In this document: positions 1 through 64,000 of the stretch, one piece after another
Layout: each line of letters begins with the position of its first letter
Numbering within the stretch: position 1 is the first letter of the stretch
From: Nioella sp. MMSF_3534
GTDB lineage: Bacteria; Pseudomonadota; Alphaproteobacteria; Rhodobacterales; Rhodobacteraceae
DNA length: 64,000 nt
Assembly: GCF_030732985.1 (NCBI RefSeq)
Contig: NZ_JASHJX010000005.1
Location: 62,001 to 126,000 of the forward strand
Direction: 5' to 3'
Notes under the pieces: model-generated
Seen by the model: only the letters and a program-made list of their open reading frames with translations
Databases searched by the model: none
What the model was told of the DNA's origin: nothing
Made by a program: the position numbers and the translations under genes

Positions 1-3000
1 CCGAATTGTCGTTTGCGCGGGCGGCCAGCGGCATCCTTGCCCGGCAGCATCGGCGGCGCGAGGTGATAGCTGAGCTTCAGATCGCCTTCAAAAACCTCCC
101 GCGCCTTCGCTTCGGTCTCCAGATGGAGCCGTGCAACCTCGTATTCATCCTTGTAGGCCAGCAGCTTATGATATCCGATTGCGACAGCCTCCTTCAGCGC
201 CGCATCCTCCACGCCGTCCACCAGCTTGCGATACCGCTTGGCCAGCCGCTTGCCCTGATAGTCCACCAGATGCGCCGCGCGGAAGGCGATGCGGTCCTCC
301 AGCGATTTCGGCATCTCGACCACATCGCCGCCGATCTTCGCCGCCTCCTCGGGGTGCAGCACCGCCCACCGGCCCAGTTCGAAGGCCTGCTTGTTGCGTT
401 CCACCGCCGCGCCATTCAGCTCGATCGCGCCCAGAATGGCCTCGTGGCTCAGCGGCACCAGACCGTTCTGCCAGGCGGCACCGAGCACCATCATGTTGGA
501 GAAGATGGAATCGCCCATCAGCCGGCGCGCGAGGTCCGAGGCATCGAACAGCGCCAGACCCTCCCCCAGACGTGCTTGAAGGGCGATCTCCAAGTCATTC
601 ACGGGAATACGGAATTCCGTATCGCGGGTGAAAGCGCCGGTGATGATTTCATGGCTGTTGACCACAGCCTTGGTGCGGCCCGTCGTCATCAGGCCGAGCG
701 TCTTGGCCCCTGCGCTGACCACCAGATCGCCGCCGATCACCGCATCGGCCTCGCCCACGGCGACGCGGATCGCGCTGATATCCTCGGGTTGTTCCGCAAG
801 GCGCAGGTGGATATGCACCGCGCCGCCCTTCTGCGCGAGCCCCGCCATCTCGATCATCCCCGCGCCCTTGCCATCAAGCTGCGCGGCCTGCGCCAGAACC
901 GCGCCTACGGTCACAACGCCGGTGCCGCCGACGCCGGTGATCACCACGTTATGGGTGCCGTTGATGGCGGGCAGGTCGGGCGCGGGCAGATGGCCCACAT
1001 CGACGCTGGCCGAGGCCTCCTTGCGGATCTTGCCACCCTCGACGGTCACGAAACTGGGGCAGAAGCCCTTGAGGCAGGAGAAATCCTTGTTGCAGCTCGA
1101 CTGATCAATCGCCCGCTTGCGGCCAAGTTCGGTTTCCACCGGCACGATGGACACGCAGTTCGACTGCACCCCGCAATCGCCGCAGCCTTCACAGACATCG
1201 GTGTTGATGAAGACGCGGCGATCGGGATCGGGGAAGGTGCCGCGCTTGCGACGGCGGCGTTTTTCGGCGGCGCAGGTCTGCACGTAGATGATGGCAGAGA
1301 CGCCCTCGATGTCCTGAAACTTCTCCTGTACGGTCATCAGGTCGTCGCGTTCATGGCGTTCGACGTCGCGCGGAAAGGCTGAAAACTCAATCTCTTCCTT
1401 GGGGTCGTAGATGAGCGCGATGTGTTTCACGCCCATGGCGCGGATTTCATGGGCGATGCGCGCCGGGTCCAGATCGCCCTCGTTGTGCTGGCCGCCGGTC
1501 ATGGCGACGGCATCGTTGAAGAGGATCTTGTAGGTGATGTTGGTGCCCGCCGCGATGGCCGCGCGGATGGCCAGAATGCCCGAGTGGTTGTAGGTGCCCT
1601 CGCCCAGGTTCTGGAAGATGTGCTTGCGGGTGGAAAACGGCGCCTCGCCGGCCCAGTTTGCCCCTTCCGCGCCCATATGGGTAAAGGCCTCGGTGTTGCG
1701 GTCCATCCATTTGGCCATGAAGTGACAGCCGATGCCCGCGCCCCCGCGCGCGCCTTCGGGCACCTTGGTGGAGGTATTGTGCGGGCAGCCCGAGCAGAAC
1801 CAGGGCAGCCGCGTCGCCAGATCCTGCGCATTGTCGGCGCGCATGGCGTCGGTCACCTGCTGAATGCCTGCGCGGATGCGGTCGGTGGCGCGGCCCTCGT
1901 CGATCAGGATATTGCCGAGCTTCACCGCGATATCATTGGGGTCGAGCGCGTAATGGGTCGGGAACAGGACCTCGCCCTTGCCACCCTTGTAGCCATAGAC
2001 GCGGCGGCCGCGCCGGTTGTCGAAGATGGCTTCCTTGATCTGAACCTCGATCAGCTTGCGCTTTTCCTCGACGACGACGATCAGCTCCAGCCCTTCGGCC
2101 CAGTCCCCGAGGCTTTTCATGTCCAGGGGCCAGGTCTGCCCGACCTTGTAGGTGGTGATGCCGAGCCGCTCGGCCTCGTCTTCGTGGATGCCAAGCAGTT
2201 CCATCGCATGCACGAGGTCGAGCCAGTTCTTGCCCGCCGCGACGAAGCCGATCTTGGCACCGGGCTTGCCCAGAACCCGCTTGTCGATGCCGTTGGCCCG
2301 CGCAAAGGCCTCGGCGGCAAAGCGCTTGTGGGCCAGAAGCCGCTCTTCCTGCGCGATCCAGTGATCGCCAAGGCGGATGTTCAGCCCGCCGGGCGGCATG
2401 GTGAAATCGGGGCGAGTGAAGGCCATGCGGTCGGGGCGGCCATCGACGACAGAGGTCGCCTCGACCGTATCCTTCATCACCTTCAGCCCCACCCAGACCC
2501 CGGCAAAGCGGCTAAGCTCATAGCCGTAATGGCCGTAGTCCAGGATCTCCTGTACGCCTGCGGGCGAGAGCACCGGCATATGCACATCGACCATCGCCCA
2601 ATCGGACTGGTGGCAGACGGTGGAGCTTTCGCCGGTGTGATCGTCGCCCATGGCCATGATCACCCCGCCATGAGGCGAGGTTCCGGCCATATTGGCGTGG
2701 CGCATCACATCGCCCGAGCGGTCCACCCCCGGCCCTTTGCCGTACCAGAGGCCGAAAACGCCGTCATATTTGCCCTCGCCCCGCAATTCCGCCTGCTGCG
2801 CGCCCCAAAGCGACGTTGCGGCAAGATCCTCGTTCAGACCGGGACGGAACAGCACATCGGCGGCCTTCAGCACGGTTTCGGCCTTGGACATCTGCAGATC
2901 GACCGCGCCAAGCGGCGAGCCGCGATAGCCGGTCACGAAGCCCGCCGTGTTCAGCCCTGCCTGCCGGTCGCGCCATTTCTGCGCCAGCATCAGCCGCACC

Positions 3001-3080
3001 AACGCCTGTGTGCCGTTCAACAGAACGGGGGATTTTTCCAGATCGAAACGGTCGTTGAGTGAAACTTGTGCCAGTCCCAT
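1..3080 (-). CDS. Indolepyruvate ferredoxin oxidoreductase, fused alpha/beta (3' end cut by window edge)
   Basis: Oxidatively decarboxylates aryl-pyruvates such as indolepyruvate to aryl-acetyl-CoA, passing electrons to ferredoxin; cytoplasmic. The start is the ATG at 3078-3080 (MGLAQVSLNDRF). The frame stays open for 1026 codons to base 3, so the C-terminus lies outside the window; fused family members are roughly 1100-1200 aa. Visible are the N-terminal pyruvate-ferredoxin-oxidoreductase-like region (TGYRGSPLG), a TPP-binding region (WFCSGCPHNTS, GIGCHFMAKW), a ferredoxin-like Cys cluster (CEGCGDCGVQSNC, then CNKDFSCLKGFCP) and the gamma-type domain (GVGGTGVVTVG). It is divergent from a LysR gene. 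A strong promoter with an overlapping inverted repeat lies just upstream. Identity is secure from motif order; substrate preference is inferred from the family. Confidence 0.93.
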   Translation of the reverse strand, partial: MGLAQVSLNDRFDLEKSPVLLNGTQALVRLMLAQKWRDRQAGLNTAGFVTGYRGSPLGAVDLQMSKAETVLKAADVLFRPGLNEDLAATSLWGAQQAELRGEGKYDGVFGLWYGKGPGVDRSGDVMRHANMAGTSPHGGVIMAMGDDHTGESSTVCHQSDWAMVDVHMPVLSPAGVQEILDYGHYGYELSRFAGVWVGLKVMKDTVEATSVVDGRPDRMAFTRPDFTMPPGGLNIRLGDHWIAQEERLLAHKRFAAEAFARANGIDKRVLGKPGAKIGFVAAGKNWLDLVHAMELLGIHEDEAERLGITTYKVGQTWPLDMKSLGDWAEGLELIVVVEEKRKLIEVQIKEAIFDNRRGRRVYGYKGGKGEVLFPTHYALDPNDIAVKLGNILIDEGRATDRIRAGIQQVTDAMRADNAQDLATRLPWFCSGCPHNTSTKVPEGARGGAGIGCHFMAKWMDRNTEAFTHMGAEGANWAGEAPFSTRKHIFQNLGEGTYNHSGILAIRAAIAAGTNITYKILFNDAVAMTGGQHNEGDLDPARIAHEIRAMGVKHIALIYDPKEEIEFSAFPRDVERHERDDLMTVQEKFQDIEGVSAIIYVQTCAAEKRRRRKRGTFPDPDRRVFINTDVCEGCGDCGVQSNCVSIVPVETELGRKRAIDQSSCNKDFSCLKGFCPSFVTVEGGKIRKEASASVDVGHLPAPDLPAINGTHNVVITGVGGTGVVTVGAVLAQAAQLDGKGAGMIEMAGLAQKGGAVHIHLRLAEQPEDISAIRVAVGEADAVIGGDLVVSAGAKTLGLMTTGRTKAVVNSHEIITGAFTRDTEFRIPVNDLEIALQARLGEGLALFDASDLARRLMGDSIFSNMMVLGAAWQNGLVPLSHEAILGAIELNGAAVERNKQAFELGRWAVLHPEEAAKIGGDVVEMPKSLEDRIAFRAAHLVDYQGKRLAKRYRKLVDGVEDAALKEAVAIGYHKLLAYKDEYEVARLHLETEAKAREVFEGDLKLSYHLAPPMLPGKDAAGRPRKRQF

Positions 3081-3114
3081 GGTCCTCTCCCGATGGAATG
3101 CCGCATTTTCCCGC

Positions 3115-3143
3115 ATTATAGGTCAGTATTTGTGACCTTTCAA
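3115..3143 (-). promoter_or_regulatory. Sigma-70-type promoter of the indolepyruvate oxidoreductase gene with overlapping operator
   Basis: Read on the minus strand: -35 TTGAAA (3138-3143), a 17-bp spacer, then a perfect -10 TATAAT (3115-3120), about 35 nt upstream of the ATG. The spacer carries an inverted repeat, AGGTCA-N7-TGACCT (3120-3138), so a bound protein would sit on the promoter. The binding protein is unknown; the divergent LysR regulator is only one candidate, because the repeat is not an obvious T-N11-A site. Confidence 0.7.
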
Positions 3144-3247
3144 GCGATGTTTGGCTGACGCGCGGAGTTCTTCATTGAACTGTAAGGCAAATTGACTAGG
3201 TTGCCATGGGTAACAGGACACATCGTCAGGAAAAGAAAGTCTCTCCA

Positions 3248-4150
3248 ATGGATTGGGACAAGCTGCGCATTTTTCACGCCGTTGCCGATGCGGGCAGCCT
3301 GACCCATGCGGGCGACACCCTGCATCTCAGCCAGTCTGCCGTCAGCCGCCAGATTCGCGCGCTGGAGGAAAGCCTTGATACGACACTGTTTCACCGCCAT
3401 GCGCGTGGGCTGATCCTGACCGAACAGGGCGAGTTGCTGTTCGACGCCACCCGTTCCATGTCGAAACGGCTGGACGCCGCCGCCGCGCGCATTCGCGACA
3501 GTGAAGAAGAGGTCTTTGGGGAGCTGCGGGTCACCACGACCGTGGGATTCGGCACGCTCTGGCTCGCCCCGCGCCTGCCGCAGCTTTATAACAAGTACCC
3601 CGAGCTTAAGATCGACCTGATCCTCGAAGAACGGGTAATGGACCTGCCGATGCGCGAGGCCGATGTCGCCATCCGCATGAAGGAACCCAGCCAGGCCGAC
3701 CTGATCCGAAAAAAGCTGATGAGCGTGCGGATGCAGCTTTATGCCTCGCAAACCTATCTGGAGGCCAACGGCACCCCCGCCTCGCTGGAGGAACTGGGCC
3801 AGCACCGGCTGATCAGCCAGAACGCCCATTCCGCGCAGGTCAGCGCCGGGGCCCTGCTGGTGCGCGAGATCATGTCCTACGATGTGGGCAGTTTCCTGAC
3901 GGTCAACAACTATTTCGGCGTCCTTCAGGGCGTTATTCACGATCTGGGCATTGGTCTGCTGCCGGATTACCTTGCAGAGGATTTCCCGCAGCTTGTCCGC
4001 GTCCTGCCAGAGGTAGAAAGCAACGAAGTACCTGTTTTCCTTGCCTATCCGGAAGAGCTGCGTCATTCCAAACGGATCGAGGCGTTCCGCGATTTCGTGA
4101 CCGAGGAGATCATCGCGCATCGCCGCAAACGACGCGAGCAAGAGGGGTAA
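3248..4150 (+). CDS. LysR-family transcriptional regulator
   Basis: A 300-residue LysR regulator. The N-terminal winged helix-turn-helix is clear (LRIFHAVADAGSLTHAGDTL, then SQSAVSRQIRALE, about residues 5-45), with the usual FHRHARGLILTEQG wing. A substrate-binding-like effector domain follows (GELRVTTTVGFGTLWLAPRLP onwards). I chose the ATG at 3248 (MDWDKLRIFHAV) rather than the in-frame ATG at 3206, because LysR proteins usually begin a few residues before the helix. It is divergent from the indolepyruvate oxidoreductase gene and may regulate it, which is the common LysR arrangement. The effector is unknown. Confidence 0.9.
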   Translation: MDWDKLRIFHAVADAGSLTHAGDTLHLSQSAVSRQIRALEESLDTTLFHRHARGLILTEQGELLFDATRSMSKRLDAAAARIRDSEEEVFGELRVTTTVGFGTLWLAPRLPQLYNKYPELKIDLILEERVMDLPMREADVAIRMKEPSQADLIRKKLMSVRMQLYASQTYLEANGTPASLEELGQHRLISQNAHSAQVSAGALLVREIMSYDVGSFLTVNNYFGVLQGVIHDLGIGLLPDYLAEDFPQLVRVLPEVESNEVPVFLAYPEELRHSKRIEAFRDFVTEEIIAHRRKRREQEG

Positions 4151-4229
4151 CGCGCGCCTGGCACCCGCAAAAAGTGTGAGCCATGTGCAACGCGCATAGC
4201 GGCATTGCGGCGATGCGGCGAAAAAACCC

Positions 4230-4258
4230 TTGATCGTTAACATGCTGCTGACTATTTC
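4230..4258 (+). promoter_or_regulatory. Candidate promoter for sRNA at 4265
   Basis: TTGATC (4230-4235) and TATTTC (4253-4258) are separated by exactly 17 bp. Transcription would begin near 4265, just before a hairpin-spacer-terminator structure. The -35 is good and the -10 is moderate. Confidence 0.5.
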
Positions 4259-4264
4259 AGCATC

Positions 4265-4341
4265 AGTGACGGGCGATAGACATCGCGCGCTCACTACCTC
4301 CCTGTTGGACTTTGGCCGAGATTCGTCTCGGCCTTTTTTTT
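4265..4341 (+). ncRNA. Candidate small RNA with unpaired CCTCCCTG motif
   Basis: An RNA of about 77 nt in the gap between the LysR and GNAT genes. It starts with a hairpin (GTGA 4266-4269 with TCAC 4291-4294; GCGAT 4273-4277 with ATCGC 4282-4286). A pyrimidine-rich linker containing CTCCCTGTTGGACT (4298-4311) follows, and it ends in a perfect terminator hairpin. The linker contains CCTCC, complementary to Shine-Dalgarno sequences. Rhodobacter CcsR-type sRNAs also carry CCUCC motifs, but I do not claim homology. The same architecture recurs at 37239-37354. A 17-bp-spaced promoter precedes it. No protein-coding alternative fits: the ORF through the terminator has a better start downstream at 4369. 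Confidence 0.6.
4314..4341 (+). terminator. Intrinsic terminator with TTCG tetraloop
   Basis: An 8-bp perfect stem GGCCGAGA/TCTCGGCC closes a TTCG tetraloop (4322-4325) and is followed by eight T (4334-4341). It ends the candidate sRNA. Confidence 0.9.
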
Positions 4342-4368
4342 GGTCTAATCCCCTGCTATTGCGGCGCG

Positions 4369-4842
4369 ATGCGCCACGCGGTTTCGCTCAATTCAGACAG
4401 CTTTCAGGACTGGGACGGTCTTCTGGCCCTTCTGAACAAGGCTTTTGCCTTCATGGAAGGCCGCATTGATCCACCATCCTCTCTTTTGCGCATGACTGCT
4501 GAAAGCCTGAAGCAGAAAGCCACTGAAGAAGACCTTTTTCTGATCACGCAGAATTCCCGCCTAATTGCCTGTCTCTTCGGCCATCCGCAGGAAACGGAGT
4601 ACTATATCGGCAAGCTGGCGGTGGATCGCAGACATCGCGGTACAGGGCTGGCCCGGCAGCTTGTGGATGCTGCAGCGCAGGAAGCGGTCCGGCGCGGGCT
4701 GAAGGGGCTGCGATTGCAGACACGGGTGGAGCTGCGCGAAAACCACCGGACATTCCGGGCAATGGGGTTCCATCTGATCGGTGCCAGCGCCCATCCGGGC
4801 CATGCACGGGCCACATCGTTGACATTCCGCCGCCCCCTGTGA
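4369..4842 (+). CDS. GNAT-family N-acetyltransferase
   Basis: A 157-residue acetyltransferase of the Gcn5-related superfamily, transferring acetyl from acetyl-CoA to an unknown amine. The diagnostic motif is the acetyl-CoA loop [13 protein letters not shown], preceded by the beta strand YYIGKLAVD and followed by [25 protein letters not shown], the usual C-terminal fold. The frame is open from 4312, but that would run through the terminator, so the ATG at 4369 (MRHAVSLNS) is preferred. It sits 80 nt upstream of purL on the same strand. The substrate cannot be told from sequence. Confidence 0.85.
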
Positions 4843-4922
4843 CCTCTCACCCCTTTTCCCCGCCGGGGCCTTGCCCTAAAGAGTGCGCCAAGCGACCTGA
4901 GCCCCAAGGGACATCGAAGACC

Positions 4923-7082
<2,160 letters not shown>

Positions 7083-7096
7083 CCACAGGCGCGGGG

Positions 7097-7139
7097 AAAA
7101 ATCTTCGAAGATTTTTGCCAAGGATCTTCGAAGATCCTT
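7097..7139. repeat. Tandem pair of 20-bp perfect palindromes, TTCGAA core
   Basis: Two perfect 20-bp palindromes lie end to end: 7097-7116 (arms AAAAATC) and 7120-7139 (arms AAGGATC), both with core TTCGAA and centres 23 bp apart. The array begins 14 nt after the purL stop, preceded by GGCGCGGGGAA, which also precedes the array downstream of the paaG-like gene. Transcribed, each palindrome would fold as a short hairpin. It may act as a 3'-end or intercistronic element between purL and bolA; function is unknown. Confidence 0.85.
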
Positions 7140-7208
7140 TCACGTCGCGCCCTTGCGGGAAGCTTGGTCGCGGATTACATCTGGGATGACAGACAGGAGT
7201 TGCCCACA

Positions 7209-7445
7209 ATGCCCATTACGGCCCAGGAGATCGAAGACCTGATCCGGGAAAGCCTCCCGAATGCGAAGATCATCGTCGAGGGCGATGACGGCGTTCATTT
7301 CGCCGCGCAGGTCGTGGATGAAAGCTTCAAGGGCATGAACCGGGTGCAGCAGCAACGCACGGTCTATGCAGCTCTGAAGGGCAAGATGGATGGCGCCCAG
7401 GGCGAGGTGCATGCGCTGGCGCTGACGACGAAGGCACCAGAGTGA
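7209..7445 (+). CDS. BolA-family protein
   Basis: A 78-residue BolA protein. BolA proteins pair with monothiol CGFS glutaredoxins to bind a 2Fe-2S cluster and take part in iron sensing and cluster trafficking. The family motif region HFAAQVVDESFKGMNRVQQQRTVYAAL is plain, including the conserved helix and the R/Q-rich turn. The start is the ATG at 7209 (MPITAQEIEDLI). It overlaps the next gene in GTGA at 7442-7445 and is followed two genes later by a CGFS glutaredoxin, the expected partner. It is the short BolA2/IbaG-like form. Confidence 0.93.
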   Translation: MPITAQEIEDLIRESLPNAKIIVEGDDGVHFAAQVVDESFKGMNRVQQQRTVYAALKGKMDGAQGEVHALALTTKAPE

Positions 7446-7714
7446 GCTTTCCCTGGATCGTGATATCAATTGGCTTTGCCCTTGTCGTAATTCTGGGCGC
7501 AATCAACATGATCCTGCAGCGCGCGATCCGTCGAAAACATGGGCCTGCACGACGGGGAACAGAGCCGGGAGATGGACAGACTGTTCTGACGACGACGTTT
7601 CGCGCCGGTGGTGACAGCAGCAATGGCTGGACGACAAAGGCATGGACCGTCCCCAAGGATCCACAGGAATACGCTAAGGGCTTCGTACCCGGCAACAGAC
7701 ACAGGAATGACTGA
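7442..7714 (+). CDS. Small single-pass membrane protein between bolA and grxD
   Basis: I do not recognise a named family. The 90-residue product starts at GTG 7442, which overlaps the bolA stop, so translation is probably coupled. Residues 4-23 ([20 protein letters not shown]) form one hydrophobic segment, followed by a basic stretch ([13 protein letters not shown]) that would place the C-terminal part in the cytoplasm. The remainder is polar. It ends 2 nt before the grxD start. Tight packing between two iron-sulfur partner genes suggests co-expression with them; a membrane-anchored accessory role is only a guess. Confidence 0.7.
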
Positions 7715-7715
7715 G

Positions 7716-8075
7716 ATGAGCGCAGAGACCCAGATCAAAGACACTATCGAGGCCAATGACGTGGTGCTGTTCATGAAGGGCACCAAGATGATGCCGCAAT
7801 GCGGGTTTTCCAGCCGCGTGGCCGGGGTGCTGAACTTCATGGGCGTCGAGTTTGCCGATGTGAACGTGCTGGCCGACGAAGAGATTCGGCAGGGAATCAA
7901 GGCCTTTTCGGATTGGCCGACCATCCCGCAACTTTATGTGAAGGGCGAGTTCGTGGGCGGCTGCGATATCGTGACCGAGATGACCCTGTCTGGAGAGCTG
8001 GACACGCTTTTCGATGACAAGGGTGTTGGCTATTCGAAAGAGGCCGCCGACAAGATCCGGGCCGCGAACGCCTGA
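7716..8075 (+). CDS. grxD: Monothiol glutaredoxin Grx4 family (CGFS)
   Basis: A 119-residue monothiol glutaredoxin. It binds a glutathione-ligated 2Fe-2S cluster and delivers it or senses it together with BolA. The CGFS active site is at residues 29-32 in [13 protein letters not shown]; the glutathione-binding [20 protein letters not shown] region follows. The start is the ATG at 7716, because the Shine-Dalgarno-like ACAGGA (7701-7706) lies 9 nt upstream; the ATG at 7707 directly abuts it. A strong terminator follows at 8112. Confidence 0.95.
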
Positions 8076-8111
8076 GGCACAAGGGATTTCGCCGCCTTCG
8101 GCGTCGATCCG

Positions 8112-8139
8112 CGCGGCCCGTTCCGGGCCGCGTTTTCTT
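8112..8139 (+). terminator. Intrinsic terminator downstream of grxD
   Basis: A 9-bp GC stem, CGCGGCCCG/CGGGCCGCG (8112-8132), closes a 3-nt loop and is followed by a T-rich tract, TTTTCTTT. Confidence 0.8.
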
Positions 8140-8140
8140 T

Positions 8141-8209
8141 GGGGGCGCTGCCCCCGCCGCCTTTCAGGCGACTCCCCCGAGGTATTTTTTTTTGCCAAGC
8201 TGAAAGGGC
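8141..8209 (+). repeat. Intergenic repeat element, short form
   Basis: A GGGGGC/GCCCCC hairpin (8141-8155) is followed by a block at 8171-8209. That block begins CTCCCCCGAGGTATT, runs through a T tract, and ends GCCAAGCTGAAAGGGC. Its ends match the minus-strand blocks at 17321-17360 and 35416-35455 (AGTATTTGG..CCAAG and GGTATTGGGGCCAAG, each ending GGGGC or GGGC). In all three cases it lies downstream of a stop codon in that gene's orientation, here grxD. Confidence 0.65.
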
Positions 8210-8224
8210 TGAGCAGTGGTCGGC

Positions 8225-9667
8225 TCAGCTCTTCTTGGTGGCCCCTTTGCGCACATGTTTGGCCAGCCGCGAGGGGATCGACTTCTTGCGATCCTTGTAG
8301 GGGTTGGCATCGGCCTGGCTGCGCATATGCAGGCGAATGGGCGTTCCGGGCATGTCAAAGTCTTCTCGCAACCCATTGACAAGATAGCGGGAATAGCTTT
8401 CCGGCAATTTCTCGGGCATGGAGCACATGACCACGAATCCCGGCGGCCGTGTCTTTGCCTGGGTCATGTAGCGCAGCTTGATGCGGCGCCCGGATGGTGC
8501 GGGGGGCGGATGCGCTTCGACCATGCCCTGCAGCCAACGGTTCAGGGTCGCGGTCGGCACCCGGCGGTTCCAGACATCATAGGACCGCACGATCGCCTGT
8601 TGCAGCCGGTCGAGCCCCCGGCCCGTCTTGGCCGACACCGTCACCAGCGGCGCCCCGCGCAGCTGCGGCAGAAGCCGTTCAAAAGCCTCGCGCATGTCGC
8701 GCAGCTTTTCCTGCTTGTGCTCTTCCAGGTCCCATTTATTGACCGCGACGACAACCGCGCGGCCCTCGCGTTCCGCCAGATCGGCGATGCGCAGGTCCTG
8801 CTGTTCGAAGGGAATCGCCGCATCGAGCAGCACCACCACGATCTCGGCGAATTTCACCGCGCGTAGGCCATCGGAGACGGAGAGCTTCTCCAGCTTCTCC
8901 TGCACCTTGGCCTTCTTGCGCATGCCTGCGGTGTCGAAAATCCGCATCGGCATGCCGCCCCAGTCGACGGTCACGGCGATGGAATCGCGGGTGATCCCGG
9001 CCTCTGGCCCGGTCAGCAACCGGTCCTCGCCGATGATCTTGTTGATCAGGGTGGATTTCCCGGCATTCGGGCGACCGATGACAGCGATCTGAAGGGGTTT
9101 GGTGCGCTCTGGCGCGTCCTCGCCCTCTTCGATGTCGATATCGGTGATGGCCTCTTCTGCCCTGGCCTCTGCCGCTTCGATCATCGGGCTCAGCACCACG
9201 GCCAGTTCCGCCATTCCCTCGCCATGTTCGGCGGACAGAGCCAGCGGGTCGCCAAGGCCCAGACCGAACGCCTCGATCACGCCCGCCTCGGCGGCGCGGC
9301 CTTCGGCCTTGTTGGCGGCCAGAATGACCGGCGTGCCGGAGCGGCGCAGGATATCGGCAAAGACCTCATCCGTGGGCGTGATCCCGGTGCGGGCATCGAC
9401 GAGGAACAGGCAGGCATCGGCCAGACCCACGGCACGTTCGGTCAGGCGGCGCATGCGGCCCGGCAGGCTGTCGTCATTGGCATCTTCCAGCCCCGCCGTG
9501 TCCATCACGGTAAAACGAAGGTCGCCAAGCCGCGCGGCCCCTTCGCGCAGATCACGCGTCACGCCGGGCTGGTCATCGACCAAGGCCAGTTTCTTGCCCA
9601 CTAGGCGGTTGAACAGCGTCGACTTGCCCACATTGGGACGCCCGACAATGGCCAGAACGAAGCTCAT
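8225..9667 (-). CDS. der: Ribosome biogenesis GTPase Der (EngA)
   Basis: An essential GTPase for maturation of the 50S ribosomal subunit. The 480-residue product has the diagnostic tandem GTPase domains, with Walker A motifs GRPNVGKST (residues 9-17) and GRPNAGKST (near residue 200). Each has a DTAG switch II ([16 protein letters not shown]) and an NK(A/W)D-like specificity motif (AANKAE, AVNKWD). A KH-like C-terminal domain follows and ends in a lysine-rich tail. It is the last gene of a yfgM-bamB-der minus-strand unit, an order also seen in gammaproteobacteria. The stop at 8225 faces grxD across a repeat element. Confidence 0.97.
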
Positions 9668-9772
9668 CGGCCCGTTATCCTTACTCTATCCAGATCGCGC
9701 GGCATAACGCGGCTGACAGGCAATGAAAAGCCGTCGTGACGCCAAACCCCCGAAAAAACCTGTGTGATGCGA

Positions 9773-11101
9773 TCAGCGGAAGGCGTGCAGCCGCCCGGCC
9801 CCGGACACGACGTAGAGCGTTCCGCCCACGACGATCGGATGCGCCGCCGCGCCGCCGCGGATTTCGACGCGCGACAGTTCCGCCCCGCTTTCGGGATCGA
9901 AAAAGCGGATATTGCCGTCGCCCGAGGCAACCACAAGGCGGCCCCCGGCCAGAATCGGTCCGTAATGCGTGAACACGGCCTGGCGGCGGCGTTCGCGTTC
10001 ATTGACGTAGAGCGGCAGTTCAGTGCCCCAGATGCGGGTGCCGGTTTCGGCGTCCAGACGGATCAGCTCGTTGCGGTCGGACACGAAGAAGATGGAATCA
10101 CCGGCCGGCAGCACCGGCGAATAGGCACCGTCCTGCGCGGTCCAGAGCCGCTCGCCCGAGGAGGCCTCCATCGCCACGACGCGTCCGGACTGGTTGCCGG
10201 CATAAAGCGTATTGCCCACGATCACCGGATCACCGGTGATATCGTTGAGATCATTATAGGCCACGCCCCGGCGTGCCCCTGCGACAGTCGTGCCCCAGAC
10301 CCGGACGCCAGACAGGCGCAGGGTGGCCACAAGCTCGCCCGAGCCGAAGGGGAAGATCACCAGACGATCGGTCAGCGCAGGCGATGCGCCGCCGGACAGA
10401 ACCGCCGTGGCCGGTCCTGCGGGCAGTTGCCAGCGAATGCGGCCGTTCTCGGGGTTCAGCGACCAGGCCTGACTGTCGCGGCTGACCACGTAAACGGAAT
10501 TGTCGGTGACCGTCGGTGCGGTGATCCCGGCCCCGAGGCGCTGACGCCAGAGGACCTCGCCATTGGCCGGTTGCAGGGCAATCAGCTCGCCATAGCCGGT
10601 CGTCGCGTAGACGACGCCGCCCACGACCGCGAGGCCGCCTCCGGACACGCCGCCGCCGCGCTCGTATCCCGCCGTCAGATCGGCGGTCCAAAGCGTGCTG
10701 CCATCGGTGCCGGTCGCGGTCAGCTGCGCGTCGGAATCGAGGGTGAAGATCCGGCCATCGGCCATGACGGGGTCGGCGGTGATGCGGGCGCGGCGCGTAT
10801 TGCCCTGCCCGATATCACTGGCCCAAAGCTCCACCGGCGCAGCGGACAGGGACAGGTGCGGAACCACGTTGCGCGTGGTCAGGGACCGCATGGGCCAGCT
10901 GTCGAGAGTGACCGGCTCAGCCAGCGAAATCGGAGCTGCGGTATCCTCTGCCACTTCGGGTGCCTCGATACCGGGAAAGGCCTGATCCAGCGGCGTGCGG
11001 GTGCCGAAGCGATCCCCTTCGAGAATGACCTCGCGTTCTGCACATGCGGCCAGCATGGCGAGCAATCCGAGCCCAAGGAAACCAATGCTGATCTTGTTCA
11101 T
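9773..11101 (-). CDS. bamB: Outer membrane assembly lipoprotein BamB (PQQ-like beta-propeller)
   Basis: A periplasmic lipoprotein of the BAM complex that helps insert beta-barrel proteins into the outer membrane. The 442-residue protein begins with a lipoprotein signal ending in the lipobox LAAC (residues 17-20; Cys20 would be lipidated). Repeated PQQ-type blades follow (for example DGSTLWTADLTAG, NGEVLWRQRLGAG, SGERLWTAQDGAY, TGTRIWGTELPLY). It lies between der and a YfgM-like gene, the usual neighbours. The gap to der is 105 nt. Confidence 0.92.
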   Translation of the reverse strand: MNKISIGFLGLGLLAMLAACAEREVILEGDRFGTRTPLDQAFPGIEAPEVAEDTAAPISLAEPVTLDSWPMRSLTTRNVVPHLSLSAAPVELWASDIGQGNTRRARITADPVMADGRIFTLDSDAQLTATGTDGSTLWTADLTAGYERGGGVSGGGLAVVGGVVYATTGYGELIALQPANGEVLWRQRLGAGITAPTVTDNSVYVVSRDSQAWSLNPENGRIRWQLPAGPATAVLSGGASPALTDRLVIFPFGSGELVATLRLSGVRVWGTTVAGARRGVAYNDLNDITGDPVIVGNTLYAGNQSGRVVAMEASSGERLWTAQDGAYSPVLPAGDSIFFVSDRNELIRLDAETGTRIWGTELPLYVNERERRRQAVFTHYGPILAGGRLVVASGDGNIRFFDPESGAELSRVEIRGGAAAHPIVVGGTLYVVSGAGRLHAFR

Positions 11102-11147
11102 CTGACTGCCGCCTCTTCAAACCGTTCCACCACCGGCACCCTGCCCC

Positions 11148-11924
11148 TTATTGTTCGGGGGCGCTTTCTGCTGCCGGGGGCTCTTCCCCCTCGTCTGCCG
11201 GAGCCTCGGCACCGGCTTCCTCTTCGGTCGCTGTCTCTGACCCTTCGGTCGCGGTGTCCTCCACCGGGGCCGGATCCTGCAGGGCAGCGCCGGATTCCAA
11301 TGCCACAATCAACTGAGACGCGCGCTGTTGCAAGCCCGGCGTGGCTTCGCTGTCTTCCTCCAACAGGCGCAACAGCGCGATTGCGGCCTCCCGATCGCCG
11401 TTGCTGACATGCAAAAGCGCCTGCTGTTCCATCGCCAGCGGGCGATAGGGGCGGCCAGGTCGCGCCAGCTGGTCGAGTTCGGCCATCGCTGTGGCAAAGT
11501 CCTGCGGGGCCAGCATATGGGCCTTGAGCAAGGCAAGGTCGCGGTAGCGTTCCGGCAAGGCGGTGTCCACGGCGATGCTGCGCAAGCTGGCGGCAGCCTC
11601 TTCGGGGCTTTCGCCATTGGCCTGTTCCCCGGCCAGAAGCATTGCCAGAAGCACGCGGGCATTTTCGCTCGTGGGGGTGATCTCGGACAGGGCCGCCTGA
11701 CGCGCCTCCGCGTCGTCATTGTCAAGGGCGGCGATCAGGGCGTCGCCGAACGCCTCGGAGGCCGCGCGTTCCTGCGCCAGCGAGTATTCCCGCCAGGCTG
11801 CGGCCGCGACAATCGCAACGACCAGCAGAACCGGAATCCAGCCCCATTTCCGGAACAGACGGAACAGCCGGTCACGGCGAAGCTCTTCGTTGACCTCTTC
11901 GATGAAACTGTCGGTATTGGCCAT
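11148..11924 (-). CDS. YfgM-like tetratricopeptide membrane protein
   Basis: The 258-residue protein has a cytoplasmic N-terminus (MANTDSFIEEVNEELRRDRLFRLFRKW), one transmembrane helix at about residues 29-44 (WIPVLLVVAIVAAAAW), and a periplasmic helical repeat region like E. coli YfgM. YfgM is an ancillary protein of the SecYEG translocon that binds periplasmic chaperones. The last 50 or so residues are a low-complexity Glu/Ala/Thr tail. It is encoded 46 nt upstream of bamB in the same direction, as in other proteobacteria. Family placement rests on topology and context more than on strong motifs. Confidence 0.8.
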   Translation of the reverse strand: MANTDSFIEEVNEELRRDRLFRLFRKWGWIPVLLVVAIVAAAAWREYSLAQERAASEAFGDALIAALDNDDAEARQAALSEITPTSENARVLLAMLLAGEQANGESPEEAAASLRSIAVDTALPERYRDLALLKAHMLAPQDFATAMAELDQLARPGRPYRPLAMEQQALLHVSNGDREAAIALLRLLEEDSEATPGLQQRASQLIVALESGAALQDPAPVEDTATEGSETATEEEAGAEAPADEGEEPPAAESAPEQ

Positions 11925-12055
11925 GTTCGCCCCAATATCTGGGCCATTGCCGGCCCGCGTGTCACTCGTTACCGCCTCTTAACGCGAGAAGCGCCCCGGG
12001 AACAAGTCTCCGCAACCGTCTGGGGTTGTCCAAGCCCAGGAAATCCAGAAGGGAA

Positions 12056-12113
12056 CACAAAAAAGTAAACTGGTCAGTTCAGTCTTGCGGCCGGATTCCA
12101 CAAAAAGTAAACT
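12056..12113. promoter_or_regulatory. Direct repeats and inverted repeat upstream of RND efflux genes
   Basis: The sequence CACAAAAA(A)GTAAACT occurs twice, at 12056-12071 and 12099-12113, about four helical turns apart. The first copy runs into a perfect inverted repeat AACTG-GT-CAGTT (12068-12079). This resembles a repressor operator, possibly TetR type, placed in the gap between the yfgM-like gene and the RND adaptor. The regulator is not encoded nearby. Confidence 0.5.
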
Positions 12114-12204
12114 AAACGGACTGGTTCAGCGTAATAGCGGGTTGAAACGGGGACCAAAGGCTCAGATGTAGGGCCGACGGAACCGGGCCCGCTACAAGAG
12201 GCGA

Positions 12205-13509
12205 ATGATGCGTATTTTTTCGATTATAACGGCGATCCTCGTGTGCGCGGCGATCTACGGCGTGGTGATGGAGCGCGAGCGTCTGGTGGAATTCGCCAAC
12301 GGTTTTCGCGCGCCTACAGAAGTGCCGGTGGCCGAAGACCCCGCTCCGGCCGCCGAGATTGCGCAAGAGGATAGTGCCGAGGCCCTGCCAGAAGGCACCG
12401 TATCCGTCGTTGTGCGCCGCTCGGTCGCGGAAGAGGTCGACTCGGCGGTTCTGCTTCGGGGCCGCACGGAAGCCGCCCGGCAGGTGGAAGTGCGGGCCGA
12501 AACGTCTGGCCGCATTATATCTGACCCGATCCGCGCCGGGGCCTTCGTGGAAGAAGGCCAGCTTCTGTGCCAGATAGATCCCGGCACCCGCGAGGCCGCA
12601 CTGGCCGAGGCCGAAGCGCGCTTGCTGGAGGCCCAGGCCCGCCTGCCCGAGGCCGAGGCACAATTGCCCGCCGCACGGGCCCGCGTGGCCGAAGCACAAG
12701 CCAGCCTGACCGCCGCCGAAATCGACTCCAACGCCGCCAGCCGGCTCAGTGAAAGCGGCTTTGCCTCGGACACCCGCGCCGCGTCGGCCAGTGCCACGGT
12801 CAGCGCCGCCGCCGCCGGACTCGAATCCGCTGCCGCCGGGGTTCAGGCCGCACAGGCCGCCATTCAGGCCGCTCAAAGCGGCATCAGCGCCGCCGAGGCC
12901 GCCGTGCTGCGCGCCGAGCAGGAAATCGACAACCTTCGGATCTACGCCCCGTTCGAGGGTCTTCTGGAAAGCGACACCGCCGAAATCGGGTCGCTGATGC
13001 AGCCCGGATCGCTTTGCGCCACGGTCATCCAGCTCGATCCGATCAAGCTGGTCGGGTTCGTGCCAGAGGCCGAGGTCAGCCGGGTCGCTGTCGGTGCCAG
13101 TGCAGGTGCCCGTTTGGCGACCGGTCAGCAGGTGGTGGGCACGGTCACCTTCCTCAGCCGCTCTGCCGATCCACAGACACGGACCTTCCGGGTCGAAATC
13201 ACGGTGGACAACAGTGATCTGTCCATCAGCGACGGGCAGACCGCGGATATCCTGATCGCGTCTTCCGGGCAGATGGCGCATCTGCTGCCCTCTTCCGCCC
13301 TGACCCTGAATGACCAGGGCCTGCTCGGGTTGCGGATCGTGGACGAGACCAACACAGCCCGCTTCGCACCGGTGACCTATCTGCGTGACACGGTGAACGG
13401 TGTCCTGCTGGCCGGCCTGCCGGACACCGCAGACGTGATCGTTGTCGGACAAGAATTCGTGACCGATGGCGTGCCCGTGCAGCCCCATTACCAGGAGCTC
13501 TCGCAATGA
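12205..13509 (+). CDS. RND efflux periplasmic adaptor (membrane fusion protein)
   Basis: A 434-residue HlyD/AcrA-type adaptor linking an inner-membrane RND pump to an outer-membrane channel. The N-terminal hydrophobic segment (MRIFSIITAILVCAAIYGVVM) is followed by a lipoyl-like half (RGRTEAARQVEVRAETSGRI, EGQLLCQIDPGTREAALAEA). A very Ala-rich coiled-coil hairpin spans about residues 130-245, and the second lipoyl half and beta-barrel follow (IYAPFEGLLESDTAEIGSLMQPG). The stop overlaps the pump start in ATGA (13506-13509), so the two are co-translated. No outer-membrane channel gene is adjacent. Confidence 0.92.
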   Translation: MMRIFSIITAILVCAAIYGVVMERERLVEFANGFRAPTEVPVAEDPAPAAEIAQEDSAEALPEGTVSVVVRRSVAEEVDSAVLLRGRTEAARQVEVRAETSGRIISDPIRAGAFVEEGQLLCQIDPGTREAALAEAEARLLEAQARLPEAEAQLPAARARVAEAQASLTAAEIDSNAASRLSESGFASDTRAASASATVSAAAAGLESAAAGVQAAQAAIQAAQSGISAAEAAVLRAEQEIDNLRIYAPFEGLLESDTAEIGSLMQPGSLCATVIQLDPIKLVGFVPEAEVSRVAVGASAGARLATGQQVVGTVTFLSRSADPQTRTFRVEITVDNSDLSISDGQTADILIASSGQMAHLLPSSALTLNDQGLLGLRIVDETNTARFAPVTYLRDTVNGVLLAGLPDTADVIVVGQEFVTDGVPVQPHYQELSQ

Positions 13510-16500
13510 TGGGAATGGTGGACTGGGCCGCCTCACGCGCCCGGATGGTCGTGGCTTTCGTGGTGCTTTCCGTGGTCGTGGGCACCGCCGCCTATATCGG
13601 CCTGCCGAAAGAGGGCGAGCCCGATATCGACATTCCCGGCCTCTTCGTCTCGGTCCCCTTCCCCGGCATCTCGGCGGAAGACAGCGAACGCCTGCTTGTC
13701 CGCCCGATGGAGGCGGAGTTTCAGGATCTCGACGGGTTGCAGACCATCTCTGCCACCGCGGCAGAGGGCTATGCCGGTATCTTCCTGGAATTCGAGTTCG
13801 GCTGGGACAAGGACGCCACCATTGCCGAAGTGCGCGAGGCGATGGATGCTGCCGAGGCGCAGTTCCCGGACGGCGCTGAAAGCTATTCGATCAACGAAAT
13901 CAACTTCTCCGAATTCCCGATCATCATCGTGGCCCTGTCTGGCGAGGCCCCGGAACGCACCTTGTTGCGACTGGCGCAGGAGCTTCAGGATCGGCTGGAG
14001 GCCCTGCCGCCCATCCTTGAGGCCGGGCTTGCCGGGGGCCGGGATGAAATGGTCGAGGTCGTCATCGACCCGCTGGCGCTGGAAGCCTACAACGTCACCG
14101 CGCGCGAATTGATCGACGCGGTCGTGAACAACAACCAGCTGATTGCAGCGGGCGAGGTCTCGACGGCCAGCGGGGCGATTTCCGTTTCGATTCCCTCCAG
14201 CTTCGACACGACCGAGGACATCTACAACCTGCCCATCAAGGTGAACGGGGACAGGGTGGTGACCCTTGGCGATCTGGCCGAGATCCGCCTGACCTATGAA
14301 GACCGCGAAGGCACCGCCCGGTTCAACGGTGAAAACGCCATCGCGCTGCAGGTCGTGAAGCGGCTCGGCTTCAACATCATGGACACCGCCGCGCTGGTCC
14401 GGGCCGAGATCGAGGCCGCACAGGCCGAATGGCCAGAGGAACTGCGCCAATCGGTGAGTGTGACCGCGACGCTGGACCAATCCGTGACCGTTCAGGGCAT
14501 GGTCAGCCAGTTGGAAGGCTCGGTCCTGACAGCCATCGCATTGGTGATGATCGTGGTGCTGGCGGCGCTTGGCACCCGCTCCGCCCTGCTGGTCGGTTTT
14601 GCGATCCCCACCTCCTTCCTGCTGTGCTTCATCTTCCTCGGCATCATGGGGGTGACGATCTCCAACATCGTCATGTTCGGCCTGATCCTCGCCGTGGGCA
14701 TGCTGGTGGATGGGGCCATCGTGGTCGTGGAATATGCCGACAAACGCCTGGCAGAGGGCGCGCGCCCCATGCAGGCCTATACGGATGCGGCCAAGCGGAT
14801 GTTCTGGCCGATCGTCAGTTCCACCGCCACGACGCTTTGCGCCTTCCTGCCGATGCTGTTCTGGCCCGGCGTGCCCGGCGAATTCATGGGCATGCTGCCC
14901 GTGACGCTGATCTTCGTGCTGTCGGCCTCGCTGATCGTGGCGCTGATCTACCTGCCGGTTCTGGGCGGCGTTGCCGCCCGCTATTCGCGGCTGATCGACA
15001 ACGGCACCGCCGTCGTCAAGGCGCTGATCCCGTGGTGGCCGGTTCGGTCGCTGCTGACTGCGGGTGCCGGTTACCTGATGTTCCTTGCCGCGCTGGAAAC
15101 CATCAGCCCCGGCGAGCTGGTCCCGGCCGATCCCACGGCCTCGGCCTTCCGCCAGATGCTGCCGGGCATGGTCATGTTCGTGGCGGCGGCCTCGCTCATG
15201 TCTGTCATGATCGGCTCTGTCGCCATTCATCGCAAACAGAAGCGTATCCGCGCGGGCTATCGGCGCAGCCCTTTCGGCTGGTTCATCCACGCCATCGTCG
15301 GCAATCCGGTGATGCCGCTGGTCACGATCGGTGCGGTCATCTTCTTCGTGGTCAGCGTCTTCGTCTACTTCCAGGCCAATAATAACGGTGTCGAGTTCTT
15401 CGTTGAGTCAGAGCCCGAGAACGGCATCGTCTATGTCCGGGCGCGCGGCAACCTGTCGGTCGAGGAGATGGACCTGCTGGTGCGTCAGGTCGAGGCGAGA
15501 GTTCTGGCCACCGAAGGCGTGCGCGATGTGTTTGCCTTTTCCGGTCAGGGCGGGCTGAACAACAATACCGGCGGGGCCGAACAACCCCGCGATACGATCG
15601 GACAGGTCCAGTTCGACCTGCTGCCCTGGGACGAACGGCCCGTTCTGGATGCGCCCGTATCCTTGCTTGGCGGTCTGATCCAGTTCCCCCGAACCGTGAT
15701 CGACCCGGCCTATGATGGCGACGCGATCCTCGCAGGCATGCAGGCCGATCTTGACCAGATCCCCGGCATCCGGACCGAGATCTTCAGCCAGTCCCGTGGC
15801 CCCTCCTCGGGCAAGCCCGTGAACCTGCGCCTTGCCGGGGACAACTGGGAAGAGCTGCAGGAAGCCACCCGCATCGTCCGCGACCGGTTCGAAGCCACAC
15901 CCGCCCTGACCCTGGTGGAAGACACCCTGCCCTTGCCCGGCGTCGATTGGGAACTGACCGTCGATGTCGAAGCCGCAGGCCGCTATGGTGCCAATGTGGC
16001 CACCGTGGGCGCCATGGTGCAGCTTGTCACGCGCGGCATTCTGCTGGACACGATGCGGGTGCCGACCTCGGACGAAGAAATCGAGATCCGCGTCCGCTTC
16101 CCCGAAGAGGCCCGCGTTCTGTCCACCCTCGACACGTTGCGCGTGCGCACCGCCGACGGGCTGGTCCCGCTGGCCAATTTCGTCACCCGCACCCCCGCGC
16201 CGCAACTGGCCGAGATCGACCGCCGCGACCAGAGCCGCATTTTCAACGTCCGCGCCGATGTTCTGGACGGGCTCGTGATGCTGACCGACACGGAAACCGG
16301 CGAAAGCTGGCTGGAAGATGCAGGTGCCGCAGAAGCCAGCTTTGCGGTGCAGGAGGGCCTGCGCACGGGCGCCCTGACCCTCACGCCGGTGAACGCCAAT
16401 GAACGCATCGCCGCGATCACCGAATGGCTGGAAACCGAAAACCCGCTGCCCGCCTCGGTCAGCTGGGAATGGGGCGGCGACCAGGAAGAGGAACAGGAAA

Positions 16501-17270
16501 GCCAGGCCTTTCTGGGTCAGGCCTTCGGGGCGGCGCTTGGGCTCATGTTCATCATCCTGCTGGCGCAGTTCAACTCGGTCTACAACTCGGTGCTGGTGTT
16601 GCTCGCCGTGGTGCTGTCCACCGTCGGCGTTCTGATCGGCATGCTGGTCATGGACCAGACCTTCTCGATCATCATGACCGGCACGGGGATCGTCGCGCTG
16701 GCGGGGATCGTGGTGAACAACAACATTGTTCTGATCGACACCTATCAGGAATACAGCCGCTACATGCCACAGCTTGAGGCGATCACCCGCACCGCCGAGG
16801 CGCGCATCCGGCCCGTGCTGTTGACCACCATCACGACGATGGCGGGCCTCATGCCGATGATGTACGGCATCAGCCTCGACTTCGCGGCAGGCGGCTACTC
16901 GGTCGACAGCCCCACGGCGCTCTGGTGGAAGCAACTGGCCACGGCGGTGGTCTTCGGCCTGGGTGTGGCCACGGTGCTGACGCTGGTGCTGACCCCGTCA
17001 CTGCTGGCACTCAGGGTCTGGTTCTGGACCATCCTGAGCTGGCTCGCCCGTGCCATCGGGCGTCTCGGTGCGCGAGGCGTCAGCCAGCGTGCACAGGATT
17101 GGACGCTGGCCCGCGCAGCCCGCCGCACCCGGCACCCGGAGATTCTGTGGGAAGAGCCACCGCAACCGGTCTTCATCATCGAGGCCCCGGAAGAGGCCCC
17201 CGTGCCCGAGAACGCGCCGCAAGAGGAAGAAGACGCCTCTACCGATGCACCGCTGCGCGCGGCGGAGTAA
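13506..17270 (+). CDS. RND-family efflux pump, inner membrane transporter
   Basis: A 1254-residue proton-driven RND transporter, longer than the usual 1020-1050 aa. The family features are plain: an N-terminal helix then a porter domain (PGISAEDSERLLVRPMEAE), TM4 with the proton-relay aspartate (GMLVDGAIVVVEYADKR), and the second half repeating this (VALAGIVVNNNIVLIDTYQE, ARIRPVLLTTITTMAGLMP). Extra length comes from an insertion after the first TM block (about residues 500-600, with additional hydrophobic segments) and an acidic C-terminal tail (EEAPVPENAPQEEEDAS). The substrate is unknown. It forms an operon with the overlapping adaptor gene. Confidence 0.93.
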   Translation: MMGMVDWAASRARMVVAFVVLSVVVGTAAYIGLPKEGEPDIDIPGLFVSVPFPGISAEDSERLLVRPMEAEFQDLDGLQTISATAAEGYAGIFLEFEFGWDKDATIAEVREAMDAAEAQFPDGAESYSINEINFSEFPIIIVALSGEAPERTLLRLAQELQDRLEALPPILEAGLAGGRDEMVEVVIDPLALEAYNVTARELIDAVVNNNQLIAAGEVSTASGAISVSIPSSFDTTEDIYNLPIKVNGDRVVTLGDLAEIRLTYEDREGTARFNGENAIALQVVKRLGFNIMDTAALVRAEIEAAQAEWPEELRQSVSVTATLDQSVTVQGMVSQLEGSVLTAIALVMIVVLAALGTRSALLVGFAIPTSFLLCFIFLGIMGVTISNIVMFGLILAVGMLVDGAIVVVEYADKRLAEGARPMQAYTDAAKRMFWPIVSSTATTLCAFLPMLFWPGVPGEFMGMLPVTLIFVLSASLIVALIYLPVLGGVAARYSRLIDNGTAVVKALIPWWPVRSLLTAGAGYLMFLAALETISPGELVPADPTASAFRQMLPGMVMFVAAASLMSVMIGSVAIHRKQKRIRAGYRRSPFGWFIHAIVGNPVMPLVTIGAVIFFVVSVFVYFQANNNGVEFFVESEPENGIVYVRARGNLSVEEMDLLVRQVEARVLATEGVRDVFAFSGQGGLNNNTGGAEQPRDTIGQVQFDLLPWDERPVLDAPVSLLGGLIQFPRTVIDPAYDGDAILAGMQADLDQIPGIRTEIFSQSRGPSSGKPVNLRLAGDNWEELQEATRIVRDRFEATPALTLVEDTLPLPGVDWELTVDVEAAGRYGANVATVGAMVQLVTRGILLDTMRVPTSDEEIEIRVRFPEEARVLSTLDTLRVRTADGLVPLANFVTRTPAPQLAEIDRRDQSRIFNVRADVLDGLVMLTDTETGESWLEDAGAAEASFAVQEGLRTGALTLTPVNANERIAAITEWLETENPLPASVSWEWGGDQEEEQESQAFLGQAFGAALGLMFIILLAQFNSVYNSVLVLLAVVLSTVGVLIGMLVMDQTFSIIMTGTGIVALAGIVVNNNIVLIDTYQEYSRYMPQLEAITRTAEARIRPVLLTTITTMAGLMPMMYGISLDFAAGGYSVDSPTALWWKQLATAVVFGLGVATVLTLVLTPSLLALRVWFWTILSWLARAIGRLGARGVSQRAQDWTLARAARRTRHPEILWEEPPQPVFIIEAPEEAPVPENAPQEEEDASTDAPLRAAE

Positions 17271-17320
17271 GCCCTTTTTCCCAAATCACAAGCAAAAGGG
17301 GCAGACGGATCGCACCGCTT

Positions 17321-17505
17321 GCCCCTTCTTCTTGGACCAAATACTCCCGCCGGAGGCATCCCTCACGCGCCGCCCGCGCAGCGGTCAGGACAGCTCAGCG
17401 CCCGTCCCGCAAGTCCGTGGCAACGCGCTGCAACGAGGCCCCCGCGAAAGCGGGGGTTGAGGCGCAGCGCTCCCCGGTCGACGCGCGATGCGCGGCGAAA
17501 CCGCC
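17321..17505 (-). repeat. 185-bp composite 3' repeat, copy 1
   Basis: It matches 35416-35600 in length and layout. Block A (17321-17360) and block B (17415-17505) begin exactly 94 bp apart in both copies. Block B shares CCGTGGCAAC, a GCCCCCGCG..AAGCGGGGG hairpin, GGTCGACGC and GCGGCGAAACCGC with copy 2. Read on the minus strand, the element starts one base after the stop codon of the ABC exporter gene (17507-17509). A weak hairpin at 17296-17327 (AAGGGGCA/TGCCCCTT), overlapping block A, may terminate the RND operon. Confidence 0.75.
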
Positions 17506-17506
17506 C

Positions 17507-19348
17507 TCAGGCTGCGCCCTGCTCGGCCATGTCTTCGCGCTCGGCCGCCTGCCGCGCCCACATCGAGGCATAGCGGCCATTCAAGGCCAGCAGTTCCTCA
17601 TGCGTCCCGCGCTCGGCGATCTCGCCTTTTTCCAGAACGATGATCTGGTTGCTGTCGACCACCGTGGACAGCCGGTGCGCGATGGTGATCACCGTGCGCC
17701 CCTGCCCCATCATCTTCAGCTCTTCCTGGATCTCGCGCTCGGTTTCCGTATCGAGCGCCGAGGTCGCTTCATCCAGCAGCAGAATGGGCGGGTCTTTCAG
17801 CAGCGTGCGCGCGATCCCCACCCGCTGCTTTTCCCCGCCTGACAGCTTCAGCCCGCGTTCACCCACCGGTGTCTCGTACCCTTCCGGCAGGCTCTCGATG
17901 AAGTCGTGGATCTTCGCCGCCCGCGCTGCCGCCTCGATCTCGGCGAAGCTCGCTTCGGGGCGGCCATAGGCGATGTTGTAGCGGATCGTGTCGTTGAACA
18001 GCACCGTGTCCTGCGGCACCACGCCGATGCGCGCGTGCAGGCTGGCCTGCGTGACCGAGCGCAGGTCCTGCCCGTCGATGCGGATCGCGCCGCCATCGAC
18101 ATCGTAGAAGCGGAACAGAAGCCGTCCGATGGTGGACTTGCCCGACCCGGACGGCCCCACCAGCGCCACCGTGTGCCCCGGTGGCACAGCGAAAGACAGG
18201 CCCTTCAGGATCGGACGCGCATCCTCATAGCCGAAGCGCACATCTTCAAAGACCAGCTCGCCGCGCTCGCAGCTCAGCGCAGCCGCATCAGGCGCGTCCA
18301 CAACATCTGCGGGCTGTTCCAGCAGGTCGAACATCTCGCCCATGTCCACCAGCGCCTGCCGGATTTCCCGGTAGACCGTGCCGAGGAAGTTCAAAGGCAT
18401 GGTGATCTGGATCATGTAGGCGTTGACCATGACGAAATCGCCCACGGTCAGCGTGCCGTTGTTCACGCCCACGGCGGCCATGACCATGACGATCACCAGC
18501 CCGATTGTGATGATCACCGATTGCCCGAAGTTGAGAAACCCGAGCGAATAGGCCGTTTTCAGCGCCGCGCGCTCATAGCCCGCCATGGCGCTGTCATAGC
18601 GTTCCGCCTCGCGTCTCTCGGCCCCGAAATACTTGACCGTCTCGAAGTTCAGCAGGCTGTCGATCGCCTTCTGGTTGGCATCCGTGTCCTGATCGTTCAT
18701 TTCCTTGCGGATCTTCACCCGCCACTCGGTCACCGCGAAGGTGAACCAGATGTAAATGGCGAGAGTCACAAGGACGACGACGAAATACCAGATGTCGAAC
18801 AGCACGGCCAGAACGATGCCGATCAGCAGAAGCTCGATCACCAGCGGCCCGATGGAAAAAAGCAGGAAGCGCAGCAGGAACTCCACCCCCTTCACGCCGC
18901 GCTCGATGATCCGGGACAGGCCGCCGGTCTTGCGGGTGATGTGATAGCGCAGCGACAGCGCGTGGATATGCTCGAAGGTTTCCAGCGCCAGCTGCCTAAG
19001 CGCCCGCTGGCCCACCTTGGCGAAGACCACGTCGCGCAGCTGCTGGAACCCCACGGCCATGGCCCGCGCCACGCCATAGGCCACGGTCAGCCCCACGGCG
19101 CCCATCATCAGCATGCCGGACGGAGACAGCTCTCCCGACAGCACATCCACCGCATCGGCATAGAAAAACGGCGTATAGACCGCGATCAACCGTCCCAGAA
19201 CCAGCATCGCCAGCGCCGCGAGCACCCGGTGTTTCACCCATGGATGGGCATCGGGCCAGAGATAGGGCGCGACCTTGCGGATGGTGCGCCAACCGCTGCG
19301 GCGGGCCTCGGAGCCCTTGGGGTGGTCGGTCATGGTGGTGGGCGGCAT
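17507..19348 (-). CDS. ABC transporter, ATM1/HMT1-type half-exporter
   Basis: The 613-residue fused permease-ATPase works as a homodimer. The N-terminal membrane domain has about six helices and a conserved region typical of the ATM1 family (LRYHITRKTGGLSRIIERGVKG). The ATPase domain has Walker A GPSGSGKST, signature LSGGEKQRVGIART, Walker B ILLLDEATSALDT and H-loop TIAHRLST. Family members export glutathione or persulfide compounds linked to iron-sulfur and heavy-metal homeostasis. The start may be 19348 or the in-frame ATG at 19333; no clear Shine-Dalgarno decides. Its stop is followed directly by a composite repeat. Confidence 0.93.
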   Translation of the reverse strand: MPPTTMTDHPKGSEARRSGWRTIRKVAPYLWPDAHPWVKHRVLAALAMLVLGRLIAVYTPFFYADAVDVLSGELSPSGMLMMGAVGLTVAYGVARAMAVGFQQLRDVVFAKVGQRALRQLALETFEHIHALSLRYHITRKTGGLSRIIERGVKGVEFLLRFLLFSIGPLVIELLLIGIVLAVLFDIWYFVVVLVTLAIYIWFTFAVTEWRVKIRKEMNDQDTDANQKAIDSLLNFETVKYFGAERREAERYDSAMAGYERAALKTAYSLGFLNFGQSVIITIGLVIVMVMAAVGVNNGTLTVGDFVMVNAYMIQITMPLNFLGTVYREIRQALVDMGEMFDLLEQPADVVDAPDAAALSCERGELVFEDVRFGYEDARPILKGLSFAVPPGHTVALVGPSGSGKSTIGRLLFRFYDVDGGAIRIDGQDLRSVTQASLHARIGVVPQDTVLFNDTIRYNIAYGRPEASFAEIEAAARAAKIHDFIESLPEGYETPVGERGLKLSGGEKQRVGIARTLLKDPPILLLDEATSALDTETEREIQEELKMMGQGRTVITIAHRLSTVVDSNQIIVLEKGEIAERGTHEELLALNGRYASMWARQAAEREDMAEQGAA

Positions 19349-19463
19349 GAAGCGGGCTTTCTGTCACAGATGGCGGAGCATTGCGCGCAACCTAAGCCCG
19401 CCCCGCCGGAATGACCAGATCACCGGGGCGCGACCCATATGTGCGGATGTGCCGAGGCGAGGC

Positions 19464-21746
19464 TTAGTCGGTCCGTTCCGGCAGGGTGAAGATCTGGCCC
19501 GGATAGATCAGGTCCGGGTTGCGGATCTGATCCCGGTTGGCCTCGTAGATTTGCACATAGGCCACGCCCTCGCCAAAATGCTGCTGCGCAATGCCCCACA
19601 GCGTGTGCCCCCATTGAACGGTGATCACATTCTCGCCCGAGGCCGAGGTGATCGCCGCAACGGCCTCGGGTTCTTCGCGCAGGAAGGGCGTTTCGATCCG
19701 GCTTTGCACCGCGCCATCTGCGCTGACCTCGTCCAGACGCAGCGTGTAGGTGCCGGGATCGACCTGCGGCAATGCCGTGCGCCAGCCCCCCTGAAGGTTG
19801 ATCGGGGCCAGATGGATGGGCTGGTTGTTGAGGTAGAATCGCACATCCGATTCCGCCGGGCCACGCCCCGCCAGAACCACGTCGCCGACCGTATCATAGG
19901 CGATGGTGTCCAGCGTCACCTGTGATTGCACTTGCGGGGCCTCGTCGCCCGACTGGATCACGCGGATGCCCTGGCTGTCGGCCAGCAGAACGGTCGGTGT
20001 CTGAGGCTCCATCACCGGGCTGTCCTGCGGGGCCTCTTCCGGGCTGTCCACCGCCGCCACTTGCGGCGGGTCGGAGGGGGACGCGCCGGAACCACCCTCA
20101 GCCGCAACCACATCGGGTTGCGAAGCGGGTTGTGTCTCGGCCTCGCCAGAGGAAACCGCCGCGCCGTCTTGCGCAGCAGGAACATCTGCCGCGTCCTGCG
20201 CGGCTGCCAGCTGCGTGTTCCCTTCCGTTGGCCCATGCGAGTCGGCGGAGGGGTCCGCAGCGTCCATCTCCGCAATGGGCGAGTCGCCCGTCTGTTGCGC
20301 TGCGGCCTGCGCCGTGTTCTCCTGCGCAGTAGCGGAAGCGTCACCCGAAGCCGCCATATCCACATCCGCAGATGAGCCGCCCGCGCCTTGCGCTGTGGCC
20401 GGGTCCGTGTCCCCTTCAGCTATGTCCGAAACCGCAACGCTCACGCCCTCTGGGGCGGCCAGTCCCGTCGTGCCCTCGGATACCTCAGAGGCGCCACTGT
20501 CTTCCGGGACAGTGACGGAGTTTTCCTCCAGACTGGCGGTCGCGACCTCCGGGCTGCTGTCTTCGGCAACCGGGGTACTGGTCCCGTCCGGCAGGGCTAC
20601 CGGATCGTCCGCACCCGATGCGCCCGCGATCTCGGGGCTGTCACGATCTGCCGAGGGCGCGTCCGTTGCCACCTCAACCGCTCCGACCCCGTCGCCCGCG
20701 TCCGGTTGAGGCACATTGGCGGTTTCAAGGATCACCTGCGGGGCATCGCCCGCAGCCGTCTGTGTCGGCTCTTGCGGACCGTCCCCGCTGGACTGGGCAT
20801 CGGCGGCACCGGCATTTTCCGTGACCGTCGCCGCATTTCCCGGCTGCAAGCCGCGGCTCAGGCCACCGCCAGAGCTTTCCTCGATCTCCAGCGACGCGAT
20901 TTCCAGATCCGACTCGCCTGCGCCACCGGACTCCTCCGCAAGCGCGGCAGGTTGCTGGGACGCGCCAGCTGGCGTTTCGTCCGCCACGGAGTCCGCGACC
21001 TCCGTGCCGTTTTCGCTGCCCGGCGCGGTGCTGTCTTCGCCACCAGCCGCAATGCCGGTCTGTTCAGGAAGATCGGGCGTGGCAGGGGCAAGAGGCGTGC
21101 TGCCGCTGGCCGGGGGCGTGTCGGGCTCTGACGCCATGGCAAGCTCGGTCATGCCACTGTCGTCGGGCACGTCCGGTCCGGCTGCGTCGGCTTCAGCAAC
21201 CTCAACACCCGTGGCGGCCCCCACGGGGCGCAGGGTCGGCGAAATGATGACGCTTTGTTCCGACACCAAAACCGATCCGTCCTCCATCAGCATCTCAAGG
21301 CTCAGGATACGTGGCAGTTCGGACGGTGGAATATCGAACATCGCCACGAAATCCCCGCCTGCATCGCTGCTGGCAAGGTGAATTTCCTGCCCGTCAAGCA
21401 GCAGGCGCAGTTCCGCATTGCTTTCGGCCTGACCGGCAATCAGCGCCCCCCCGGCGGCATCCACGCGAACCAGGTCGAAGCGCGGGGCGATGAGGTCGGG
21501 CGGAATGTCAGGCTCTGCCGGGGTCGCTGTGGGGGGGTCGGCTGCGACCACCACCTCCGGGTCGGTCACATCGGGATCGGGCACCGCCACCGGATCGCTT
21601 GCGATACCCTGCGGCACGCCTTCCGGCACCGGGTCTGGCCCGGGTGCAAAGATGACCTGATAGCCGACCACGCCGACCACGGCGGCGACAGCCACCCCCG
21701 CCGCAACCGTGCCTAGTCCAAGTCCGGACCCTGCCGAAGCTGCCAT
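19464..21746 (-). CDS. Large LysM-domain protein with acidic low-complexity region
   Basis: A 760-residue protein. The start at 21746 (MAASAGSGLGLGT) is followed by a single transmembrane or signal-anchor helix (TVAAGVAVAAVVGVVGYQVIFA). Ig-like or carbohydrate-binding-like blocks follow (IAPRFDLVRVDAAGGALIAGQAESNAELRLLLDG), repeated near the C-terminus (LAGRGPAESDVRFYLNNQPIH). Between them lie about 370 residues of Ala/Asp/Ser/Glu-rich low complexity. A LysM peptidoglycan-binding domain ends the protein (VQWGHTLWGIAQQHFGEG..YVQIYEANRDQIRNPDLIYPGQIFTLP). This suggests an anchored envelope protein binding peptidoglycan. Similar LysM proteins with low-complexity linkers occur in roseobacters; function is unknown. 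Confidence 0.85.
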   Translation of the reverse strand: MAASAGSGLGLGTVAAGVAVAAVVGVVGYQVIFAPGPDPVPEGVPQGIASDPVAVPDPDVTDPEVVVAADPPTATPAEPDIPPDLIAPRFDLVRVDAAGGALIAGQAESNAELRLLLDGQEIHLASSDAGGDFVAMFDIPPSELPRILSLEMLMEDGSVLVSEQSVIISPTLRPVGAATGVEVAEADAAGPDVPDDSGMTELAMASEPDTPPASGSTPLAPATPDLPEQTGIAAGGEDSTAPGSENGTEVADSVADETPAGASQQPAALAEESGGAGESDLEIASLEIEESSGGGLSRGLQPGNAATVTENAGAADAQSSGDGPQEPTQTAAGDAPQVILETANVPQPDAGDGVGAVEVATDAPSADRDSPEIAGASGADDPVALPDGTSTPVAEDSSPEVATASLEENSVTVPEDSGASEVSEGTTGLAAPEGVSVAVSDIAEGDTDPATAQGAGGSSADVDMAASGDASATAQENTAQAAAQQTGDSPIAEMDAADPSADSHGPTEGNTQLAAAQDAADVPAAQDGAAVSSGEAETQPASQPDVVAAEGGSGASPSDPPQVAAVDSPEEAPQDSPVMEPQTPTVLLADSQGIRVIQSGDEAPQVQSQVTLDTIAYDTVGDVVLAGRGPAESDVRFYLNNQPIHLAPINLQGGWRTALPQVDPGTYTLRLDEVSADGAVQSRIETPFLREEPEAVAAITSASGENVITVQWGHTLWGIAQQHFGEGVAYVQIYEANRDQIRNPDLIYPGQIFTLPERTD

Positions 21747-21853
21747 ATCTGCTCTCCCCTCAGGCCCCGGCACGTCCCCACATGCCGGTGCAGTTGTATG
21801 ACCTTAGCAACAGGTCTATCACGGGTCAAAACACCATCAAGTCAGGTTCACCC

Positions 21854-22405
21854 ATGTCCTATTCCGTTTGTGTCTACTGTGGCTCTCGTGCCGGTTCCTC
21901 GCCGCGCTATGCCGAGGATGCCGAAGCCCTAGGCACGGCGCTGGCCGAGGGTGGCATGCGGCTCGTCTACGGCGCGGGCGATGTGGGGCTGATGGGCATC
22001 GTCGCGCGGGCGGCCATGGCCGCGGGTGGCGGCACGTTCGGGGTGATTCCCGAGCACCTGCTGAACATGGAGGTCGGCAAGCGCGATCTGGATACGTTCA
22101 TCGTGACCGAAACCATGCATGAGCGCAAAAAGGTCATGGTGATGAATGCCGATGCCATCGTGGTGCTGCCGGGCGGTGCCGGATCGCTGGATGAGTTCTT
22201 CGAAGTCCTGACATGGCGTCAGCTCGGCCTGCATTCAAAGCCGATTTTCCTTCTGAACTCTGCAGGATACTGGGAAAAGTTAAGCGACCTTCTGACCCAT
22301 ATCGTCGGCCAGGGCTTTGCCGATTCCAGCCTGCTGGACTTCTTTCAGATCGTGGATGACGTGCCCGCGCTCATGTCCGGGCTCTACCGCGCGCAGAAGG
22401 GCTGA
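21854..22405 (+). CDS. LOG-family (TIGR00730) nucleotide phosphoribohydrolase-like protein
   Basis: The 183-residue Rossmann-fold protein carries the LOG signature PGGAGSLDEFFE with the upstream CVYCGSRAG and VYGAGDVGLMG. Plant and bacterial LOG enzymes release the base from cytokinin riboside or AMP 5'-monophosphates. In most free-living bacteria the substrate is probably AMP or unknown. The start at 21854 (MSYSVCVYCG) skips 24 in-frame codons with no coding character. Its 3' end overlaps the convergent rarD gene by 35 nt. Confidence 0.92.
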   Translation: MSYSVCVYCGSRAGSSPRYAEDAEALGTALAEGGMRLVYGAGDVGLMGIVARAAMAAGGGTFGVIPEHLLNMEVGKRDLDTFIVTETMHERKKVMVMNADAIVVLPGGAGSLDEFFEVLTWRQLGLHSKPIFLLNSAGYWEKLSDLLTHIVGQGFADSSLLDFFQIVDDVPALMSGLYRAQKG

Positions 22406-23249
22406 GCACCGACCAGCTGTAAAGCGCCAGCGCCAGCCAGATCATCGGCAGGGCAATGGCGTGCCAGTGGGAGACCGGCTCCACCAGGACCAGCCAGGCC
22501 ACGAGGAATTGCAGCGTCGGGTTCAGGTACTGGATGAGCCCCATGGAGGACATGGGCACGCGCTTGGCCGCATAGGAAAACAGGATAAGCGGCACCGCCG
22601 TGACCGGGCCGCAGAGGATCAGCAGCAGCGCCTCCCACCAGCCCCAGAAAAACGCACCCTGCCCCCAGATTGCCAGAAACGCCAGCGCAAAGGGCGTGAG
22701 CAGCAGGGTTTCCAGCGTCACCGACACCACCGGGCCTGCGTCGATCCAGCGCTTGAGCAGCCCGTAGGTGGCAAAGCTGATGGCCAGCACAAGGCTGATC
22801 CAGGGGGCAACGCCCAGGCCCGCCGTCAGAACCGTCACCGCCAGCGCTGCCAATCCGACCGCCCCCCATTGGGCATGGCTCAGACTCTCGCGCAGCACAA
22901 CCCGCCCTATCACCACGGCAACGAGCGGGAAGATATAGTAACCGATCGAGGCCTCTAAGGCCCGCCCGACACCGATCGCGAAGATGAAGATGAACCAGTT
23001 GAGGGAGATGGTCAGCGACGAAAAACAGGCAATCCCCAATTGCCGCCGGTCCCCGAATGCAGTGCCGATCTGACGAAACCTGCCCTGCAGGGACAGAACC
23101 AGACCGAAGCTGACGAAGGACCAGAGGGTGCGATGAACCAGCACCTCGGACGGGGCGACATGGGCCAGTTCCTTGTAGAAGATCGGGGCGAGACCCCAGA
23201 TGATGCAGGCCAGAATCAGGGCCAGAATGCCCTTTTGCATCTCGGTCAT
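22371..23249 (-). CDS. rarD: RarD-type EamA permease
   Basis: A 292-residue inner-membrane protein with about ten hydrophobic helices arranged as two EamA halves. RarD hallmarks are visible: GLAPIFYKELAHVAPSEVLVHRTLWSF at the start and KRVPMSSMGLIQYLNPTLQFL in the second half. The family is assigned to drug/metabolite export; RarD was named for chloramphenicol sensitivity, but its natural substrate is not settled. The stop codon (22371-22373) lies inside the LOG-family gene, so the two convergent genes overlap by 35 nt. Confidence 0.92.
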   Translation of the reverse strand: MTEMQKGILALILACIIWGLAPIFYKELAHVAPSEVLVHRTLWSFVSFGLVLSLQGRFRQIGTAFGDRRQLGIACFSSLTISLNWFIFIFAIGVGRALEASIGYYIFPLVAVVIGRVVLRESLSHAQWGAVGLAALAVTVLTAGLGVAPWISLVLAISFATYGLLKRWIDAGPVVSVTLETLLLTPFALAFLAIWGQGAFFWGWWEALLLILCGPVTAVPLILFSYAAKRVPMSSMGLIQYLNPTLQFLVAWLVLVEPVSHWHAIALPMIWLALALYSWSVLSPSARGRART

Positions 23250-23324
23250 GGCCGTCCGGTCCCCTTGGCTGTCGCAAAAGCCGTGTCACGTGCAGAAGCG
23301 ACGGTCAAGTCACGGAGGCAGAGG

Positions 23325-23365
23325 AAAAAATGAAGAGACCCGCCCATGCATGGCACCGGCGGGTC
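23325..23365 (-). terminator. Intrinsic terminator downstream of sodB
   Basis: On the minus strand, an 8-bp stem GACCCGCC/GGCGGGTC (23337-23344 with 23358-23365) is followed after a short spacer by a run of six T. It lies 30 nt after the sodB stop. Confidence 0.7.
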
Positions 23366-23395
23366 CAAAGGGTTTCTGACGAATTCCGGAGAGGA

Positions 23396-24001
23396 TCAGC
23401 CAGCGAGGCGTGCGGCCACGTTTTCCCAGTTCACCAGTTTGTTCAGGAAATTGTCCAGATAGGCCGGGCGCTTGTTGCGGAAGTCGATGTAGTAGGAATG
23501 TTCCCATACGTCACAGCCAAGCAGCGCAGTCTGGCCGAAGCAGAGCGGGTTGACGCCGTTCTCAGACTTGGTGACGGCCAGCGAGCCGTCGGCGTTCTTC
23601 ACCAGCCAGCACCAGCCGGACCCGAACTGGCCCGCGCCCGCAGCAGCAAACTGCGACTTGAACTCATCGACCGAGCCGAAGTTTTCGACCAGGGCCGCTT
23701 CCAGCTCACCGGGCATGGCGCTGTCGCCGGGGCCCATCATTTCCCAGAACTGGTTGTGGTTCCAGAGCTGGCTGATGTTGTTGAAGATGCCATTCTGCGC
23801 CACGGCAGAGGCGTTGTAGGTGCCGGTGATGATCTCTTCCATCGACTTGTTTTCCCACTCGGTCCCGGCAATCAGCTTGTTGCCGTTGTCGACATAGGCC
23901 TTGTGGTGCAGGTCGTGGTGGTATTCCAGCGTCTCGGCGGACATGCCGAGATCGGCCAGCGCGTCATGGGCGTAGGGAAGGTCGGGAAGTTCAAAAGCCA
24001 T
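23396..24001 (-). CDS. sodB: Superoxide dismutase, Fe type
   Basis: Dismutates superoxide in the cytoplasm. The 201-residue protein has the N-terminal FELPDLPYAHDAL and the metal-ligand motifs: His28 in EYHHDLHH (equivalent to E. coli SodB His27), His in QLWNHNQFW, and Asp and His in DVWEHSYYIDFRNKR. The glutamine in ISQLWNH corresponds to the Gln of iron-type enzymes, which favours iron over manganese. It is monocistronic, with a terminator downstream and a palindrome array about 150 nt upstream that belongs to the sox operon's 3' end. Confidence 0.96.
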   Translation of the reverse strand: MAFELPDLPYAHDALADLGMSAETLEYHHDLHHKAYVDNGNKLIAGTEWENKSMEEIITGTYNASAVAQNGIFNNISQLWNHNQFWEMMGPGDSAMPGELEAALVENFGSVDEFKSQFAAAGAGQFGSGWCWLVKNADGSLAVTKSENGVNPLCFGQTALLGCDVWEHSYYIDFRNKRPAYLDNFLNKLVNWENVAARLAG

Positions 24002-24154
24002 TGTAAGGGCCCCTCTTGTTCGCGTGGGTAGTCAGATACCCTCTACCTGAGGCCCAAGCCCCGGTTGGTCAAGCGTTTTGGTCAGGTTTTTCACGTGCGG
24101 AAATGCAGGTGACCAGTCTCTGCCGATGCGCGCTCCCCTTGCCGACGGGGTGGG

Positions 24155-24247
24155 ATGGCGCTTCGAAGCGCCATGAAAAAAGGGCCTTCGAAGGCCCTTT
24201 TCAACGCGCATTCGAATGCGCGTGTCAAAGCGGTTTCGAAACCGCTT
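24155..24247. repeat. Array of four perfect TTCGAA-centred palindromes at 24-bp period
   Basis: Four perfect palindromes lie head to tail: 24155-24174 (20 bp), 24178-24201 (24 bp), 24204-24223 (20 bp) and 24228-24247 (20 bp). All have the core TTCGAA and centres spaced 25, 24 and 24 bp. The arms differ between units (ATGGCGC, AAAGGGCC, ACGCGCA, AAGCGGT), yet each unit is perfectly self-complementary. The array begins 20 nt after the soxG stop, read on the minus strand. There are no open reading frames of note. Related pairs lie at 7097 and 31990. Confidence 0.9.
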
Positions 24248-24267
24248 CCTCAACCCAACCGTCAGGC

Positions 24268-24831
24268 TCAGAAATATCCGACTTCCGAGCCATCCTTGGC
24301 AGACAGCGCCAGCAGGTCGAACACATACTGCGCCACGGAGCGGAAACAGATGACCGAAAACTGGTCGTCCCCGCTTTGCCAGATCGCCGCAGGCACCTGC
24401 GCCATGCGGGTGCGGCGCATTTCACCGGGTCCAAAGCTATCGGGATGCAGATCGGCAGGGGCGAGCTTGGCAATCGCTTCCCGCGCATGGGGCCCTTCCA
24501 CTCGGAACAGAGCGCGGGCATCCGAGACATTGGCGACGGTCGCATGCTCGCCCGCCAGAGCGGTGGACAGCGTGGCGACAGCGGCCTCCGCCTCCTCATG
24601 GGGCACCATGATCAGCAGCTCATCGCGCGACATCCAGGCCACCGCCTTGTCATCGCCTGTCTTGATCTCCCGCTGACCGGGCATCTCGACGCCCGCCAGG
24701 CCGGTCACGGCGGCAATCAGCTTTGCGCTGGCAAGATCCCCGCGCAGGGTGATCATCCCGGCAAGCCCCGCCTCTTCCACGCGGGTCCGGCCTTCGGCCA
24801 CCGCGCCCATCAATGCACTGACGTCAGACAT
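24268..24831 (-). CDS. soxG: Sarcosine oxidase gamma subunit
   Basis: The smallest catalytic-side subunit of heterotetrameric sarcosine oxidase. The 187-residue product resembles the GcvT fold's second half: DDKAVAWMSRDELLIMVPHEEAEAAV, ALFRVEGPHAREAIAKL, GEMRRTRMAQVPAAIWQ, FSVICFRSVAQYVFDLL. It overlaps the soxA stop by 8 nt, so the two are translationally coupled, and it is last in the soxB-D-A-G order. The palindrome array follows 20 nt after its stop. Confidence 0.92.
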   Translation of the reverse strand: MSDVSALMGAVAEGRTRVEEAGLAGMITLRGDLASAKLIAAVTGLAGVEMPGQREIKTGDDKAVAWMSRDELLIMVPHEEAEAAVATLSTALAGEHATVANVSDARALFRVEGPHAREAIAKLAPADLHPDSFGPGEMRRTRMAQVPAAIWQSGDDQFSVICFRSVAQYVFDLLALSAKDGSEVGYF

Positions 24832-27800
24832 TCTGCTTCTCCCCGTCCGGGTCGTAGAACACCGGGTTCACGATTTTCGCGGGCACCGTGGTGCCATCCA
24901 CCTTGTTGAACTCGATCACTTCGCCCATCCGATCAGGCCCGTTCAGAACCAGCCCCATGGCGATGCCCTTGCCCAGAGTGGGCGAATGATAGGTCGACGT
25001 GATCCGGCCCTGGGTGTTGCCCTGCCCATTGGCATTGGTGCCGGAGGCCACGGCGTAGGAGCCATCGGGGATCACAGAACCATCCACCGTTTCCAGCCCC
25101 ACCAGTTTCCAGCGGGTCGGGTCGGTCATGTGGCTGCGCTCCTGCGCGCGTTTGCCCAGGTAATCCTCTTTCTTCTTCGAGATCGCCCAGCCAAGCCCCA
25201 GATCCTGCGGGATCACGGTGCCGTCGGTTTCGTCACCGATCATGATGAAGCCCTTCTCCGCCCGCATGATATGCAGCGCCTCGGTGCCGTAGGCGGTGGC
25301 GTTCCATTCCGCGCCCGCCTCGTGCAGCGCATCCCAGAAGGCGCGGCCCTGGCTGGCGGGAACGGCGATCTCGAAGCTGAGCTCGCCCGAGAAGGAGATG
25401 CGGAAGACGCGGGTATTGAAGCCGCCGATCTTGCCCGTCGCAAAGCCCATGAAGGGCAGCGCCTCGGCCGACAGGTCCATGTCGGTGCCCAGTTTTTCCA
25501 GCAGCTTGCGCGCATTGGGGCCGACAACGGCGACCTGCGCATATTGCTCGGTCACGTTGACGGTATGGACCTTCCAGTCCCACCATTCGCATTGCAGCCA
25601 GTCTTCCATATGGCCGTGGGTGTGTTCCGCCCCGCCCGACGTGGTGTGGACAAGGAACGTATCCTCGTCGATCCGCGCCACCACGCCGTCATCCATCAGG
25701 AAGCCGTTTTCGTTGCACATCAGGCCATAGCGGCATTTGCCCGGCTTCAGGGTGCTCATCATGTTGGTGTAGAGCATGTCCATGAAGCGGCCCGCATCGG
25801 GGCCCTTGACGATGATCTTGCCAAGGGTCGAGGCGTCGAGCAGGCCAAGGCTGTTGCGGGTCGCCAGAACCTCGCGGTGCACCGCCTGTTCATGGGTTTC
25901 GCCCGCTTTCGGGTAGCAATAGGGACGGCGCCAGTGGCCCACGGGCTCCATATAGGCGCCCTGCTCCTCGTGCCAGGCATGCATCGGCGTGCGGCGCAGC
26001 GGCTGAAACACGTCGCCCCGCGCCTCGCCCGCGATCGCGCCCATGGAAATGGGGGTATAGGGCGGGCGGAAGGTAGTGGTGCCCACATTCGGAATCTCAT
26101 CGTTCAGCGCCGAGGCAAGCGTTGCCAGACCGTTGATATTGCTGAGCTTCCCCTGATCCGTTGCCATGCCGAGCGTGGTGTAGCGCTTGGTATGTTCGAC
26201 GCTTTCATAGCCTTCCTGCGCGGCAAGCCGCACGTCGGAAACCTTAACGTCGTTCTGATAATCCAGCCACATCTTCATGCGCTTCGCGGGGCCTGCGCCC
26301 TGCGGCATGATCCAGACGGCCTCCATAGGGGTTTCCGCCGGGTCATTGGCAGAGGGGGCGGAGGCGGTTGCAGAGAGGCCGAGCGCCTCAGCCACAGCGA
26401 CCGCCGCGTTGCTGCCCGAGGCCAGTGCATCGGCAGAGCCGAGCACACCATCGGCTGCCCCGGCGGCGGTCACGAAGGGCTTTCCGTCATGGCTGGTGGG
26501 GGCGCGGTCGTGATCCGGGCGGAAACAGGCCTGATCCGCGTCCCATGTCAGCTTGCCGCCGCAATGGGACCACAGGTGCACCACCGGCGACCAGCCGCCG
26601 GACATGGCGACCGCCTCGCAGGCGATTTCATCGGTCACGGCCCCTTCCCCGGCCTGTGCACAGAGCGTCACGCCGGTCACGGCCTTCTTGCCCTTCACAG
26701 AGGCAATGCCGGTCCCGGTCAGAACCCGGATCCCCGCCGCACGGGCCGCTTCGGGCAGGTCGCCGGTCACGGTGGCGCGGGCGTCCACGATGGCGGGCAC
26801 GGCCAGACCGGCCCCGTGCAGCGCCAACGCGGTGCGGTAAGCGTCGTCATTATTGGTCACGACCACGGTACGGTCGCCGGGGCTGACGCCCCAGTTCACC
26901 ACGTAATCGCGCACGGCAGAGGCCAGCATGACACCGGGAATGTCGTTGCCTGCGAAAGACAGGGGCCGTTCCAGCGCCCCGGTTGCGGTGATCACCTGCT
27001 TGGCGCGGATGCGCCATAGACGGTGACGGGGGCCGTCCATTTCCGGTGCATGGTCTGTCAGACGTTCATAGGCCAGAACATAGCCATGGTCATAAACGCC
27101 AGAGGCCATGGTGCGGCTGCGCACCCGGACATTGTCCATGCCTTCAAGGGTTTGCAGGGCGCTCTTGATCCACTCATCGGCGGGCTGGCCGTCGATCTCG
27201 ACCCCATCCACGGGGGCACGTCCCCCCCAATGGGCGGTCTGTTCCACCAGCAGAACCCGCGCGCCCGATGCCCCTGCGGTCAGGGCCGCTTGCAGACCGG
27301 CAATACCGCCGCCCACGATCATCACATCGACGAAGGCATAGAAATGCTCGTACCGATCCGCGTCGCGGTCCTTAGGGGCTTTGCCCAGACCGGCGGAATG
27401 GCGAACGATGGGTTCAAAGAGATGCTTCCACGCCGGACGCGGGAACATGAAGGTCTTGTAGTAGAACCCGGCCGGGAAGAACATCGCGAGGCTGTTATTC
27501 ACGGCGCCCACGTCGAATTCCAGGCTCGGCCAGTGGTTCTGGCTTTCCGCTTCCAGCCCGTCGAAAAGCTCGGTGGTGGTGGCGCGCTGGTTCGGTTCGA
27601 ACCGCGATCCCTTGCCGATACCCATCAGCGCATTGGGTTCCTCCGCGCCCGAAGCCACGACGCCGCGCGGGCGGTGATATTTGAAGGACCGGCCCATCAG
27701 CGTCTGACCATTGGCCAGAAGGGCAGAGGCCAGCGTGTCGCCGGCATAGCCGGTCAGGCGCTTGCCGTTGAAGGTGAAGTCGCGGGCGGCGCTGCGGTCG

Positions 27801-27835
27801 ATCAGGCGACCGCCGGAAGACAGACGGGTGCTCAT
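24824..27835 (-). CDS. soxA: Sarcosine oxidase alpha subunit
   Basis: With SoxB, oxidatively demethylates sarcosine to glycine, giving H2O2 and, with tetrahydrofolate, 5,10-methylene-THF. At 1003 aa it has the expected length. The order is an N-terminal 2Fe-2S-ferredoxin-like fold region (FTFNGKRLTGYAGDTLASALLANG), an NAD-binding Rossmann motif (VMIVGGGIAGLQAALTAG), and a C-terminal GcvT-like folate domain (GLLDASTLGKIIVKGPDAGRFMD, FSGELSFEIAVP, EKGFIMIGDETDGTVIPQDLG). It overlaps soxD in ATGA (27832-27835) and soxG by 8 nt. Confidence 0.97.
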   Translation of the reverse strand: MSTRLSSGGRLIDRSAARDFTFNGKRLTGYAGDTLASALLANGQTLMGRSFKYHRPRGVVASGAEEPNALMGIGKGSRFEPNQRATTTELFDGLEAESQNHWPSLEFDVGAVNNSLAMFFPAGFYYKTFMFPRPAWKHLFEPIVRHSAGLGKAPKDRDADRYEHFYAFVDVMIVGGGIAGLQAALTAGASGARVLLVEQTAHWGGRAPVDGVEIDGQPADEWIKSALQTLEGMDNVRVRSRTMASGVYDHGYVLAYERLTDHAPEMDGPRHRLWRIRAKQVITATGALERPLSFAGNDIPGVMLASAVRDYVVNWGVSPGDRTVVVTNNDDAYRTALALHGAGLAVPAIVDARATVTGDLPEAARAAGIRVLTGTGIASVKGKKAVTGVTLCAQAGEGAVTDEIACEAVAMSGGWSPVVHLWSHCGGKLTWDADQACFRPDHDRAPTSHDGKPFVTAAGAADGVLGSADALASGSNAAVAVAEALGLSATASAPSANDPAETPMEAVWIMPQGAGPAKRMKMWLDYQNDVKVSDVRLAAQEGYESVEHTKRYTTLGMATDQGKLSNINGLATLASALNDEIPNVGTTTFRPPYTPISMGAIAGEARGDVFQPLRRTPMHAWHEEQGAYMEPVGHWRRPYCYPKAGETHEQAVHREVLATRNSLGLLDASTLGKIIVKGPDAGRFMDMLYTNMMSTLKPGKCRYGLMCNENGFLMDDGVVARIDEDTFLVHTTSGGAEHTHGHMEDWLQCEWWDWKVHTVNVTEQYAQVAVVGPNARKLLEKLGTDMDLSAEALPFMGFATGKIGGFNTRVFRISFSGELSFEIAVPASQGRAFWDALHEAGAEWNATAYGTEALHIMRAEKGFIMIGDETDGTVIPQDLGLGWAISKKKEDYLGKRAQERSHMTDPTRWKLVGLETVDGSVIPDGSYAVASGTNANGQGNTQGRITSTYHSPTLGKGIAMGLVLNGPDRMGEVIEFNKVDGTTVPAKIVNPVFYDPDGEKQNV

Positions 27836-28155
27836 GCCTCAATGCTCCAGTTGGGGCGGCGGGCCGCAATGGCGTCGATGACGTGTTGGGGCGGTTCCGG
27901 GGTCTGGGCCGAATAGGTGGCGAAGACCTCCAGCGTGTTGGTGCATCGGGCCGCGAGGAACCACTTGCCGCAACCATTGGCGTGCCGCCAGCGTTCGAAA
28001 TGCACGCCCTTGGGGTTCACGCGGTGGAAGAGGTAGCCCTCGAACTCCTCATCCGAAGAGCCGGGGCCGTAGCGCTTCAGATGCGCCTCGCCACCGGGGG
28101 CGAGTTCCGTTTCATCGGCCATCACGCCGCAGCAGGGGCATTCCAGGATCAGCAT
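27832..28155 (-). CDS. soxD: Sarcosine oxidase delta subunit
   Basis: The 107-residue delta subunit binds zinc in known heterotetramers. The N-terminal CPCC (residues 6-9, in MLILECPCCGVMADE) and a later Cys/His set (RHANGCGKWFLAARCTNT) fit. FEGYLFHRVNPKGVHFERWRH is the conserved middle. It overlaps soxA by 4 nt. Upstream, 376 bp separate it from soxB and hold two small antisense ORFs, which breaks the usually compact soxBDAG order. Confidence 0.93.
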   Translation of the reverse strand: MLILECPCCGVMADETELAPGGEAHLKRYGPGSSDEEFEGYLFHRVNPKGVHFERWRHANGCGKWFLAARCTNTLEVFATYSAQTPEPPQHVIDAIAARRPNWSIEA

Positions 28156-28194
28156 TGTGCCAGTTCCTTCTTGATAGGCGACATCGCAACGCCC

Positions 28195-28338
28195 ATGTTC
28201 TTGAGTATGGGACCGTTAGTGAGCTTTCTGTTCATTCTGGCCGCCATTGCGGTTGATGTCTGGGTTTTGCGCCGGCTGCACGACATCTGGATCAGGCGGC
28301 GTGCAGTCGCGAAAAACCGGGGAGATTCAGACCAATGA
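28195..28338 (+). CDS. Tiny predicted membrane protein, antisense within the sox operon (A)
   Basis: A 47-residue ORF (43 if the ATG at 28207 is used) on the strand opposite the sox genes. It has one hydrophobic segment (PLVSFLFILAAIAVDVWVL) and then a basic tail (RRLHDIWIRRRAVAKNRGD), fitting a single-pass protein with a cytoplasmic C-terminus. No good Shine-Dalgarno is seen. The stop overlaps the next ORF's start in ATGA. I do not recognise a family. Confidence 0.4.
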   Translation: MFLSMGPLVSFLFILAAIAVDVWVLRRLHDIWIRRRAVAKNRGDSDQ

Positions 28339-28529
28339 CGGCCAACACAATTGCGACTATCTTGCTGATAGCAACGGTGTTTATCGCGTTCTTTTTCGCA
28401 AGGCGCGCCAAGAAGCGAGCGGCGCAGGCACCTCGCATTCATAGTCCGCATAGTCCAAGCTCGGGCAATGATCCCGCCGCAATTGCCCGAAGTACTGGGG
28501 AAGGCTATGCTAATGGTGGACCCGGCTAG
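28335..28529 (+). CDS. Tiny predicted membrane protein, antisense within the sox operon (B)
   Basis: A 64-residue ORF with a strong Shine-Dalgarno-like GGGGAGA (28319-28325) about 10 nt before the ATG. Residues 4-22 (NTIATILLIATVFIAFFFA) are a clear transmembrane helix, followed by a basic cluster (RRAKKRAAQ) and a polar Ser/Gly tail. It starts inside the preceding tiny ORF (ATGA) and ends 2 nt before the soxB stop on the other strand. Composition looks less GC-rich than the flanking sox genes. Function unknown. Confidence 0.5.
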   Translation: MTANTIATILLIATVFIAFFFARRAKKRAAQAPRIHSPHSPSSGNDPAAIARSTGEGYANGGPG

Positions 28530-28531
28530 CA

Positions 28532-29776
28532 TCAGTGTGCCACCCCGGCCGCGACGGACTCGTCGATGAAGCGGCCTTCCTTGAAGCGGTTGAGGCCGAA
28601 TTCGGCAGTGAGCGGCGAGTAACCGCGCGCCATCAGCTCGGCAAAGCCCCAGCCCGAGCCCGGGATCGCCTTGAACCCGCCGGTGCCCCATCCGCAGTTG
28701 ATGAAGACGCCTTCCACCGGGGTCTTGGACAGGATGGGCGAGCGGTCGCCGGTCATATCCACGATGCCGCCCCACTGGCGCAACTGCTTGAGGCGCGAAA
28801 TCATCGGGAAGGTTTCCACGAGGGCGCGCACGGTTTCCTCGATATGATGGAACGACCCGCGCTGCGTGTAGTTGTTATAGCCATCCGCGCCGCCGCCGAT
28901 GACCATCTCGCCCTTGTCCGACTGGCTCATATAGCCGTGCACGGTGTTGGCCATCACGACGCAATCCATGCAGGGTTTGATGGGTTCGGAGACGAGCGCC
29001 TGCAGCGCCACGGATTCAATGGGCAGCCGGAAGCCCGCCATATCGGCCAGCACCCCGGAATGACCCGCCACGACGATGCCCAGTTTCTTGGTGCCGATGA
29101 AGCCGCGCGAGGTCTCCACCCCCACGACCGCGCCGTTTTCCTTGCGCACGCCGGTCACTTCGGTCTTCTGGATGATGTCCATGCCCATATCGGAACAGGC
29201 CCGCGCATAGCCCCAGGCCACGGCGTCATGCCGGGCGGTGCCGCCGCGCGCCTGCCAGAGACCACCCAGAACCGGGTAGCGCGGCCCGTCTAGATTGATG
29301 ATCGGCACGATTTCCTTCACGCGCGCGGGGCTGATGAACTCGGTCTTCACCCCCTGCAGCGCATTCGCATGGGCCGTGCGCTGGTAGCCACGCACCTCGT
29401 GATGGGTCTGGGCCAGCATGATGACGCCGCGGGGGGAGAACATGACGTTGTAGTTCAGGTCCTGGCTCATCGTCTCATAGAGACCACGCGCCTTTTCGTA
29501 GATCGCGGCCGAGGCGTCCTGCAGGTAGTTCGAGCGGATGATGGTGGTGTTGCGGCCCGTGTTGCCGCCGCCGAGCCAGCCCTTTTCGATTACCGCCACA
29601 TTGGTGATGCCGAAATTCTTGCCCAGGTAGAAGGCGGTGGCGAGGCCATGCCCCCCTGCCCCCACGATGATCGCATCGTAGGACTTTTTCGGCTCAGGCG
29701 AGGCCCAGGCCCGTTCCCATCCCTGATGGTAGCGGGCGGCTTCGCGGGCGATGGCAAAGGCGGAATAACGGCGCAT
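28532..29776 (-). CDS. soxB: Sarcosine oxidase beta subunit
   Basis: The 414-residue flavoprotein subunit carries covalent FMN and FAD and the sarcosine site. The dinucleotide motif DAIIVGAGGHGLATAFYLGKNFG lies near residue 35, followed by EKGWLGGGNTGRNTTIIRSNY. The family C-terminus ends in a glycine-rich GVFINCGWGTGGFKAIPGSG. The start at 29776 (MRRYSAFAIAREA) is the family-typical N-terminus, so 20 upstream in-frame codons are excluded. It is first in the operon and divergent from ccmI. Confidence 0.96.
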   Translation of the reverse strand: MRRYSAFAIAREAARYHQGWERAWASPEPKKSYDAIIVGAGGHGLATAFYLGKNFGITNVAVIEKGWLGGGNTGRNTTIIRSNYLQDASAAIYEKARGLYETMSQDLNYNVMFSPRGVIMLAQTHHEVRGYQRTAHANALQGVKTEFISPARVKEIVPIINLDGPRYPVLGGLWQARGGTARHDAVAWGYARACSDMGMDIIQKTEVTGVRKENGAVVGVETSRGFIGTKKLGIVVAGHSGVLADMAGFRLPIESVALQALVSEPIKPCMDCVVMANTVHGYMSQSDKGEMVIGGGADGYNNYTQRGSFHHIEETVRALVETFPMISRLKQLRQWGGIVDMTGDRSPILSKTPVEGVFINCGWGTGGFKAIPGSGWGFAELMARGYSPLTAEFGLNRFKEGRFIDESVAAGVAH

Positions 29777-29967
29777 GGTAATCCCCGACGGCTGCGTGCC
29801 CGGACTACATGCTGGATTGCGTCCGATCCGGTCCACCCCCCGGCGGCATTTCGCAAGGAAAATGCGACAAGGCGCGCAGGGGGATGTCGCTTTTCGGGCT
29901 GGTTTGGGGCTTTTGATACGGCCTTGCGGTGTATAGATGTGTCCAGAAGGTTAAGCGCGGAGGGATC

Positions 29968-31248
29968 ATGGGTTTCTGGATGCTGGCAGGGCTTCTGTCT
30001 TTGCTGATCGGCGCGGCGCTGGTCATGGCCGCGTGGCGGTCTCGTGACGCTGCCGATCCGGCGGCGGCCTATGATCTGCAGATTTATCGTGACCAGCTGC
30101 GCGAGATCGACAAGGACCTGGCGCGTGGGGTCCTGACCGAGGACGAAGCCGACCGCACCCGCACAGAGGTCGCCCGCCGGGTGCTGGAGGCCGACCGCGC
30201 GTTGCAGGCCCAGACAGCGGAGGCACATGCCGGGCGTCCGCAGCGTATTGCCGTCGTGGCAGGCGTTGCCGTGGTGATTGCGGGGGCCTTCTGGCTCTAT
30301 AACGTCATTGGTGCGCCGGGCTACCCGGACCTGCCGATCGAGACGCGGATATCCCTCGTCGAACAGGCCCGCGCCGAACGACCGACCCAGGCGGAGGCAG
30401 AGGCGGGCGCCCCCAGCCAGACTCGCGAGGACCCGGACCCGCGCCGCGCCGAACTGGTGGCGGAACTGCGTGAAACCATGCGCGATCACCCCGATGAACC
30501 GGAGGGGCTGCGCCTTCTGGCCTTCGAGGAGGCGCGCGTTGGCAACTATGTCGCGGCCCGAACGGCACAGGCGCATCTGATCGAGGTCTTGGGCGACGAG
30601 GCCACGGCGCAGCATCGGCTGGACCTGGCCGAGATGATGTTCATGGCCGCCGGTGGCTATGTCTCGCCAGAGGCCGAGGCGCTGCTGAACAGCGTCCTGC
30701 AGGAAGATCGCATGAACGGGGCCGCGCGCTATTACGTCGGGCTGATGTATGCCCAACAGGGCCGCCCCGATCTGGGCTATCCGATCTGGCGCAACCTCTT
30801 GGCCGACAGCGAGCCCGACGCACCCTGGCTGACCGCCATTCGCGAACAGATCGAGATCGTCGCGGCCATGGCGGGCGATGACATCTCGGTCGAACAACTG
30901 CCACAGCCGCCCCTGCCCAACCAGCCCGGCCCCACTGCCGAAGATATCGAGGCCGCAGGTGCGATGTCGGCAGAGGATCGTCAGGCGATGATCGAGAGCA
31001 TGGTTGCGGGTCTTTCGGAACGGCTGGCCAACGAGGGCGGCACGCCCGAGGAATGGGCGCGGCTGATCTCTGCCTATATCGTGCTGGGGCAACCGGACCG
31101 GGCGCGGCCGATCTATCAGGAGGCCCTGTCCGCCTTTGCCCGGTCCGATGCGGCGCTTGAGATCATCCGTGCGGCGGGTGCGCCGCTTGATGCAGCCGGC
31201 GATATGCCCTTGCCGGACGATGCCCCCCTGCGGGAGCCTGACGAGTGA
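29968..31248 (+). CDS. ccmI: Cytochrome c maturation protein CcmI
   Basis: Presents apocytochrome c to the heme ligation complex CcmFH. The 426-residue protein has two transmembrane helices: residues 2-22 (GFWMLAGLLSLLIGAALVMAA) and about residues 93-111 (AVVAGVAVVIAGAFWLYNV). Between them is the leucine-zipper-like cytoplasmic loop (YRDQLREIDKDLARGVLTEDEADRTR). The long C-terminal region is TPR-like and periplasmic. The start is the ATG at 29968 (MGFWML), preceded by GGAGGGA. Its stop overlaps the ruvX GTG. The partner genes ccmF and ccmH lie 1.7 kb away on the other strand. Confidence 0.92.
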   Translation: MGFWMLAGLLSLLIGAALVMAAWRSRDAADPAAAYDLQIYRDQLREIDKDLARGVLTEDEADRTRTEVARRVLEADRALQAQTAEAHAGRPQRIAVVAGVAVVIAGAFWLYNVIGAPGYPDLPIETRISLVEQARAERPTQAEAEAGAPSQTREDPDPRRAELVAELRETMRDHPDEPEGLRLLAFEEARVGNYVAARTAQAHLIEVLGDEATAQHRLDLAEMMFMAAGGYVSPEAEALLNSVLQEDRMNGAARYYVGLMYAQQGRPDLGYPIWRNLLADSEPDAPWLTAIREQIEIVAAMAGDDISVEQLPQPPLPNQPGPTAEDIEAAGAMSAEDRQAMIESMVAGLSERLANEGGTPEEWARLISAYIVLGQPDRARPIYQEALSAFARSDAALEIIRAAGAPLDAAGDMPLPDDAPLREPDE

Positions 31249-31724
31249 TCTTCGAAGATGTTGCGGAGTTTGCCGCCGCCCTGCCGCCCATGCGCGCCCT
31301 TGCCGGGCTCGATCTTGGCACCAAGACCATCGGCGTGGCCGTATCCGACCCGTTTCTCAGCGTCTCCACGCCGCTGGAAACCATCCGCAGGGTGAAATTC
31401 ACCCAGGATGCTGCGGCCTTGCAGAAGATCCTGTCGCATCGGTCCGTTGGCGGTCTTGTGCTTGGCCTGCCAATGAACATGGATGGCACAGAGGGGCCGC
31501 GCGCCCAGGCCACCCGCGCCTTTGCCCGCAATCTGGACCGGCTGGTGGAGATGCCCATCACCTTCTGGGACGAACGCCTGTCCACCGTGGCCGCCGAACG
31601 GGCGCTGTTGGAGGCGGATACGTCCCGAAAACGTCGCGCTGAGGTGATCGACCATGTTGCCGCCGGGTTTATCCTGCAAGGGGTGCTGGACAGGCTGGCC
31701 CATTTGAAAGGTGCAGGTGGATGA
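31245..31724 (+). CDS. ruvX: Holliday-junction resolvase-like nuclease RuvX (YqgF)
   Basis: A 159-residue RNase H-fold protein implicated in 16S rRNA 3' maturation. The motifs are LAGLDLGTKTIGVAVSD (first acidic residue), GLVLGLPMNMDG, FWDERLSTVAAERAL and the final acidic DHVAAGFILQGVLD. It starts with GTG at 31245, overlapping the ccmI stop, and its own stop overlaps the next ATG in ATGA. It is therefore the middle gene of a three-gene coupled unit. Confidence 0.93.
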   Translation: MIFEDVAEFAAALPPMRALAGLDLGTKTIGVAVSDPFLSVSTPLETIRRVKFTQDAAALQKILSHRSVGGLVLGLPMNMDGTEGPRAQATRAFARNLDRLVEMPITFWDERLSTVAAERALLEADTSRKRRAEVIDHVAAGFILQGVLDRLAHLKGAGG

Positions 31725-31957
31725 CGGATCAGGTCTGGAAACGCGACGAGATCGAAAGCCCCTGCGTGAAGATCTGCGTGGTGCATCCCGAGGCACGGAT
31801 CTGCACTGGCTGCCTGCGCTCCATCGACGAAATCGGGGCCTGGAGCCGCATGTCGAGCGAGGATCGCCGCCGCATCATGGCAGAGCTGCCGGGGCGCCAA
31901 AGCCTGATCCAGAAGCGACGGGGCGGCCGCGCGGCCCGACTGAAGCGCGAGTTCTGA
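31721..31957 (+). CDS. DUF1289 cysteine-rich small protein
   Basis: A 78-residue protein of the DUF1289 family, defined by the pattern C-x3-C-x8-C-x2-C, here Cys15, Cys19, Cys28 and Cys31 in ESPCVKICVVHPEARICTGCLR. Four cysteines suggest zinc or iron-sulfur binding. A basic C-terminus (QKRRGGRAARLKREF) could contact nucleic acid. The start overlaps the ruvX stop in ATGA. The function of the family is not established. Confidence 0.92.
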   Translation: MTDQVWKRDEIESPCVKICVVHPEARICTGCLRSIDEIGAWSRMSSEDRRRIMAELPGRQSLIQKRRGGRAARLKREF

Positions 31958-31989
31958 CAATCGTTCAATACGTCTGAACGGGGCGGTGG

Positions 31990-32031
31990 AAGGATCTTGC
32001 AAGATCCTTTAAAGGCTTTTGCAAAAGCCTT
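31990..32031. repeat. Tandem pair of 20-bp perfect palindromes, TTGCAA core
   Basis: Two perfect 20-bp palindromes: 31990-32009 (arms AAGGATC) and 32012-32031 (arms AAGGCTT), both with core TTGCAA and centres 22 bp apart. The first has the same arms as the unit at 7120-7139 but a TTGCAA rather than TTCGAA core. On the minus strand the array begins 15 nt after the paaG-like stop, preceded by GGCGCGGGGAA as after purL. It sits between convergent genes and could stop transcription from both sides. Confidence 0.85.
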
Positions 32032-32046
32032 CCCCGCGCCCGGTGA

Positions 32047-32823
32047 TTACCGTCCCTCGAAATGCGCCGGTCGCTTTTCCAGAAACGCCAGCACCCCTTC
32101 CTTGAAATCGCGGGACTTGCCGGCCTGACCTTGCAGCCGGGCCTCCAGCATCAGCTGGTCCTCAAGATCGTTGCCAAGACTGTCCCGCATCGCCTGTTTG
32201 ATCCGGGAAAAGGCCTGTGTCGGGCCGCTTGCCAGATGCTGCGCGCGAGCCCGCCAATGCGCCTCGAAGCTGGCATCGTCCACCGCTTCCCAGATCAGCC
32301 CCATCTCATCGGCCTCGCGTGCAGAAAGCTTCTCGGCAAAGAGCGCAAGCCCCATGGCCTTGGCAAAGCCAACCTTGCGCGGCAGCGTATAGGTGCCGCC
32401 CGCGTCTGGGATCAGCCCGATCTTGGAAAACGCCTGCATGAAGGACGCGCTTTCCGCCGCGATCACCACGTCACAGGCCAGCGCGATATTGGCCCCCGCG
32501 CCCGCCGCGACCCCGTTCACCGCCGCGACGATCGGAATCGGCACCTCTGCAATGGCGCGCAGGATCGGGGAGTATTCGTCGCGCAGCAGTTTTTCGAGGT
32601 TCAGATCGTTGAGATTGCCGGTATCGCCCAGATCCTGCCCTGCGGAAAAGGCGCGTCCCTCGCCCGTGATAACGCCCACGCGCGCTGCGTGTCCCGCCAT
32701 CTGAACCGCGTGGCACAGCTCGGCCCGCATCTGGGTGTTGAAGGAGTTCATCACATCCGGACGCCGCAGGGTAATGACAGCAACGCCGTCGTGCAGATCG
32801 CTGGTAAGTGTCTGGTAGTCCAT
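32047..32823 (-). CDS. Enoyl-CoA hydratase/isomerase, PaaG-like
   Basis: A 258-residue crotonase-fold protein. The oxyanion-hole motifs are VITGEGRAFSAGQDLGD and VNGVAAGAGANIALACDVVIAAESASF; GLIPDAGGTYTLPRKVG is the substrate-pocket region. The GQDLGD pattern and an Asp in the GLIPDAGGT loop are typical of PaaG, which isomerises ring-epoxide phenylacetyl-CoA to the oxepin. No other phenylacetate gene is nearby, so the exact substrate is uncertain. The start is the ATG at 32823 (MDYQTLTSD). It lies 79 nt downstream of ccmH on the same strand. Confidence 0.85.
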   Translation of the reverse strand: MDYQTLTSDLHDGVAVITLRRPDVMNSFNTQMRAELCHAVQMAGHAARVGVITGEGRAFSAGQDLGDTGNLNDLNLEKLLRDEYSPILRAIAEVPIPIVAAVNGVAAGAGANIALACDVVIAAESASFMQAFSKIGLIPDAGGTYTLPRKVGFAKAMGLALFAEKLSAREADEMGLIWEAVDDASFEAHWRARAQHLASGPTQAFSRIKQAMRDSLGNDLEDQLMLEARLQGQAGKSRDFKEGVLAFLEKRPAHFEGR

Positions 32824-32902
32824 GGCCGTGCATTCCCTCGGTCTTGCGCAATCGCCCTGACAGATAAGGGCCAAGCCGCCCGACCGGAAGGGCAACGCGG
32901 CG

Positions 32903-33364
32903 TCAGTCTTCCATGATCTGCCGCAGCCGCGCCTGTTCCGCATCAGAGAGCCCGGTCGGAGCGGCCTCTCCCTCGGCTTTCCGCCGCGACTGGCTGCGAA
33001 GATATCCGAAGGCCAGCCCCAGACCGATCAGCGCCATGCCCGGCCCCGCCAGCCACAATACCAGGTTCGACCCGGTCAGCGTCGGCCTGAGCAGCACGTA
33101 TTCGCCATAGCGCTCGACGATATAGTCCACAACCTCGTCATCGCTGTCGCCCTCGACCAGCCGTTCGCGCACCAGGAGCCGCAGATCCCGCGCCAGGTCC
33201 GCATTGCTTTCGTCGATCGATTCGTTGCGACAGACCACGCAGCGCAGCCCCGCCGAGATGTCCCGTGCCCGTTCCTCCAGGACCGGATCGGCCAGCATTT
33301 CATCCGGTTCGACCGCCCAAAGCGGGGAGGCCAACAGGCACAGGATCAGCAAGAGCCGCTTCAT
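32903..33364 (-). CDS. ccmH: Cytochrome c maturation protein CcmH
   Basis: A thiol-disulfide protein that reduces apocytochrome c cysteines for heme ligation. The 153-residue product has a signal peptide (MKRLLLILCLLASPLWA), the redox motif LRCVVCRNESIDESNADLARDLR with the CxxC pair, and a C-terminal transmembrane helix (NLVLWLAGPGMALIGLGLAFGYL). It overlaps the ccmF stop in ATGA (33361-33364), the normal ccmF-ccmH arrangement. Confidence 0.96.
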   Translation of the reverse strand: MKRLLLILCLLASPLWAVEPDEMLADPVLEERARDISAGLRCVVCRNESIDESNADLARDLRLLVRERLVEGDSDDEVVDYIVERYGEYVLLRPTLTGSNLVLWLAGPGMALIGLGLAFGYLRSQSRRKAEGEAAPTGLSDAEQARLRQIMED

Positions 33365-35334
33365 TCCGCGGGCACTCCCTTCGGTTCGGCCTGGCGGCGT
33401 GCCCCGGCCGCAACCCGGTACCGCCGGTCCGACAGGGACAGCAGCCCGCCAAGCGCCATGATGATCGACCCGCCCCAGATCCAGTTTGCCCAGGGCTTGA
33501 TATAGGTGCGCAGGGCGAAGCCCCCCTGTTGCGGTTCCCCAAGCACGACATAGACATCGCGAGACACACCATTGTCGATGGCCGCCTCGGTCGTGGGCAT
33601 GCCCGCCACCGGATAGAAGCGCCGTTCCGGATGCAGGGTGGACACCAGGTCTCCGTCGCGCGCCACTTCGACGGTTCCCATCAGGGCGATGTAGTTCGGC
33701 CCCTCATGCTCTCTCACGGCGGTCAGGGTGATCTCGTAGGGGCCGACGTCGAAGGCTTCGCCGAGCCGGGCAATACGGATATCCTCCGATTCATAGGTGG
33801 TCAGGGCGGCGACGCCAAACAGTGTCAGCCCAAAGCCCGCATGCGCCACCGCCTTGCCCCAATCCGCCCGCGGCAGCCGGGTCAGGCGGGACAGACGCGC
33901 CCCAAGCGCCCCGCGCCCGGTGCGGGTGAACAGGTCGACAACCGCGCCGGCCACCAGCCAGACCGCCAGCGCGATGAACACCGGTCCGATGGCCGAATGT
34001 CCGGTAAAGACGGCATAGGCCAGCAACCCGCCCGCCACGGCCAGCACGGCCGCCGGCAGCTGCTGACGCATGGCCCGCCCGATGCTGGCCCGTTTCCACG
34101 GCATCACCGAGCCGATCGGCAGCGCCACGGCCAGAACGAAGACAAAGGGCGAGAAGGCCGCGTTGAAAAAGGGCGGCCCGACCGACAGGGTCCGGTCGAA
34201 GAACATCTCGGACAGAAGCGGCCAGATCGTGCCGATGAAGACAACGAAACAGGACACCGCCAGAAGCACATTGTTCAGCACAAGCGCGCTTTCGCGACTG
34301 ACAATACCGAACACGCCCTTGGCCTCCATCGCGCCTGCCCGCAGGGCAAACAGCAGGAAGGCCCCGCCCATGAAGAACGCCAGGATGAACAGGATGAAGA
34401 CGCCGCGCTCGGGATCGTTGGCAAAGGCATGAACCGAGGTGATGACGCCCGAGCGCACGATGAAGGTACCAATGAGCGAGAAACCGAAGGCCAGGATCGC
34501 CAGAAGGATCGTCCAGCTTTTCAACGCCTCGCGCTTTTCCACCACGATGGCCGAATGCAGCAGCGCCGCCGAGATCAGCCAGGGCATGAAACTGGCGTTT
34601 TCGACCGGATCCCAGAACCAGAAACCGCCCCAGCCAAGCTCGTAATAGGCCCACCATGACCCAAGCCCGATGCCGATGGTCAGGAACAGCCAGGCCGCCA
34701 GCGTCCAGGGCCGCACCCACCGGCCCCAGGCGGCATCCACACGGCCCTCCAGCAGGGCGGCGACCGCAAAGGAAAACGCCATGCTCAGGCCCACATAGCC
34801 CAGGTAGAGGAAGGGCGGATGAAAGGCCAGGCCGGGGTCCTGCAAAAGCGGGTTCAGATCGCCCCCGTTCATCGGCGGACTTTCCAGCCGCAGGAACGGG
34901 TTCGAGGTAAACAGGATAAAGGCGAAGAAGGCCACGCCGATGCTGCTTTGCACCCCCAGAACCCGCGCGCGCAGACGCGGCGGCAGGTTGCCGCCGAACC
35001 AGGCGGCCATGGCCCCGAACAGGGTCAGGATCAGCACCCAAAGCAGCAGCGAGCCCTCATGATTTCCCCAGACCCCGGTGATCTTGTAGAGCAGTGGCTT
35101 CAGCGTGTGCGAATTCGCGGTCACCAGCGCCACCGAGAAATCGGAGGTCACGAATGCAAAGGTCAGCGCGCCGAAGCTGACGGCCGTCAGAAGGAATTGC
35201 GCGCTCGCGGCGGGGGCTGCGGCGGCCATCCATTCGGGCCAGCCCTTATGGGCCCCGACAAGGGGCACGACCGTCTGGAAGATCGAGACGGCAAAGGCGA
35301 GAATGAGGGTGAAATGTCCAAGCTCTACGATCAT
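33361..35334 (-). CDS. ccmF: Heme lyase CcmF
   Basis: The membrane core of cytochrome c heme ligation. The 657-residue protein has about 14 transmembrane helices. It carries the tryptophan-rich WWD-type heme-handling motif (GSWWAYYELGWGGFWFWDPVENASFMPWL) and conserved flanking histidines (PGLAFHPPFLYLGYVG, ALLHSAIVVEKREALKSW). The start is the ATG at 35334 (MIVELGHFTLILAF); an upstream in-frame ATG would add 19 poorly hydrophobic residues. Its stop overlaps the ccmH start. A composite repeat lies upstream between this gene and the HerA-like ATPase gene. Confidence 0.96.
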   Translation of the reverse strand: MIVELGHFTLILAFAVSIFQTVVPLVGAHKGWPEWMAAAAPAASAQFLLTAVSFGALTFAFVTSDFSVALVTANSHTLKPLLYKITGVWGNHEGSLLLWVLILTLFGAMAAWFGGNLPPRLRARVLGVQSSIGVAFFAFILFTSNPFLRLESPPMNGGDLNPLLQDPGLAFHPPFLYLGYVGLSMAFSFAVAALLEGRVDAAWGRWVRPWTLAAWLFLTIGIGLGSWWAYYELGWGGFWFWDPVENASFMPWLISAALLHSAIVVEKREALKSWTILLAILAFGFSLIGTFIVRSGVITSVHAFANDPERGVFILFILAFFMGGAFLLFALRAGAMEAKGVFGIVSRESALVLNNVLLAVSCFVVFIGTIWPLLSEMFFDRTLSVGPPFFNAAFSPFVFVLAVALPIGSVMPWKRASIGRAMRQQLPAAVLAVAGGLLAYAVFTGHSAIGPVFIALAVWLVAGAVVDLFTRTGRGALGARLSRLTRLPRADWGKAVAHAGFGLTLFGVAALTTYESEDIRIARLGEAFDVGPYEITLTAVREHEGPNYIALMGTVEVARDGDLVSTLHPERRFYPVAGMPTTEAAIDNGVSRDVYVVLGEPQQGGFALRTYIKPWANWIWGGSIIMALGGLLSLSDRRYRVAAGARRQAEPKGVPAE

Positions 35335-35415
35335 GCCTGTCAACCTAGAGCAGCCATGCCCGACCGCCAAGCCCAACCGTCCGCCACACACGCCTCCGTG
35401 ACCGCCTGCCGCACT

Positions 35416-35600
35416 GCCCTTTCATCTTGGCCCCAATACCTCCGCCGGAGGCATCCGACGCGGCAACCGGCGTCTGCGCATCAGGTCAATCCCGATCCCC
35501 GCCACATTTCCGTGGCAACACGGCACGGGTGAGTGCCCCCGCGCAAGCGGGGGTCGAGCCGGGCCGTTCCCGGGTCGACGCCGGCAGGCGGCGAAACCGC
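35416..35600 (-). repeat. 185-bp composite 3' repeat, copy 2
   Basis: The second copy of the element at 17321-17505, with block A at 35416-35455 and block B at 35510-35600. Block B contains a GCCCCCGCGCAAGCGGGGG hairpin, a GGTCGACGC core and an end in GCGGCGAAACCGC. On the minus strand it starts directly after the stop codon (35601-35603) of the HerA-like ATPase gene. Nothing else occupies 35335-35600. Confidence 0.75.
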
Positions 35601-37190
35601 TTATCTCCCGCGAAACAGCCCCCCCAGAATGCCCCGCACCACCGCACGGCCCGACTGGGTGCCCAGTTGCCGGGCAAAGCTTTTGGCAAAGGCCGTCCCG
35701 ACCGAATCGCTGCGCCGCGACGACGACCGGCGGCGCGGTTGTTCCTCGGCAGGCGCCTGTCGGGACACCCGCGAACTGGACCGGCCCACGCGATTGCCGG
35801 AATAGCGCCGTCCGGCGCGGTATTCGCGCTCTGCCGCGCTCTCGGTCTCTTCCTCGATCGCCTCCGCCTCCTCGGCTTCACGCGCCGCAGCCTCTGCCCG
35901 CGCCTGCAGGATCTCGAAGGCGCTTTCCCGATCCACCTGGGCTTCATACTTCCCGGCAATAGGTGAGGTCGCGATCAGGCCTGCGCGCATCGCATCGGCC
36001 ATCGGCCCCAGTTGCGACGAGGGCGGGCGAATAAGCGTGCGTTCCGCCATGCCGGGGATGCCCTTCCTTTCCAGCATCGAGGTCACGGCCTCGCCCACGC
36101 CCACTTCCCGTATCGCGTCCTCGATATCGAAAGCCGGGTTGTCGCGGTAGTTTTCCGCCGCATGGCGCAGGTCGCGCCGGTCTTTCGCCGTGAAGGCGCG
36201 CAGCGCGTGTTGGACCCGGTTGCCAAGCTGTCCCAGCACATCCTCGGGCACGTCGGCCGGGTTCTGGGTGATGAAATAGACGCCGACGCCCTTCGACCGG
36301 ATCAGCCGCGCCACTTGCTCCACCTTGTCCACCAGCGCCTTGGGCGCGTCGTCGAACAGCAGATGCGCCTCGTCGAAGAAGAAGACGAGCTTGGGCTTGT
36401 CGGGGTCGCCCACCTCGGGCAGTTCCTCAAAGAGTTCCGACAGCAGCCACAGCAGGAAAGTGGCATAGAGCCGGGGCGACCCCATCAGCTTGTCAGCCGC
36501 CAGGATATTGATCCGCCCCAGCCCGTCCGCGTCCGTTTTCATGATATCGGCGAGGTCCAGCGCCGGTTCGCCAAAGAGCTTGTCGCCCCCCTGCCCCTCC
36601 AGCACCAGCAAGCGGCGCTGAATAGCCCCGATCGACGCGGTGGAGACATTGCCATATCGCAAGCTCAGCGTCTGGCGGTTCTCCCCCACCCAAACGAGCA
36701 GCGATTGCAGGTCTTTCAGGTCGAGCAGAGCCAGCCCCTGTTCATCCGCCACCCGGAAGGCAATGTTGAGGATGCCCTCCTGCGCCTCGGACAGTTCCAG
36801 AAGCCGCGAGATCAGCAGCGGCCCCATCTCCGAAATCGTCGTGCGCACCGGATGCCCGGCCTCGCCATAGAGATCCCAGAAGGTCACCGGGAAGGCACGG
36901 TAGGCATAGTCGGCAAACCCGATCCGCCCCGCACGGTCCATGAAGGCGTCATGCAGCTTGAAGCTTTCGCTTCCTGCCGCGCCAAGTCCCGACAGGTCGC
37001 CCTTCACGTCGGACAGGAAGACCGGCACGCCATTGGCGGAGAAGCTTTCAGCGAGAATCTGCAATGTCACGGTCTTGCCGGTTCCGGTTGCCCCCGCGAT
37101 CAGCCCGTGCCGGTTGGCGTATTTCAGCAGCATGTGCTGCGCCACCCCGTAGTCTTCACCACCGCCGCCAATGAAAATGCTGTCCGACAT
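35601..37190 (-). CDS. HerA-like ATPase (DUF853 family)
   Basis: A 529-residue P-loop ATPase of the DUF853/HerA helicase-like group, related to the FtsK-HerA superfamily. The N-terminus has [25 protein letters not shown] and Walker [10 protein letters not shown]. Walker B is [16 protein letters not shown], and [29 protein letters not shown] is a conserved sensor region. The C-terminal ~110 residues are an acidic coiled coil ([20 protein letters not shown]), then a strongly basic Arg/Ser region, which may bind nucleic acid. The start is the ATG at 37190 (MSDSIFIGG), with GGGGCAG upstream. The biological role is not settled. Confidence 0.9.
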
Positions 37191-37203
37191 GATCTGCCCC
37201 TGT

Positions 37204-37232
37204 CTGAAATTCCTCGCCCCGCACAATACAAT
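37204..37232 (+). promoter_or_regulatory. Candidate promoter for sRNA at 37239
   Basis: CTGAAA (37204-37209), a 17-bp spacer and TACAAT (37227-37232), which differs from TATAAT at one position. Transcription would start near 37237-37240, in the gap divergent from the HerA-like ATPase gene. Confidence 0.55.
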
Positions 37233-37238
37233 CTTAAC

Positions 37239-37354
37239 CATCCTGTGCCAGTCTCCTCGTCATGGCCCCGGCAAGTTTGCCGCCGGTTGACCCCGAGGTC
37301 ATGGTTTTCCTCCCTGTTGACTGGCCGCGCCGGCTTTCCCCGGCGCGGTTTTTT
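37239..37354 (+). ncRNA. Candidate small RNA, same architecture as the one at 4265
   Basis: A transcript of about 115 nt with a long nested 5' hairpin: AACCAT 37236-37241 with ATGGTT 37301-37306, CCTCG 37255-37259 with CGAGG 37294-37298, and CGGCAA 37269-37274 with TTGCCG 37277-37282. An unpaired CCTCCCTGTTGAC (37309-37321) follows, and a terminator ends it: CCGCGCCGG/CCGGCGCGG (37325-37348) plus six T. The unpaired motif matches that of the RNA at 4265 (CCTCCCTGTTGGAC). If transcription starts at 37239 the first three bases of the outer stem are lost, so the true start may be a few bases earlier. Confidence 0.6.
37325..37354 (+). terminator. Intrinsic terminator of sRNA at 37239
   Basis: A 9-bp perfect GC stem (37325-37333 with 37340-37348), a CTTTCC loop and six T (37349-37354). 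Confidence 0.85.
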
Positions 37355-37417
37355 CCGCGTCGGTGGCGGTGTTCCCGAAATGGTTCGAAAAACGGACCAA
37401 AAACGTAAATTACCCTG

Positions 37418-37446
37418 TTGACGACCGCGCGCACCTGTCCTAGCGT
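37418..37446 (+). promoter_or_regulatory. Candidate promoter for short transcript at 37453
   Basis: TTGACG (37418-37423), a 17-bp spacer and TAGCGT (37441-37446). The -35 is near consensus. It leads into a short hairpin-terminator region, not directly into the next gene. Confidence 0.55.
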
Positions 37447-37452
37447 TCGGGC

Positions 37453-37522
37453 CAGAAAGTCGGCCAGTCCGACAGGGAGAGAAAAAAGATACTGAAAAGG
37501 GCCCCGTTGTTGGGCCCTTTTT
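37453..37522 (+). ncRNA. Candidate short RNA complementary to the two CCTCCCTG RNAs
   Basis: About 70 nt from a promoter at 37418 to a terminator (stem AAAAGGGCCC 37495-37504 with GGGCCCTTTT 37512-37521). It has a small hairpin (GTCGG 37459-37463 with CCGAC 37469-37473) and a purine-rich stretch, AGTCCGACAGGGAG (37466-37479). That stretch can pair over 14 contiguous positions with CTCCCTGTTGGACT of the RNA at 4265 (one G-U pair). With the RNA at 37239 it can pair over about 21 positions with two bulges. There is no start codon after the purine tract, so it does not look like a ribosome binding site of an ORF. It may be a sponge or decoy RNA, or an abortive leader of the ialB-like gene. Confidence 0.5.
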
Positions 37523-37593
37523 GTTTGGCCTCCCCCCGTGCCGGAAACCAGCGTAGCAATTGGCGGAAACCGGCGCTTGGCGGAAAATTGCCC

Positions 37594-37622
37594 CTGACAG
37601 CGCCCCGCCCGCGTGCTAGCCA
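37594..37622 (+). promoter_or_regulatory. Candidate promoter of the IalB-like gene
   Basis: CTGACA (37594-37599), a 17-bp spacer and TAGCCA (37617-37622), about 42 nt upstream of the ATG at 37664. The -35 is strong and the -10 is weak. Confidence 0.4.
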
Positions 37623-37663
37623 TTTGCCAAACACCCTGTTCACACGAAGACAGACGAGGCGCT

Positions 37664-38323
37664 TTGATGAAAACCCTTTCCCTGACCGCAGCACTTCTGG
37701 CCGCTGGCCTTGCCTTCCCCCTGGCCGCGCAGGAAGCCACCGATTCCGACACCCCTTCGGCCGCCGAACAGGCTGGCCTGTCGCTTGGCCAGCCCGAGGT
37801 CGGCTCTGCCTATAGCCGCGAAACCTTCGGCGACTGGGACATGCGCTGCATCGTCTCGCCAGAGGGTCAACCCGATCCTTGCCAGCTTTACCAGCTTCTG
37901 GTCGATGCACAGGGCAACTCCGTCGCAGAGTTCAACCTGTTCGATGTTCCCGACGAAGGGGAACTGATGGCAGGGGCAACCATCGTGACGCCTCTGGACA
38001 CGCTTCTGACAGGCCAGTTGCGCATGGCCGTGGATAGCGGTCAGGCGCGGGTCTACCCGTTCAGCTTCTGCCAGCCGATCGGCTGCTATGTCCGCCTCGG
38101 CCTGACCGGTGCCGATGTACAGGCATTCCGCGCCGGAAGCGAAGCGCGGATTGCCATCGTGCCGCTTCAGGCGCCCGATCAGGTCGTTCCGTTGACACTG
38201 TCGCTGTCCGGCTTCACCGCCGGTTTCGAGGCGCTGGAATCCTATAATGAAGAGGTGATCGCCCAGTTGCAGGCCGCCGCCGCAGCAGCAGCTGCAGAGG
38301 AAGACGGTGCCGCGACCGAGTAA
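37664..38323 (+). CDS. Invasion-associated locus B (IalB)-family periplasmic protein
   Basis: A 219-residue secreted protein. The signal peptide is residues 1-20 (MKTLSLTAALLAAGLAFPLA, cut before AQEA). The mature part carries IalB-family landmarks: ETFGDWDMRCIV, PCQLYQLLVDAQGN, and the paired cysteines around PFSFCQPIGCYVRLGLT. The family was named from Bartonella but is common in free-living alphaproteobacteria, where the role is unknown. The start at 37664 gives a clean signal peptide. A bidirectional terminator follows. Confidence 0.88.
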   Translation: MMKTLSLTAALLAAGLAFPLAAQEATDSDTPSAAEQAGLSLGQPEVGSAYSRETFGDWDMRCIVSPEGQPDPCQLYQLLVDAQGNSVAEFNLFDVPDEGELMAGATIVTPLDTLLTGQLRMAVDSGQARVYPFSFCQPIGCYVRLGLTGADVQAFRAGSEARIAIVPLQAPDQVVPLTLSLSGFTAGFEALESYNEEVIAQLQAAAAAAAAEEDGAATE

Positions 38324-38346
38324 CCGGACCTGTCCGACCACGAGAC

Positions 38347-38381
38347 AAAGGCCCGCCCGGACAGATCCGTGGCGGGCCTTT
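38347..38381. terminator. Bidirectional terminator between IalB-like and KAS genes
   Basis: An 11-bp perfect stem AAAGGCCCGCC/GGCGGGCCTTT (38347-38357 with 38371-38381) between convergent genes. The T or A ends serve either direction. Confidence 0.75.
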
Positions 38382-38398
38382 CCCTGTCGGATGCCGGA

Positions 38399-39610
38399 TC
38401 AGATCGCCTTGCGCAACGCCAGAACCGCGTTGAGACCGCCGAAAGCGAAGGCGTTGGACAGGACCGCGCCGACCTCGGCCTCGCGCGCCACGTTCGGCAC
38501 CACGTCCAGCGCGCATTCCGGGTCCGGTTCTTCGTAATTGATCGTCGGCGCGATTACCCCGTCGGTCAGCGCCATGATGCAGGCCAACAGCTCCACCGCG
38601 CCGGTGCCGCCGATCAGGTGGCCATGCATCGACTTGGTGGAGGAAATCATCAACTCATCCGCATGGTGCCCGAACACATCGGCCACCGCCGCGCATTCCA
38701 CCTTGTCATTGGCCGCCGTGCCGGTGCCGTGGGCGTTGATGTAGCACACGTCCTCGGGGTTCAGACGCGCGTCATAAAGCGCGCCGGAAATGGCCCGCGC
38801 CGCGCCCTGTTTCGAGGGCATCACGATATCGGCGGCATCAGAGGTCATGGCGAACCCCACCACCTCGGCCAATATCTCGGCCCCGCGCGCCTTCGCGTGC
38901 TCATACTCCTCGAAGACGAAGACCGCCGCGCCCTCTCCCTGCACCATGCCGTTGCGATTGGCGCTGAACGGACGGCAGGCATCGCGCGACATGACGCGCA
39001 GACCCTCCCACGCCTTCACGCCGCCAAAACACAACATCGATTCCGACCCGCCCGTGATCATCACCGGGGCCATGCCCCACCGGATCATGTTGAAGGCCTG
39101 CCCCATTGCATGATTGGACGAGGCGCAGGCGGTGGCGACGGTGAAACTGGGGCCCTTGAGGTTGAACTCCATGCTCACATGGCTGGCGGCGGCGTTGTTC
39201 ATGAGCTTGGGCACCACGAAAGGATGCACCCGGTTCTTGCCGTCCTCGTAGACCGAGCGGTAATTCTCGTCGAGCGTCTGCATCCCGCCGCCCGAGGTGC
39301 CCAGAACCACACCGGAGCGCGCCGCAAGCTCGCCGCTGAAGACCAGCCCGGATTGCGCGATCGCCTCGCGCGCGGAAATCAGGGTGAACTGCGTGAACCG
39401 GTCATAGAGCGAGATCTGCTGGCGGTTGAACAGCGCCTCCGGGTCGTAATCCTTGATCTGGCCGCCAATCCGTACCGACAGCCGGTCAAGGTCGCGCATT
39501 TCCAGCTCGCCGATGCCGCAGCGGCCTTCGCGCATGGCGGCTTTGGTGGCGGCTACATTGGACCCGAGGGCGTTGATCGTGCCCTGCCCGGTAATGACAA
39601 CCCGTTTCAT
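38399..39610 (-). CDS. Beta-ketoacyl-ACP synthase (KAS II/FabF-like)
   Basis: The 403-residue condensing enzyme has the full Cys-His-His triad: Cys in VATACASSNHAMG (near residue 155), His in INAHGTGTAANDKVE and His in KSMHGHLIGGTGA. It overlaps the adjacent acyl carrier protein gene in ATGA and lies in an lpxD-ACP-KAS cluster. It is therefore probably a dedicated synthase acting on that ACP for lipid A or another specialised acyl chain, rather than the housekeeping FabF. It is last in the minus-strand unit. Confidence 0.9.
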   Translation of the reverse strand: MKRVVITGQGTINALGSNVAATKAAMREGRCGIGELEMRDLDRLSVRIGGQIKDYDPEALFNRQQISLYDRFTQFTLISAREAIAQSGLVFSGELAARSGVVLGTSGGGMQTLDENYRSVYEDGKNRVHPFVVPKLMNNAAASHVSMEFNLKGPSFTVATACASSNHAMGQAFNMIRWGMAPVMITGGSESMLCFGGVKAWEGLRVMSRDACRPFSANRNGMVQGEGAAVFVFEEYEHAKARGAEILAEVVGFAMTSDAADIVMPSKQGAARAISGALYDARLNPEDVCYINAHGTGTAANDKVECAAVADVFGHHADELMISSTKSMHGHLIGGTGAVELLACIMALTDGVIAPTINYEEPDPECALDVVPNVAREAEVGAVLSNAFAFGGLNAVLALRKAI

Positions 39611-39867
39611 GCCGCGTCGGCCACGAGGCCCTCAACCGCCTTGACGATCGCCGCAACGCTGGAAATGTCGAAATCGCCCGCATCGGGTTCGTTGGCATTG
39701 AAGGGCACCTGAATATCGAAGGCTTCCTCGATGGCGAAAATGCTTTCCACGAGGCCGAGGGAATCGATCCCCAGATCCTCCAATGTTGCCTCGGGCTTTA
39801 CGTCCTCGACATCGAGAACCGCCTGTTCAGCGATGATCCCGATGACCTTTTCTGCAACGTCCGTCAT
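39607..39867 (-). CDS. Acyl carrier protein, specialised
   Basis: An 86-residue ACP. The phosphopantetheine attachment site is Ser36 in EDLGIDSLGLVES. Its sequence is acidic and differs from housekeeping AcpP in helix III (FDIQVPFNANEPDAGDFD). Position between lpxD and a KAS gene recalls the rhizobial acpXL-fabF-lpxXL clusters for very-long-chain acylation, but its sequence does not closely resemble AcpXL as I know it. I infer a partner role for the overlapping KAS. Confidence 0.9.
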   Translation of the reverse strand: MTDVAEKVIGIIAEQAVLDVEDVKPEATLEDLGIDSLGLVESIFAIEEAFDIQVPFNANEPDAGDFDISSVAAIVKAVEGLVADAA

Positions 39868-39903
39868 GGCTTCGTAATCCCTGCTACTGCGCCTGCGGCT
39901 GAC

Positions 39904-40992
39904 TTAGTCATTGCCCGAGAGTTTTGAAACGGCTTTCTGCAACTCCGCGACAGTCTTGGCCAGACGCGGTAGGCGACGCAGCGCCTTGTAGCTTTCCACA
40001 TGGGTTTCCATCTTGACCGCGGGATAGCCCAGAACCGCGCGGCCTGCGGGCACATTGGACAGGATCTTGGTGGCCCCGCCAGCGATCACGTCGCTGCCAA
40101 CGGTCAGATTGTCGGCCACACCGACCTGGCCGCCGAAAACGGCCCGGTCCCCAATGGTGGTCGATCCCGCCACGCCGGTCTGCGCGGCAAAGAGGCAATC
40201 GCGCCCGACCTGCACGTTATGCGCAATATGAACGAGGTTGTCGAACTTGCAGCCATCCCCGATCTGCGTGTCCCGGATGGTGCCCTTGTCGATACAGGCA
40301 TTGCAGCCGATCTCGACATCATGGCCGACGCGAACGGATCCGAGCGAATGAATGCGGGTCCAGCTTTGATCCACGGCCTGGGCCTGCCCCATGGATTCGC
40401 GCACCTGTTCCACGGTGGATTTCTCCGGCGTCACGAAGGACATGCCGTCACCACCGATCACCGCGCCCGGATGGGCGATGAAGCGATCCCCGATATGCAC
40501 CCGGCTGCCCACGCGCACCCCCTGCATCAGCAACGCATCGTCGCCAATATGGGCCCGTTCCGCGACAGAGACATGACTGGCGATACGGACCCGCGCGCCG
40601 ATCACCGCGCCGCGTCCGATCATGACGAACGGGCCGATGGCCGCACCGATGCCGATGGTGGCGCTTTCGTGGATGACGGCCATCGGATGAATGCCCGGCG
40701 CGATCTCGGGCCCCGGATCCAGCGCGGCGGTCAGACCGGCCAGCGCATATCGCGGGCGCGGCACCACGATGGCGGCCTCCAGCGCGTAGGCCTGCCAATC
40801 CATGTCCGGCCCCAACACCGCAGCCTTCGCCTGCCCGTCTGCCAGACCCTCCGCGTAGGCGGGCGACATGGCAAGGGCAAGCTGCCGGGGGCCCGCCAGA
40901 GCCGGTTCCGACAGGCCGTCAATCTCCAGGTCCAGATTGCCGAAAGCCGAGGCCCCAAGAGCCTCGGCTATCTTTCCAATGGTCAGCGCCAT
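39904..40992 (-). CDS. lpxD: UDP-3-O-(3-hydroxyacyl)glucosamine N-acyltransferase LpxD
   Basis: Third step of lipid A synthesis: adds the N-linked 3-hydroxyacyl chain from ACP. The 362-residue protein has the N-terminal uridine-binding domain and then the left-handed beta-helix of hexapeptide repeats (IGIGAAIGPFVMIGRGAVIGARVRI and others). The catalytic histidine region is FDNLVHIAHNVQVG. The start is the ATG at 40992 (MALTIGKIAEALG), excluding 29 in-frame codons. The ACP gene follows after a 36-nt gap, suggesting co-transcription. Confidence 0.96.
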   Translation of the reverse strand: MALTIGKIAEALGASAFGNLDLEIDGLSEPALAGPRQLALAMSPAYAEGLADGQAKAAVLGPDMDWQAYALEAAIVVPRPRYALAGLTAALDPGPEIAPGIHPMAVIHESATIGIGAAIGPFVMIGRGAVIGARVRIASHVSVAERAHIGDDALLMQGVRVGSRVHIGDRFIAHPGAVIGGDGMSFVTPEKSTVEQVRESMGQAQAVDQSWTRIHSLGSVRVGHDVEIGCNACIDKGTIRDTQIGDGCKFDNLVHIAHNVQVGRDCLFAAQTGVAGSTTIGDRAVFGGQVGVADNLTVGSDVIAGGATKILSNVPAGRAVLGYPAVKMETHVESYKALRRLPRLAKTVAELQKAVSKLSGND

Positions 40993-41027
40993 GATCGTGC
41001 TCCGCAGCGAGGGTTGCTGCGAAAGCT

Positions 41028-42635
41028 TTAGCTGGCCACGATCGGGAGTTCCACCCCGGCCTGTTCCATCGCGGTCCACAGGGCGCGGTCGCGCCCATAG
41101 ATGTCGCGGCGGAAATTCAGCTCGCCCTCGGGCGTGACGAAGGCCGTCCAGTAGACGATATGCACCGGGATCTGCTGAACCAGATCAACCTGCGTTTCCT
41201 GACCGGAATGCAGGATGCGGTCGAAATAGCTCTGCGGCTGCGATTCCTGACGGGCCAGCAGATGATAGGCCAGTTCCAGCGGGCGATGAACCCGGACGCA
41301 GCCATGGCTGTAGGCACGGGTTTCACGGGCGAAGAGGTTCCGCGACGGCGTATCGTGCAGGTAGATATTGTGCCGGTTCGGGAACATGAACTTCACCCGG
41401 CCAAGCGCATTGCTCGGCCCCGGTCCCTGACGCAGGTCGAAGGGGAAAGTCGAAGCGGTGTACTGGCTGAAATCAATGCCCGCCCGGCTGACCTGACGAC
41501 CGCCCTGCAGCAGGTCCAGATGCCCGGCGGCAGCAGGGTTGGCCTGCATCTGCGGCAGGTATTCCCCGATGGTGATCGAGCGCGGCACATACCAGCTCGG
41601 GTTGATCACCATATGCTCCATGGTGTCGGAAAACTCGGGCGTCACCCGGTTCGACGGGGTCGCGCCCACAACAACGCGGGTCTCGAAAGTGACCTCTTCA
41701 TTGTCGATCACATAGGCATGGTAGTCAGGGATATTCACCAGAACATGACGGCTGCCGCGCTCCGGGTCTTCCCAGTTCATCCAGCGTTGACGTTCCATCG
41801 CCAGAATGACCTGACGCAGGCGGGTATCGAGCCCGATATTGACCTCTTCGATGGTCGAAGACCCCGCAACGCCGTCTGCCAGCAGCCCATGCGCGGACTG
41901 GAAGCGCTGCACGGCGGCCTCCATGTCGGCGTCGAACACGGCGGTGGCCGAGCGTTCCATGTAGCCCATGCGGATCAGCCGGTCGCGCAGCTGCACCACG
42001 GATTGACCACGGTCGCCCAGTTCCAGACGACCGCCATAGACGGACGCCCCCCATCCGCCCTCGTTGGCCATGCGGGTCAGGCGCAGCAACTCGCGCTGAA
42101 GGCGCAGGTATTCAGGGTGCGCGGGCGGCAGGGCGCGCATCACCTCGTAGGGGTCGGCATCGACGAGGGATTGCAACAGGTCCGTGGGGTCGCGGCGCGG
42201 CAGGTCGCGATGGATCTCGCGCACGACCTCGCCGGGATCGAGAATGCCGGACTGCACGTCATGGGCGTAGCGCAGGAACATGGCGGACGCCATGATCTCT
42301 GCCTGCCCCCGGCTGTAGGGGTTGTCTGCATCCATGAAGGCAGCGCGCAGGGCGTCCGGGTCGTAGCGGCCAGCGGGCAGTCCATGATTGGCGGCCCCTT
42401 CCAGCGCCATCAGCAGCGCATTGCGCCGCGCCGCATCCTCGTTACGGGTCCAGATCGGCTCGAATGCCCGGTCACGGTAGAATTCGGCCATGTCCTCGTG
42501 CTCGGCCACACCCTCGGCAATGGCCTGACGGAAGGCCGTGACCAGCGCCGAAGCGGGGGCAGGAACGATCAGCGAGATCGAAAGGATCGCCGCCAGAATT
42601 GGCAGCATGGACGGAAGAAAAAGCTTTTTTGTCAT
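41028..42635 (-). CDS. L,D-transpeptidase, YkuD family with peptidoglycan-binding domain
   Basis: The 535-residue periplasmic enzyme has a signal peptide (residues 1-30, ending PAPASA), a scaffold domain, and a PG_binding_1 domain (LGDRGQSVVQLRDRLIRMGYM). The C-terminal YkuD domain has the catalytic SHGCVRVHRPLELAYHLL. Layout and length match the E. coli YcbB/LdtD group that makes 3-3 cross-links or anchors proteins to peptidoglycan. It is 35 nt upstream of lpxD on the same strand and divergent from a DUF882 peptidase-like gene, so two cell-wall genes share one regulatory gap. Confidence 0.94.
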   Translation of the reverse strand: MTKKLFLPSMLPILAAILSISLIVPAPASALVTAFRQAIAEGVAEHEDMAEFYRDRAFEPIWTRNEDAARRNALLMALEGAANHGLPAGRYDPDALRAAFMDADNPYSRGQAEIMASAMFLRYAHDVQSGILDPGEVVREIHRDLPRRDPTDLLQSLVDADPYEVMRALPPAHPEYLRLQRELLRLTRMANEGGWGASVYGGRLELGDRGQSVVQLRDRLIRMGYMERSATAVFDADMEAAVQRFQSAHGLLADGVAGSSTIEEVNIGLDTRLRQVILAMERQRWMNWEDPERGSRHVLVNIPDYHAYVIDNEEVTFETRVVVGATPSNRVTPEFSDTMEHMVINPSWYVPRSITIGEYLPQMQANPAAAGHLDLLQGGRQVSRAGIDFSQYTASTFPFDLRQGPGPSNALGRVKFMFPNRHNIYLHDTPSRNLFARETRAYSHGCVRVHRPLELAYHLLARQESQPQSYFDRILHSGQETQVDLVQQIPVHIVYWTAFVTPEGELNFRRDIYGRDRALWTAMEQAGVELPIVAS

Positions 42636-42976
42636 GGGTCACCTGATTGCGCGCGGATCACGTGTGTGTGAAGTCTAGATGACCCGTCCGATACGGCAGA
42701 GTCCATTCACAATTTCGAAAGATGTTCCTGATAGTTACTTGAAAAATACGACGTGCCCACGGTGCAACGCCTGCCGAAGAATCGGCCAATATCCCCGGAA
42801 TCAACGCCTTTTTGGCGGATTTCTGCCGACAGGCCACCATCCTGGTGGGACGCCCCGACTTGAGACTTTCAAGAAAGTTTCAATTGTGTCATAAAACGCA
42901 CAGCTGGGGATGGACATGTAACAAGTCACGGAAAAGTGACACTGGACGGAACGGGCAGAAGGACGGGGCAAATCTT
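42636..42976. other. Divergent intergenic region of L,D-transpeptidase and DUF882 genes
   Basis: 341 bp without a supported gene. It is clearly more AT-rich than its surroundings. It holds an inverted repeat ACTTTC-AA-GAAAGT (42865-42878) and, overlapping it, a weak promoter candidate toward DUF882 (CTTTCA 42866-42871, 17 bp, TCATAA 42889-42894). I see no convincing consensus promoter toward the transpeptidase and no RNA gene. Confidence 0.4.
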
Positions 42977-43537
42977 ATGACGAATCCGACGATGACGCGG
43001 CGGTCGCTGCTTGGGGTATTCGCAGCCACCACGGTTGCAGCCGCCCCCTATGCGGCAAACGCTTTCGGGATCCTTCGCGGCGGCGGCGACTATCGCAAGC
43101 TGCGCATGTATTCCGCGCGGACCGGTGAAACCCTCGACATGGTTTACTGGATTGATGGCGACTACATCCGGCCCGCGGTCGAAGAAATCTCCTATTTCAT
43201 GCGCGACTGGCGCGTTGATGAAGCCCATGATATCGACCCGCGCACGCTGGACATCATGGCCGCATCCCACAACCTGCTGGAAACCGGCCAACCCTATCTG
43301 CTGTTGTCCGGGTATCGGTCGCCCTCCACCAATGCCATGCTGCGTGCCCGGTCCTCCGGCGTCGCGCGCAACTCGCTGCACATGCAGGGACAGGCCGCCG
43401 ACCTGCGGATCGAGGGACGCTCCGTCCGGCAAGTTGCCGCTGCGGCGGAATCCTGTTCCGCAGGCGGCGTCGGGCGCTATTCCGGCTCCAATTTCACCCA
43501 TATGGATTGCGGCCCGGTCCGCTCCTGGGGCGGCTGA
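42977..43537 (+). CDS. DUF882 / YcbK-like M15-family peptidase, Tat-exported
   Basis: The 186-residue protein begins with a Tat signal (MTRRSLLGVFAATTVAAA; twin Arg 8-9) and a cleavage region near ANAFG. The mature domain has the M15/DUF882 metal-site features: SGYRSPSTNAMLR, HMQGQAADLRI (His and Asp) and FTHMDCGPVRSW (His and Asp). E. coli YcbK and relatives are putative murein endopeptidases. The start is the ATG at 42977. Divergence from the L,D-transpeptidase suggests coordinated envelope remodelling. Confidence 0.92.
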   Translation: MTNPTMTRRSLLGVFAATTVAAAPYAANAFGILRGGGDYRKLRMYSARTGETLDMVYWIDGDYIRPAVEEISYFMRDWRVDEAHDIDPRTLDIMAASHNLLETGQPYLLLSGYRSPSTNAMLRARSSGVARNSLHMQGQAADLRIEGRSVRQVAAAAESCSAGGVGRYSGSNFTHMDCGPVRSWGG

Positions 43538-43596
43538 CAGGTTTGCGGCCACGTCGCCCAAGGGGTGGCCACACGTTTCCGAGGGACAGGAAAGAG

Positions 43597-43619
43597 CCGG
43601 CCGTCAGGGCCGGTTTTTT
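43597..43619 (+). terminator. Intrinsic terminator downstream of DUF882 gene
   Basis: A perfect 6-bp stem CCGGCC/GGCCGG with GTCAG loop (43597-43613) followed by six T. Confidence 0.85.
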
Positions 43620-43623
43620 CTTG

Positions 43624-44571
43624 TCAGATCCGCTCCACCGGACAATCCGCGATCAGGCGTTCCGCGTCAGAGCGTTCGCACAGCCGCGTCGCTTCGGTCA
43701 TCACCGCGGCGCTTGCCGCCGCCATGCCCCGTTGCAGACAGTCCGGTAAAGCCGCGCCCTGGGACAGGGCCAGCGTGAAGCCCGCAACGAAACTGTCGCC
43801 CGCGCCGGTCCTGGAGCGCACCGGCACATCGGCGGCATGGGACAGCCAGCGGTCCCGATCCGTCGCAAGGATGGAGCCATCCGCCCCACGCGCCAGCACC
43901 ACGACCCGCGCCACCCCGTTCCGCACCAGCGATTGCGCGAAATCGGCGCTGTCCTGCGCGGTCGGAAAGGCCCGCGCCGCAAGCTCCTGTGCCTCTTCAT
44001 GATCCAGTCTCAGCACCTCCAGCCCCGCGATGCGCCCGGCCTGCAACGCCCGAAGTGCTGCACCGGAGGTGTCAAGGATCAGCCGGGCCCGGAGCTTTGA
44101 ACACATCGCCACCAGGCGGGCGGGGAAATCGTCGGGAAATCCCGGCGGGTGGCTGCCGGACAACACCACCAGACCGCCCTCGGGAATCACCTCGGCGATC
44201 TCGGACTCGGCCTTCGCGATATCATTCTCGGACCATTCCGGTCCCGGAAAGATGAACCGGAACTGCTTGCCGGTCCCGTCTTCGATCACCGCAACGCTCT
44301 GGCGGGTTTCACCCGGCGCTTCGATGATGCGAACCGGCAGACCGGTGGCCGCCAGCAGCTTGGCCAGAACCACGCCCATGCCACCGCCAGCCGCCACCAG
44401 CGCCAGGCTTTCGCCCCCCAGTTCCGCCATGGCGCGCGAGACGTTGAGGCCGCCTCCGCCGGGATCGAGCCTCGGCGTGGAACAGCGCAGCTTGGGGCCG
44501 GGGCGCACCTCGGCGGTGGAGGTATCGAGGTCCACGGCCGGGTTCAGGGTGACGGTCAGAACTGAGGTCAT
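43624..44571 (-). CDS. PfkB-family hexose/tagatose-phosphate kinase (1-phosphofructokinase-like)
   Basis: A 315-residue sugar kinase of the ribokinase/PfkB superfamily. The N-terminal TLNPAVDLDTSTAEV and GGGGLNVSRAMAELGG fit the 1-phosphofructokinase/6-phosphofructokinase-2 branch. The C-terminal RTGAGDSFVAGFTLAL contains the catalytic Asp. It stands alone between a terminator and an SDR gene 36 nt upstream on the same strand. No phosphotransferase genes are near, so the substrate is not fixed; fructose-1-P, fructose-6-P or tagatose-6-P are possible. Confidence 0.87.
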   Translation of the reverse strand: MTSVLTVTLNPAVDLDTSTAEVRPGPKLRCSTPRLDPGGGGLNVSRAMAELGGESLALVAAGGGMGVVLAKLLAATGLPVRIIEAPGETRQSVAVIEDGTGKQFRFIFPGPEWSENDIAKAESEIAEVIPEGGLVVLSGSHPPGFPDDFPARLVAMCSKLRARLILDTSGAALRALQAGRIAGLEVLRLDHEEAQELAARAFPTAQDSADFAQSLVRNGVARVVVLARGADGSILATDRDRWLSHAADVPVRSRTGAGDSFVAGFTLALSQGAALPDCLQRGMAAASAAVMTEATRLCERSDAERLIADCPVERI

Positions 44572-44607
44572 TCCAAAAGGGTCCGCAAGGGTGGCTACCC
44601 CCCGACC

Positions 44608-45363
44608 CTATGGCAGGCGCAGCGCCCCGTCGAGACGGATGGTTTCACCATTGAGATACGGCATCTCGATCATGAACCGGGCCAGCCGCGCGAACTCCTG
44701 CGGGTTACCCAGACGGCGCGGGAAGATCACGTCGCTGGCCAGCTCTGCCATCATCTCGGGCCCGAGGCTTTCCAGCATCGGCGTCAGGAACAACCCCGGC
44801 GCAATCGCGTTCACACGGATGCCGATCGCGCCCATATCGCGGGCCATAGGCAGGGACAGACCGGCCACACCCGCCTTCGACGCGGAATAGGCCGCCTGCC
44901 CTTTCTGGCCGTCAAATGCGGCGATGGAGGCGGTGTTGACGATCACACCGCGTTCGCCGTCTTCATTGGGCGCGTTCTTCGACATCTCGACCGCCGCCAG
45001 CCGTGCGACGTTGAAAGCGCCTACAAGGTTGATGTCGATTGTGCGCTGGAAAGCGTCGAGCGGGAACGGGCCTTTCGATCCAACCGTCTTGGCGCCTGTC
45101 ACGATGCCCGCGCAGTTCACCACGGCGGTGATGCCGCCCATCTGCGCAACGGCATGTGCCACACCTGCCGCAACGCTGTCTTCGCTGGTCACATCGACCT
45201 CGGTGAAACTGATGCCGGGGGTTGCAGCCATCTCGGCTCCCTTGGTTGCATCGCGGTCAAACACCGTGACCGATGCCCCTGCCCCGGCCAGATATGCCGC
45301 CGTCGCGGCCCCGAGCCCGCTGGCCCCGCCTGTCACGATCACCTGTGCGGTTGCGATGTCCAT
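44608..45363 (-). CDS. Short-chain dehydrogenase, 3-hydroxyacyl-CoA dehydrogenase type 2-like
   Basis: The 251-residue SDR has the NAD-binding motif VTGGASGLGAATAAYL, VVNCAGI, and the catalytic Tyr/Lys in AAYSASKAGVAGL. The long segment ERGVIVNTASIAAFDGQKGQAAYSASK and the C-terminal NGETIRLDGALRLP are typical of HSD10-like enzymes that oxidise 3-hydroxyacyl-CoA or 2-methyl-3-hydroxybutyryl-CoA. A perfect palindrome 16 nt upstream suggests control by a fatty-acid-type TetR repressor. Confidence 0.88.
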   Translation of the reverse strand: MDIATAQVIVTGGASGLGAATAAYLAGAGASVTVFDRDATKGAEMAATPGISFTEVDVTSEDSVAAGVAHAVAQMGGITAVVNCAGIVTGAKTVGSKGPFPLDAFQRTIDINLVGAFNVARLAAVEMSKNAPNEDGERGVIVNTASIAAFDGQKGQAAYSASKAGVAGLSLPMARDMGAIGIRVNAIAPGLFLTPMLESLGPEMMAELASDVIFPRRLGNPQEFARLARFMIEMPYLNGETIRLDGALRLP

Positions 45364-45379
45364 GGGTGCCTCCCTGATA

Positions 45380-45399
45380 AATTGAACACGCGTTCAATT
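45380..45399. promoter_or_regulatory. Palindromic operator upstream of the SDR gene
   Basis: A perfect inverted repeat AATTGAAC-N4-GTTCAATT, 16 nt upstream of the SDR start. Palindromes with TTGAAC/GTTCAA arms are typical targets of TetR-family regulators of acyl-CoA catabolism. The cognate regulator is not in the window. Confidence 0.65.
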
Positions 45400-45476
45400 A
45401 CGAAAGGAAACGACGCCGCGTCAATCAAGACGCAACGTCGTTTCTGTCGCGCCGTGCCGGGCGCGGGAGGAACCAA

Positions 45477-46577
45477 TTACCGGTAGTGCAACGACACACC
45501 GTCCTTGAACACATGCACCTTGTCGGGCGCGGCGGTCAGGGTCACCTGCTGGCCGCGCAGTCCCCGATGGATGCCGTGCAGCTTGGCGATGACCGTGTCG
45601 GTGTCCTCAGAAGCGCTCGGAGTGGTGAAGTAGAGCTGTGTCACCTCGCCAAGCGCCTCGGTGATATCGACGGTGCCGGCAAAGGCGTAATCCGGGCCAT
45701 CCGTGGGCACCATATCCTCGGGCCGGATGCCGACCTCTACCTCGGCGCCCATATCGGCCTCGGTCGAAGGATAGTTGGAGGTGATGCGCCCTGCCCCGTC
45801 AGACAGTTCCAGCGTCGTGACCTCTCCGGTGCCGACGATCTTGCCCGCCAGCAGGTTCATCGCCGGGCTGCCGATGAACTGCGCCACGAAGGTGGACCGG
45901 GGCCGTTCATAGAGCTCCAACGGGCTGCCCACCTGCGCGATGCCCTTGTTGGCCAGAACCACGATACGGCTGGCCAGTGTCATCGCTTCCACCTGGTCGT
46001 GGGTCACGTAGATCATGGTCGAGTCGGGCATCTGTTCCTTCAGCTGCGCGATCTCGATCCGGGTGGCCACGCGAAGCGCCGCGTCGAGATTCGAGAGCGG
46101 CTCATCGAAGAGATACACCTTTGGATCGCGCACAATGGCCCGGCCGATGGCCACCCGCTGCCGCTGCCCGCCAGACAGCGCCTTGGGCAGCCGGTCCAGA
46201 TAATCCGTCAGTTGCAGCTTGTCGGCGGCGGCGTTGACGGCGCTGTCGATCTCGTCCTTCGATTTGCCCGCAATGCGCAAGGCAAAGGCCATATTCTCGC
46301 GCACCGTCATATGCGGGTAGAGCGCATAGGACTGGAACACCATCGCAATGCCGCGCTGCGCGGGCGGCACGTCGTTCATCGGCTCTCCGTCAATCGACAG
46401 GGTGCCGTCGGTGATCTTTTCCAGACCCGCGATCATCCGCAGAAGCGTGGATTTCCCGCACCCGGAAGGGCCGACAAAGACGATCAGTTCGCCCGTCTTG
46501 ATATCGAGATTGATGTCATTGAGGACATTCACATCGCCATAGGATTTGACAACGTCCTTGAGGATGAGATCAGCCAT
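45477..46577 (-). CDS. aglK: Alpha-glucoside ABC transporter ATP-binding protein
   Basis: A 366-residue MalK/UgpC-type ATPase energising AglF/AglG. Walker A is GPSGCGKST, the Q-loop is [14 protein letters not shown], the signature [14 protein letters not shown] and Walker [15 protein letters not shown]-terminal TOBE/regulatory domain follows ([13 protein letters not shown]). The start is the ATG at 46577 ([14 protein letters not shown]), since 62 upstream in-frame codons run inside aglA. It overlaps aglA by 8 nt and is last in the agl operon. Confidence 0.95.
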
Positions 46578-48216
46578 CGGAGCTCTCCTGTGCTGCATAA
46601 AGGGCCTGCCAGGGCCCGAGGGTCTGAAGATTGCCATCGAAGGGCGCGGCGAGCGGGGTCCAATCGCCGTCGGGCATGTCGATATCCCGCGGGCTGTCCG
46701 ACAGGTTGAAGACACACAGAACCGTGCGGCCCGCGTGCTGCCGGGTGAAGGACAGGATGCCATCCGCTGCTGTCAGCAGGGTGAAATCGCCTTTTGCCAA
46801 GGCTGGCTCGGATGTGCGGAAGCGGATCATGCGGCGGTAGAAGGCCAGCACGCTATCGGCCTTGCCCTCCTGCGCGGACACGGAATGGGACAGGTGCTCG
46901 ACCGCCACGGGCAGCCAAGGCTTGCCTTCCGTGAACCCGCCATTGGCGTTGTCGGTGACCCAGGGCATCGGCGTGCGGCACCCGTCACGGCCCTTGAACT
47001 TGGGCCAGAAGCGGATGCCGTAGGGGTCTTGCAGATGTTCGAACGGCACATAGGCCTCGGTCAGGCCCAGTTCCTCGCCCTGATAAAGACAGGCAGAGCC
47101 GCGCAAGGACAGCAGCAGAGCCGCATAGGCCCGCTGCGCCGGTTCCGACAGGGCCCACCGGCTGGCATGGCGCACGACGTCATGGTTGGAAAAGGCCCAA
47201 CAGGCCCACCCGTCGCCAATTGCCCCCTCGTAGCGCGTCAGCACCTCGCCCACCCGTTCCGGCGTGGGCGAAACCCCGGACAGGAACTCGAAGGAATAGC
47301 ACATCTGCACCTTGTCGCCGCCCGACGTGTACTCGGCCTGAATCTCCAGCCCGTATTGGGCGTCGCCCACCTCGCCCACGGCGACCGCGTCGAACTCATC
47401 CATTACCGAACGGAACCGGCGCAGGAAGGCGAGGTTCTCCGGTTGGTTCTTGTCGTAGAGGTGATCCTGCCAGTTATAGGGGTTGACCTCGGGCGCGATG
47501 GTGGCATTGCGGGCCTCTGGCGCCAGCGCCGGGTTGTCGCGCAACTCCTTGTCATGGAAGTAGAAGTTGATCGTATCCAGACGGAAACCATCGACCCCGC
47601 GTTCCAGCCAGAAGCGCACTACATCCAGCAGGGCGTCCTGCACGTCCGCGTTATGCAGGTTCAGGTCGGGCTGTTCCGACAGGAAGTTGTGCAGGTAATA
47701 CTGCATCCGCTCGCCATCCCATTCCCAGGCGGAACCGCCGAAAATGGACAGCCAGTTGTTGGGCGGTGTGCCATCAGGCTTGGCATCGGCCCAGACATAC
47801 CAGTTGGCGCGCGCATTGTCGCGGCTTTGACGGCTTTCCTGGAACCAGGCGTGCTGATCCGAGGTGTGGCTGATCACAAGGTCGATCAGCACTTTCAACC
47901 CCAGATCATGGGCGCGTTTGATCAGCGCATCGAAATCGCCCAACGAGCCGAACATCGGGTCCACATCGCGGTAATCGGACACGTCATAGCCGAAATCCAG
48001 CATCGGCGAGCGGAAGAAGGGTGAAATCCAGATCGCATCGACGCCGAGTCGCGCGATATGGTCCAACCGGTGGATGATCCCCGACAGATCGCCGATGCCG
48101 TCGCCATTGCTGTCCTGAAAGCTGCGCGGATAGATCTGGTAGATCACCGCCCCCCGCCACCAGTCCTTGTCGACAGAGGCCGCATGGGCCGGGGTCATGT
48201 CTTGCATGAGGTTCAT
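46570..48216 (-). CDS. aglA: Alpha-glucosidase, GH13
   Basis: Hydrolyses maltose, sucrose or other alpha-glucosides in the cytoplasm after import. The 548-residue GH13 enzyme starts with [26 protein letters not shown]. It has the nucleophile Asp in [16 protein letters not shown], a general-acid Glu in [12 protein letters not shown] and the transition-state Asp in [13 protein letters not shown]. It lies between the permease aglG (15 nt gap) and aglK (overlap), matching the Sinorhizobium aglEFGAK order. There is no signal peptide. Confidence 0.95.
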
Positions 48217-48231
48217 GGGTCTTGATGCCCT

Positions 48232-49455
48232 TTATTTGACCGAGCCAGCCAGAAGGCCGCGCACGAGGTAACGTTGCATGGTGAAGAAGACGAGAACCGG
48301 CACCGCGATGGACACGAACGCCGCCGCCGCCAGAATACCCCAGTCTCCGCCGCGAGAGCCAAGCAGGTCATCGGCAATGCGCACGGTCATGACCTTGGAG
48401 GCGTCGTCGGAAGGCAGGAAAACCTTGGCAACCAGCAGGTCATTCCATGTCCATAGGAACTGGAAGATGGCGAAGCTGGCCAGTGCGGGGAAGCTCAGCG
48501 GCAGGATGATCTTGGTGAAGATCTGGAAATCGGTGGCCCCGTCGACCTTGGCGCTTTCAATGATGTCGCGGGGCAGCCCGACCATGTAATTGCGCAAAAG
48601 GTAGATCGCCAGCGGCAGGCCGAACCCGGTATGGGCCAGCCAGATGCCGACAAAGCTTTGCCCGATGCCGATCTGGTTGTGCAGGTTCAGCAGCGGCACA
48701 AGCGCCAGTTGCAGAGGCACCACCAGAAGGCCGACGATGCAAGCAATAAGCAGGCCACGCCCCGGAAAATCCATCCAGGCCAGCGCATAGGCCGCGAAAG
48801 CCGCAATCAGGATCGGGATGATGGTCGAGGGGATCGTGACCGTGAACGTGTTGATGAAATTGCGGAAGACGCCGTTTTCATCCGACAGGATTTCCCAGAA
48901 ACTCTGACCCTCGGCATAGGCTTCCTCACGCTCCTCGGTGGTTTGCGCGGTCAGGATGGTCAGGTAGTTGTCCATCGTGAAATCCGGCGGCGTGGCGGCC
49001 CCGAAATAGATGCGCAGTCCCCGGTCATCGGGCGTTTCCGCCGTCGTGTACCGGTAGCTGCCATCAGCATTGACCGTCAGGGTGCCGCCATCGCGGGTCT
49101 CTCCCTCGGTCCCGGCCGGGTAAGCCGTGGGTTCACGACCGGTGACGCCAAAGGCGGTGATGGACGCCTCGCCACTGGCAAAGGCTTCGGCCACTTCGGA
49201 CGTGGCGAAGATGTTGCCCTCGACGACCCAAAGATCACCCTCCTGCACCGGCTCGCCGTCATTGGCGCGGGTGCGGTAGGTCAATTCGACCGAAAAAGGC
49301 GCGTTCCACCAGCCCGAGGCGGTGATCTGGTCGCGGTCGCGGAAGGAGGAGACGAACAGCCCCACCGTCGGGATCAGCCAGGCGATGACCAGTAGCGCCA
49401 CCGAGATGTTGACAGCCCATTTCAGGCCAGAGCTTTTGCCGGCGATATTGTCCAT
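48232..49455 (-). CDS. aglG: Alpha-glucoside ABC transporter permease AglG
   Basis: A MalG-type inner-membrane permease of 407 aa. After the first helix (WAVNISVALLVIAWLIPTVGLFVSSF) comes a large periplasmic insertion (about residues 45-185) that looks like a beta-rich extra domain (GTLTVNADGSYRYTTAETPDDRGL). The remaining helices follow, with the EAA loop ESAKVDGATDFQIFTKIILPLSFPAL contacting AglK. The insertion explains the length relative to MalG at about 296 aa. Its start abuts the aglF stop (1-nt overlap). Confidence 0.94.
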   Translation of the reverse strand: MDNIAGKSSGLKWAVNISVALLVIAWLIPTVGLFVSSFRDRDQITASGWWNAPFSVELTYRTRANDGEPVQEGDLWVVEGNIFATSEVAEAFASGEASITAFGVTGREPTAYPAGTEGETRDGGTLTVNADGSYRYTTAETPDDRGLRIYFGAATPPDFTMDNYLTILTAQTTEEREEAYAEGQSFWEILSDENGVFRNFINTFTVTIPSTIIPILIAAFAAYALAWMDFPGRGLLIACIVGLLVVPLQLALVPLLNLHNQIGIGQSFVGIWLAHTGFGLPLAIYLLRNYMVGLPRDIIESAKVDGATDFQIFTKIILPLSFPALASFAIFQFLWTWNDLLVAKVFLPSDDASKVMTVRIADDLLGSRGGDWGILAAAAFVSIAVPVLVFFTMQRYLVRGLLAGSVK

Positions 49456-50432
49456 CAGCGCATCTCCTTCTGGGCCTGGCGGATGTTCCAGATCATCACG
49501 GGAAGCACCACGATCATGATCACCACGGCCACGGCGGTCGCCCGCCCGTCATCGCGGAACATGAAGCTCATCATGTAGCTTGGCAGGATCTGGGTGCCGA
49601 AATTGCCCCCGGTCATCGTGTAGACGATGTCGAAAACCTTGAGCACGAGGATGGTGATCGTCGTCCAGACCACCACGATGGTGCCCATGATCTGCGGCAC
49701 CTTGATCTTGAAAAACAGCTGGAACGGGTTCGCCCCGTCGATGATCGCGGCCTCGACCGTTTCTTCGGGGATACCGCGCAGCGCGGCCGACAGGATGACC
49801 ATGGCAAAGCCGGTCTGGATCCACACGAGGATCGCCATCAGGAAGAAGTTGTTCCAGAACGGCACCTGCACCGGGTCCATCGGGTCAAGCCCGATCACGT
49901 CGCGCATGGCGTTGATGATACCGATATCGGGGTCGCCCGCGTAGACGAATTTCCAGATCAGCGAGGCCCCCACGAAAGAGATCGCCATCGGCATGAAGAT
50001 CAGTGACTTGGCGATATTGCCCCAGGACAGCCGGTCGGTCAGCTGCGCCACCAGCAGGCCAAGGAAGGTCGCGGCGGCGGGCACGACAAGCGCCCAGAGG
50101 GCGTTATTCAGAAGCGCCTGCAGGAACTCCGGGTCACCAAACAGAAACCCGTAATTGTCGAGCCCGATAAACTCATCCCCGGCCCGGTTGTGCATCGAGC
50201 GCCACAGGCTGCCGATCACCGGGTAGACCAGGTAGAGCGACAGGGCGAAGATTGCCGGAAAGAGGAACAGCCAGGGCCGGACGGCGGTGGCGCGGTTGAT
50301 ATTGCGACCCGCCTGGGGGCCACGGGGCGGAAAGATTACTTTGTCGAGGATCAGGTTCGCGGCGTAGAAATAGCCCACGCAACCGAACACGCCCACGACG
50401 ATGGTAATCACACCCTGCAAAAGCGGTGACAT
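49455..50432 (-). CDS. aglF: Alpha-glucoside ABC transporter permease AglF
   Basis: A MalF-type permease of 325 aa with about seven or eight helices (AVRPWLFLFPAIFALSLYLVYPVIGSLW and others). It has the EAA loop VEAAIIDGANPFQLFFKIKVPQIMGTI for AglK contact. It precedes aglG directly and follows aglE after 69 nt, in which a 12-bp hairpin lies. Confidence 0.94.
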   Translation of the reverse strand: MSPLLQGVITIVVGVFGCVGYFYAANLILDKVIFPPRGPQAGRNINRATAVRPWLFLFPAIFALSLYLVYPVIGSLWRSMHNRAGDEFIGLDNYGFLFGDPEFLQALLNNALWALVVPAAATFLGLLVAQLTDRLSWGNIAKSLIFMPMAISFVGASLIWKFVYAGDPDIGIINAMRDVIGLDPMDPVQVPFWNNFFLMAILVWIQTGFAMVILSAALRGIPEETVEAAIIDGANPFQLFFKIKVPQIMGTIVVVWTTITILVLKVFDIVYTMTGGNFGTQILPSYMMSFMFRDDGRATAVAVVIMIVVLPVMIWNIRQAQKEMR

Positions 50433-50463
50433 GACCTTGCCCTCCCGACATCAGGTCTGAAGC

Positions 50464-50493
50464 GGTCCGGGCCGCGCGGATGCGGCCCGGACC
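50464..50493 (-). other. Intercistronic hairpin between aglE and aglF
   Basis: A 12-bp perfect stem GGTCCGGGCCGC/GCGGCCCGGACC (50464-50475 with 50482-50493) right after the aglE stop, with no T tract. Such hairpins after binding-protein genes often protect the upstream mRNA from 3' decay, giving more binding protein than permease. Confidence 0.65.
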
Positions 50494-50501
50494 AGCAGGT
50501 G

Positions 50502-51845
50502 TTACTGCATCGAGTCCCAACGGTCCTGGATCGCCTGCGCCACATCGGCGGCGTCGGCACCAGAGGTGTAGTCGACCATACCGGTCCAGAACGCGCCTGC
50601 ACCGATTTCGCCCGGCATCAGGTCGGACCCGTCGAAGCGGAAGGTGGTCGCGCCCAGAAGGATCTCGTTCATCGCGCGCTGCGCGTCGGACGGGAACACG
50701 TCGAGGTTGACGCCGCTATGCGGGGTCAGGAAGCCCGACTGCGCCATCCACAGCTCATGCGCGATGGGGGTTTGCAGGAACTCCATGAAGACATGGGCGG
50801 CGGGGGCGTCATCGGTGATCGCCCAAAGCGTGCCCGCGCCAAGCACCGGGTTGCCAAGATCGCCTTCCTCATAGGATGGGAAGTAGAAGAAGTCGGCATC
50901 CGCGCCCTCGGGGAAGAAGGTCGGGATGAACGACGCCTGGCGATGCATGTAGCATTCCGGCGGGTAGGAGAAGAGGCCCGCGGGGCTGTCGCGGAAGTCG
51001 GTCGTTGCGACGGCGCTGGCGCCCCCGTTCACATAGGCATCGTTGCGGGCGAAATGGCCGAAGGCCTCGATCGCGCCGACGATGCGTTCATCGGTGAAGG
51101 GGATCTCGTTAGACACCCAGCCATCATAGACATCGGCAGGCTGCGTGCGCAGCAGCAGGTCTTCGACCCAATCGGTCGCGGGCCAGCCGGTCGCCGCACC
51201 CGAGCCCAGACCGATGCACCAGGGCGTGCCGCCATCGGCGACGATCTGGTCGGTCAGAGCCATCAACTCTTCCATCGAGGTCGGGATGTCATAGCCCGCC
51301 TCGTCAAAGGCTTCGGGGCTGTACCAGACCAGCGATTTCAGGTCGACCTTGTAGAAGAAGCCATAGAGCGCCTCGTCCCCATCGGGGCCTGCATAGGTGC
51401 CCAGATCGACCCAGGAATCGCCCGCTGCATAGTTGGCAGACACCCAGTCAGCGGTGCCATCGGCCAGCGGCGTCAGCAGCCCGCGAGAGGCCATGTCAGC
51501 GGCCAGACCCGGCTGCGGGAACACGGCGATGTTGGGCGCGCTGCCCGCCTGCGTGGCGATCACGATGTCCTGTTCGAAGCTGTCGGAGCCGGAATAGTTC
51601 ACGGTCGCGCCGGTGGCTTCCTCGAAATAGGCCAGGATGCTTTCGACCAGTTCGGCGTCGGGGCCGATCCAGGGGCCGGTGATCGACAGGGTCTGACCGG
51701 ACAGGTCATTACCGTCAGCGAAGGCGGTGAAGCTGTCCCAGTTGAATTCACCTTCGCCGGGCGCGAACATCATGTGCCCGTCGGCCTGCGCCATACCTGC
51801 GGTGAGAGCCAGCGCTGCGGCGCCGGCGAGTAACGATTTCTTCAT
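50502..51845 (-). CDS. aglE: Alpha-glucoside ABC transporter substrate-binding protein
   Basis: A 447-residue periplasmic binding protein. The signal peptide is residues 1-21 (MKKSLLAGAAALALTAGMAQA). The mature protein has the family-1 solute-binding fold (GQTLSITGPWIGPDAELVESILAYFEEATGATVNYSGSDSFEQDI). It is first gene of aglEFGAK; a LacI-type operator lies 59 nt upstream. Confidence 0.94.
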   Translation of the reverse strand: MKKSLLAGAAALALTAGMAQADGHMMFAPGEGEFNWDSFTAFADGNDLSGQTLSITGPWIGPDAELVESILAYFEEATGATVNYSGSDSFEQDIVIATQAGSAPNIAVFPQPGLAADMASRGLLTPLADGTADWVSANYAAGDSWVDLGTYAGPDGDEALYGFFYKVDLKSLVWYSPEAFDEAGYDIPTSMEELMALTDQIVADGGTPWCIGLGSGAATGWPATDWVEDLLLRTQPADVYDGWVSNEIPFTDERIVGAIEAFGHFARNDAYVNGGASAVATTDFRDSPAGLFSYPPECYMHRQASFIPTFFPEGADADFFYFPSYEEGDLGNPVLGAGTLWAITDDAPAAHVFMEFLQTPIAHELWMAQSGFLTPHSGVNLDVFPSDAQRAMNEILLGATTFRFDGSDLMPGEIGAGAFWTGMVDYTSGADAADVAQAIQDRWDSMQ

Positions 51846-51903
51846 GGTTTCCTCCCAGAATGGGCCGAAGCCCCGGTTGATTGGAACGCAGTACTTACGT
51901 TTC

Positions 51904-51915
51904 CAAAGCGCTTTG
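51904..51915. promoter_or_regulatory. AglR operator upstream of aglE
   Basis: A perfect 12-bp palindrome CAAAGCGCTTTG with the central CG typical of LacI-family sites. The same core is found in front of aglR at 52069. Confidence 0.75.
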
Positions 51916-52029
51916 ACACCTCTCTAGGCATCCGCGATTCCCGGTTTTCTGTCAATGAGGATTGTGGAATCAGCGCAAAAAGAGGCCATACACGGCCAAA
52001 AGTTCATGCTTGGCTTGTGGAATTCGCCT

Positions 52030-52057
52030 TTGACAGCCCCGGATTTTCGGGGATACT
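52030..52057 (+). promoter_or_regulatory. Candidate promoter of aglR
   Basis: A perfect -35 TTGACA (52030-52035), a 16-bp spacer and GATACT (52052-52057). Transcription would begin near 52064, immediately before the operator at 52069. Confidence 0.6.
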
Positions 52058-52068
52058 GCCCAAAGTTT

Positions 52069-52080
52069 GAAAGCGCTTTG
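52069..52080. promoter_or_regulatory. AglR operator in front of aglR (autorepression site)
   Basis: GAAAGCGCTTTG with a 10-bp perfect core AAAGCGCTTT (52070-52079), just downstream of the predicted aglR start of transcription and 16 nt before the ATG. Confidence 0.7.
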
Positions 52081-52095
52081 GGTGCCCTCTTGGCT

Positions 52096-53127
52096 ATGAA
52101 CCTCAAACAACTGTCCGAATCCCTCGGCCTGTCGCAGACCACGGTCAGCCGGGCCCTGAACGGTTATCCGGAGGTCAGCGAGGCGACGCGTCAGAGGGTG
52201 CAGGATGCCGCGCATCGCCACAACTACCGCCCCAATACGCGCGCCCGCAGCCTGGCCACCGGCCGCGCCCACATGATCGGCCATGTCATCCCGATCTCGA
52301 CCCGGCACGAGATGATGAACCCGGTCTTCTCCGACTTCATCGCCGGGGCTGGTGAGGCCTATGCAAAGGCGGGCTACGATATGACGCTTTCTATCGTTCC
52401 TGACGATGCAGAGGACGCCACCTATCGCAGCCTTGCCCAGAAAAAGACCGTCGACGGCATCGTGATCCATGGCCCCCGCGCCAATGAACGGCGGATCAAG
52501 CTGTTGCAGGATCTGGACCTGCCCTTCGTCGTGCATGGCCGGGCATCAGCCGAAGACAGCGATTATTCCTGGGTCGATGTGAACAACCGCCGCGCCTTTT
52601 CGCGGGCGACAGAACTGCTGCTGGATCTGGGCCATCGCCGGATCGCGCTGATCAACGGGTTGGAAGACATGGATTTCGCCATCAGGCGCCGTCAGGGTTA
52701 CGAAAAGGCCCTGCGAGAGCGCGGTCTGGACCCGGACCCGGAACTTGGGGCCAGCGATGAAATGACCGAGCATTACGGCTATGACACTGCCCGCCGGATG
52801 CTGGCCGGGGACACTCCGCCGACGGCCTTTCTGGTATCTTCGCTGATTTCCGCCATTGGGGTGCGCCGGGCCATCGAGGAATCCGACCTGAAAATGGGCC
52901 GCGATGTCAGCGTCATCACCCATGACGACGAGCTGAGCTATCTGGGCAATGGCAAGGACGTGCCGATCTTCACCGCCACACGGTCCTCTGTGCGCGAAGC
53001 GGGCCGGATCGCGGCCAGCACCTTGCTGGAACTGATCGAAGACCCCGCCCGCACCCCGCGCCATCACCTGTTGGAGGCCGAACTGATGCTTGGCCGATCC
53101 ACCGGCCCTGCCCCGCAAGAAAGCTGA
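52096..53127 (+). CDS. aglR: LacI-family repressor of alpha-glucoside genes
   Basis: A 343-residue LacI-type regulator. The N-terminal helix-turn-helix is canonical (MNLKQLSESLGLSQTTVSRALNGYPEVSEATRQRV), with the hinge RARSLATGRAHMIG. A periplasmic-binding-like sugar domain follows (VDGIVIHGPRANERRIKLL, DLGHRRIALINGLEDMDFAIRRRQGY). The start at 52096 places the recognition helix at the normal position; 47 in-frame codons upstream cover the operator and are excluded. It is divergent from aglE and followed 4 nt later by bglA, so it heads an aglR-bglA-glk unit. Confidence 0.94.
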   Translation: MNLKQLSESLGLSQTTVSRALNGYPEVSEATRQRVQDAAHRHNYRPNTRARSLATGRAHMIGHVIPISTRHEMMNPVFSDFIAGAGEAYAKAGYDMTLSIVPDDAEDATYRSLAQKKTVDGIVIHGPRANERRIKLLQDLDLPFVVHGRASAEDSDYSWVDVNNRRAFSRATELLLDLGHRRIALINGLEDMDFAIRRRQGYEKALRERGLDPDPELGASDEMTEHYGYDTARRMLAGDTPPTAFLVSSLISAIGVRRAIEESDLKMGRDVSVITHDDELSYLGNGKDVPIFTATRSSVREAGRIAASTLLELIEDPARTPRHHLLEAELMLGRSTGPAPQES

Positions 53128-53131
53128 CATC

Positions 53132-54448
53132 ATGACATGGACACGCCAGGATTTCCCCGAAGGCTTCCTTTTCGGGGCCGCGACCTCGGCCTATCAGATC
53201 GAAGGGCATGCGTTCGGCGGCGCAGGCCCCACCCATTGGGACAGTTTCGCCGCCACGCCCGGCAACGTGGTGCGGGCGGAACATGGGCAGCGCGCCTGCG
53301 ACCATTACCACCGGATGGGCGAGGATCTCGATCTGCTCAAAGCCCTCAATGTCGATGTTTACCGCTTCTCGACCTCCTGGGCGCGGGTGATGCCGGAAGG
53401 CACTGGCACGCCCAACCCGGAGGGGCTCGATTTCTACGACCGGCTGGTGGACGGGCTGCTGGAACGCGGGCTGAAACCTGCCGCGACGCTCTATCACTGG
53501 GAACTGCCGCAGCCCTTGGCCGACCGGGGCGGCTGGCGCAACCGGGATATCGCGGGCTGGTTCGCGGATTTCACGGAGACCATCATGGGCCGGATCGGGG
53601 ACCGCGTGTGGTCTGCCGCGCCGATCAATGAACCTTGGTGCGTCGGCTGGCTGAGCCACTTCCTAGGCCATCACGCCCCCGGCCTGCGCGATATCCGCGC
53701 CACCGCCCGCGCCATGCACCATGTGCTGCTGTCCCATGGCCGGTCGATCGAGGTGATGCGCGGGCTTGGCATTTCGAACCTCGGCGGCGTCTTCAACATG
53801 GAATGGGCCAACCCGGTGGATGACAGCCCCGAGGCCGCCCGCGCGGCTGCCACCTATGACGCCTATTACAACCGCTTCTTCCTGGAGGGCATTTTCAAGG
53901 GCACCTACCCCGCCGAGGCCCTAGAAGGACTGGAACCGCATCTGCCCGACGGCTGGCAGGATGATTTCGCCACCATCGGCCAGCCGCTCGACTGGATCGG
54001 GCTGAACTACTACACCCGCAAGAACATCGCCCCTGCCCCCGGCCCCTGGCCCGCATTGGCAGAGATCGACGGCCCCCTGCCCAAGACCCAGATGGGGTGG
54101 GAGATTTACCCGGACGGGCTCTATCACTTTCTCAAACGCACCGCCGATCTGGTGCCCGACCTGCCGATCTACGTGACCGAAAACGGCATGGCCAATGCGG
54201 ATGTTCTGGCCGATGGCAATGTGAACGATCCCGAACGGCTGGCCTATATCGACGCCCATCTGGACGCCTGCCGCCGCGCCATGGCCGAGGGCGTCGATCT
54301 GCGCGGCTATTTCATCTGGTCGCTGATGGACAATTACGAATGGGCGCTTGGCTATGAAAAACGCTTCGGACTGGTCCATGTGGACTTCGAAAGCTTGAAG
54401 AGAACGCCCAAAGCATCCTATCACGCCCTCGCGCAGCGTTTGCGCTAA
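53132..54448 (+). CDS. Beta-glucosidase, GH1
   Basis: Hydrolyses beta-glucosides to glucose in the cytoplasm. The 438-residue GH1 enzyme has the N-terminal signature FPEGFLFGAATSAYQIEGHAFGG, the acid/base Glu in APINEPWCVGW and the nucleophile Glu in IYVTENGMAN, with LKRTPKASYHALAQ at the C-terminus. The start is the ATG at 53132 (MTWTRQDFPEGF), 4 nt after aglR. Placement with glk suggests that released glucose is phosphorylated at once. Confidence 0.95.
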   Translation: MTWTRQDFPEGFLFGAATSAYQIEGHAFGGAGPTHWDSFAATPGNVVRAEHGQRACDHYHRMGEDLDLLKALNVDVYRFSTSWARVMPEGTGTPNPEGLDFYDRLVDGLLERGLKPAATLYHWELPQPLADRGGWRNRDIAGWFADFTETIMGRIGDRVWSAAPINEPWCVGWLSHFLGHHAPGLRDIRATARAMHHVLLSHGRSIEVMRGLGISNLGGVFNMEWANPVDDSPEAARAAATYDAYYNRFFLEGIFKGTYPAEALEGLEPHLPDGWQDDFATIGQPLDWIGLNYYTRKNIAPAPGPWPALAEIDGPLPKTQMGWEIYPDGLYHFLKRTADLVPDLPIYVTENGMANADVLADGNVNDPERLAYIDAHLDACRRAMAEGVDLRGYFIWSLMDNYEWALGYEKRFGLVHVDFESLKRTPKASYHALAQRLR

Positions 54449-54465
54449 CCAGGGGGATCCTGCCC

Positions 54466-55413
54466 ATGCACCGTGACATCTCGCTCGTGGCCGATATCGG
54501 TGGCACCAATACCCGCGTGGCGCTGGCCCGTGGCTTCGAGGTGCAGCGCGACACGGTTCGGCGCTATTCCAATGCCGGCGTCACCGGGCTGGACACGCAT
54601 CTGGCCCGCTATATCGAGGAGATGCAGCCCGGTGCCCTGACCGGGGCCTGTGTGGCCATTGCCGGGCCGGTGCGCGATGGCGTGGGGCAGATGACCAACC
54701 TGGACTGGCGGGTGGATCGAGAGGGGCTGGGGGCCGTCACAGGCGCGCGCAAGCTGGCGGTCCTGAACGACCTTCAGGCGCAGGGCCACGCGCTTGGCCA
54801 TCTGGAAGAAAATGACCTCGCCCGCCTGCTTCCGCAGCCCGACGCCATGCGCCACGCCGCCAAGCTGGTGGTGGGTCTCGGCACCGGGTTCAATGCAGCG
54901 CCGGTCTATGACACGGCGGGCGGGCGCTTCGTGCCGCCCTCCGAATGCGGCCATATCACCATGCCGCGTCAGACCCCTGCCCTTGCGGCGCTGGCCGAGG
55001 CGATGGAACCGCGTCACGGATTTGCCGCCGTCGAGGACGCGCTGTCGGGCGGCGGATTCGTCCGGGTGCACCGGCATCTGCATGGTGAGGATCTGGAGGG
55101 GGTCGAGATCATCTCCCGCCTGTCGCAGGGCGACCCCAAGGCCACGGAAACCGCGCGGCTCTTCATCGAGCTGATGGGAACCGTGATGGGTGATCTTGCG
55201 CTTATCCACCTGCCCTTCGGCGGCATCTACCTGATCGGCGGCATGGCGCGCGCGATCACGCCCTGGCTGGCTCCGCTCGGATTTGCCGACGCGTTCCGGG
55301 GCAAAGGCCGGTTCACCGGTTTCATGGAACAGTTCGGCGTGGCGGTGGTGCAGGACGATTATGCCGCCCTGACCGGATGCGCATCGCATCTGGGCCATTT
55401 GCCGATCGGCTGA
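54466..55413 (+). CDS. glk: Glucokinase, ROK-independent Glk family
   Basis: Phosphorylates glucose with ATP. The 315-residue protein has the phosphate-1 motif VADIGGTNTRVALA, the catalytic Asp in LAVLNDLQAQGHALG, the VVGLGTGFNAAPV adenosine-region loop, and PPSECGHITMP, all matching the E. coli-type Glk family. It is 17 nt downstream of bglA and ends the sugar unit. tRNA-Ser follows about 90 nt later. Confidence 0.93.
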   Translation: MHRDISLVADIGGTNTRVALARGFEVQRDTVRRYSNAGVTGLDTHLARYIEEMQPGALTGACVAIAGPVRDGVGQMTNLDWRVDREGLGAVTGARKLAVLNDLQAQGHALGHLEENDLARLLPQPDAMRHAAKLVVGLGTGFNAAPVYDTAGGRFVPPSECGHITMPRQTPALAALAEAMEPRHGFAAVEDALSGGGFVRVHRHLHGEDLEGVEIISRLSQGDPKATETARLFIELMGTVMGDLALIHLPFGGIYLIGGMARAITPWLAPLGFADAFRGKGRFTGFMEQFGVAVVQDDYAALTGCASHLGHLPIG

Positions 55414-55465
55414 TCACGCCACTGGCCACCCCGCAACTTTTTTGCGCGGAAGGCCCCAAGCCCCC

Positions 55466-55494
55466 TTGCACCCGGCCCGGTCCTTGCGCTATCT
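55466..55494 (+). promoter_or_regulatory. Promoter of tRNA-Ser
   Basis: TTGCAC (55466-55471), a 17-bp spacer and CTATCT (55489-55494), placing the transcription start a few bases before the tRNA. Confidence 0.55.
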
Positions 55495-55505
55495 CCGCCC
55501 GGCAC

Positions 55506-55595
55506 GGAGAGGTGGCCGAGTGGTCGAAGGCGCACGCCTGGAAAGTGTGTAGGCGGGAGACCGTCTCCAGGGTTCGAATCCCTGTCTCTCCGCCA
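55506..55595 (+). tRNA. tRNA-Ser (anticodon GGA)
   Basis: A 90-nt tRNA including an encoded CCA (55593-55595). The acceptor stem GGAGAG pairs with CTCTCC near the 3' end. The anticodon loop CTGGAAA gives anticodon GGA (reads UCC/UCU). A long variable arm typical of serine tRNAs precedes the T-loop GGTTCGAATCC. The sigma-54/cox/aco block begins right after it, so its 3' end is a possible integration site. Confidence 0.97.
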
Positions 55596-55756
55596 TACTG
55601 ACAGCACAAATTGAAGACTTGGACCGTCTTGATCCGACGGTGCGATACCCACATGCGGGCCTGCAGGTCGGCGGCACTTCAATCCGGCTTTTCCGCTTTC
55701 TCGCATCATGAGAGCCTATGACGCGTGGCGCCGAAAGCCGACTCGGCAAGGGACAC

Positions 55757-57043
55757 TCAAGCTTGTTTTCGACGCCGTTCATATGCGCCGGGTATTGCGA
55801 GCAGGGCTCGGTACTTGGCCACAGTCCGACGGGACATTGGCATGCCGGCCTTCTTCAATTGCCCGGCAAGATCCTCGTCTGAGAGAGGGTTTCGCGCGTT
55901 CTCGGTTGCGATCAGCAGCTTGAGACGCTGAAGGGCCTGTTCGCGTGTTCGTCCGGACTCCTGTTCGTTTAGCGGTCGTGCAAGGAACGCCGTGGCAGCA
56001 TGGGTTCCGCGATCCGTCCTGATGCTGCAACCGGACATGGCCCGGCTGATCGTGCTCTTGTTGACGCCGATCTCCGAGGCAAGCTGAGCCATCTTCAACG
56101 GTTGCCTGTCACGGTCACGTCCGGTTCTGATGAACTTTTCCTGATGCCGGGCGAGTGCGGTGCCGATGGCGAGGATCGTATTGGCACGTTTCTGCATGGC
56201 GCGGACCAGGTTTCCCGCTTCCCGATAGCAGTCCCGATAATAGACTTGAGCCCTGTCATCGGTCTCTGCCGCCATCGTTGTCGAAAACAGCGCGTCATCT
56301 ACAAGGAGTGTGGGCATCGCGGCTTCGTTCAGCGCGACCGTGAAACCTCCATCATCATCCTGATGGATCAGAAGATCCGGCGCCTGCTCTGTCGTGACCG
56401 GATCGGGTTGATGCCCCAGTGGGGCGGGGTTGAGGCCACGGATATCCTCCAGCATGTCGACCGCGTCTTCCTCGTCGACGCCGCATTCAGCGCAGATTGC
56501 CGCGACGTCTTTGCTCGCGATCAAGTCCAGCCGTTCAAGCAGCCTCTCGATCAGCGGATCAAAGCGGTTTCTGGCCTCGAGCTGCAATCGAAAGCAATCC
56601 GCCAGCGACCACGCAAAAACTCCGGCGGGTTCCACTTCTCTTTGAAGCTTTGCGACGAGGTCCATCAATTCATCAAGGCCGCACTCAAGATACCCTGCAA
56701 TCTCCTGGGGTGTGTCAGCCAGAAAGCCACGGTGATCGAGGCTATGCACAAGACCTTCGGCAAGATGCGCCTGTCTTGTGGATAGTTTGATCAGCCCGAC
56801 CTGGTGAAGGAGTGCGTCCCTCCGGCTCTGCTTCTCCGGCCTTTCGATCTCCTCGTGATGAGCGGCGCTTTTGACGGGGATCGACGGGACCGATCGGAGA
56901 AACGCATTTCTGCCTTGTTCGCGCTCGATGAGTTTGGCGGCCTCTTCCTGGTCCATAGCCAGCAATGAAAGAGACGTCCGCATCGTCTGGGTCAATGCCA
57001 GTTTTTGCACCTGTGTCTGCTGCTGGACCTGTTTCAAGGGCAT
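55757..57043 (-). CDS. rpoN: RNA polymerase sigma-54 factor (RpoN paralogue)
   Basis: A 428-residue sigma-54. Region I is Gln-rich (MPLKQVQQQTQVQKLALTQTM, then SLSLLAMDQEEAAKLIE). A core-binding domain follows, then the helix-turn-helix MAQLASEIGVNKSTISRAMSGCSIRTDRGTHAA. The C-terminus carries the RpoN box as SRRTVAKYR, one residue from the common ARRTVAKYR, in the family context PLSDEDLAGQLKKAG. It is divergent from the cox operon, whose -24 element lies only 24 bp from this start codon. The rpoN of most proteobacteria sits near lptB and hpf, which are absent here, so this is probably an additional copy. Confidence 0.93.
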   Translation of the reverse strand: MPLKQVQQQTQVQKLALTQTMRTSLSLLAMDQEEAAKLIEREQGRNAFLRSVPSIPVKSAAHHEEIERPEKQSRRDALLHQVGLIKLSTRQAHLAEGLVHSLDHRGFLADTPQEIAGYLECGLDELMDLVAKLQREVEPAGVFAWSLADCFRLQLEARNRFDPLIERLLERLDLIASKDVAAICAECGVDEEDAVDMLEDIRGLNPAPLGHQPDPVTTEQAPDLLIHQDDDGGFTVALNEAAMPTLLVDDALFSTTMAAETDDRAQVYYRDCYREAGNLVRAMQKRANTILAIGTALARHQEKFIRTGRDRDRQPLKMAQLASEIGVNKSTISRAMSGCSIRTDRGTHAATAFLARPLNEQESGRTREQALQRLKLLIATENARNPLSDEDLAGQLKKAGMPMSRRTVAKYRALLAIPGAYERRRKQA

Positions 57044-57066
57044 CCGTCAAAGCCTGATGTCTATTA

Positions 57067-57084
57067 CTGGCATGTTTGTTGCTT
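57067..57084 (+). promoter_or_regulatory. Sigma-54 promoter of the cox-like operon
   Basis: CTGGCATGTTTGTTGCTT: -24 GG at 57069-57070 and -12 GC at 57081-57082, with canonical 12-bp register. It matches the YTGGCACG-N4-TTGC consensus except for one C to T. Transcription would begin near 57093-57094, giving a 24-nt leader that contains the GGAGGGAAG ribosome site (57102-57110). Confidence 0.85.
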
Positions 57085-57117
57085 GCAGATACAGGAGAAG
57101 TGGAGGGAAGTCGACTC

Positions 57118-57618
57118 ATGGACCTTACCGGATCGAGGAAAATCGCGGCGCCCAGAGCCGATGTCTGGAACGCGATACTGTCAGCTGATTGCCTGAAAGC
57201 CTGCGTTCCGGGGTGCACCGAGATGTCTGGCTCGCCCGAAACGGGGTTCGAGGCGACCGTGGTTCAGAAAGTCGGACCGGTCAAAGCGACCTTCGTGGGC
57301 TTGGTAAGACTGTCCGACATGGTCCCGCCCAAAAGCTTGACACTGGACGGCGAAGGCAAGGGCGGCGCCGCCGGTTTCGCCAGGGGCGGAGCAAGGGTGC
57401 ATCTCGAAGAGGACGGCGACTGCACCGTGCTTCACTATCATGTCGAAGCGAAAGTCGGGGGCAAGCTGGCACAGCTTGGATCGCGCATAATCGACGGGTT
57501 CGCCAAGAAGATGGCCGATCAGTTCTTTGCAAACCTTCAGGTTGAGATCGAAGGCCCCGACGACATCGCATCACCGGCACAGAAAAAGAAGGGGTGGCTG
57601 AACAGGCTGGTGAGCTGA
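57118..57618 (+). CDS. coxG: CoxG-like SRPBCC protein
   Basis: A 166-residue CoxG family member. The start is the ATG at 57118 (MDLTGSRKIAAPRADVWNAI), since 14 upstream codons overlap the promoter region. The SRPBCC fold is suggested by ADCLKACVPGCTEM, VGPVKATFVGLVRLSD and LDGEGKGGAAGFARGGARVHL. In carboxydotrophs CoxG helps anchor CO dehydrogenase to the membrane; it is also found with other molybdenum hydroxylases. It is first in coxG-S-L-M, an order in which coxG leads rather than follows. Confidence 0.88.
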   Translation: MDLTGSRKIAAPRADVWNAILSADCLKACVPGCTEMSGSPETGFEATVVQKVGPVKATFVGLVRLSDMVPPKSLTLDGEGKGGAAGFARGGARVHLEEDGDCTVLHYHVEAKVGGKLAQLGSRIIDGFAKKMADQFFANLQVEIEGPDDIASPAQKKKGWLNRLVS

Positions 57619-57657
57619 TCGGCGCTTCGCAGACCCAATGGATCAAGGGAGGATCTG

Positions 57658-58128
57658 ATGTCCGAGATAAAGATGACCGTTAACGGGAAACCGGTTGGCG
57701 GTGACGTGGCAGACAACATGCTGCTCGTCGAGTTCATTCGCGAAACCCTGCGCCTGACCGGCACGCATGTGGGTTGTGACACATCGCAATGCGGGGCCTG
57801 TGTTGTCCATGTCGATGGCAAGGCGGTGAAATCCTGCACGATGCTGGCAGCGGCAGCAGACGGGGCCGAGGTGACAACGATCGAAGGCGTCGCCAACGGC
57901 GACCTGCATCCGATGCAAAAAGCCTTCAATGACAATCACGGGTTGCAATGCGGCTTCTGCACGCCGGGCATGATCATGAGCGGGATCGACATGGTCAACC
58001 GCTACAAGGCCGAGGGCAAGACGCTTGATGAGGCTGCAATCCGGCACGAGCTGGAAGGCAATATCTGCCGCTGCACCGGGTACCACAACATCGTGAAATC
58101 CATCAGCCAGGCCGCTGGCGAGATGTAA
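57658..58128 (+). CDS. coxS: Molybdenum hydroxylase small subunit, two 2Fe-2S clusters (CoxS-like)
   Basis: A 156-residue electron-transfer subunit. The N-terminal plant-type cluster is [22 protein letters not shown] and the second, all-helical cluster is [12 protein letters not shown]...[10 protein letters not shown]. It passes electrons from the molybdenum site to the FAD subunit. It ends 14 nt before the large-subunit ATG. Confidence 0.95.
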
Positions 58129-58142
58129 GGGAGGGTCATCAG

Positions 58143-60497
58143 ATGAGCCAAGGAATTGGTGCCGCAGTCAAGCGCAAGGAAGACAAGCGCTTCACGACCG
58201 GCAAGGGAAAATACACCGACGATATCCGCATGGAAAACCAGGCCTATGCGGCCTTTGTGCGCTCGCCGCATGCCCATGCGCGGGTCAACAGCATCGACAC
58301 AAGTGCCGCCGAGGCCATGGACGGCGTCATCGCCATTCTTAACGGCGCGGAACTGACCGGGGACGGGATCGGCAATATCATCTGCGGATGGGCGATCACC
58401 TCCAAGGATGGCAGCCCGATGAACATGGGTGCCTGGTCGGCGCTTGCCACCGAAAAAACCCGCTATGTGGGCGACGCGGTGGCGATCGTGATTGCCGAAA
58501 CCAATGCCCAGGCCCGCGCGGCGGCAGAGGCCGTCGATATCGACTATGAGGAACTGCCGGTTGCGGCCAGCCTCGCAGCAGCGCTTTCTGACGGTGCCCC
58601 GCAGATCCACGAAAACGCCCCGGGCAACATCGTCTATGACTGGGAGATCGGCGAGAACGAGGCCACCGAGGCCGCATTGGCGGGTGCTGCGCATATCACC
58701 AAGATGGATATCACCAATAACCGTCTGTCGCCGAACCCGATGGAGCCGCGTTCAGCCGTGGCCATCTATGACGATGCCGAGGATCACTATACGCTCTATA
58801 CAACCAGCCAGAACCCGCATGTGGCGCGTCTGGTTTTAAGCGCGTTTTATAACGTTGCGCCGGAACACAAGCTGCGCGTGATCGCGCCGGATGTGGGCGG
58901 CGGTTTCGGGTCCAAGATCTACATCTATCCCGAAGAAATCGCCTGTCTCTGGGCGTCGATGAAGACCAATCGCTCTGTCAAATGGACGTCCGACCGGACC
59001 GAGGCCTTCCTGACGGATGCCCATGGTCGGGATCATGTGACCAAAGCGCGGATGGGCTTCGATCAGGATGGCAGGATCGTTGGTTTCAAGGTCTCGACCA
59101 AGGCCAATTTCGGGGCCTATATGTCGCTCTTCTCCAGCGCGGTTCCGACCTATCTTTACGCGACTCTGCTGTCGGGCACCTACAATATTCCGAACATCTA
59201 TTGCGAAGTTCTGGGTGTCTATACCAACACGGTGCCTGTCGATGCCTATCGAGGTGCGGGGCGACCGGAAGCCTCGTATCTTGTGGAACGCATGATCGAG
59301 ACAGCCGCGCGAGAGATGGGCAAAGACCCTGCGGATCTGCGCAACATCAACTTTATCCGCGAGTTTCCGCATCAGACGCCGGTGATCATGAACTACGATT
59401 CCGGCGATTTCGAAGGCAATATGCGTCAGGCGATGGTTGCCGCCGATTGGGCCGGGTTCGGCGCCCGCAAGGCTGAAAGCGCAATGCGCGGCAAACTGCG
59501 TGGCATCGGCATGTCCTGCTATATCGAGGCTTGCGGCATCGCGCCGTCGGCTGCTGTCGGGTCGCTTGGGGCGGGTGTCGGTCTTTGGGAAAGCGCCGAA
59601 GTGCGGATGAACCCCGTCGGCACGATCGAGGTTCTGACCGGGTCGCACAGCCACGGGCAAGGGCACGAAACCACCTTCGCGCAAGTCGTGGCGGATCGTT
59701 TCGGCGTACCGATAGACACCGTGCAGATCGTGCATGGCGACACCGACAAGGTCCAGTTCGGCATGGGCACCTATGGGTCACGCTCCGGTCCTGTCGGTAT
59801 GTCGGCCATCGTCAAGGCGCTCGACAAGCTCGAGGTCAAGATCAGGAAACTGGCGGCGCATCTGCTCGAAGCGTCGGAAGCCGATATCGTGATCGAGGAC
59901 GGACAGGTCAAAGTCGACGGAACCAACAAGGTTCTCGCCTGGCACGAGGTCGGCCTGGCGGCCTATACCGGCCACAACCTGCCCGAGGGCATGGAGCCCG
60001 GACTGAAGGAAGGGGCGTTCTACGATCCTCTGAACTTCACCTTCCCGATGGGCTGCTTCATCTGCGAGGTGGAGGTCGACCCGCAAACCGGCAAGACCGA
60101 GATCCTGAAATTCGTCGCGTCAGATGACTTCGGAACCATCATCAACCCGATGATTGTCGACGGCCAGGTTCATGGTGGCATCGCTCAGGGTGTCGGGCAG
60201 GCAATGCTGGAGGAAGTGCGTTACAGCGAGGACGGCCAGCAATTGTCGGCGTCCTATATGGACTACGCAATGCCGCGGGCCGACGATCTGCCGGACTTCG
60301 ATGTGCTGCATCACTCAACCCCCTGCACAACCAACCCCCTGGGCATGAAAGGCTGTGGGGAGGCCGGGGCCATCGGCACACCACCGGCGGTCATCAACGC
60401 GATCACCGATGCGATTGGCAATAACGATCTCAGCATGCCGGCCACCCCGGCCAAGGTCTGGGCCGCGCTGAACAGCGCCACAATCGCCGCTGAATAA
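58143..60497 (+). CDS. coxL: Molybdenum hydroxylase large subunit (form II CoxL-like)
   Basis: A 784-residue xanthine-oxidase-family catalytic subunit binding the Mo-cytosine dinucleotide cofactor. The active-site loop is AYRGAGR (residues 368-374), the form II or generic type; genuine form I CO dehydrogenases have AYRCSFR with the copper-binding Cys. The catalytic glutamate is Glu740 in [10 protein letters not shown]. Other Mo-site motifs are [15 protein letters not shown] and [23 protein letters not shown] oxidation is therefore doubtful; the substrate could be a carbonyl or heterocycle. It is preceded by coxS and followed by the FAD subunit. Confidence 0.93.
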
Positions 60498-60508
60498 GGG
60501 AGGTTACA

Positions 60509-61306
60509 ATGCACAGTACAAACTATCACGCTGCCACAACGGCAGCAGAAGCCGCGAGCCTTCTGTCATCTGCCGAGGACGGGGCGCTGCTTGCCGGCGG
60601 TCAGACGCTGTTGCCAACGATGAAGGCACGACTGGCCGCGCCCTCGGACCTCATCGATATTTCGCGCGCAGAGGAGCTTCGCGGGATCTCTGTAACCGAT
60701 GGCACAGCCATTATTGGCGCCATGACCACCCATGCAGAGGTGGCAGGGCACGCAGAGTTGCGATCCGCCTTCCCTGCCCTTTGCGATCTGGCGGGTCGGA
60801 TCGGGGATCCCGCGGTCCGTCATCGGGGCACCATCGGCGGCAGCCTCGCCAACAATGACCCGGCGGCATGTTACCCGGCGGCGGTGCTTGGAACGGGGGC
60901 AACCATCTCGACCAACAAGCGCGACATTGCGGCCGACGACTATTTTGAGGGCATGTTCGCTACGGCCCTTGATGCGGGCGAGGTCATAACCTCGATCACC
61001 TTCCCGATCCCGGACGCCGCAAACTACCAGAAGTTCGCGCAACCTGCCTCGCGCTTCGCCCTGGTGGGCGTGTTCGTTGCGAAATCCGCGGATCGCGTGC
61101 GCGTTGCCGTGACGGGTGCCTCGGAAGAGGGCGTATTCCGATGGACAAACGCCGAAACCTCGTTGTCGTCCGATTTTACAGCAGATGCGATTGGCGGGCT
61201 GTCAGTCAGCTCGCAAGGGATGATTAGCGACCTGCATGGCGATGGAAGCTATCGCGCAAACCTGGTTCAGGTTCTGACAGCGCGTGCGGTTGCCGCCGCA
61301 TCCTAA
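60509..61306 (+). CDS. coxM: Molybdenum hydroxylase FAD-binding subunit (CoxM-like)
   Basis: A 265-residue FAD subunit. FAD-contact motifs are [19 protein letters not shown] (pyrophosphate loop) and [22 protein letters not shown]. It completes the three-subunit hydroxylase. A strong hairpin terminator follows 8 nt after the stop, so the cox unit ends here and acoX has its own promoter. Confidence 0.94.
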
Positions 61307-61313
61307 GACATCG

Positions 61314-61343
61314 AAAGACCCTGAGCCTGCGCTCGGGGTCTTT
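61314..61343 (+). terminator. Terminator after the cox-like operon
   Basis: A 13-bp stem AAAGACCCTGAGC/GCTCGGGGTCTTT (one G-U pair), CTGC loop. The stem's own 3' TTT is the only T tract, so termination may be moderate. Confidence 0.7.
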
Positions 61344-61670
61344 CCGCATGAGTGCCGGTGATAAGTCAGGCCGATTGGGGCCTTTGAAAAACCGCCCGCA
61401 TTCCGCCTCCACAAGCATCCAGTCGTTTCGAATGCGGCGAGCGGTCTGCCAGGCGCCGCTCAAATCCTCTGCCAGCATGGTAGAGGATGAGCGGATATGC
61501 GCATTGGGGGGCACAGCGGTGCCATTCACGCGTCTTTTCGACACTTGAGCATTGATTGCCCTTTTCCGAGCGTATCCGCGCAGTCGCAAAGCAGACCGGG
61601 ACGCAACCTTTGCTTGGGCCCGGCATCTAGCCCTGCGCACAGGGGGCGACGAACTCAACTCGAAACGCAA
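61344..61670. other. Non-coding region upstream of acoX, possible activator site
   Basis: About 330 bp with no convincing gene. It holds an inverted repeat ATCCTCT-N11-AGAGGAT (61464-61488), about 185 bp upstream of the sigma-54 promoter, and a second, GGCAC-N4-GTGCC (61510-61523). Distances of 80-200 bp are usual for sigma-54 activator binding sites; both are candidates only. Confidence 0.4.
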
Positions 61671-61689
61671 TTGGCACAAACGTTGCTTT
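61671..61689 (+). promoter_or_regulatory. Consensus sigma-54 promoter of acoX-acoA-acoB
   Basis: TTGGCAC-N5-TTGCTTT with -24 GG at 61673-61674 and -12 GC at 61685-61686: a full match to TGGCAC-N5-TTGC. Transcription would start near 61698, leaving an 18-nt leader with an AAGGGAGG ribosome site. Acetoin operons of Cupriavidus and Bacillus are also sigma-54 dependent. Confidence 0.9.
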
Positions 61690-61715
61690 CTCTCATTGAA
61701 AGGGAGGCATCACTC

Positions 61716-62759
61716 GTGACCAAAGTTGGCATCATCGCAAACCCTGTCTCTGCCCGCGACATTCGCCGGATCGTCAGCCATGCGGGCAACCTGCCGATCA
61801 ACGACCGGGCCAATATCGTGCTTCGGATGATGACGGGGCTTATGGCGACGGGCGTCGAAGAGGTGGTGATCATGCCGGAAAACGGTGGGATCCGCACACA
61901 GCTGATGCGCGTCATCGACCGCGAAAACCGCATGGGTCACGTTCGGTTTCCCCGTGTCAGCTATCTGGACATGCCGGTCACCTGCACCTCGGAGGACAGC
62001 GCGGAAGCCGCCCGCCAGATGCACGATCAGGGTGTCGGAGCGATCGTTGTTCTGGGCGGTGACGGGACCAACAGGGTTGTGGTGTCCAAATGCGGCAACA
62101 CGCCGATTGCGGGCGTGTCCACCGGCACCAACAACGCCTTTCCAGAGTTGCGCGAACCCACGATCACGGGACTGGCTGTCGGACTGGCGGTAACGGGACA
62201 GGTGCCCTGCGAGCACGCCTTTGCCTACAACAAGCGGCTGGAAGTCCGCGTGAACGATCAGCGCGAGATCGCACTTGTCGATGTGGCCGTCGTTTCCGAG
62301 CGCTTCATCGGTGCCCGCGCCATCTGGAAGACGGCGAACTTCCGCGACCTGTTTGTTACCTTCGGCCTGCCTGACGGTATCGGCATGTCCTCTATCGTGG
62401 GGCTTCTTGCACCGCTTGATCGGCAGGAACCCGAGGGGCGAAGGGTACGACTTCTACCGCTTGAGACCGCAAACTTGCGTCTGACCGCCCCCATTGCGCC
62501 GGGCCTGATCGAAGAGGTCGGCATCGGGGCTGTCGAGAAGGTTGTTCCCAACGAGGTCTATCTGCCGAGCGTTTCCGCCGGGTCGTTTGCACTCGATGGC
62601 GAACGGGAACTGACCTTCAGCGAAATCGACGATGTCAGCATCCGGCTTCAGGCCGATGCGTTCCGCACCGTCAACGTGCCCGATTGCATGGCCTATGCGG
62701 CCCGGCACGGGCTTCTCACCCGCGCCGCGTCAGAGGCGCTGCGCACCGCTCAACCATAA
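61716..62759 (+). CDS. acoX: AcoX-like ATP-NAD kinase-family protein
   Basis: A 347-residue protein of the AcoX/NAD-kinase-like family. The GGDGTNR motif (AIVVLGGDGTNRVVV) is the nucleotide-binding signature; NTPIAGVSTGTNNAFPELREPT is typical of AcoX. I place the start at GTG 61716 (VTKVGIIANPVSARDIRR) because GGGAGG lies 7-9 nt upstream and 73 upstream in-frame codons span the sigma-54 promoter. AcoX commonly precedes acetoin dehydrogenase genes; its reaction is not established. It is 11 nt before acoA. Confidence 0.88.
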   Translation: MTKVGIIANPVSARDIRRIVSHAGNLPINDRANIVLRMMTGLMATGVEEVVIMPENGGIRTQLMRVIDRENRMGHVRFPRVSYLDMPVTCTSEDSAEAARQMHDQGVGAIVVLGGDGTNRVVVSKCGNTPIAGVSTGTNNAFPELREPTITGLAVGLAVTGQVPCEHAFAYNKRLEVRVNDQREIALVDVAVVSERFIGARAIWKTANFRDLFVTFGLPDGIGMSSIVGLLAPLDRQEPEGRRVRLLPLETANLRLTAPIAPGLIEEVGIGAVEKVVPNEVYLPSVSAGSFALDGERELTFSEIDDVSIRLQADAFRTVNVPDCMAYAARHGLLTRAASEALRTAQP

Positions 62760-62770
62760 GGGAGGACCTC

Positions 62771-63751
62771 ATGAGCAACCCGTTCCCACTGGAAAAAGAC
62801 GGGCTTCTGGAAGCCTATCGCCGGATGAAGACGATCCGGGAATTCGAAGAACGCCTGCATGTCGATTTCGGCCGCGGCGATATCCCCGGTTTCGTGCATC
62901 TCTATGCAGGCGAAGAGGCCGCGGGCGTCGGCATCATGATGCATTTGCAGGATCATGACCGCATCGCCTCGACCCACCGGGGCCACGGTCACTGCATCGC
63001 CAAGGGCGTGGATGTGAAAGGCATGATGGCCGAGATCTACGGCAAGGCGACCGGCTCCTGCGCGGGCAAGGGCGGATCGATGCATATCGCCGACCTGTCC
63101 AAGGGCATGATGGGCGCCAACGGCATCCTCGGTGCAGGCGCGCCGCTGGTCTGCGGCGCGGCGCTGGCGGCCCAGAAGCTGGGCCATGACGGCGTGGGCA
63201 TCACCTTCTTTGGCGATGGCGCGTCGAACCAGGGCACGGTGCTGGAATCGATGAACCTGGCCGCGATCTGGAACCTGCCGGCGATCTTTGTCGTGGAAAA
63301 CAACGGCTATGCGGAATCGACCTCGGTCGACTACGCCGTCGCGTCTGACAGCTACGTCGACCGCGCGACCGGTTTCGGCATGCCCGGCATCACCGTGGAC
63401 GGCACCGATTTTTTTGCCGTCTACGAGGCGGCGGGCGAGGTGGTCAAGCGCGCCCGCGAAGGCGGCGGGCCGACCCTGCTGGAATGCAAGATGATCCGCT
63501 TCTTCGGCCATTTCGAGGGCGATGCGCAGACCTACCGCGCACCGGGCGAGAACGAGGACAACCGCAAGAACCGCGACTGCCTCAAGATCTTCCGCGCCAA
63601 GGTGACCGAGGCGGGTGTGCTGACCGATGCCGAGATGGACGCCATTGACGCCGAGGTCATGACCCTGATCGAGGACGCGGTGACCGAGGCCAAGGCCGCC
63701 CCGCTGCCCACCCCCGCAGACCTGACGACCGATGTGTACGTGTCCTACTGA
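62771..63751 (+). CDS. acoA: TPP-dependent acetoin/2-oxoacid dehydrogenase E1 alpha
   Basis: A 326-residue E1 alpha. The TPP-pyrophosphate region is GVGITFFGDGASNQGTVLESMNLAAIWNLPAIFVVENNGYAEST, with the GDG...NN motif. The phosphorylation-loop-like RGHGHCIAKGVDVKGMMAEIYGKATGSCAGKGGSMH is also typical. The start is the ATG at 62771 (MSNPFPLEKDG), with GGGAGGA just upstream. Following acoX, it fits acetoin:DCPIP oxidoreductase alpha subunit; pyruvate dehydrogenase E1 alpha is the alternative. Confidence 0.9.
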   Translation: MSNPFPLEKDGLLEAYRRMKTIREFEERLHVDFGRGDIPGFVHLYAGEEAAGVGIMMHLQDHDRIASTHRGHGHCIAKGVDVKGMMAEIYGKATGSCAGKGGSMHIADLSKGMMGANGILGAGAPLVCGAALAAQKLGHDGVGITFFGDGASNQGTVLESMNLAAIWNLPAIFVVENNGYAESTSVDYAVASDSYVDRATGFGMPGITVDGTDFFAVYEAAGEVVKRAREGGGPTLLECKMIRFFGHFEGDAQTYRAPGENEDNRKNRDCLKIFRAKVTEAGVLTDAEMDAIDAEVMTLIEDAVTEAKAAPLPTPADLTTDVYVSY

Positions 63752-63780
63752 CACGCGCTGACAAGGAAAGGAGATAGAAA

Positions 63781-64000
63781 ATGGCACGTACATTGAGCAT
63801 GAAAGACGCGATCAACGAGGCGCTGGATCAGGAGATGAGCCGCGACCCCACGGTGATCATGATGGGCGAGGACATCGTCGGTGGCGCCGGTGCCGCGGGC
63901 GAGGACGACGCCTGGGGCGGGGTTCTGGGGGTCTCGAAAGGGCTCTACCACAAGCACCCCAAGCAGATGATCGACACGCCGCTGTCGGAAAGCGCCTATG
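63781..64000 (+). CDS. acoB: TPP-dependent dehydrogenase E1 beta (cut by window edge)
   Basis: The first 73 codons of an E1 beta: MARTLSMKDAINEALDQEM, then PTVIMMGEDIVGGAGAAGEDDAWGGVLGVSKGL and an end in TPLSESAY. It is 29 nt after acoA with AAGGAG as ribosome site. The insertion GAAGEDDAWGG after GEDI is typical of AcoB-like subunits. The remainder, and any acoC E2, lie beyond the window. Confidence 0.88.
   Translation, partial: MARTLSMKDAINEALDQEMSRDPTVIMMGEDIVGGAGAAGEDDAWGGVLGVSKGLYHKHPKQMIDTPLSESAY

Follow-up and report, generated by a model that had tools for sequence, protein, structure and literature searches.

A sole rpoN gene beside an acetoin gene cluster in Nioella sp. MMSF_3534 and its probable place in a pathway-dedicated sigma-54 circuit

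Gene content of the locus

The window analysed here is a stretch of 64,000 nucleotides (contig C61:62001-126000) from the assembly of Nioella sp. MMSF_3534, which comprises 4.15 Mb in 105 contigs and is rated 100% complete. It carries rpoN, the gene of sigma-54, on the minus strand (55757-57043; 428 aa, ATG start), divergent from a plus-strand series of coxG-, coxS-, coxL- and coxM-like genes followed by acoX, acoA, acoB and acoC, the latter in the order of an acetoin dehydrogenase operon. The coxG-like gene (PF06240; 57118-57618) was listed as an open reading frame from TTG 57076, its likely start being the ATG at 57118, downstream of the promoter. It is followed by genes for a CoxS-like [2Fe-2S] subunit of a molybdenum hydroxylase (57658-58128), a CoxL-like Mo-cofactor large subunit (58143-60497), the best curated name of which is glyceraldehyde dehydrogenase subunit with a score below the cut-off, and a CoxM-like FAD subunit (60509-61306). 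The NAD-kinase-like acoX (61716-62759, GTG start) precedes acoA (E1 alpha subunit, 62771-63751) and acoB (E1 beta), of which only the start lies in the window (63781-64000); acoB and acoC continue to the end of contig C61, which falls within acoC. In the homologue of the family genome G224, the domains of an E2 with alpha/beta-hydrolase domain were seen. Contig C33 of the window genome holds a CMD-family gene, a redoxin gene, acoR, a third -24/-12 site and an ABC-transporter gene. In Nioella sediminis JS7-11, the closest named relative, the same genes continue the cluster directly behind acoC, in the order CMD-family gene, redoxin, acoR and, after the third site, the ABC transporter. Judged by this contiguity, the two contigs C61 and C33 are very probably neighbours in the window genome.

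The GC content is about 58-60% at rpoN, coxG and coxS vs 61-66% upstream, which is weak as a sign of recent transfer. No association of the module with a tRNA gene emerged: a tRNA-Ser(GGA) gene (window 55506-55595) flanks rpoN at its 3' end in the two Nioella loci, and it occurs in none of the four further module loci covered by the scan, which did not extend to Paracoccus.

In aco systems, the acoXABC products cleave acetoin, which yields acetyl-CoA and acetaldehyde. A function of the cox genes as aerobic CO dehydrogenase was rejected, as the CoxL-like protein reaches 640.6 bits with the large-subunit profile TIGR02416, below the cut-off of 991.15 bits. In G224, an aldehyde dehydrogenase gene replaces the cox genes, its product scoring 922.8 with ExaC (acetaldehyde dehydrogenase; cut-off 900). 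Given this ExaC-type enzyme at the cox position and the low CO dehydrogenase score, the Cox-like molybdenum enzyme is a probable aldehyde oxidoreductase and probably oxidises acetaldehyde. The cluster of Ruegeria pomeroyi SZCCDBG043 continues to lipoyl synthase and acetate-CoA ligase, which would complete the acetoin pathway. Acetoin as substrate and inducer is suggested by the gene names and by the neighbouring genes in Paracoccus, where one of two dehydrogenases encoded with the module on plasmids is a 2,3-butanediol dehydrogenase.

The sole rpoN and its distribution in the family

A preceding sequence-only reading of this DNA had described a complete rpoN gene divergent from a cox-like operon, and this was borne out: the product of the reading frame features all three Pfam domains above their curated cut-offs (AID PF00309, 30.7 bits; CBD PF04963, 125.1 bits; DBD PF04552, 132.9 bits) and the RpoN box SRRTVAKYR, which recognizes the -24 element. 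Its score with the NCBIfam equivalog TIGR02395 is 272.5 bits and thus below the cut-off of 277.35; this shortfall concerns a cut-off made for annotation, which a divergent clade just fails to reach, and is no biological feature. The description of the gene as a paralogue and as non-canonical had to be given up, as genome-wide searches for a second rpoN with the profiles PF04552 and PF04963 returned one match each, both being the window gene. The idea of a second rpoN in the Nioella genome was therefore rejected. Compared with N. sediminis, the RpoN proteins are 99% identical, with dN 0.0031 and dS 0.046 for the gene (dN/dS about 0.07).

Within the Rhodobacteraceae, rpoN is an accessory gene. 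PF04552 matches occur in 83 of 248 genomes of the family (77 above the cut-off) and are absent from the other 165, and the window RpoN protein was matched in 129 of 394 family genomes. G186, a genome marked as belonging to the same genus as the window, gave no rpoN match.

Predicted sigma-54 promoters

The predicted -24/-12 site of coxG (CTGGCATGTTTGTTGCT, 57067-57083, plus strand) reads CTGGCATG-TTTG-TTGC, with G at -16 and T at -11. The earlier observation that 24 bp (57044-57067) separate the rpoN start codon from its TGG was confirmed. A second site was found before acoX (TTGGCACAAACGTTGCT, 61671-61687, plus strand), reading TTGGCACA-AACG-TTGCT with the TGG at 61672 and ending 28 bp before the acoX GTG (61716); it had been called a full-consensus site, yet it has A, not G, at -20 and thus falls slightly short. 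Both sites fit TGGYAYRNNNNTTGCW, for which two matches in the window compare with 0.09 expected, and none of 100 shuffles reached two. In the whole genome of 4.15 Mb, this pattern has five sites (control 2) and the stricter TGGCAYGNNNNTTGCW has four (control 0). The five are those of coxG and acoX, C33:45469, C59:8328 and C17:140072. The site on C33 is located 43 bp past the stop of the acoR-like gene and ahead of the ABC-transporter gene; that on C59 lies inside an open reading frame and that on C17 inside an ntrC-like frame, on the opposite strand. Hence three of the five sites are intergenic sites of the aco cluster and the remaining two are intragenic.

With up to one mismatch, 60 sites vs 45 in the control were obtained, namely four exact ones and 56 with one mismatch, acoX being among the latter. 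Besides acoX, 52 of the 55 one-mismatch sites fall within open reading frames of at least 60 aa, by a rough test that used longest frames instead of called genes, and three lie outside (L037, L234, L245); no start of a frame of at least 60 aa was found within 250 bp behind these three. The one-mismatch sites were accordingly rejected as a genuine genome-wide regulon. The patterns are narrow, so sites with two or more departures escape them and further sites are possible.

The sequence-only reading had proposed a dedicated sigma-54 circuit used instead of the housekeeping RpoN. Its first half is supported, the circuit looking dedicated with three of five sites in the cluster and a linkage that recurs in distant relatives, whereas its second half lapses since no housekeeping RpoN was found besides this one. 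It had further suggested a genome-wide site scan and a search for the other rpoN, and held that the idea would fail if the gene were the only rpoN and near-consensus sites were evenly spread. The gene is indeed the only one, yet the sites are spread unevenly, so the dedicated-circuit idea survives.

Across 28 genomes of the family, the TGGYAYRNNNNTTGCW pattern yielded 109 sites vs 57 in the control for the 18 genomes with rpoN, and 68 vs 58 for the ten without, the scatter among the latter being large (G001 13 vs 5, G006 14 vs 4, G013 9 vs 20). In 14 rpoN-bearing genomes (13 with complete rows and the window genome), no more than 40 kb separates 33 of the 84 sites from an rpoN gene, where 2.0 such sites would be expected, and five of the 14 genomes have none; leaving out the three module genomes, the count is 23 of 61. 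Clustering within 40 kb of rpoN was also observed in G211, G223, G219, G051, G039 and G239, which lack the module, hinting at other local sigma-54 regulons in module-free genomes. Sigma-54 thus seems often to work locally in this family, matching Cereibacter sphaeroides.

The module in other genomes and on plasmids

A collection of genomes from 84,980 species was searched with an alignment of two module RpoN proteins and two peptide patterns, which returned seven loci. Five are situated within acetoin clusters (N. sediminis, R. pomeroyi SZCCDBG043, a MAG, Frigidibacter sp. SD6-1 and Roseovarius), and no aco match was found in the flanks of the other two (33-34%). The Ruegeria module (56%) is of the cox version, and a second cox-like gene set is located behind its rpoN (L130, 13877-21152). 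In the MAG (50%), an aldehyde dehydrogenase and a DUF779 gene replace cox, with the gene order of the G224 contig. The Roseovarius module (49%) continues directly with acoX, its genome having a second rpoN elsewhere. Likewise, acoX follows directly in Frigidibacter (59%), where the contig ends within acoB, before acoR. This copy (L132, 1583-3608) is decaying, its rpoN being spread over two frames and its acoX giving matches only in two separate parts. Taken together, the module rpoN is the sole sigma-54 gene in three of the five related genomes, a fourth has a broken sole copy and the fifth a second rpoN. The acoR gene is linked to the module wherever the available sequence reaches that far.

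By tblastn, module-type RpoN (37-41%) and AcoR (about 58-59%) were also detected on Paracoccus megaplasmids, with at least ten records each. All four plasmids fetched show rpoN divergent from acoXABC, followed by the two dehydrogenase genes, a CMD-family gene and acoR. PLSDB types these four plasmids as non-mobilizable, so it is patchiness and plasmid location only that suggest transfer of the module.

Within the family, acoX at E values up to 1e-40 is restricted to three of 394 genomes, namely the window genome, G224 and G209. G209 contains acoXABC; neither an rpoN nor an acoR match was found there, nor a -24/-12 site before acoX, and a looser match (TGGCACACTCGTTGCC) is located inside an open reading frame 5 kb away on the same contig. 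In G224, two divergent sites of the same promoter type (L197 9708, minus, and 9805, plus; C37:26692 and 26804) occur about 12 kb beyond the third site and precede a glyoxalase-like gene and a PRK02399-type gene; the module of G224 thus seems to be larger. A further genome, G031, bears a 118-aa remnant of module-type rpoN with a stop (L109, G031:C54, 1294-1641; 53-54% identical) near a gene that by eye resembles an IstB transposition helper, and acoX had no match in this genome.

RpoN phylogeny and promoter dialect

In a tree of 58 sequences, and likewise in one of 54, the module RpoN proteins form one clade on a long stem with a support of 100/100; the tree covered nine module sequences (Frigidibacter left out) and 49 others from the fetched loci, not the whole family. 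Module AcoR is also one clade (SH-aLRT 100) among 38 sequences, and the two trees differ in the placing of G224 and Roseovarius.

All 13 marine module sites, comprising three from the window genome, five from G224, three from Ruegeria and one each from Frigidibacter and Roseovarius, share a G at -16 and a T at -11. Omitted from this count were the identical N. sediminis copies, the looser L131 9436 and L196 7658, which fail TTGCW, and G224:C10:50277, which has the same dialect on a different contig. For comparison, 24 sites were chosen among the matches listed within about 60 kb of rpoN in family genomes without the module; they have G at -16 in one case and T at -11 in ten. The difference amounts to Fisher values of 4e-9 (-16) and 3e-4 (-11), with kinship ignored and the comparison sites chosen by eye. 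The four Paracoccus sites also read GTTGCT, and two of them carry C at -20.

A corresponding peculiarity is found in the protein. Glu378 of Escherichia coli RpoN crosslinks to promoter DNA (PMC5505868) and is implicated in recognition of the -12 element (PMC4496707). The -12 helix reads HEST in most relatives, and this conserved Glu is absent from the window RpoN. Placed by the ESTISR spacing, the equivalent position is Lys in all nine module RpoN proteins and in the piece of the Frigidibacter gene, whereas the non-module proteins with a readable motif (44 of 49) have Glu in 38, Pro in five and Gln in one case, and Lys in none. As the position varies in the family, the Lys is taken as pointing to specificity and not to exclusion from RpoN. 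Lys at this position and -16G/-11T appear to go together as a correlation along one clade, not as a demonstrated contact.

The activator AcoR and the enhancer question

A search of the window genome with PF00158 gave nine rows, which correspond to six EBP-like proteins, since two rows belong to one NtrC-like protein and two were set aside because by reading of the sequence they look like Clp-type ATPases. Among the six, only AcoR (NSFTGA) keeps an intact FTGA sigma-54 contact motif; a response regulator on contig C83 has GAFPGA, and the other four are without a motif at that place. By eye, these five regulators, on C83, C19, C23 and C17, are of NtrC, NtrX and DctD types; with GAFTGA changed or missing, they presumably work without sigma-54, and the C83 protein, which has an HTH_8 domain, might retain weak sigma-54 activity. 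The functional variants of GAFTGA include those with N in position 1 and those with S in position 2, and replacements at position 4 other than S, E or D are classed as inactive (Francke et al., PMC3162934).

AcoR contains a GAF and an AAA+ domain, and the FTGA part is kept in all nine module AcoR proteins examined, with NAFTGA in Paracoccus PD1222 and NSFTGA in R. pomeroyi SZCCDBG043. Its gene has dN 0.0069 and dS 0.134 against N. sediminis (dN/dS about 0.05). By Pfam, the C-terminal Fis-type HTH_8 domain occurs in all four Paracoccus AcoR proteins and in none of the five marine module ones. By motif, an HTH ends 33 of 38 AcoR-like sequences, the five without being those of the marine modules. 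Outside the module (family loci L140-L165), 26 of 29 AcoR-like proteins are without a GAFTGA-like motif and have the HTH kept; in much of the family, such regulators seem to have switched to working without sigma-54.

In line with the domain difference, all four Paracoccus promoters feature a TGTTGCA-N5/6-TGCAACA-like dyad about 60 bp upstream of the -24 element. In three of them none of 100 shuffles was as good, and the dyad of PD1222 is weak (11 of 14 bases, spacer 9, three of 100 shuffles as good); the consensus was drawn from these same promoters and the shuffles preserve single-base content only. The dyad of this type was found at none of ten marine promoters, the best matches being no better than shuffles (23-100 of 100); these ten are the promoters tested in four intact, non-duplicate modules, two extra G224 sites being left out. 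The Frigidibacter promoter likewise gave no better match than shuffles (72 of 100). A search for 8-base dyads in general drew no line between Paracoccus and marine promoters, only P. kondratievae standing out (4 of 100). The sequence-only reading had reasoned that any coxG enhancer must overlap the rpoN coding sequence. This geometry is right, as the DNA 100-200 bp upstream of coxG is rpoN coding sequence, and that upstream of the transporter gene is acoR coding sequence; still, no enhancer is expected at coxG, since the likely activator AcoR is without a recognizable DNA-binding domain. The best reading is that activation would be enhancer-independent in this genome.

Proposed mechanism and alternative explanations

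These features are most readily explained by a self-contained, portable-looking sigma-54 circuit dedicated to acetoin catabolism, a reading that is considered likely on the strength of the comparisons described. AcoR would sense acetoin and form a hexamer, which would remodel RpoN holoenzyme poised at all three promoters, those of coxG, acoX and the ABC transporter. It would act from solution and not from an enhancer, and the cell may tolerate this since it seems to have no further active sigma-54 regulon. The acoXABC products would then split acetoin, and the Cox-like enzyme would oxidise the acetaldehyde, a role that the ExaC-type enzyme would take in the G224 version. The shared dialect (the Lys at the Glu378 position; -16G and -11T) would set this RpoN and its promoters apart from other RpoN systems. 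A more far-reaching version, for which the chances are judged to be even, regards rpoN as a plug-in sigma factor. Sigma factor, activator and promoters would form a transferable kit that a private dialect keeps separate from foreign RpoN systems; the activator would have shed its DNA-binding domain and the promoters their enhancers once the kit was the sole sigma-54 customer of the cell. Living relatives would then represent stages of this path, with enhancer-dependent activation on the Paracoccus plasmids at one end and enhancer-independent activation in the marine branch at the other, and the even chances apply to this sequence as well.

The gene could also be an ordinary, sole housekeeping sigma-54 gene that lies beside one of many targets, the other promoters being too degenerate for the patterns. 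No further rpoN was found in the genome, and the patterns are narrow enough for the two Paracoccus module sites with C at -20 to escape the stricter ones, though they are within the one-mismatch list. Nevertheless, this explanation is unlikely: there is only one EBP with an intact FTGA, the one-mismatch sites besides acoX are mostly (52 of 55) inside long frames, and divergent genomes have kept rpoN linked to acoXABC and acoR. Moreover, with 165 of 248 family genomes lacking an rpoN match, the gene is not a housekeeping one here. Somewhat less probable still is that AcoR is not the activator, or not the only one, and that it forms mixed hexamers with an HTH-bearing partner, for which the C83 response regulator would be a candidate. 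This would resemble C. sphaeroides, where FleT, devoid of its DNA-binding domain, and FleQ act together as a hetero-complex (PMC11999139), and the C83 protein does carry HTH_8. However, its GAFPGA is changed at position 4 and thus belongs to the inactive class of Francke et al. (PMC3162934), no Paracoccus-type dyad was found at the marine promoters, and acoR is linked to the module wherever sequence reaches.

The least probable explanation, regarded as quite improbable, is that rpoN merely moved along with the aco operon, the promoters of which now use another sigma factor while rpoN decays. The decayed copies in Frigidibacter and G031 (the 118-aa remnant) and the presence of acoXABC without rpoN in G209 would agree with such hitch-hiking. 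Against it speak the low dN/dS of rpoN and acoR, the sites that three genomes of divergent flanks have each preserved at three promoters, and the FTGA found in all nine module AcoR proteins examined. The dedicated acetoin circuit is therefore preferred.

Comparison with known systems

Dedicated RpoN/bEBP pairs are known from the same bacterial order. In Cereibacter (Rhodobacter) sphaeroides, RpoN1-NifA, RpoN2-FleQ/FleT and RpoN3-AprX each serve one gene set, and the -11 position matters (PMC11999139). The Nioella pair is alike in combining one RpoN and one bEBP for one gene set. Nevertheless, four RpoN paralogues coexist in C. sphaeroides, whereas one rpoN was found in Nioella, which further differs in the acetoin pathway, the Lys at the Glu378 position, the G at -16 and a presumed activator that is itself without an HTH; the C. 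sphaeroides proteins were not placed by name in the RpoN tree.

Activators without a DNA-binding domain are likewise known, FlgR serving flagellar genes. FlgR of Helicobacter pylori and CtcC of Chlamydia are classed as type Ic bEBPs, Chlamydia having one activator (PMC3162934; for CtcC also PMC7482065). Like marine AcoR, they combine a signal domain with AAA+ and have no HTH. CtcC, however, serves developmental genes, whereas marine AcoR would be an HTH-less activator of a catabolic cluster with an rpoN gene of its own; HTH and dyad persist in related modules.

Known AcoR/sigma-54 acetoin operons depend on a sigma-54 that is encoded elsewhere, and their AcoR is equipped with an HTH. Nioella differs by having rpoN inside the cluster. 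The AcoR-like group of Francke et al. combines a GAF-AAA+ activator with aco genes as here, and the AcoR variant treated there in 2011 is very probably of the same lineage as module AcoR, given the NAFTGA and NSFTGA of PD1222 and SZCCDBG043; the excerpts of that article (PMC3162934) contain nothing on rpoN linkage, promoter dialect or HTH loss. A link of rpoN to acetoin dehydrogenase in Rhodobacteraceae was not found among titles of the open-licence literature. Thus, neither dedicated RpoN/bEBP pairs nor HTH-less bEBPs are without precedent; as far as these searches show, what is new is an rpoN gene that forms part of an acetoin cluster, with its own dialect and with HTH-bearing as well as HTH-less stages in living relatives.

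Conclusion

Sigma-54 is usually regarded as a global, enhancer-dependent regulator. In this family, it appears as a pathway-linked factor with its own promoter dialect, which is plasmid-borne in some hosts. Three questions thereby become testable in tractable bacteria, namely what the Glu378 position reads at the -12 element, whether the absence of competitors allows an activator to lose its DNA-binding domain, and how sigma factors spread within catabolic clusters. Moreover, the module would also provide a compact orthogonal expression system.
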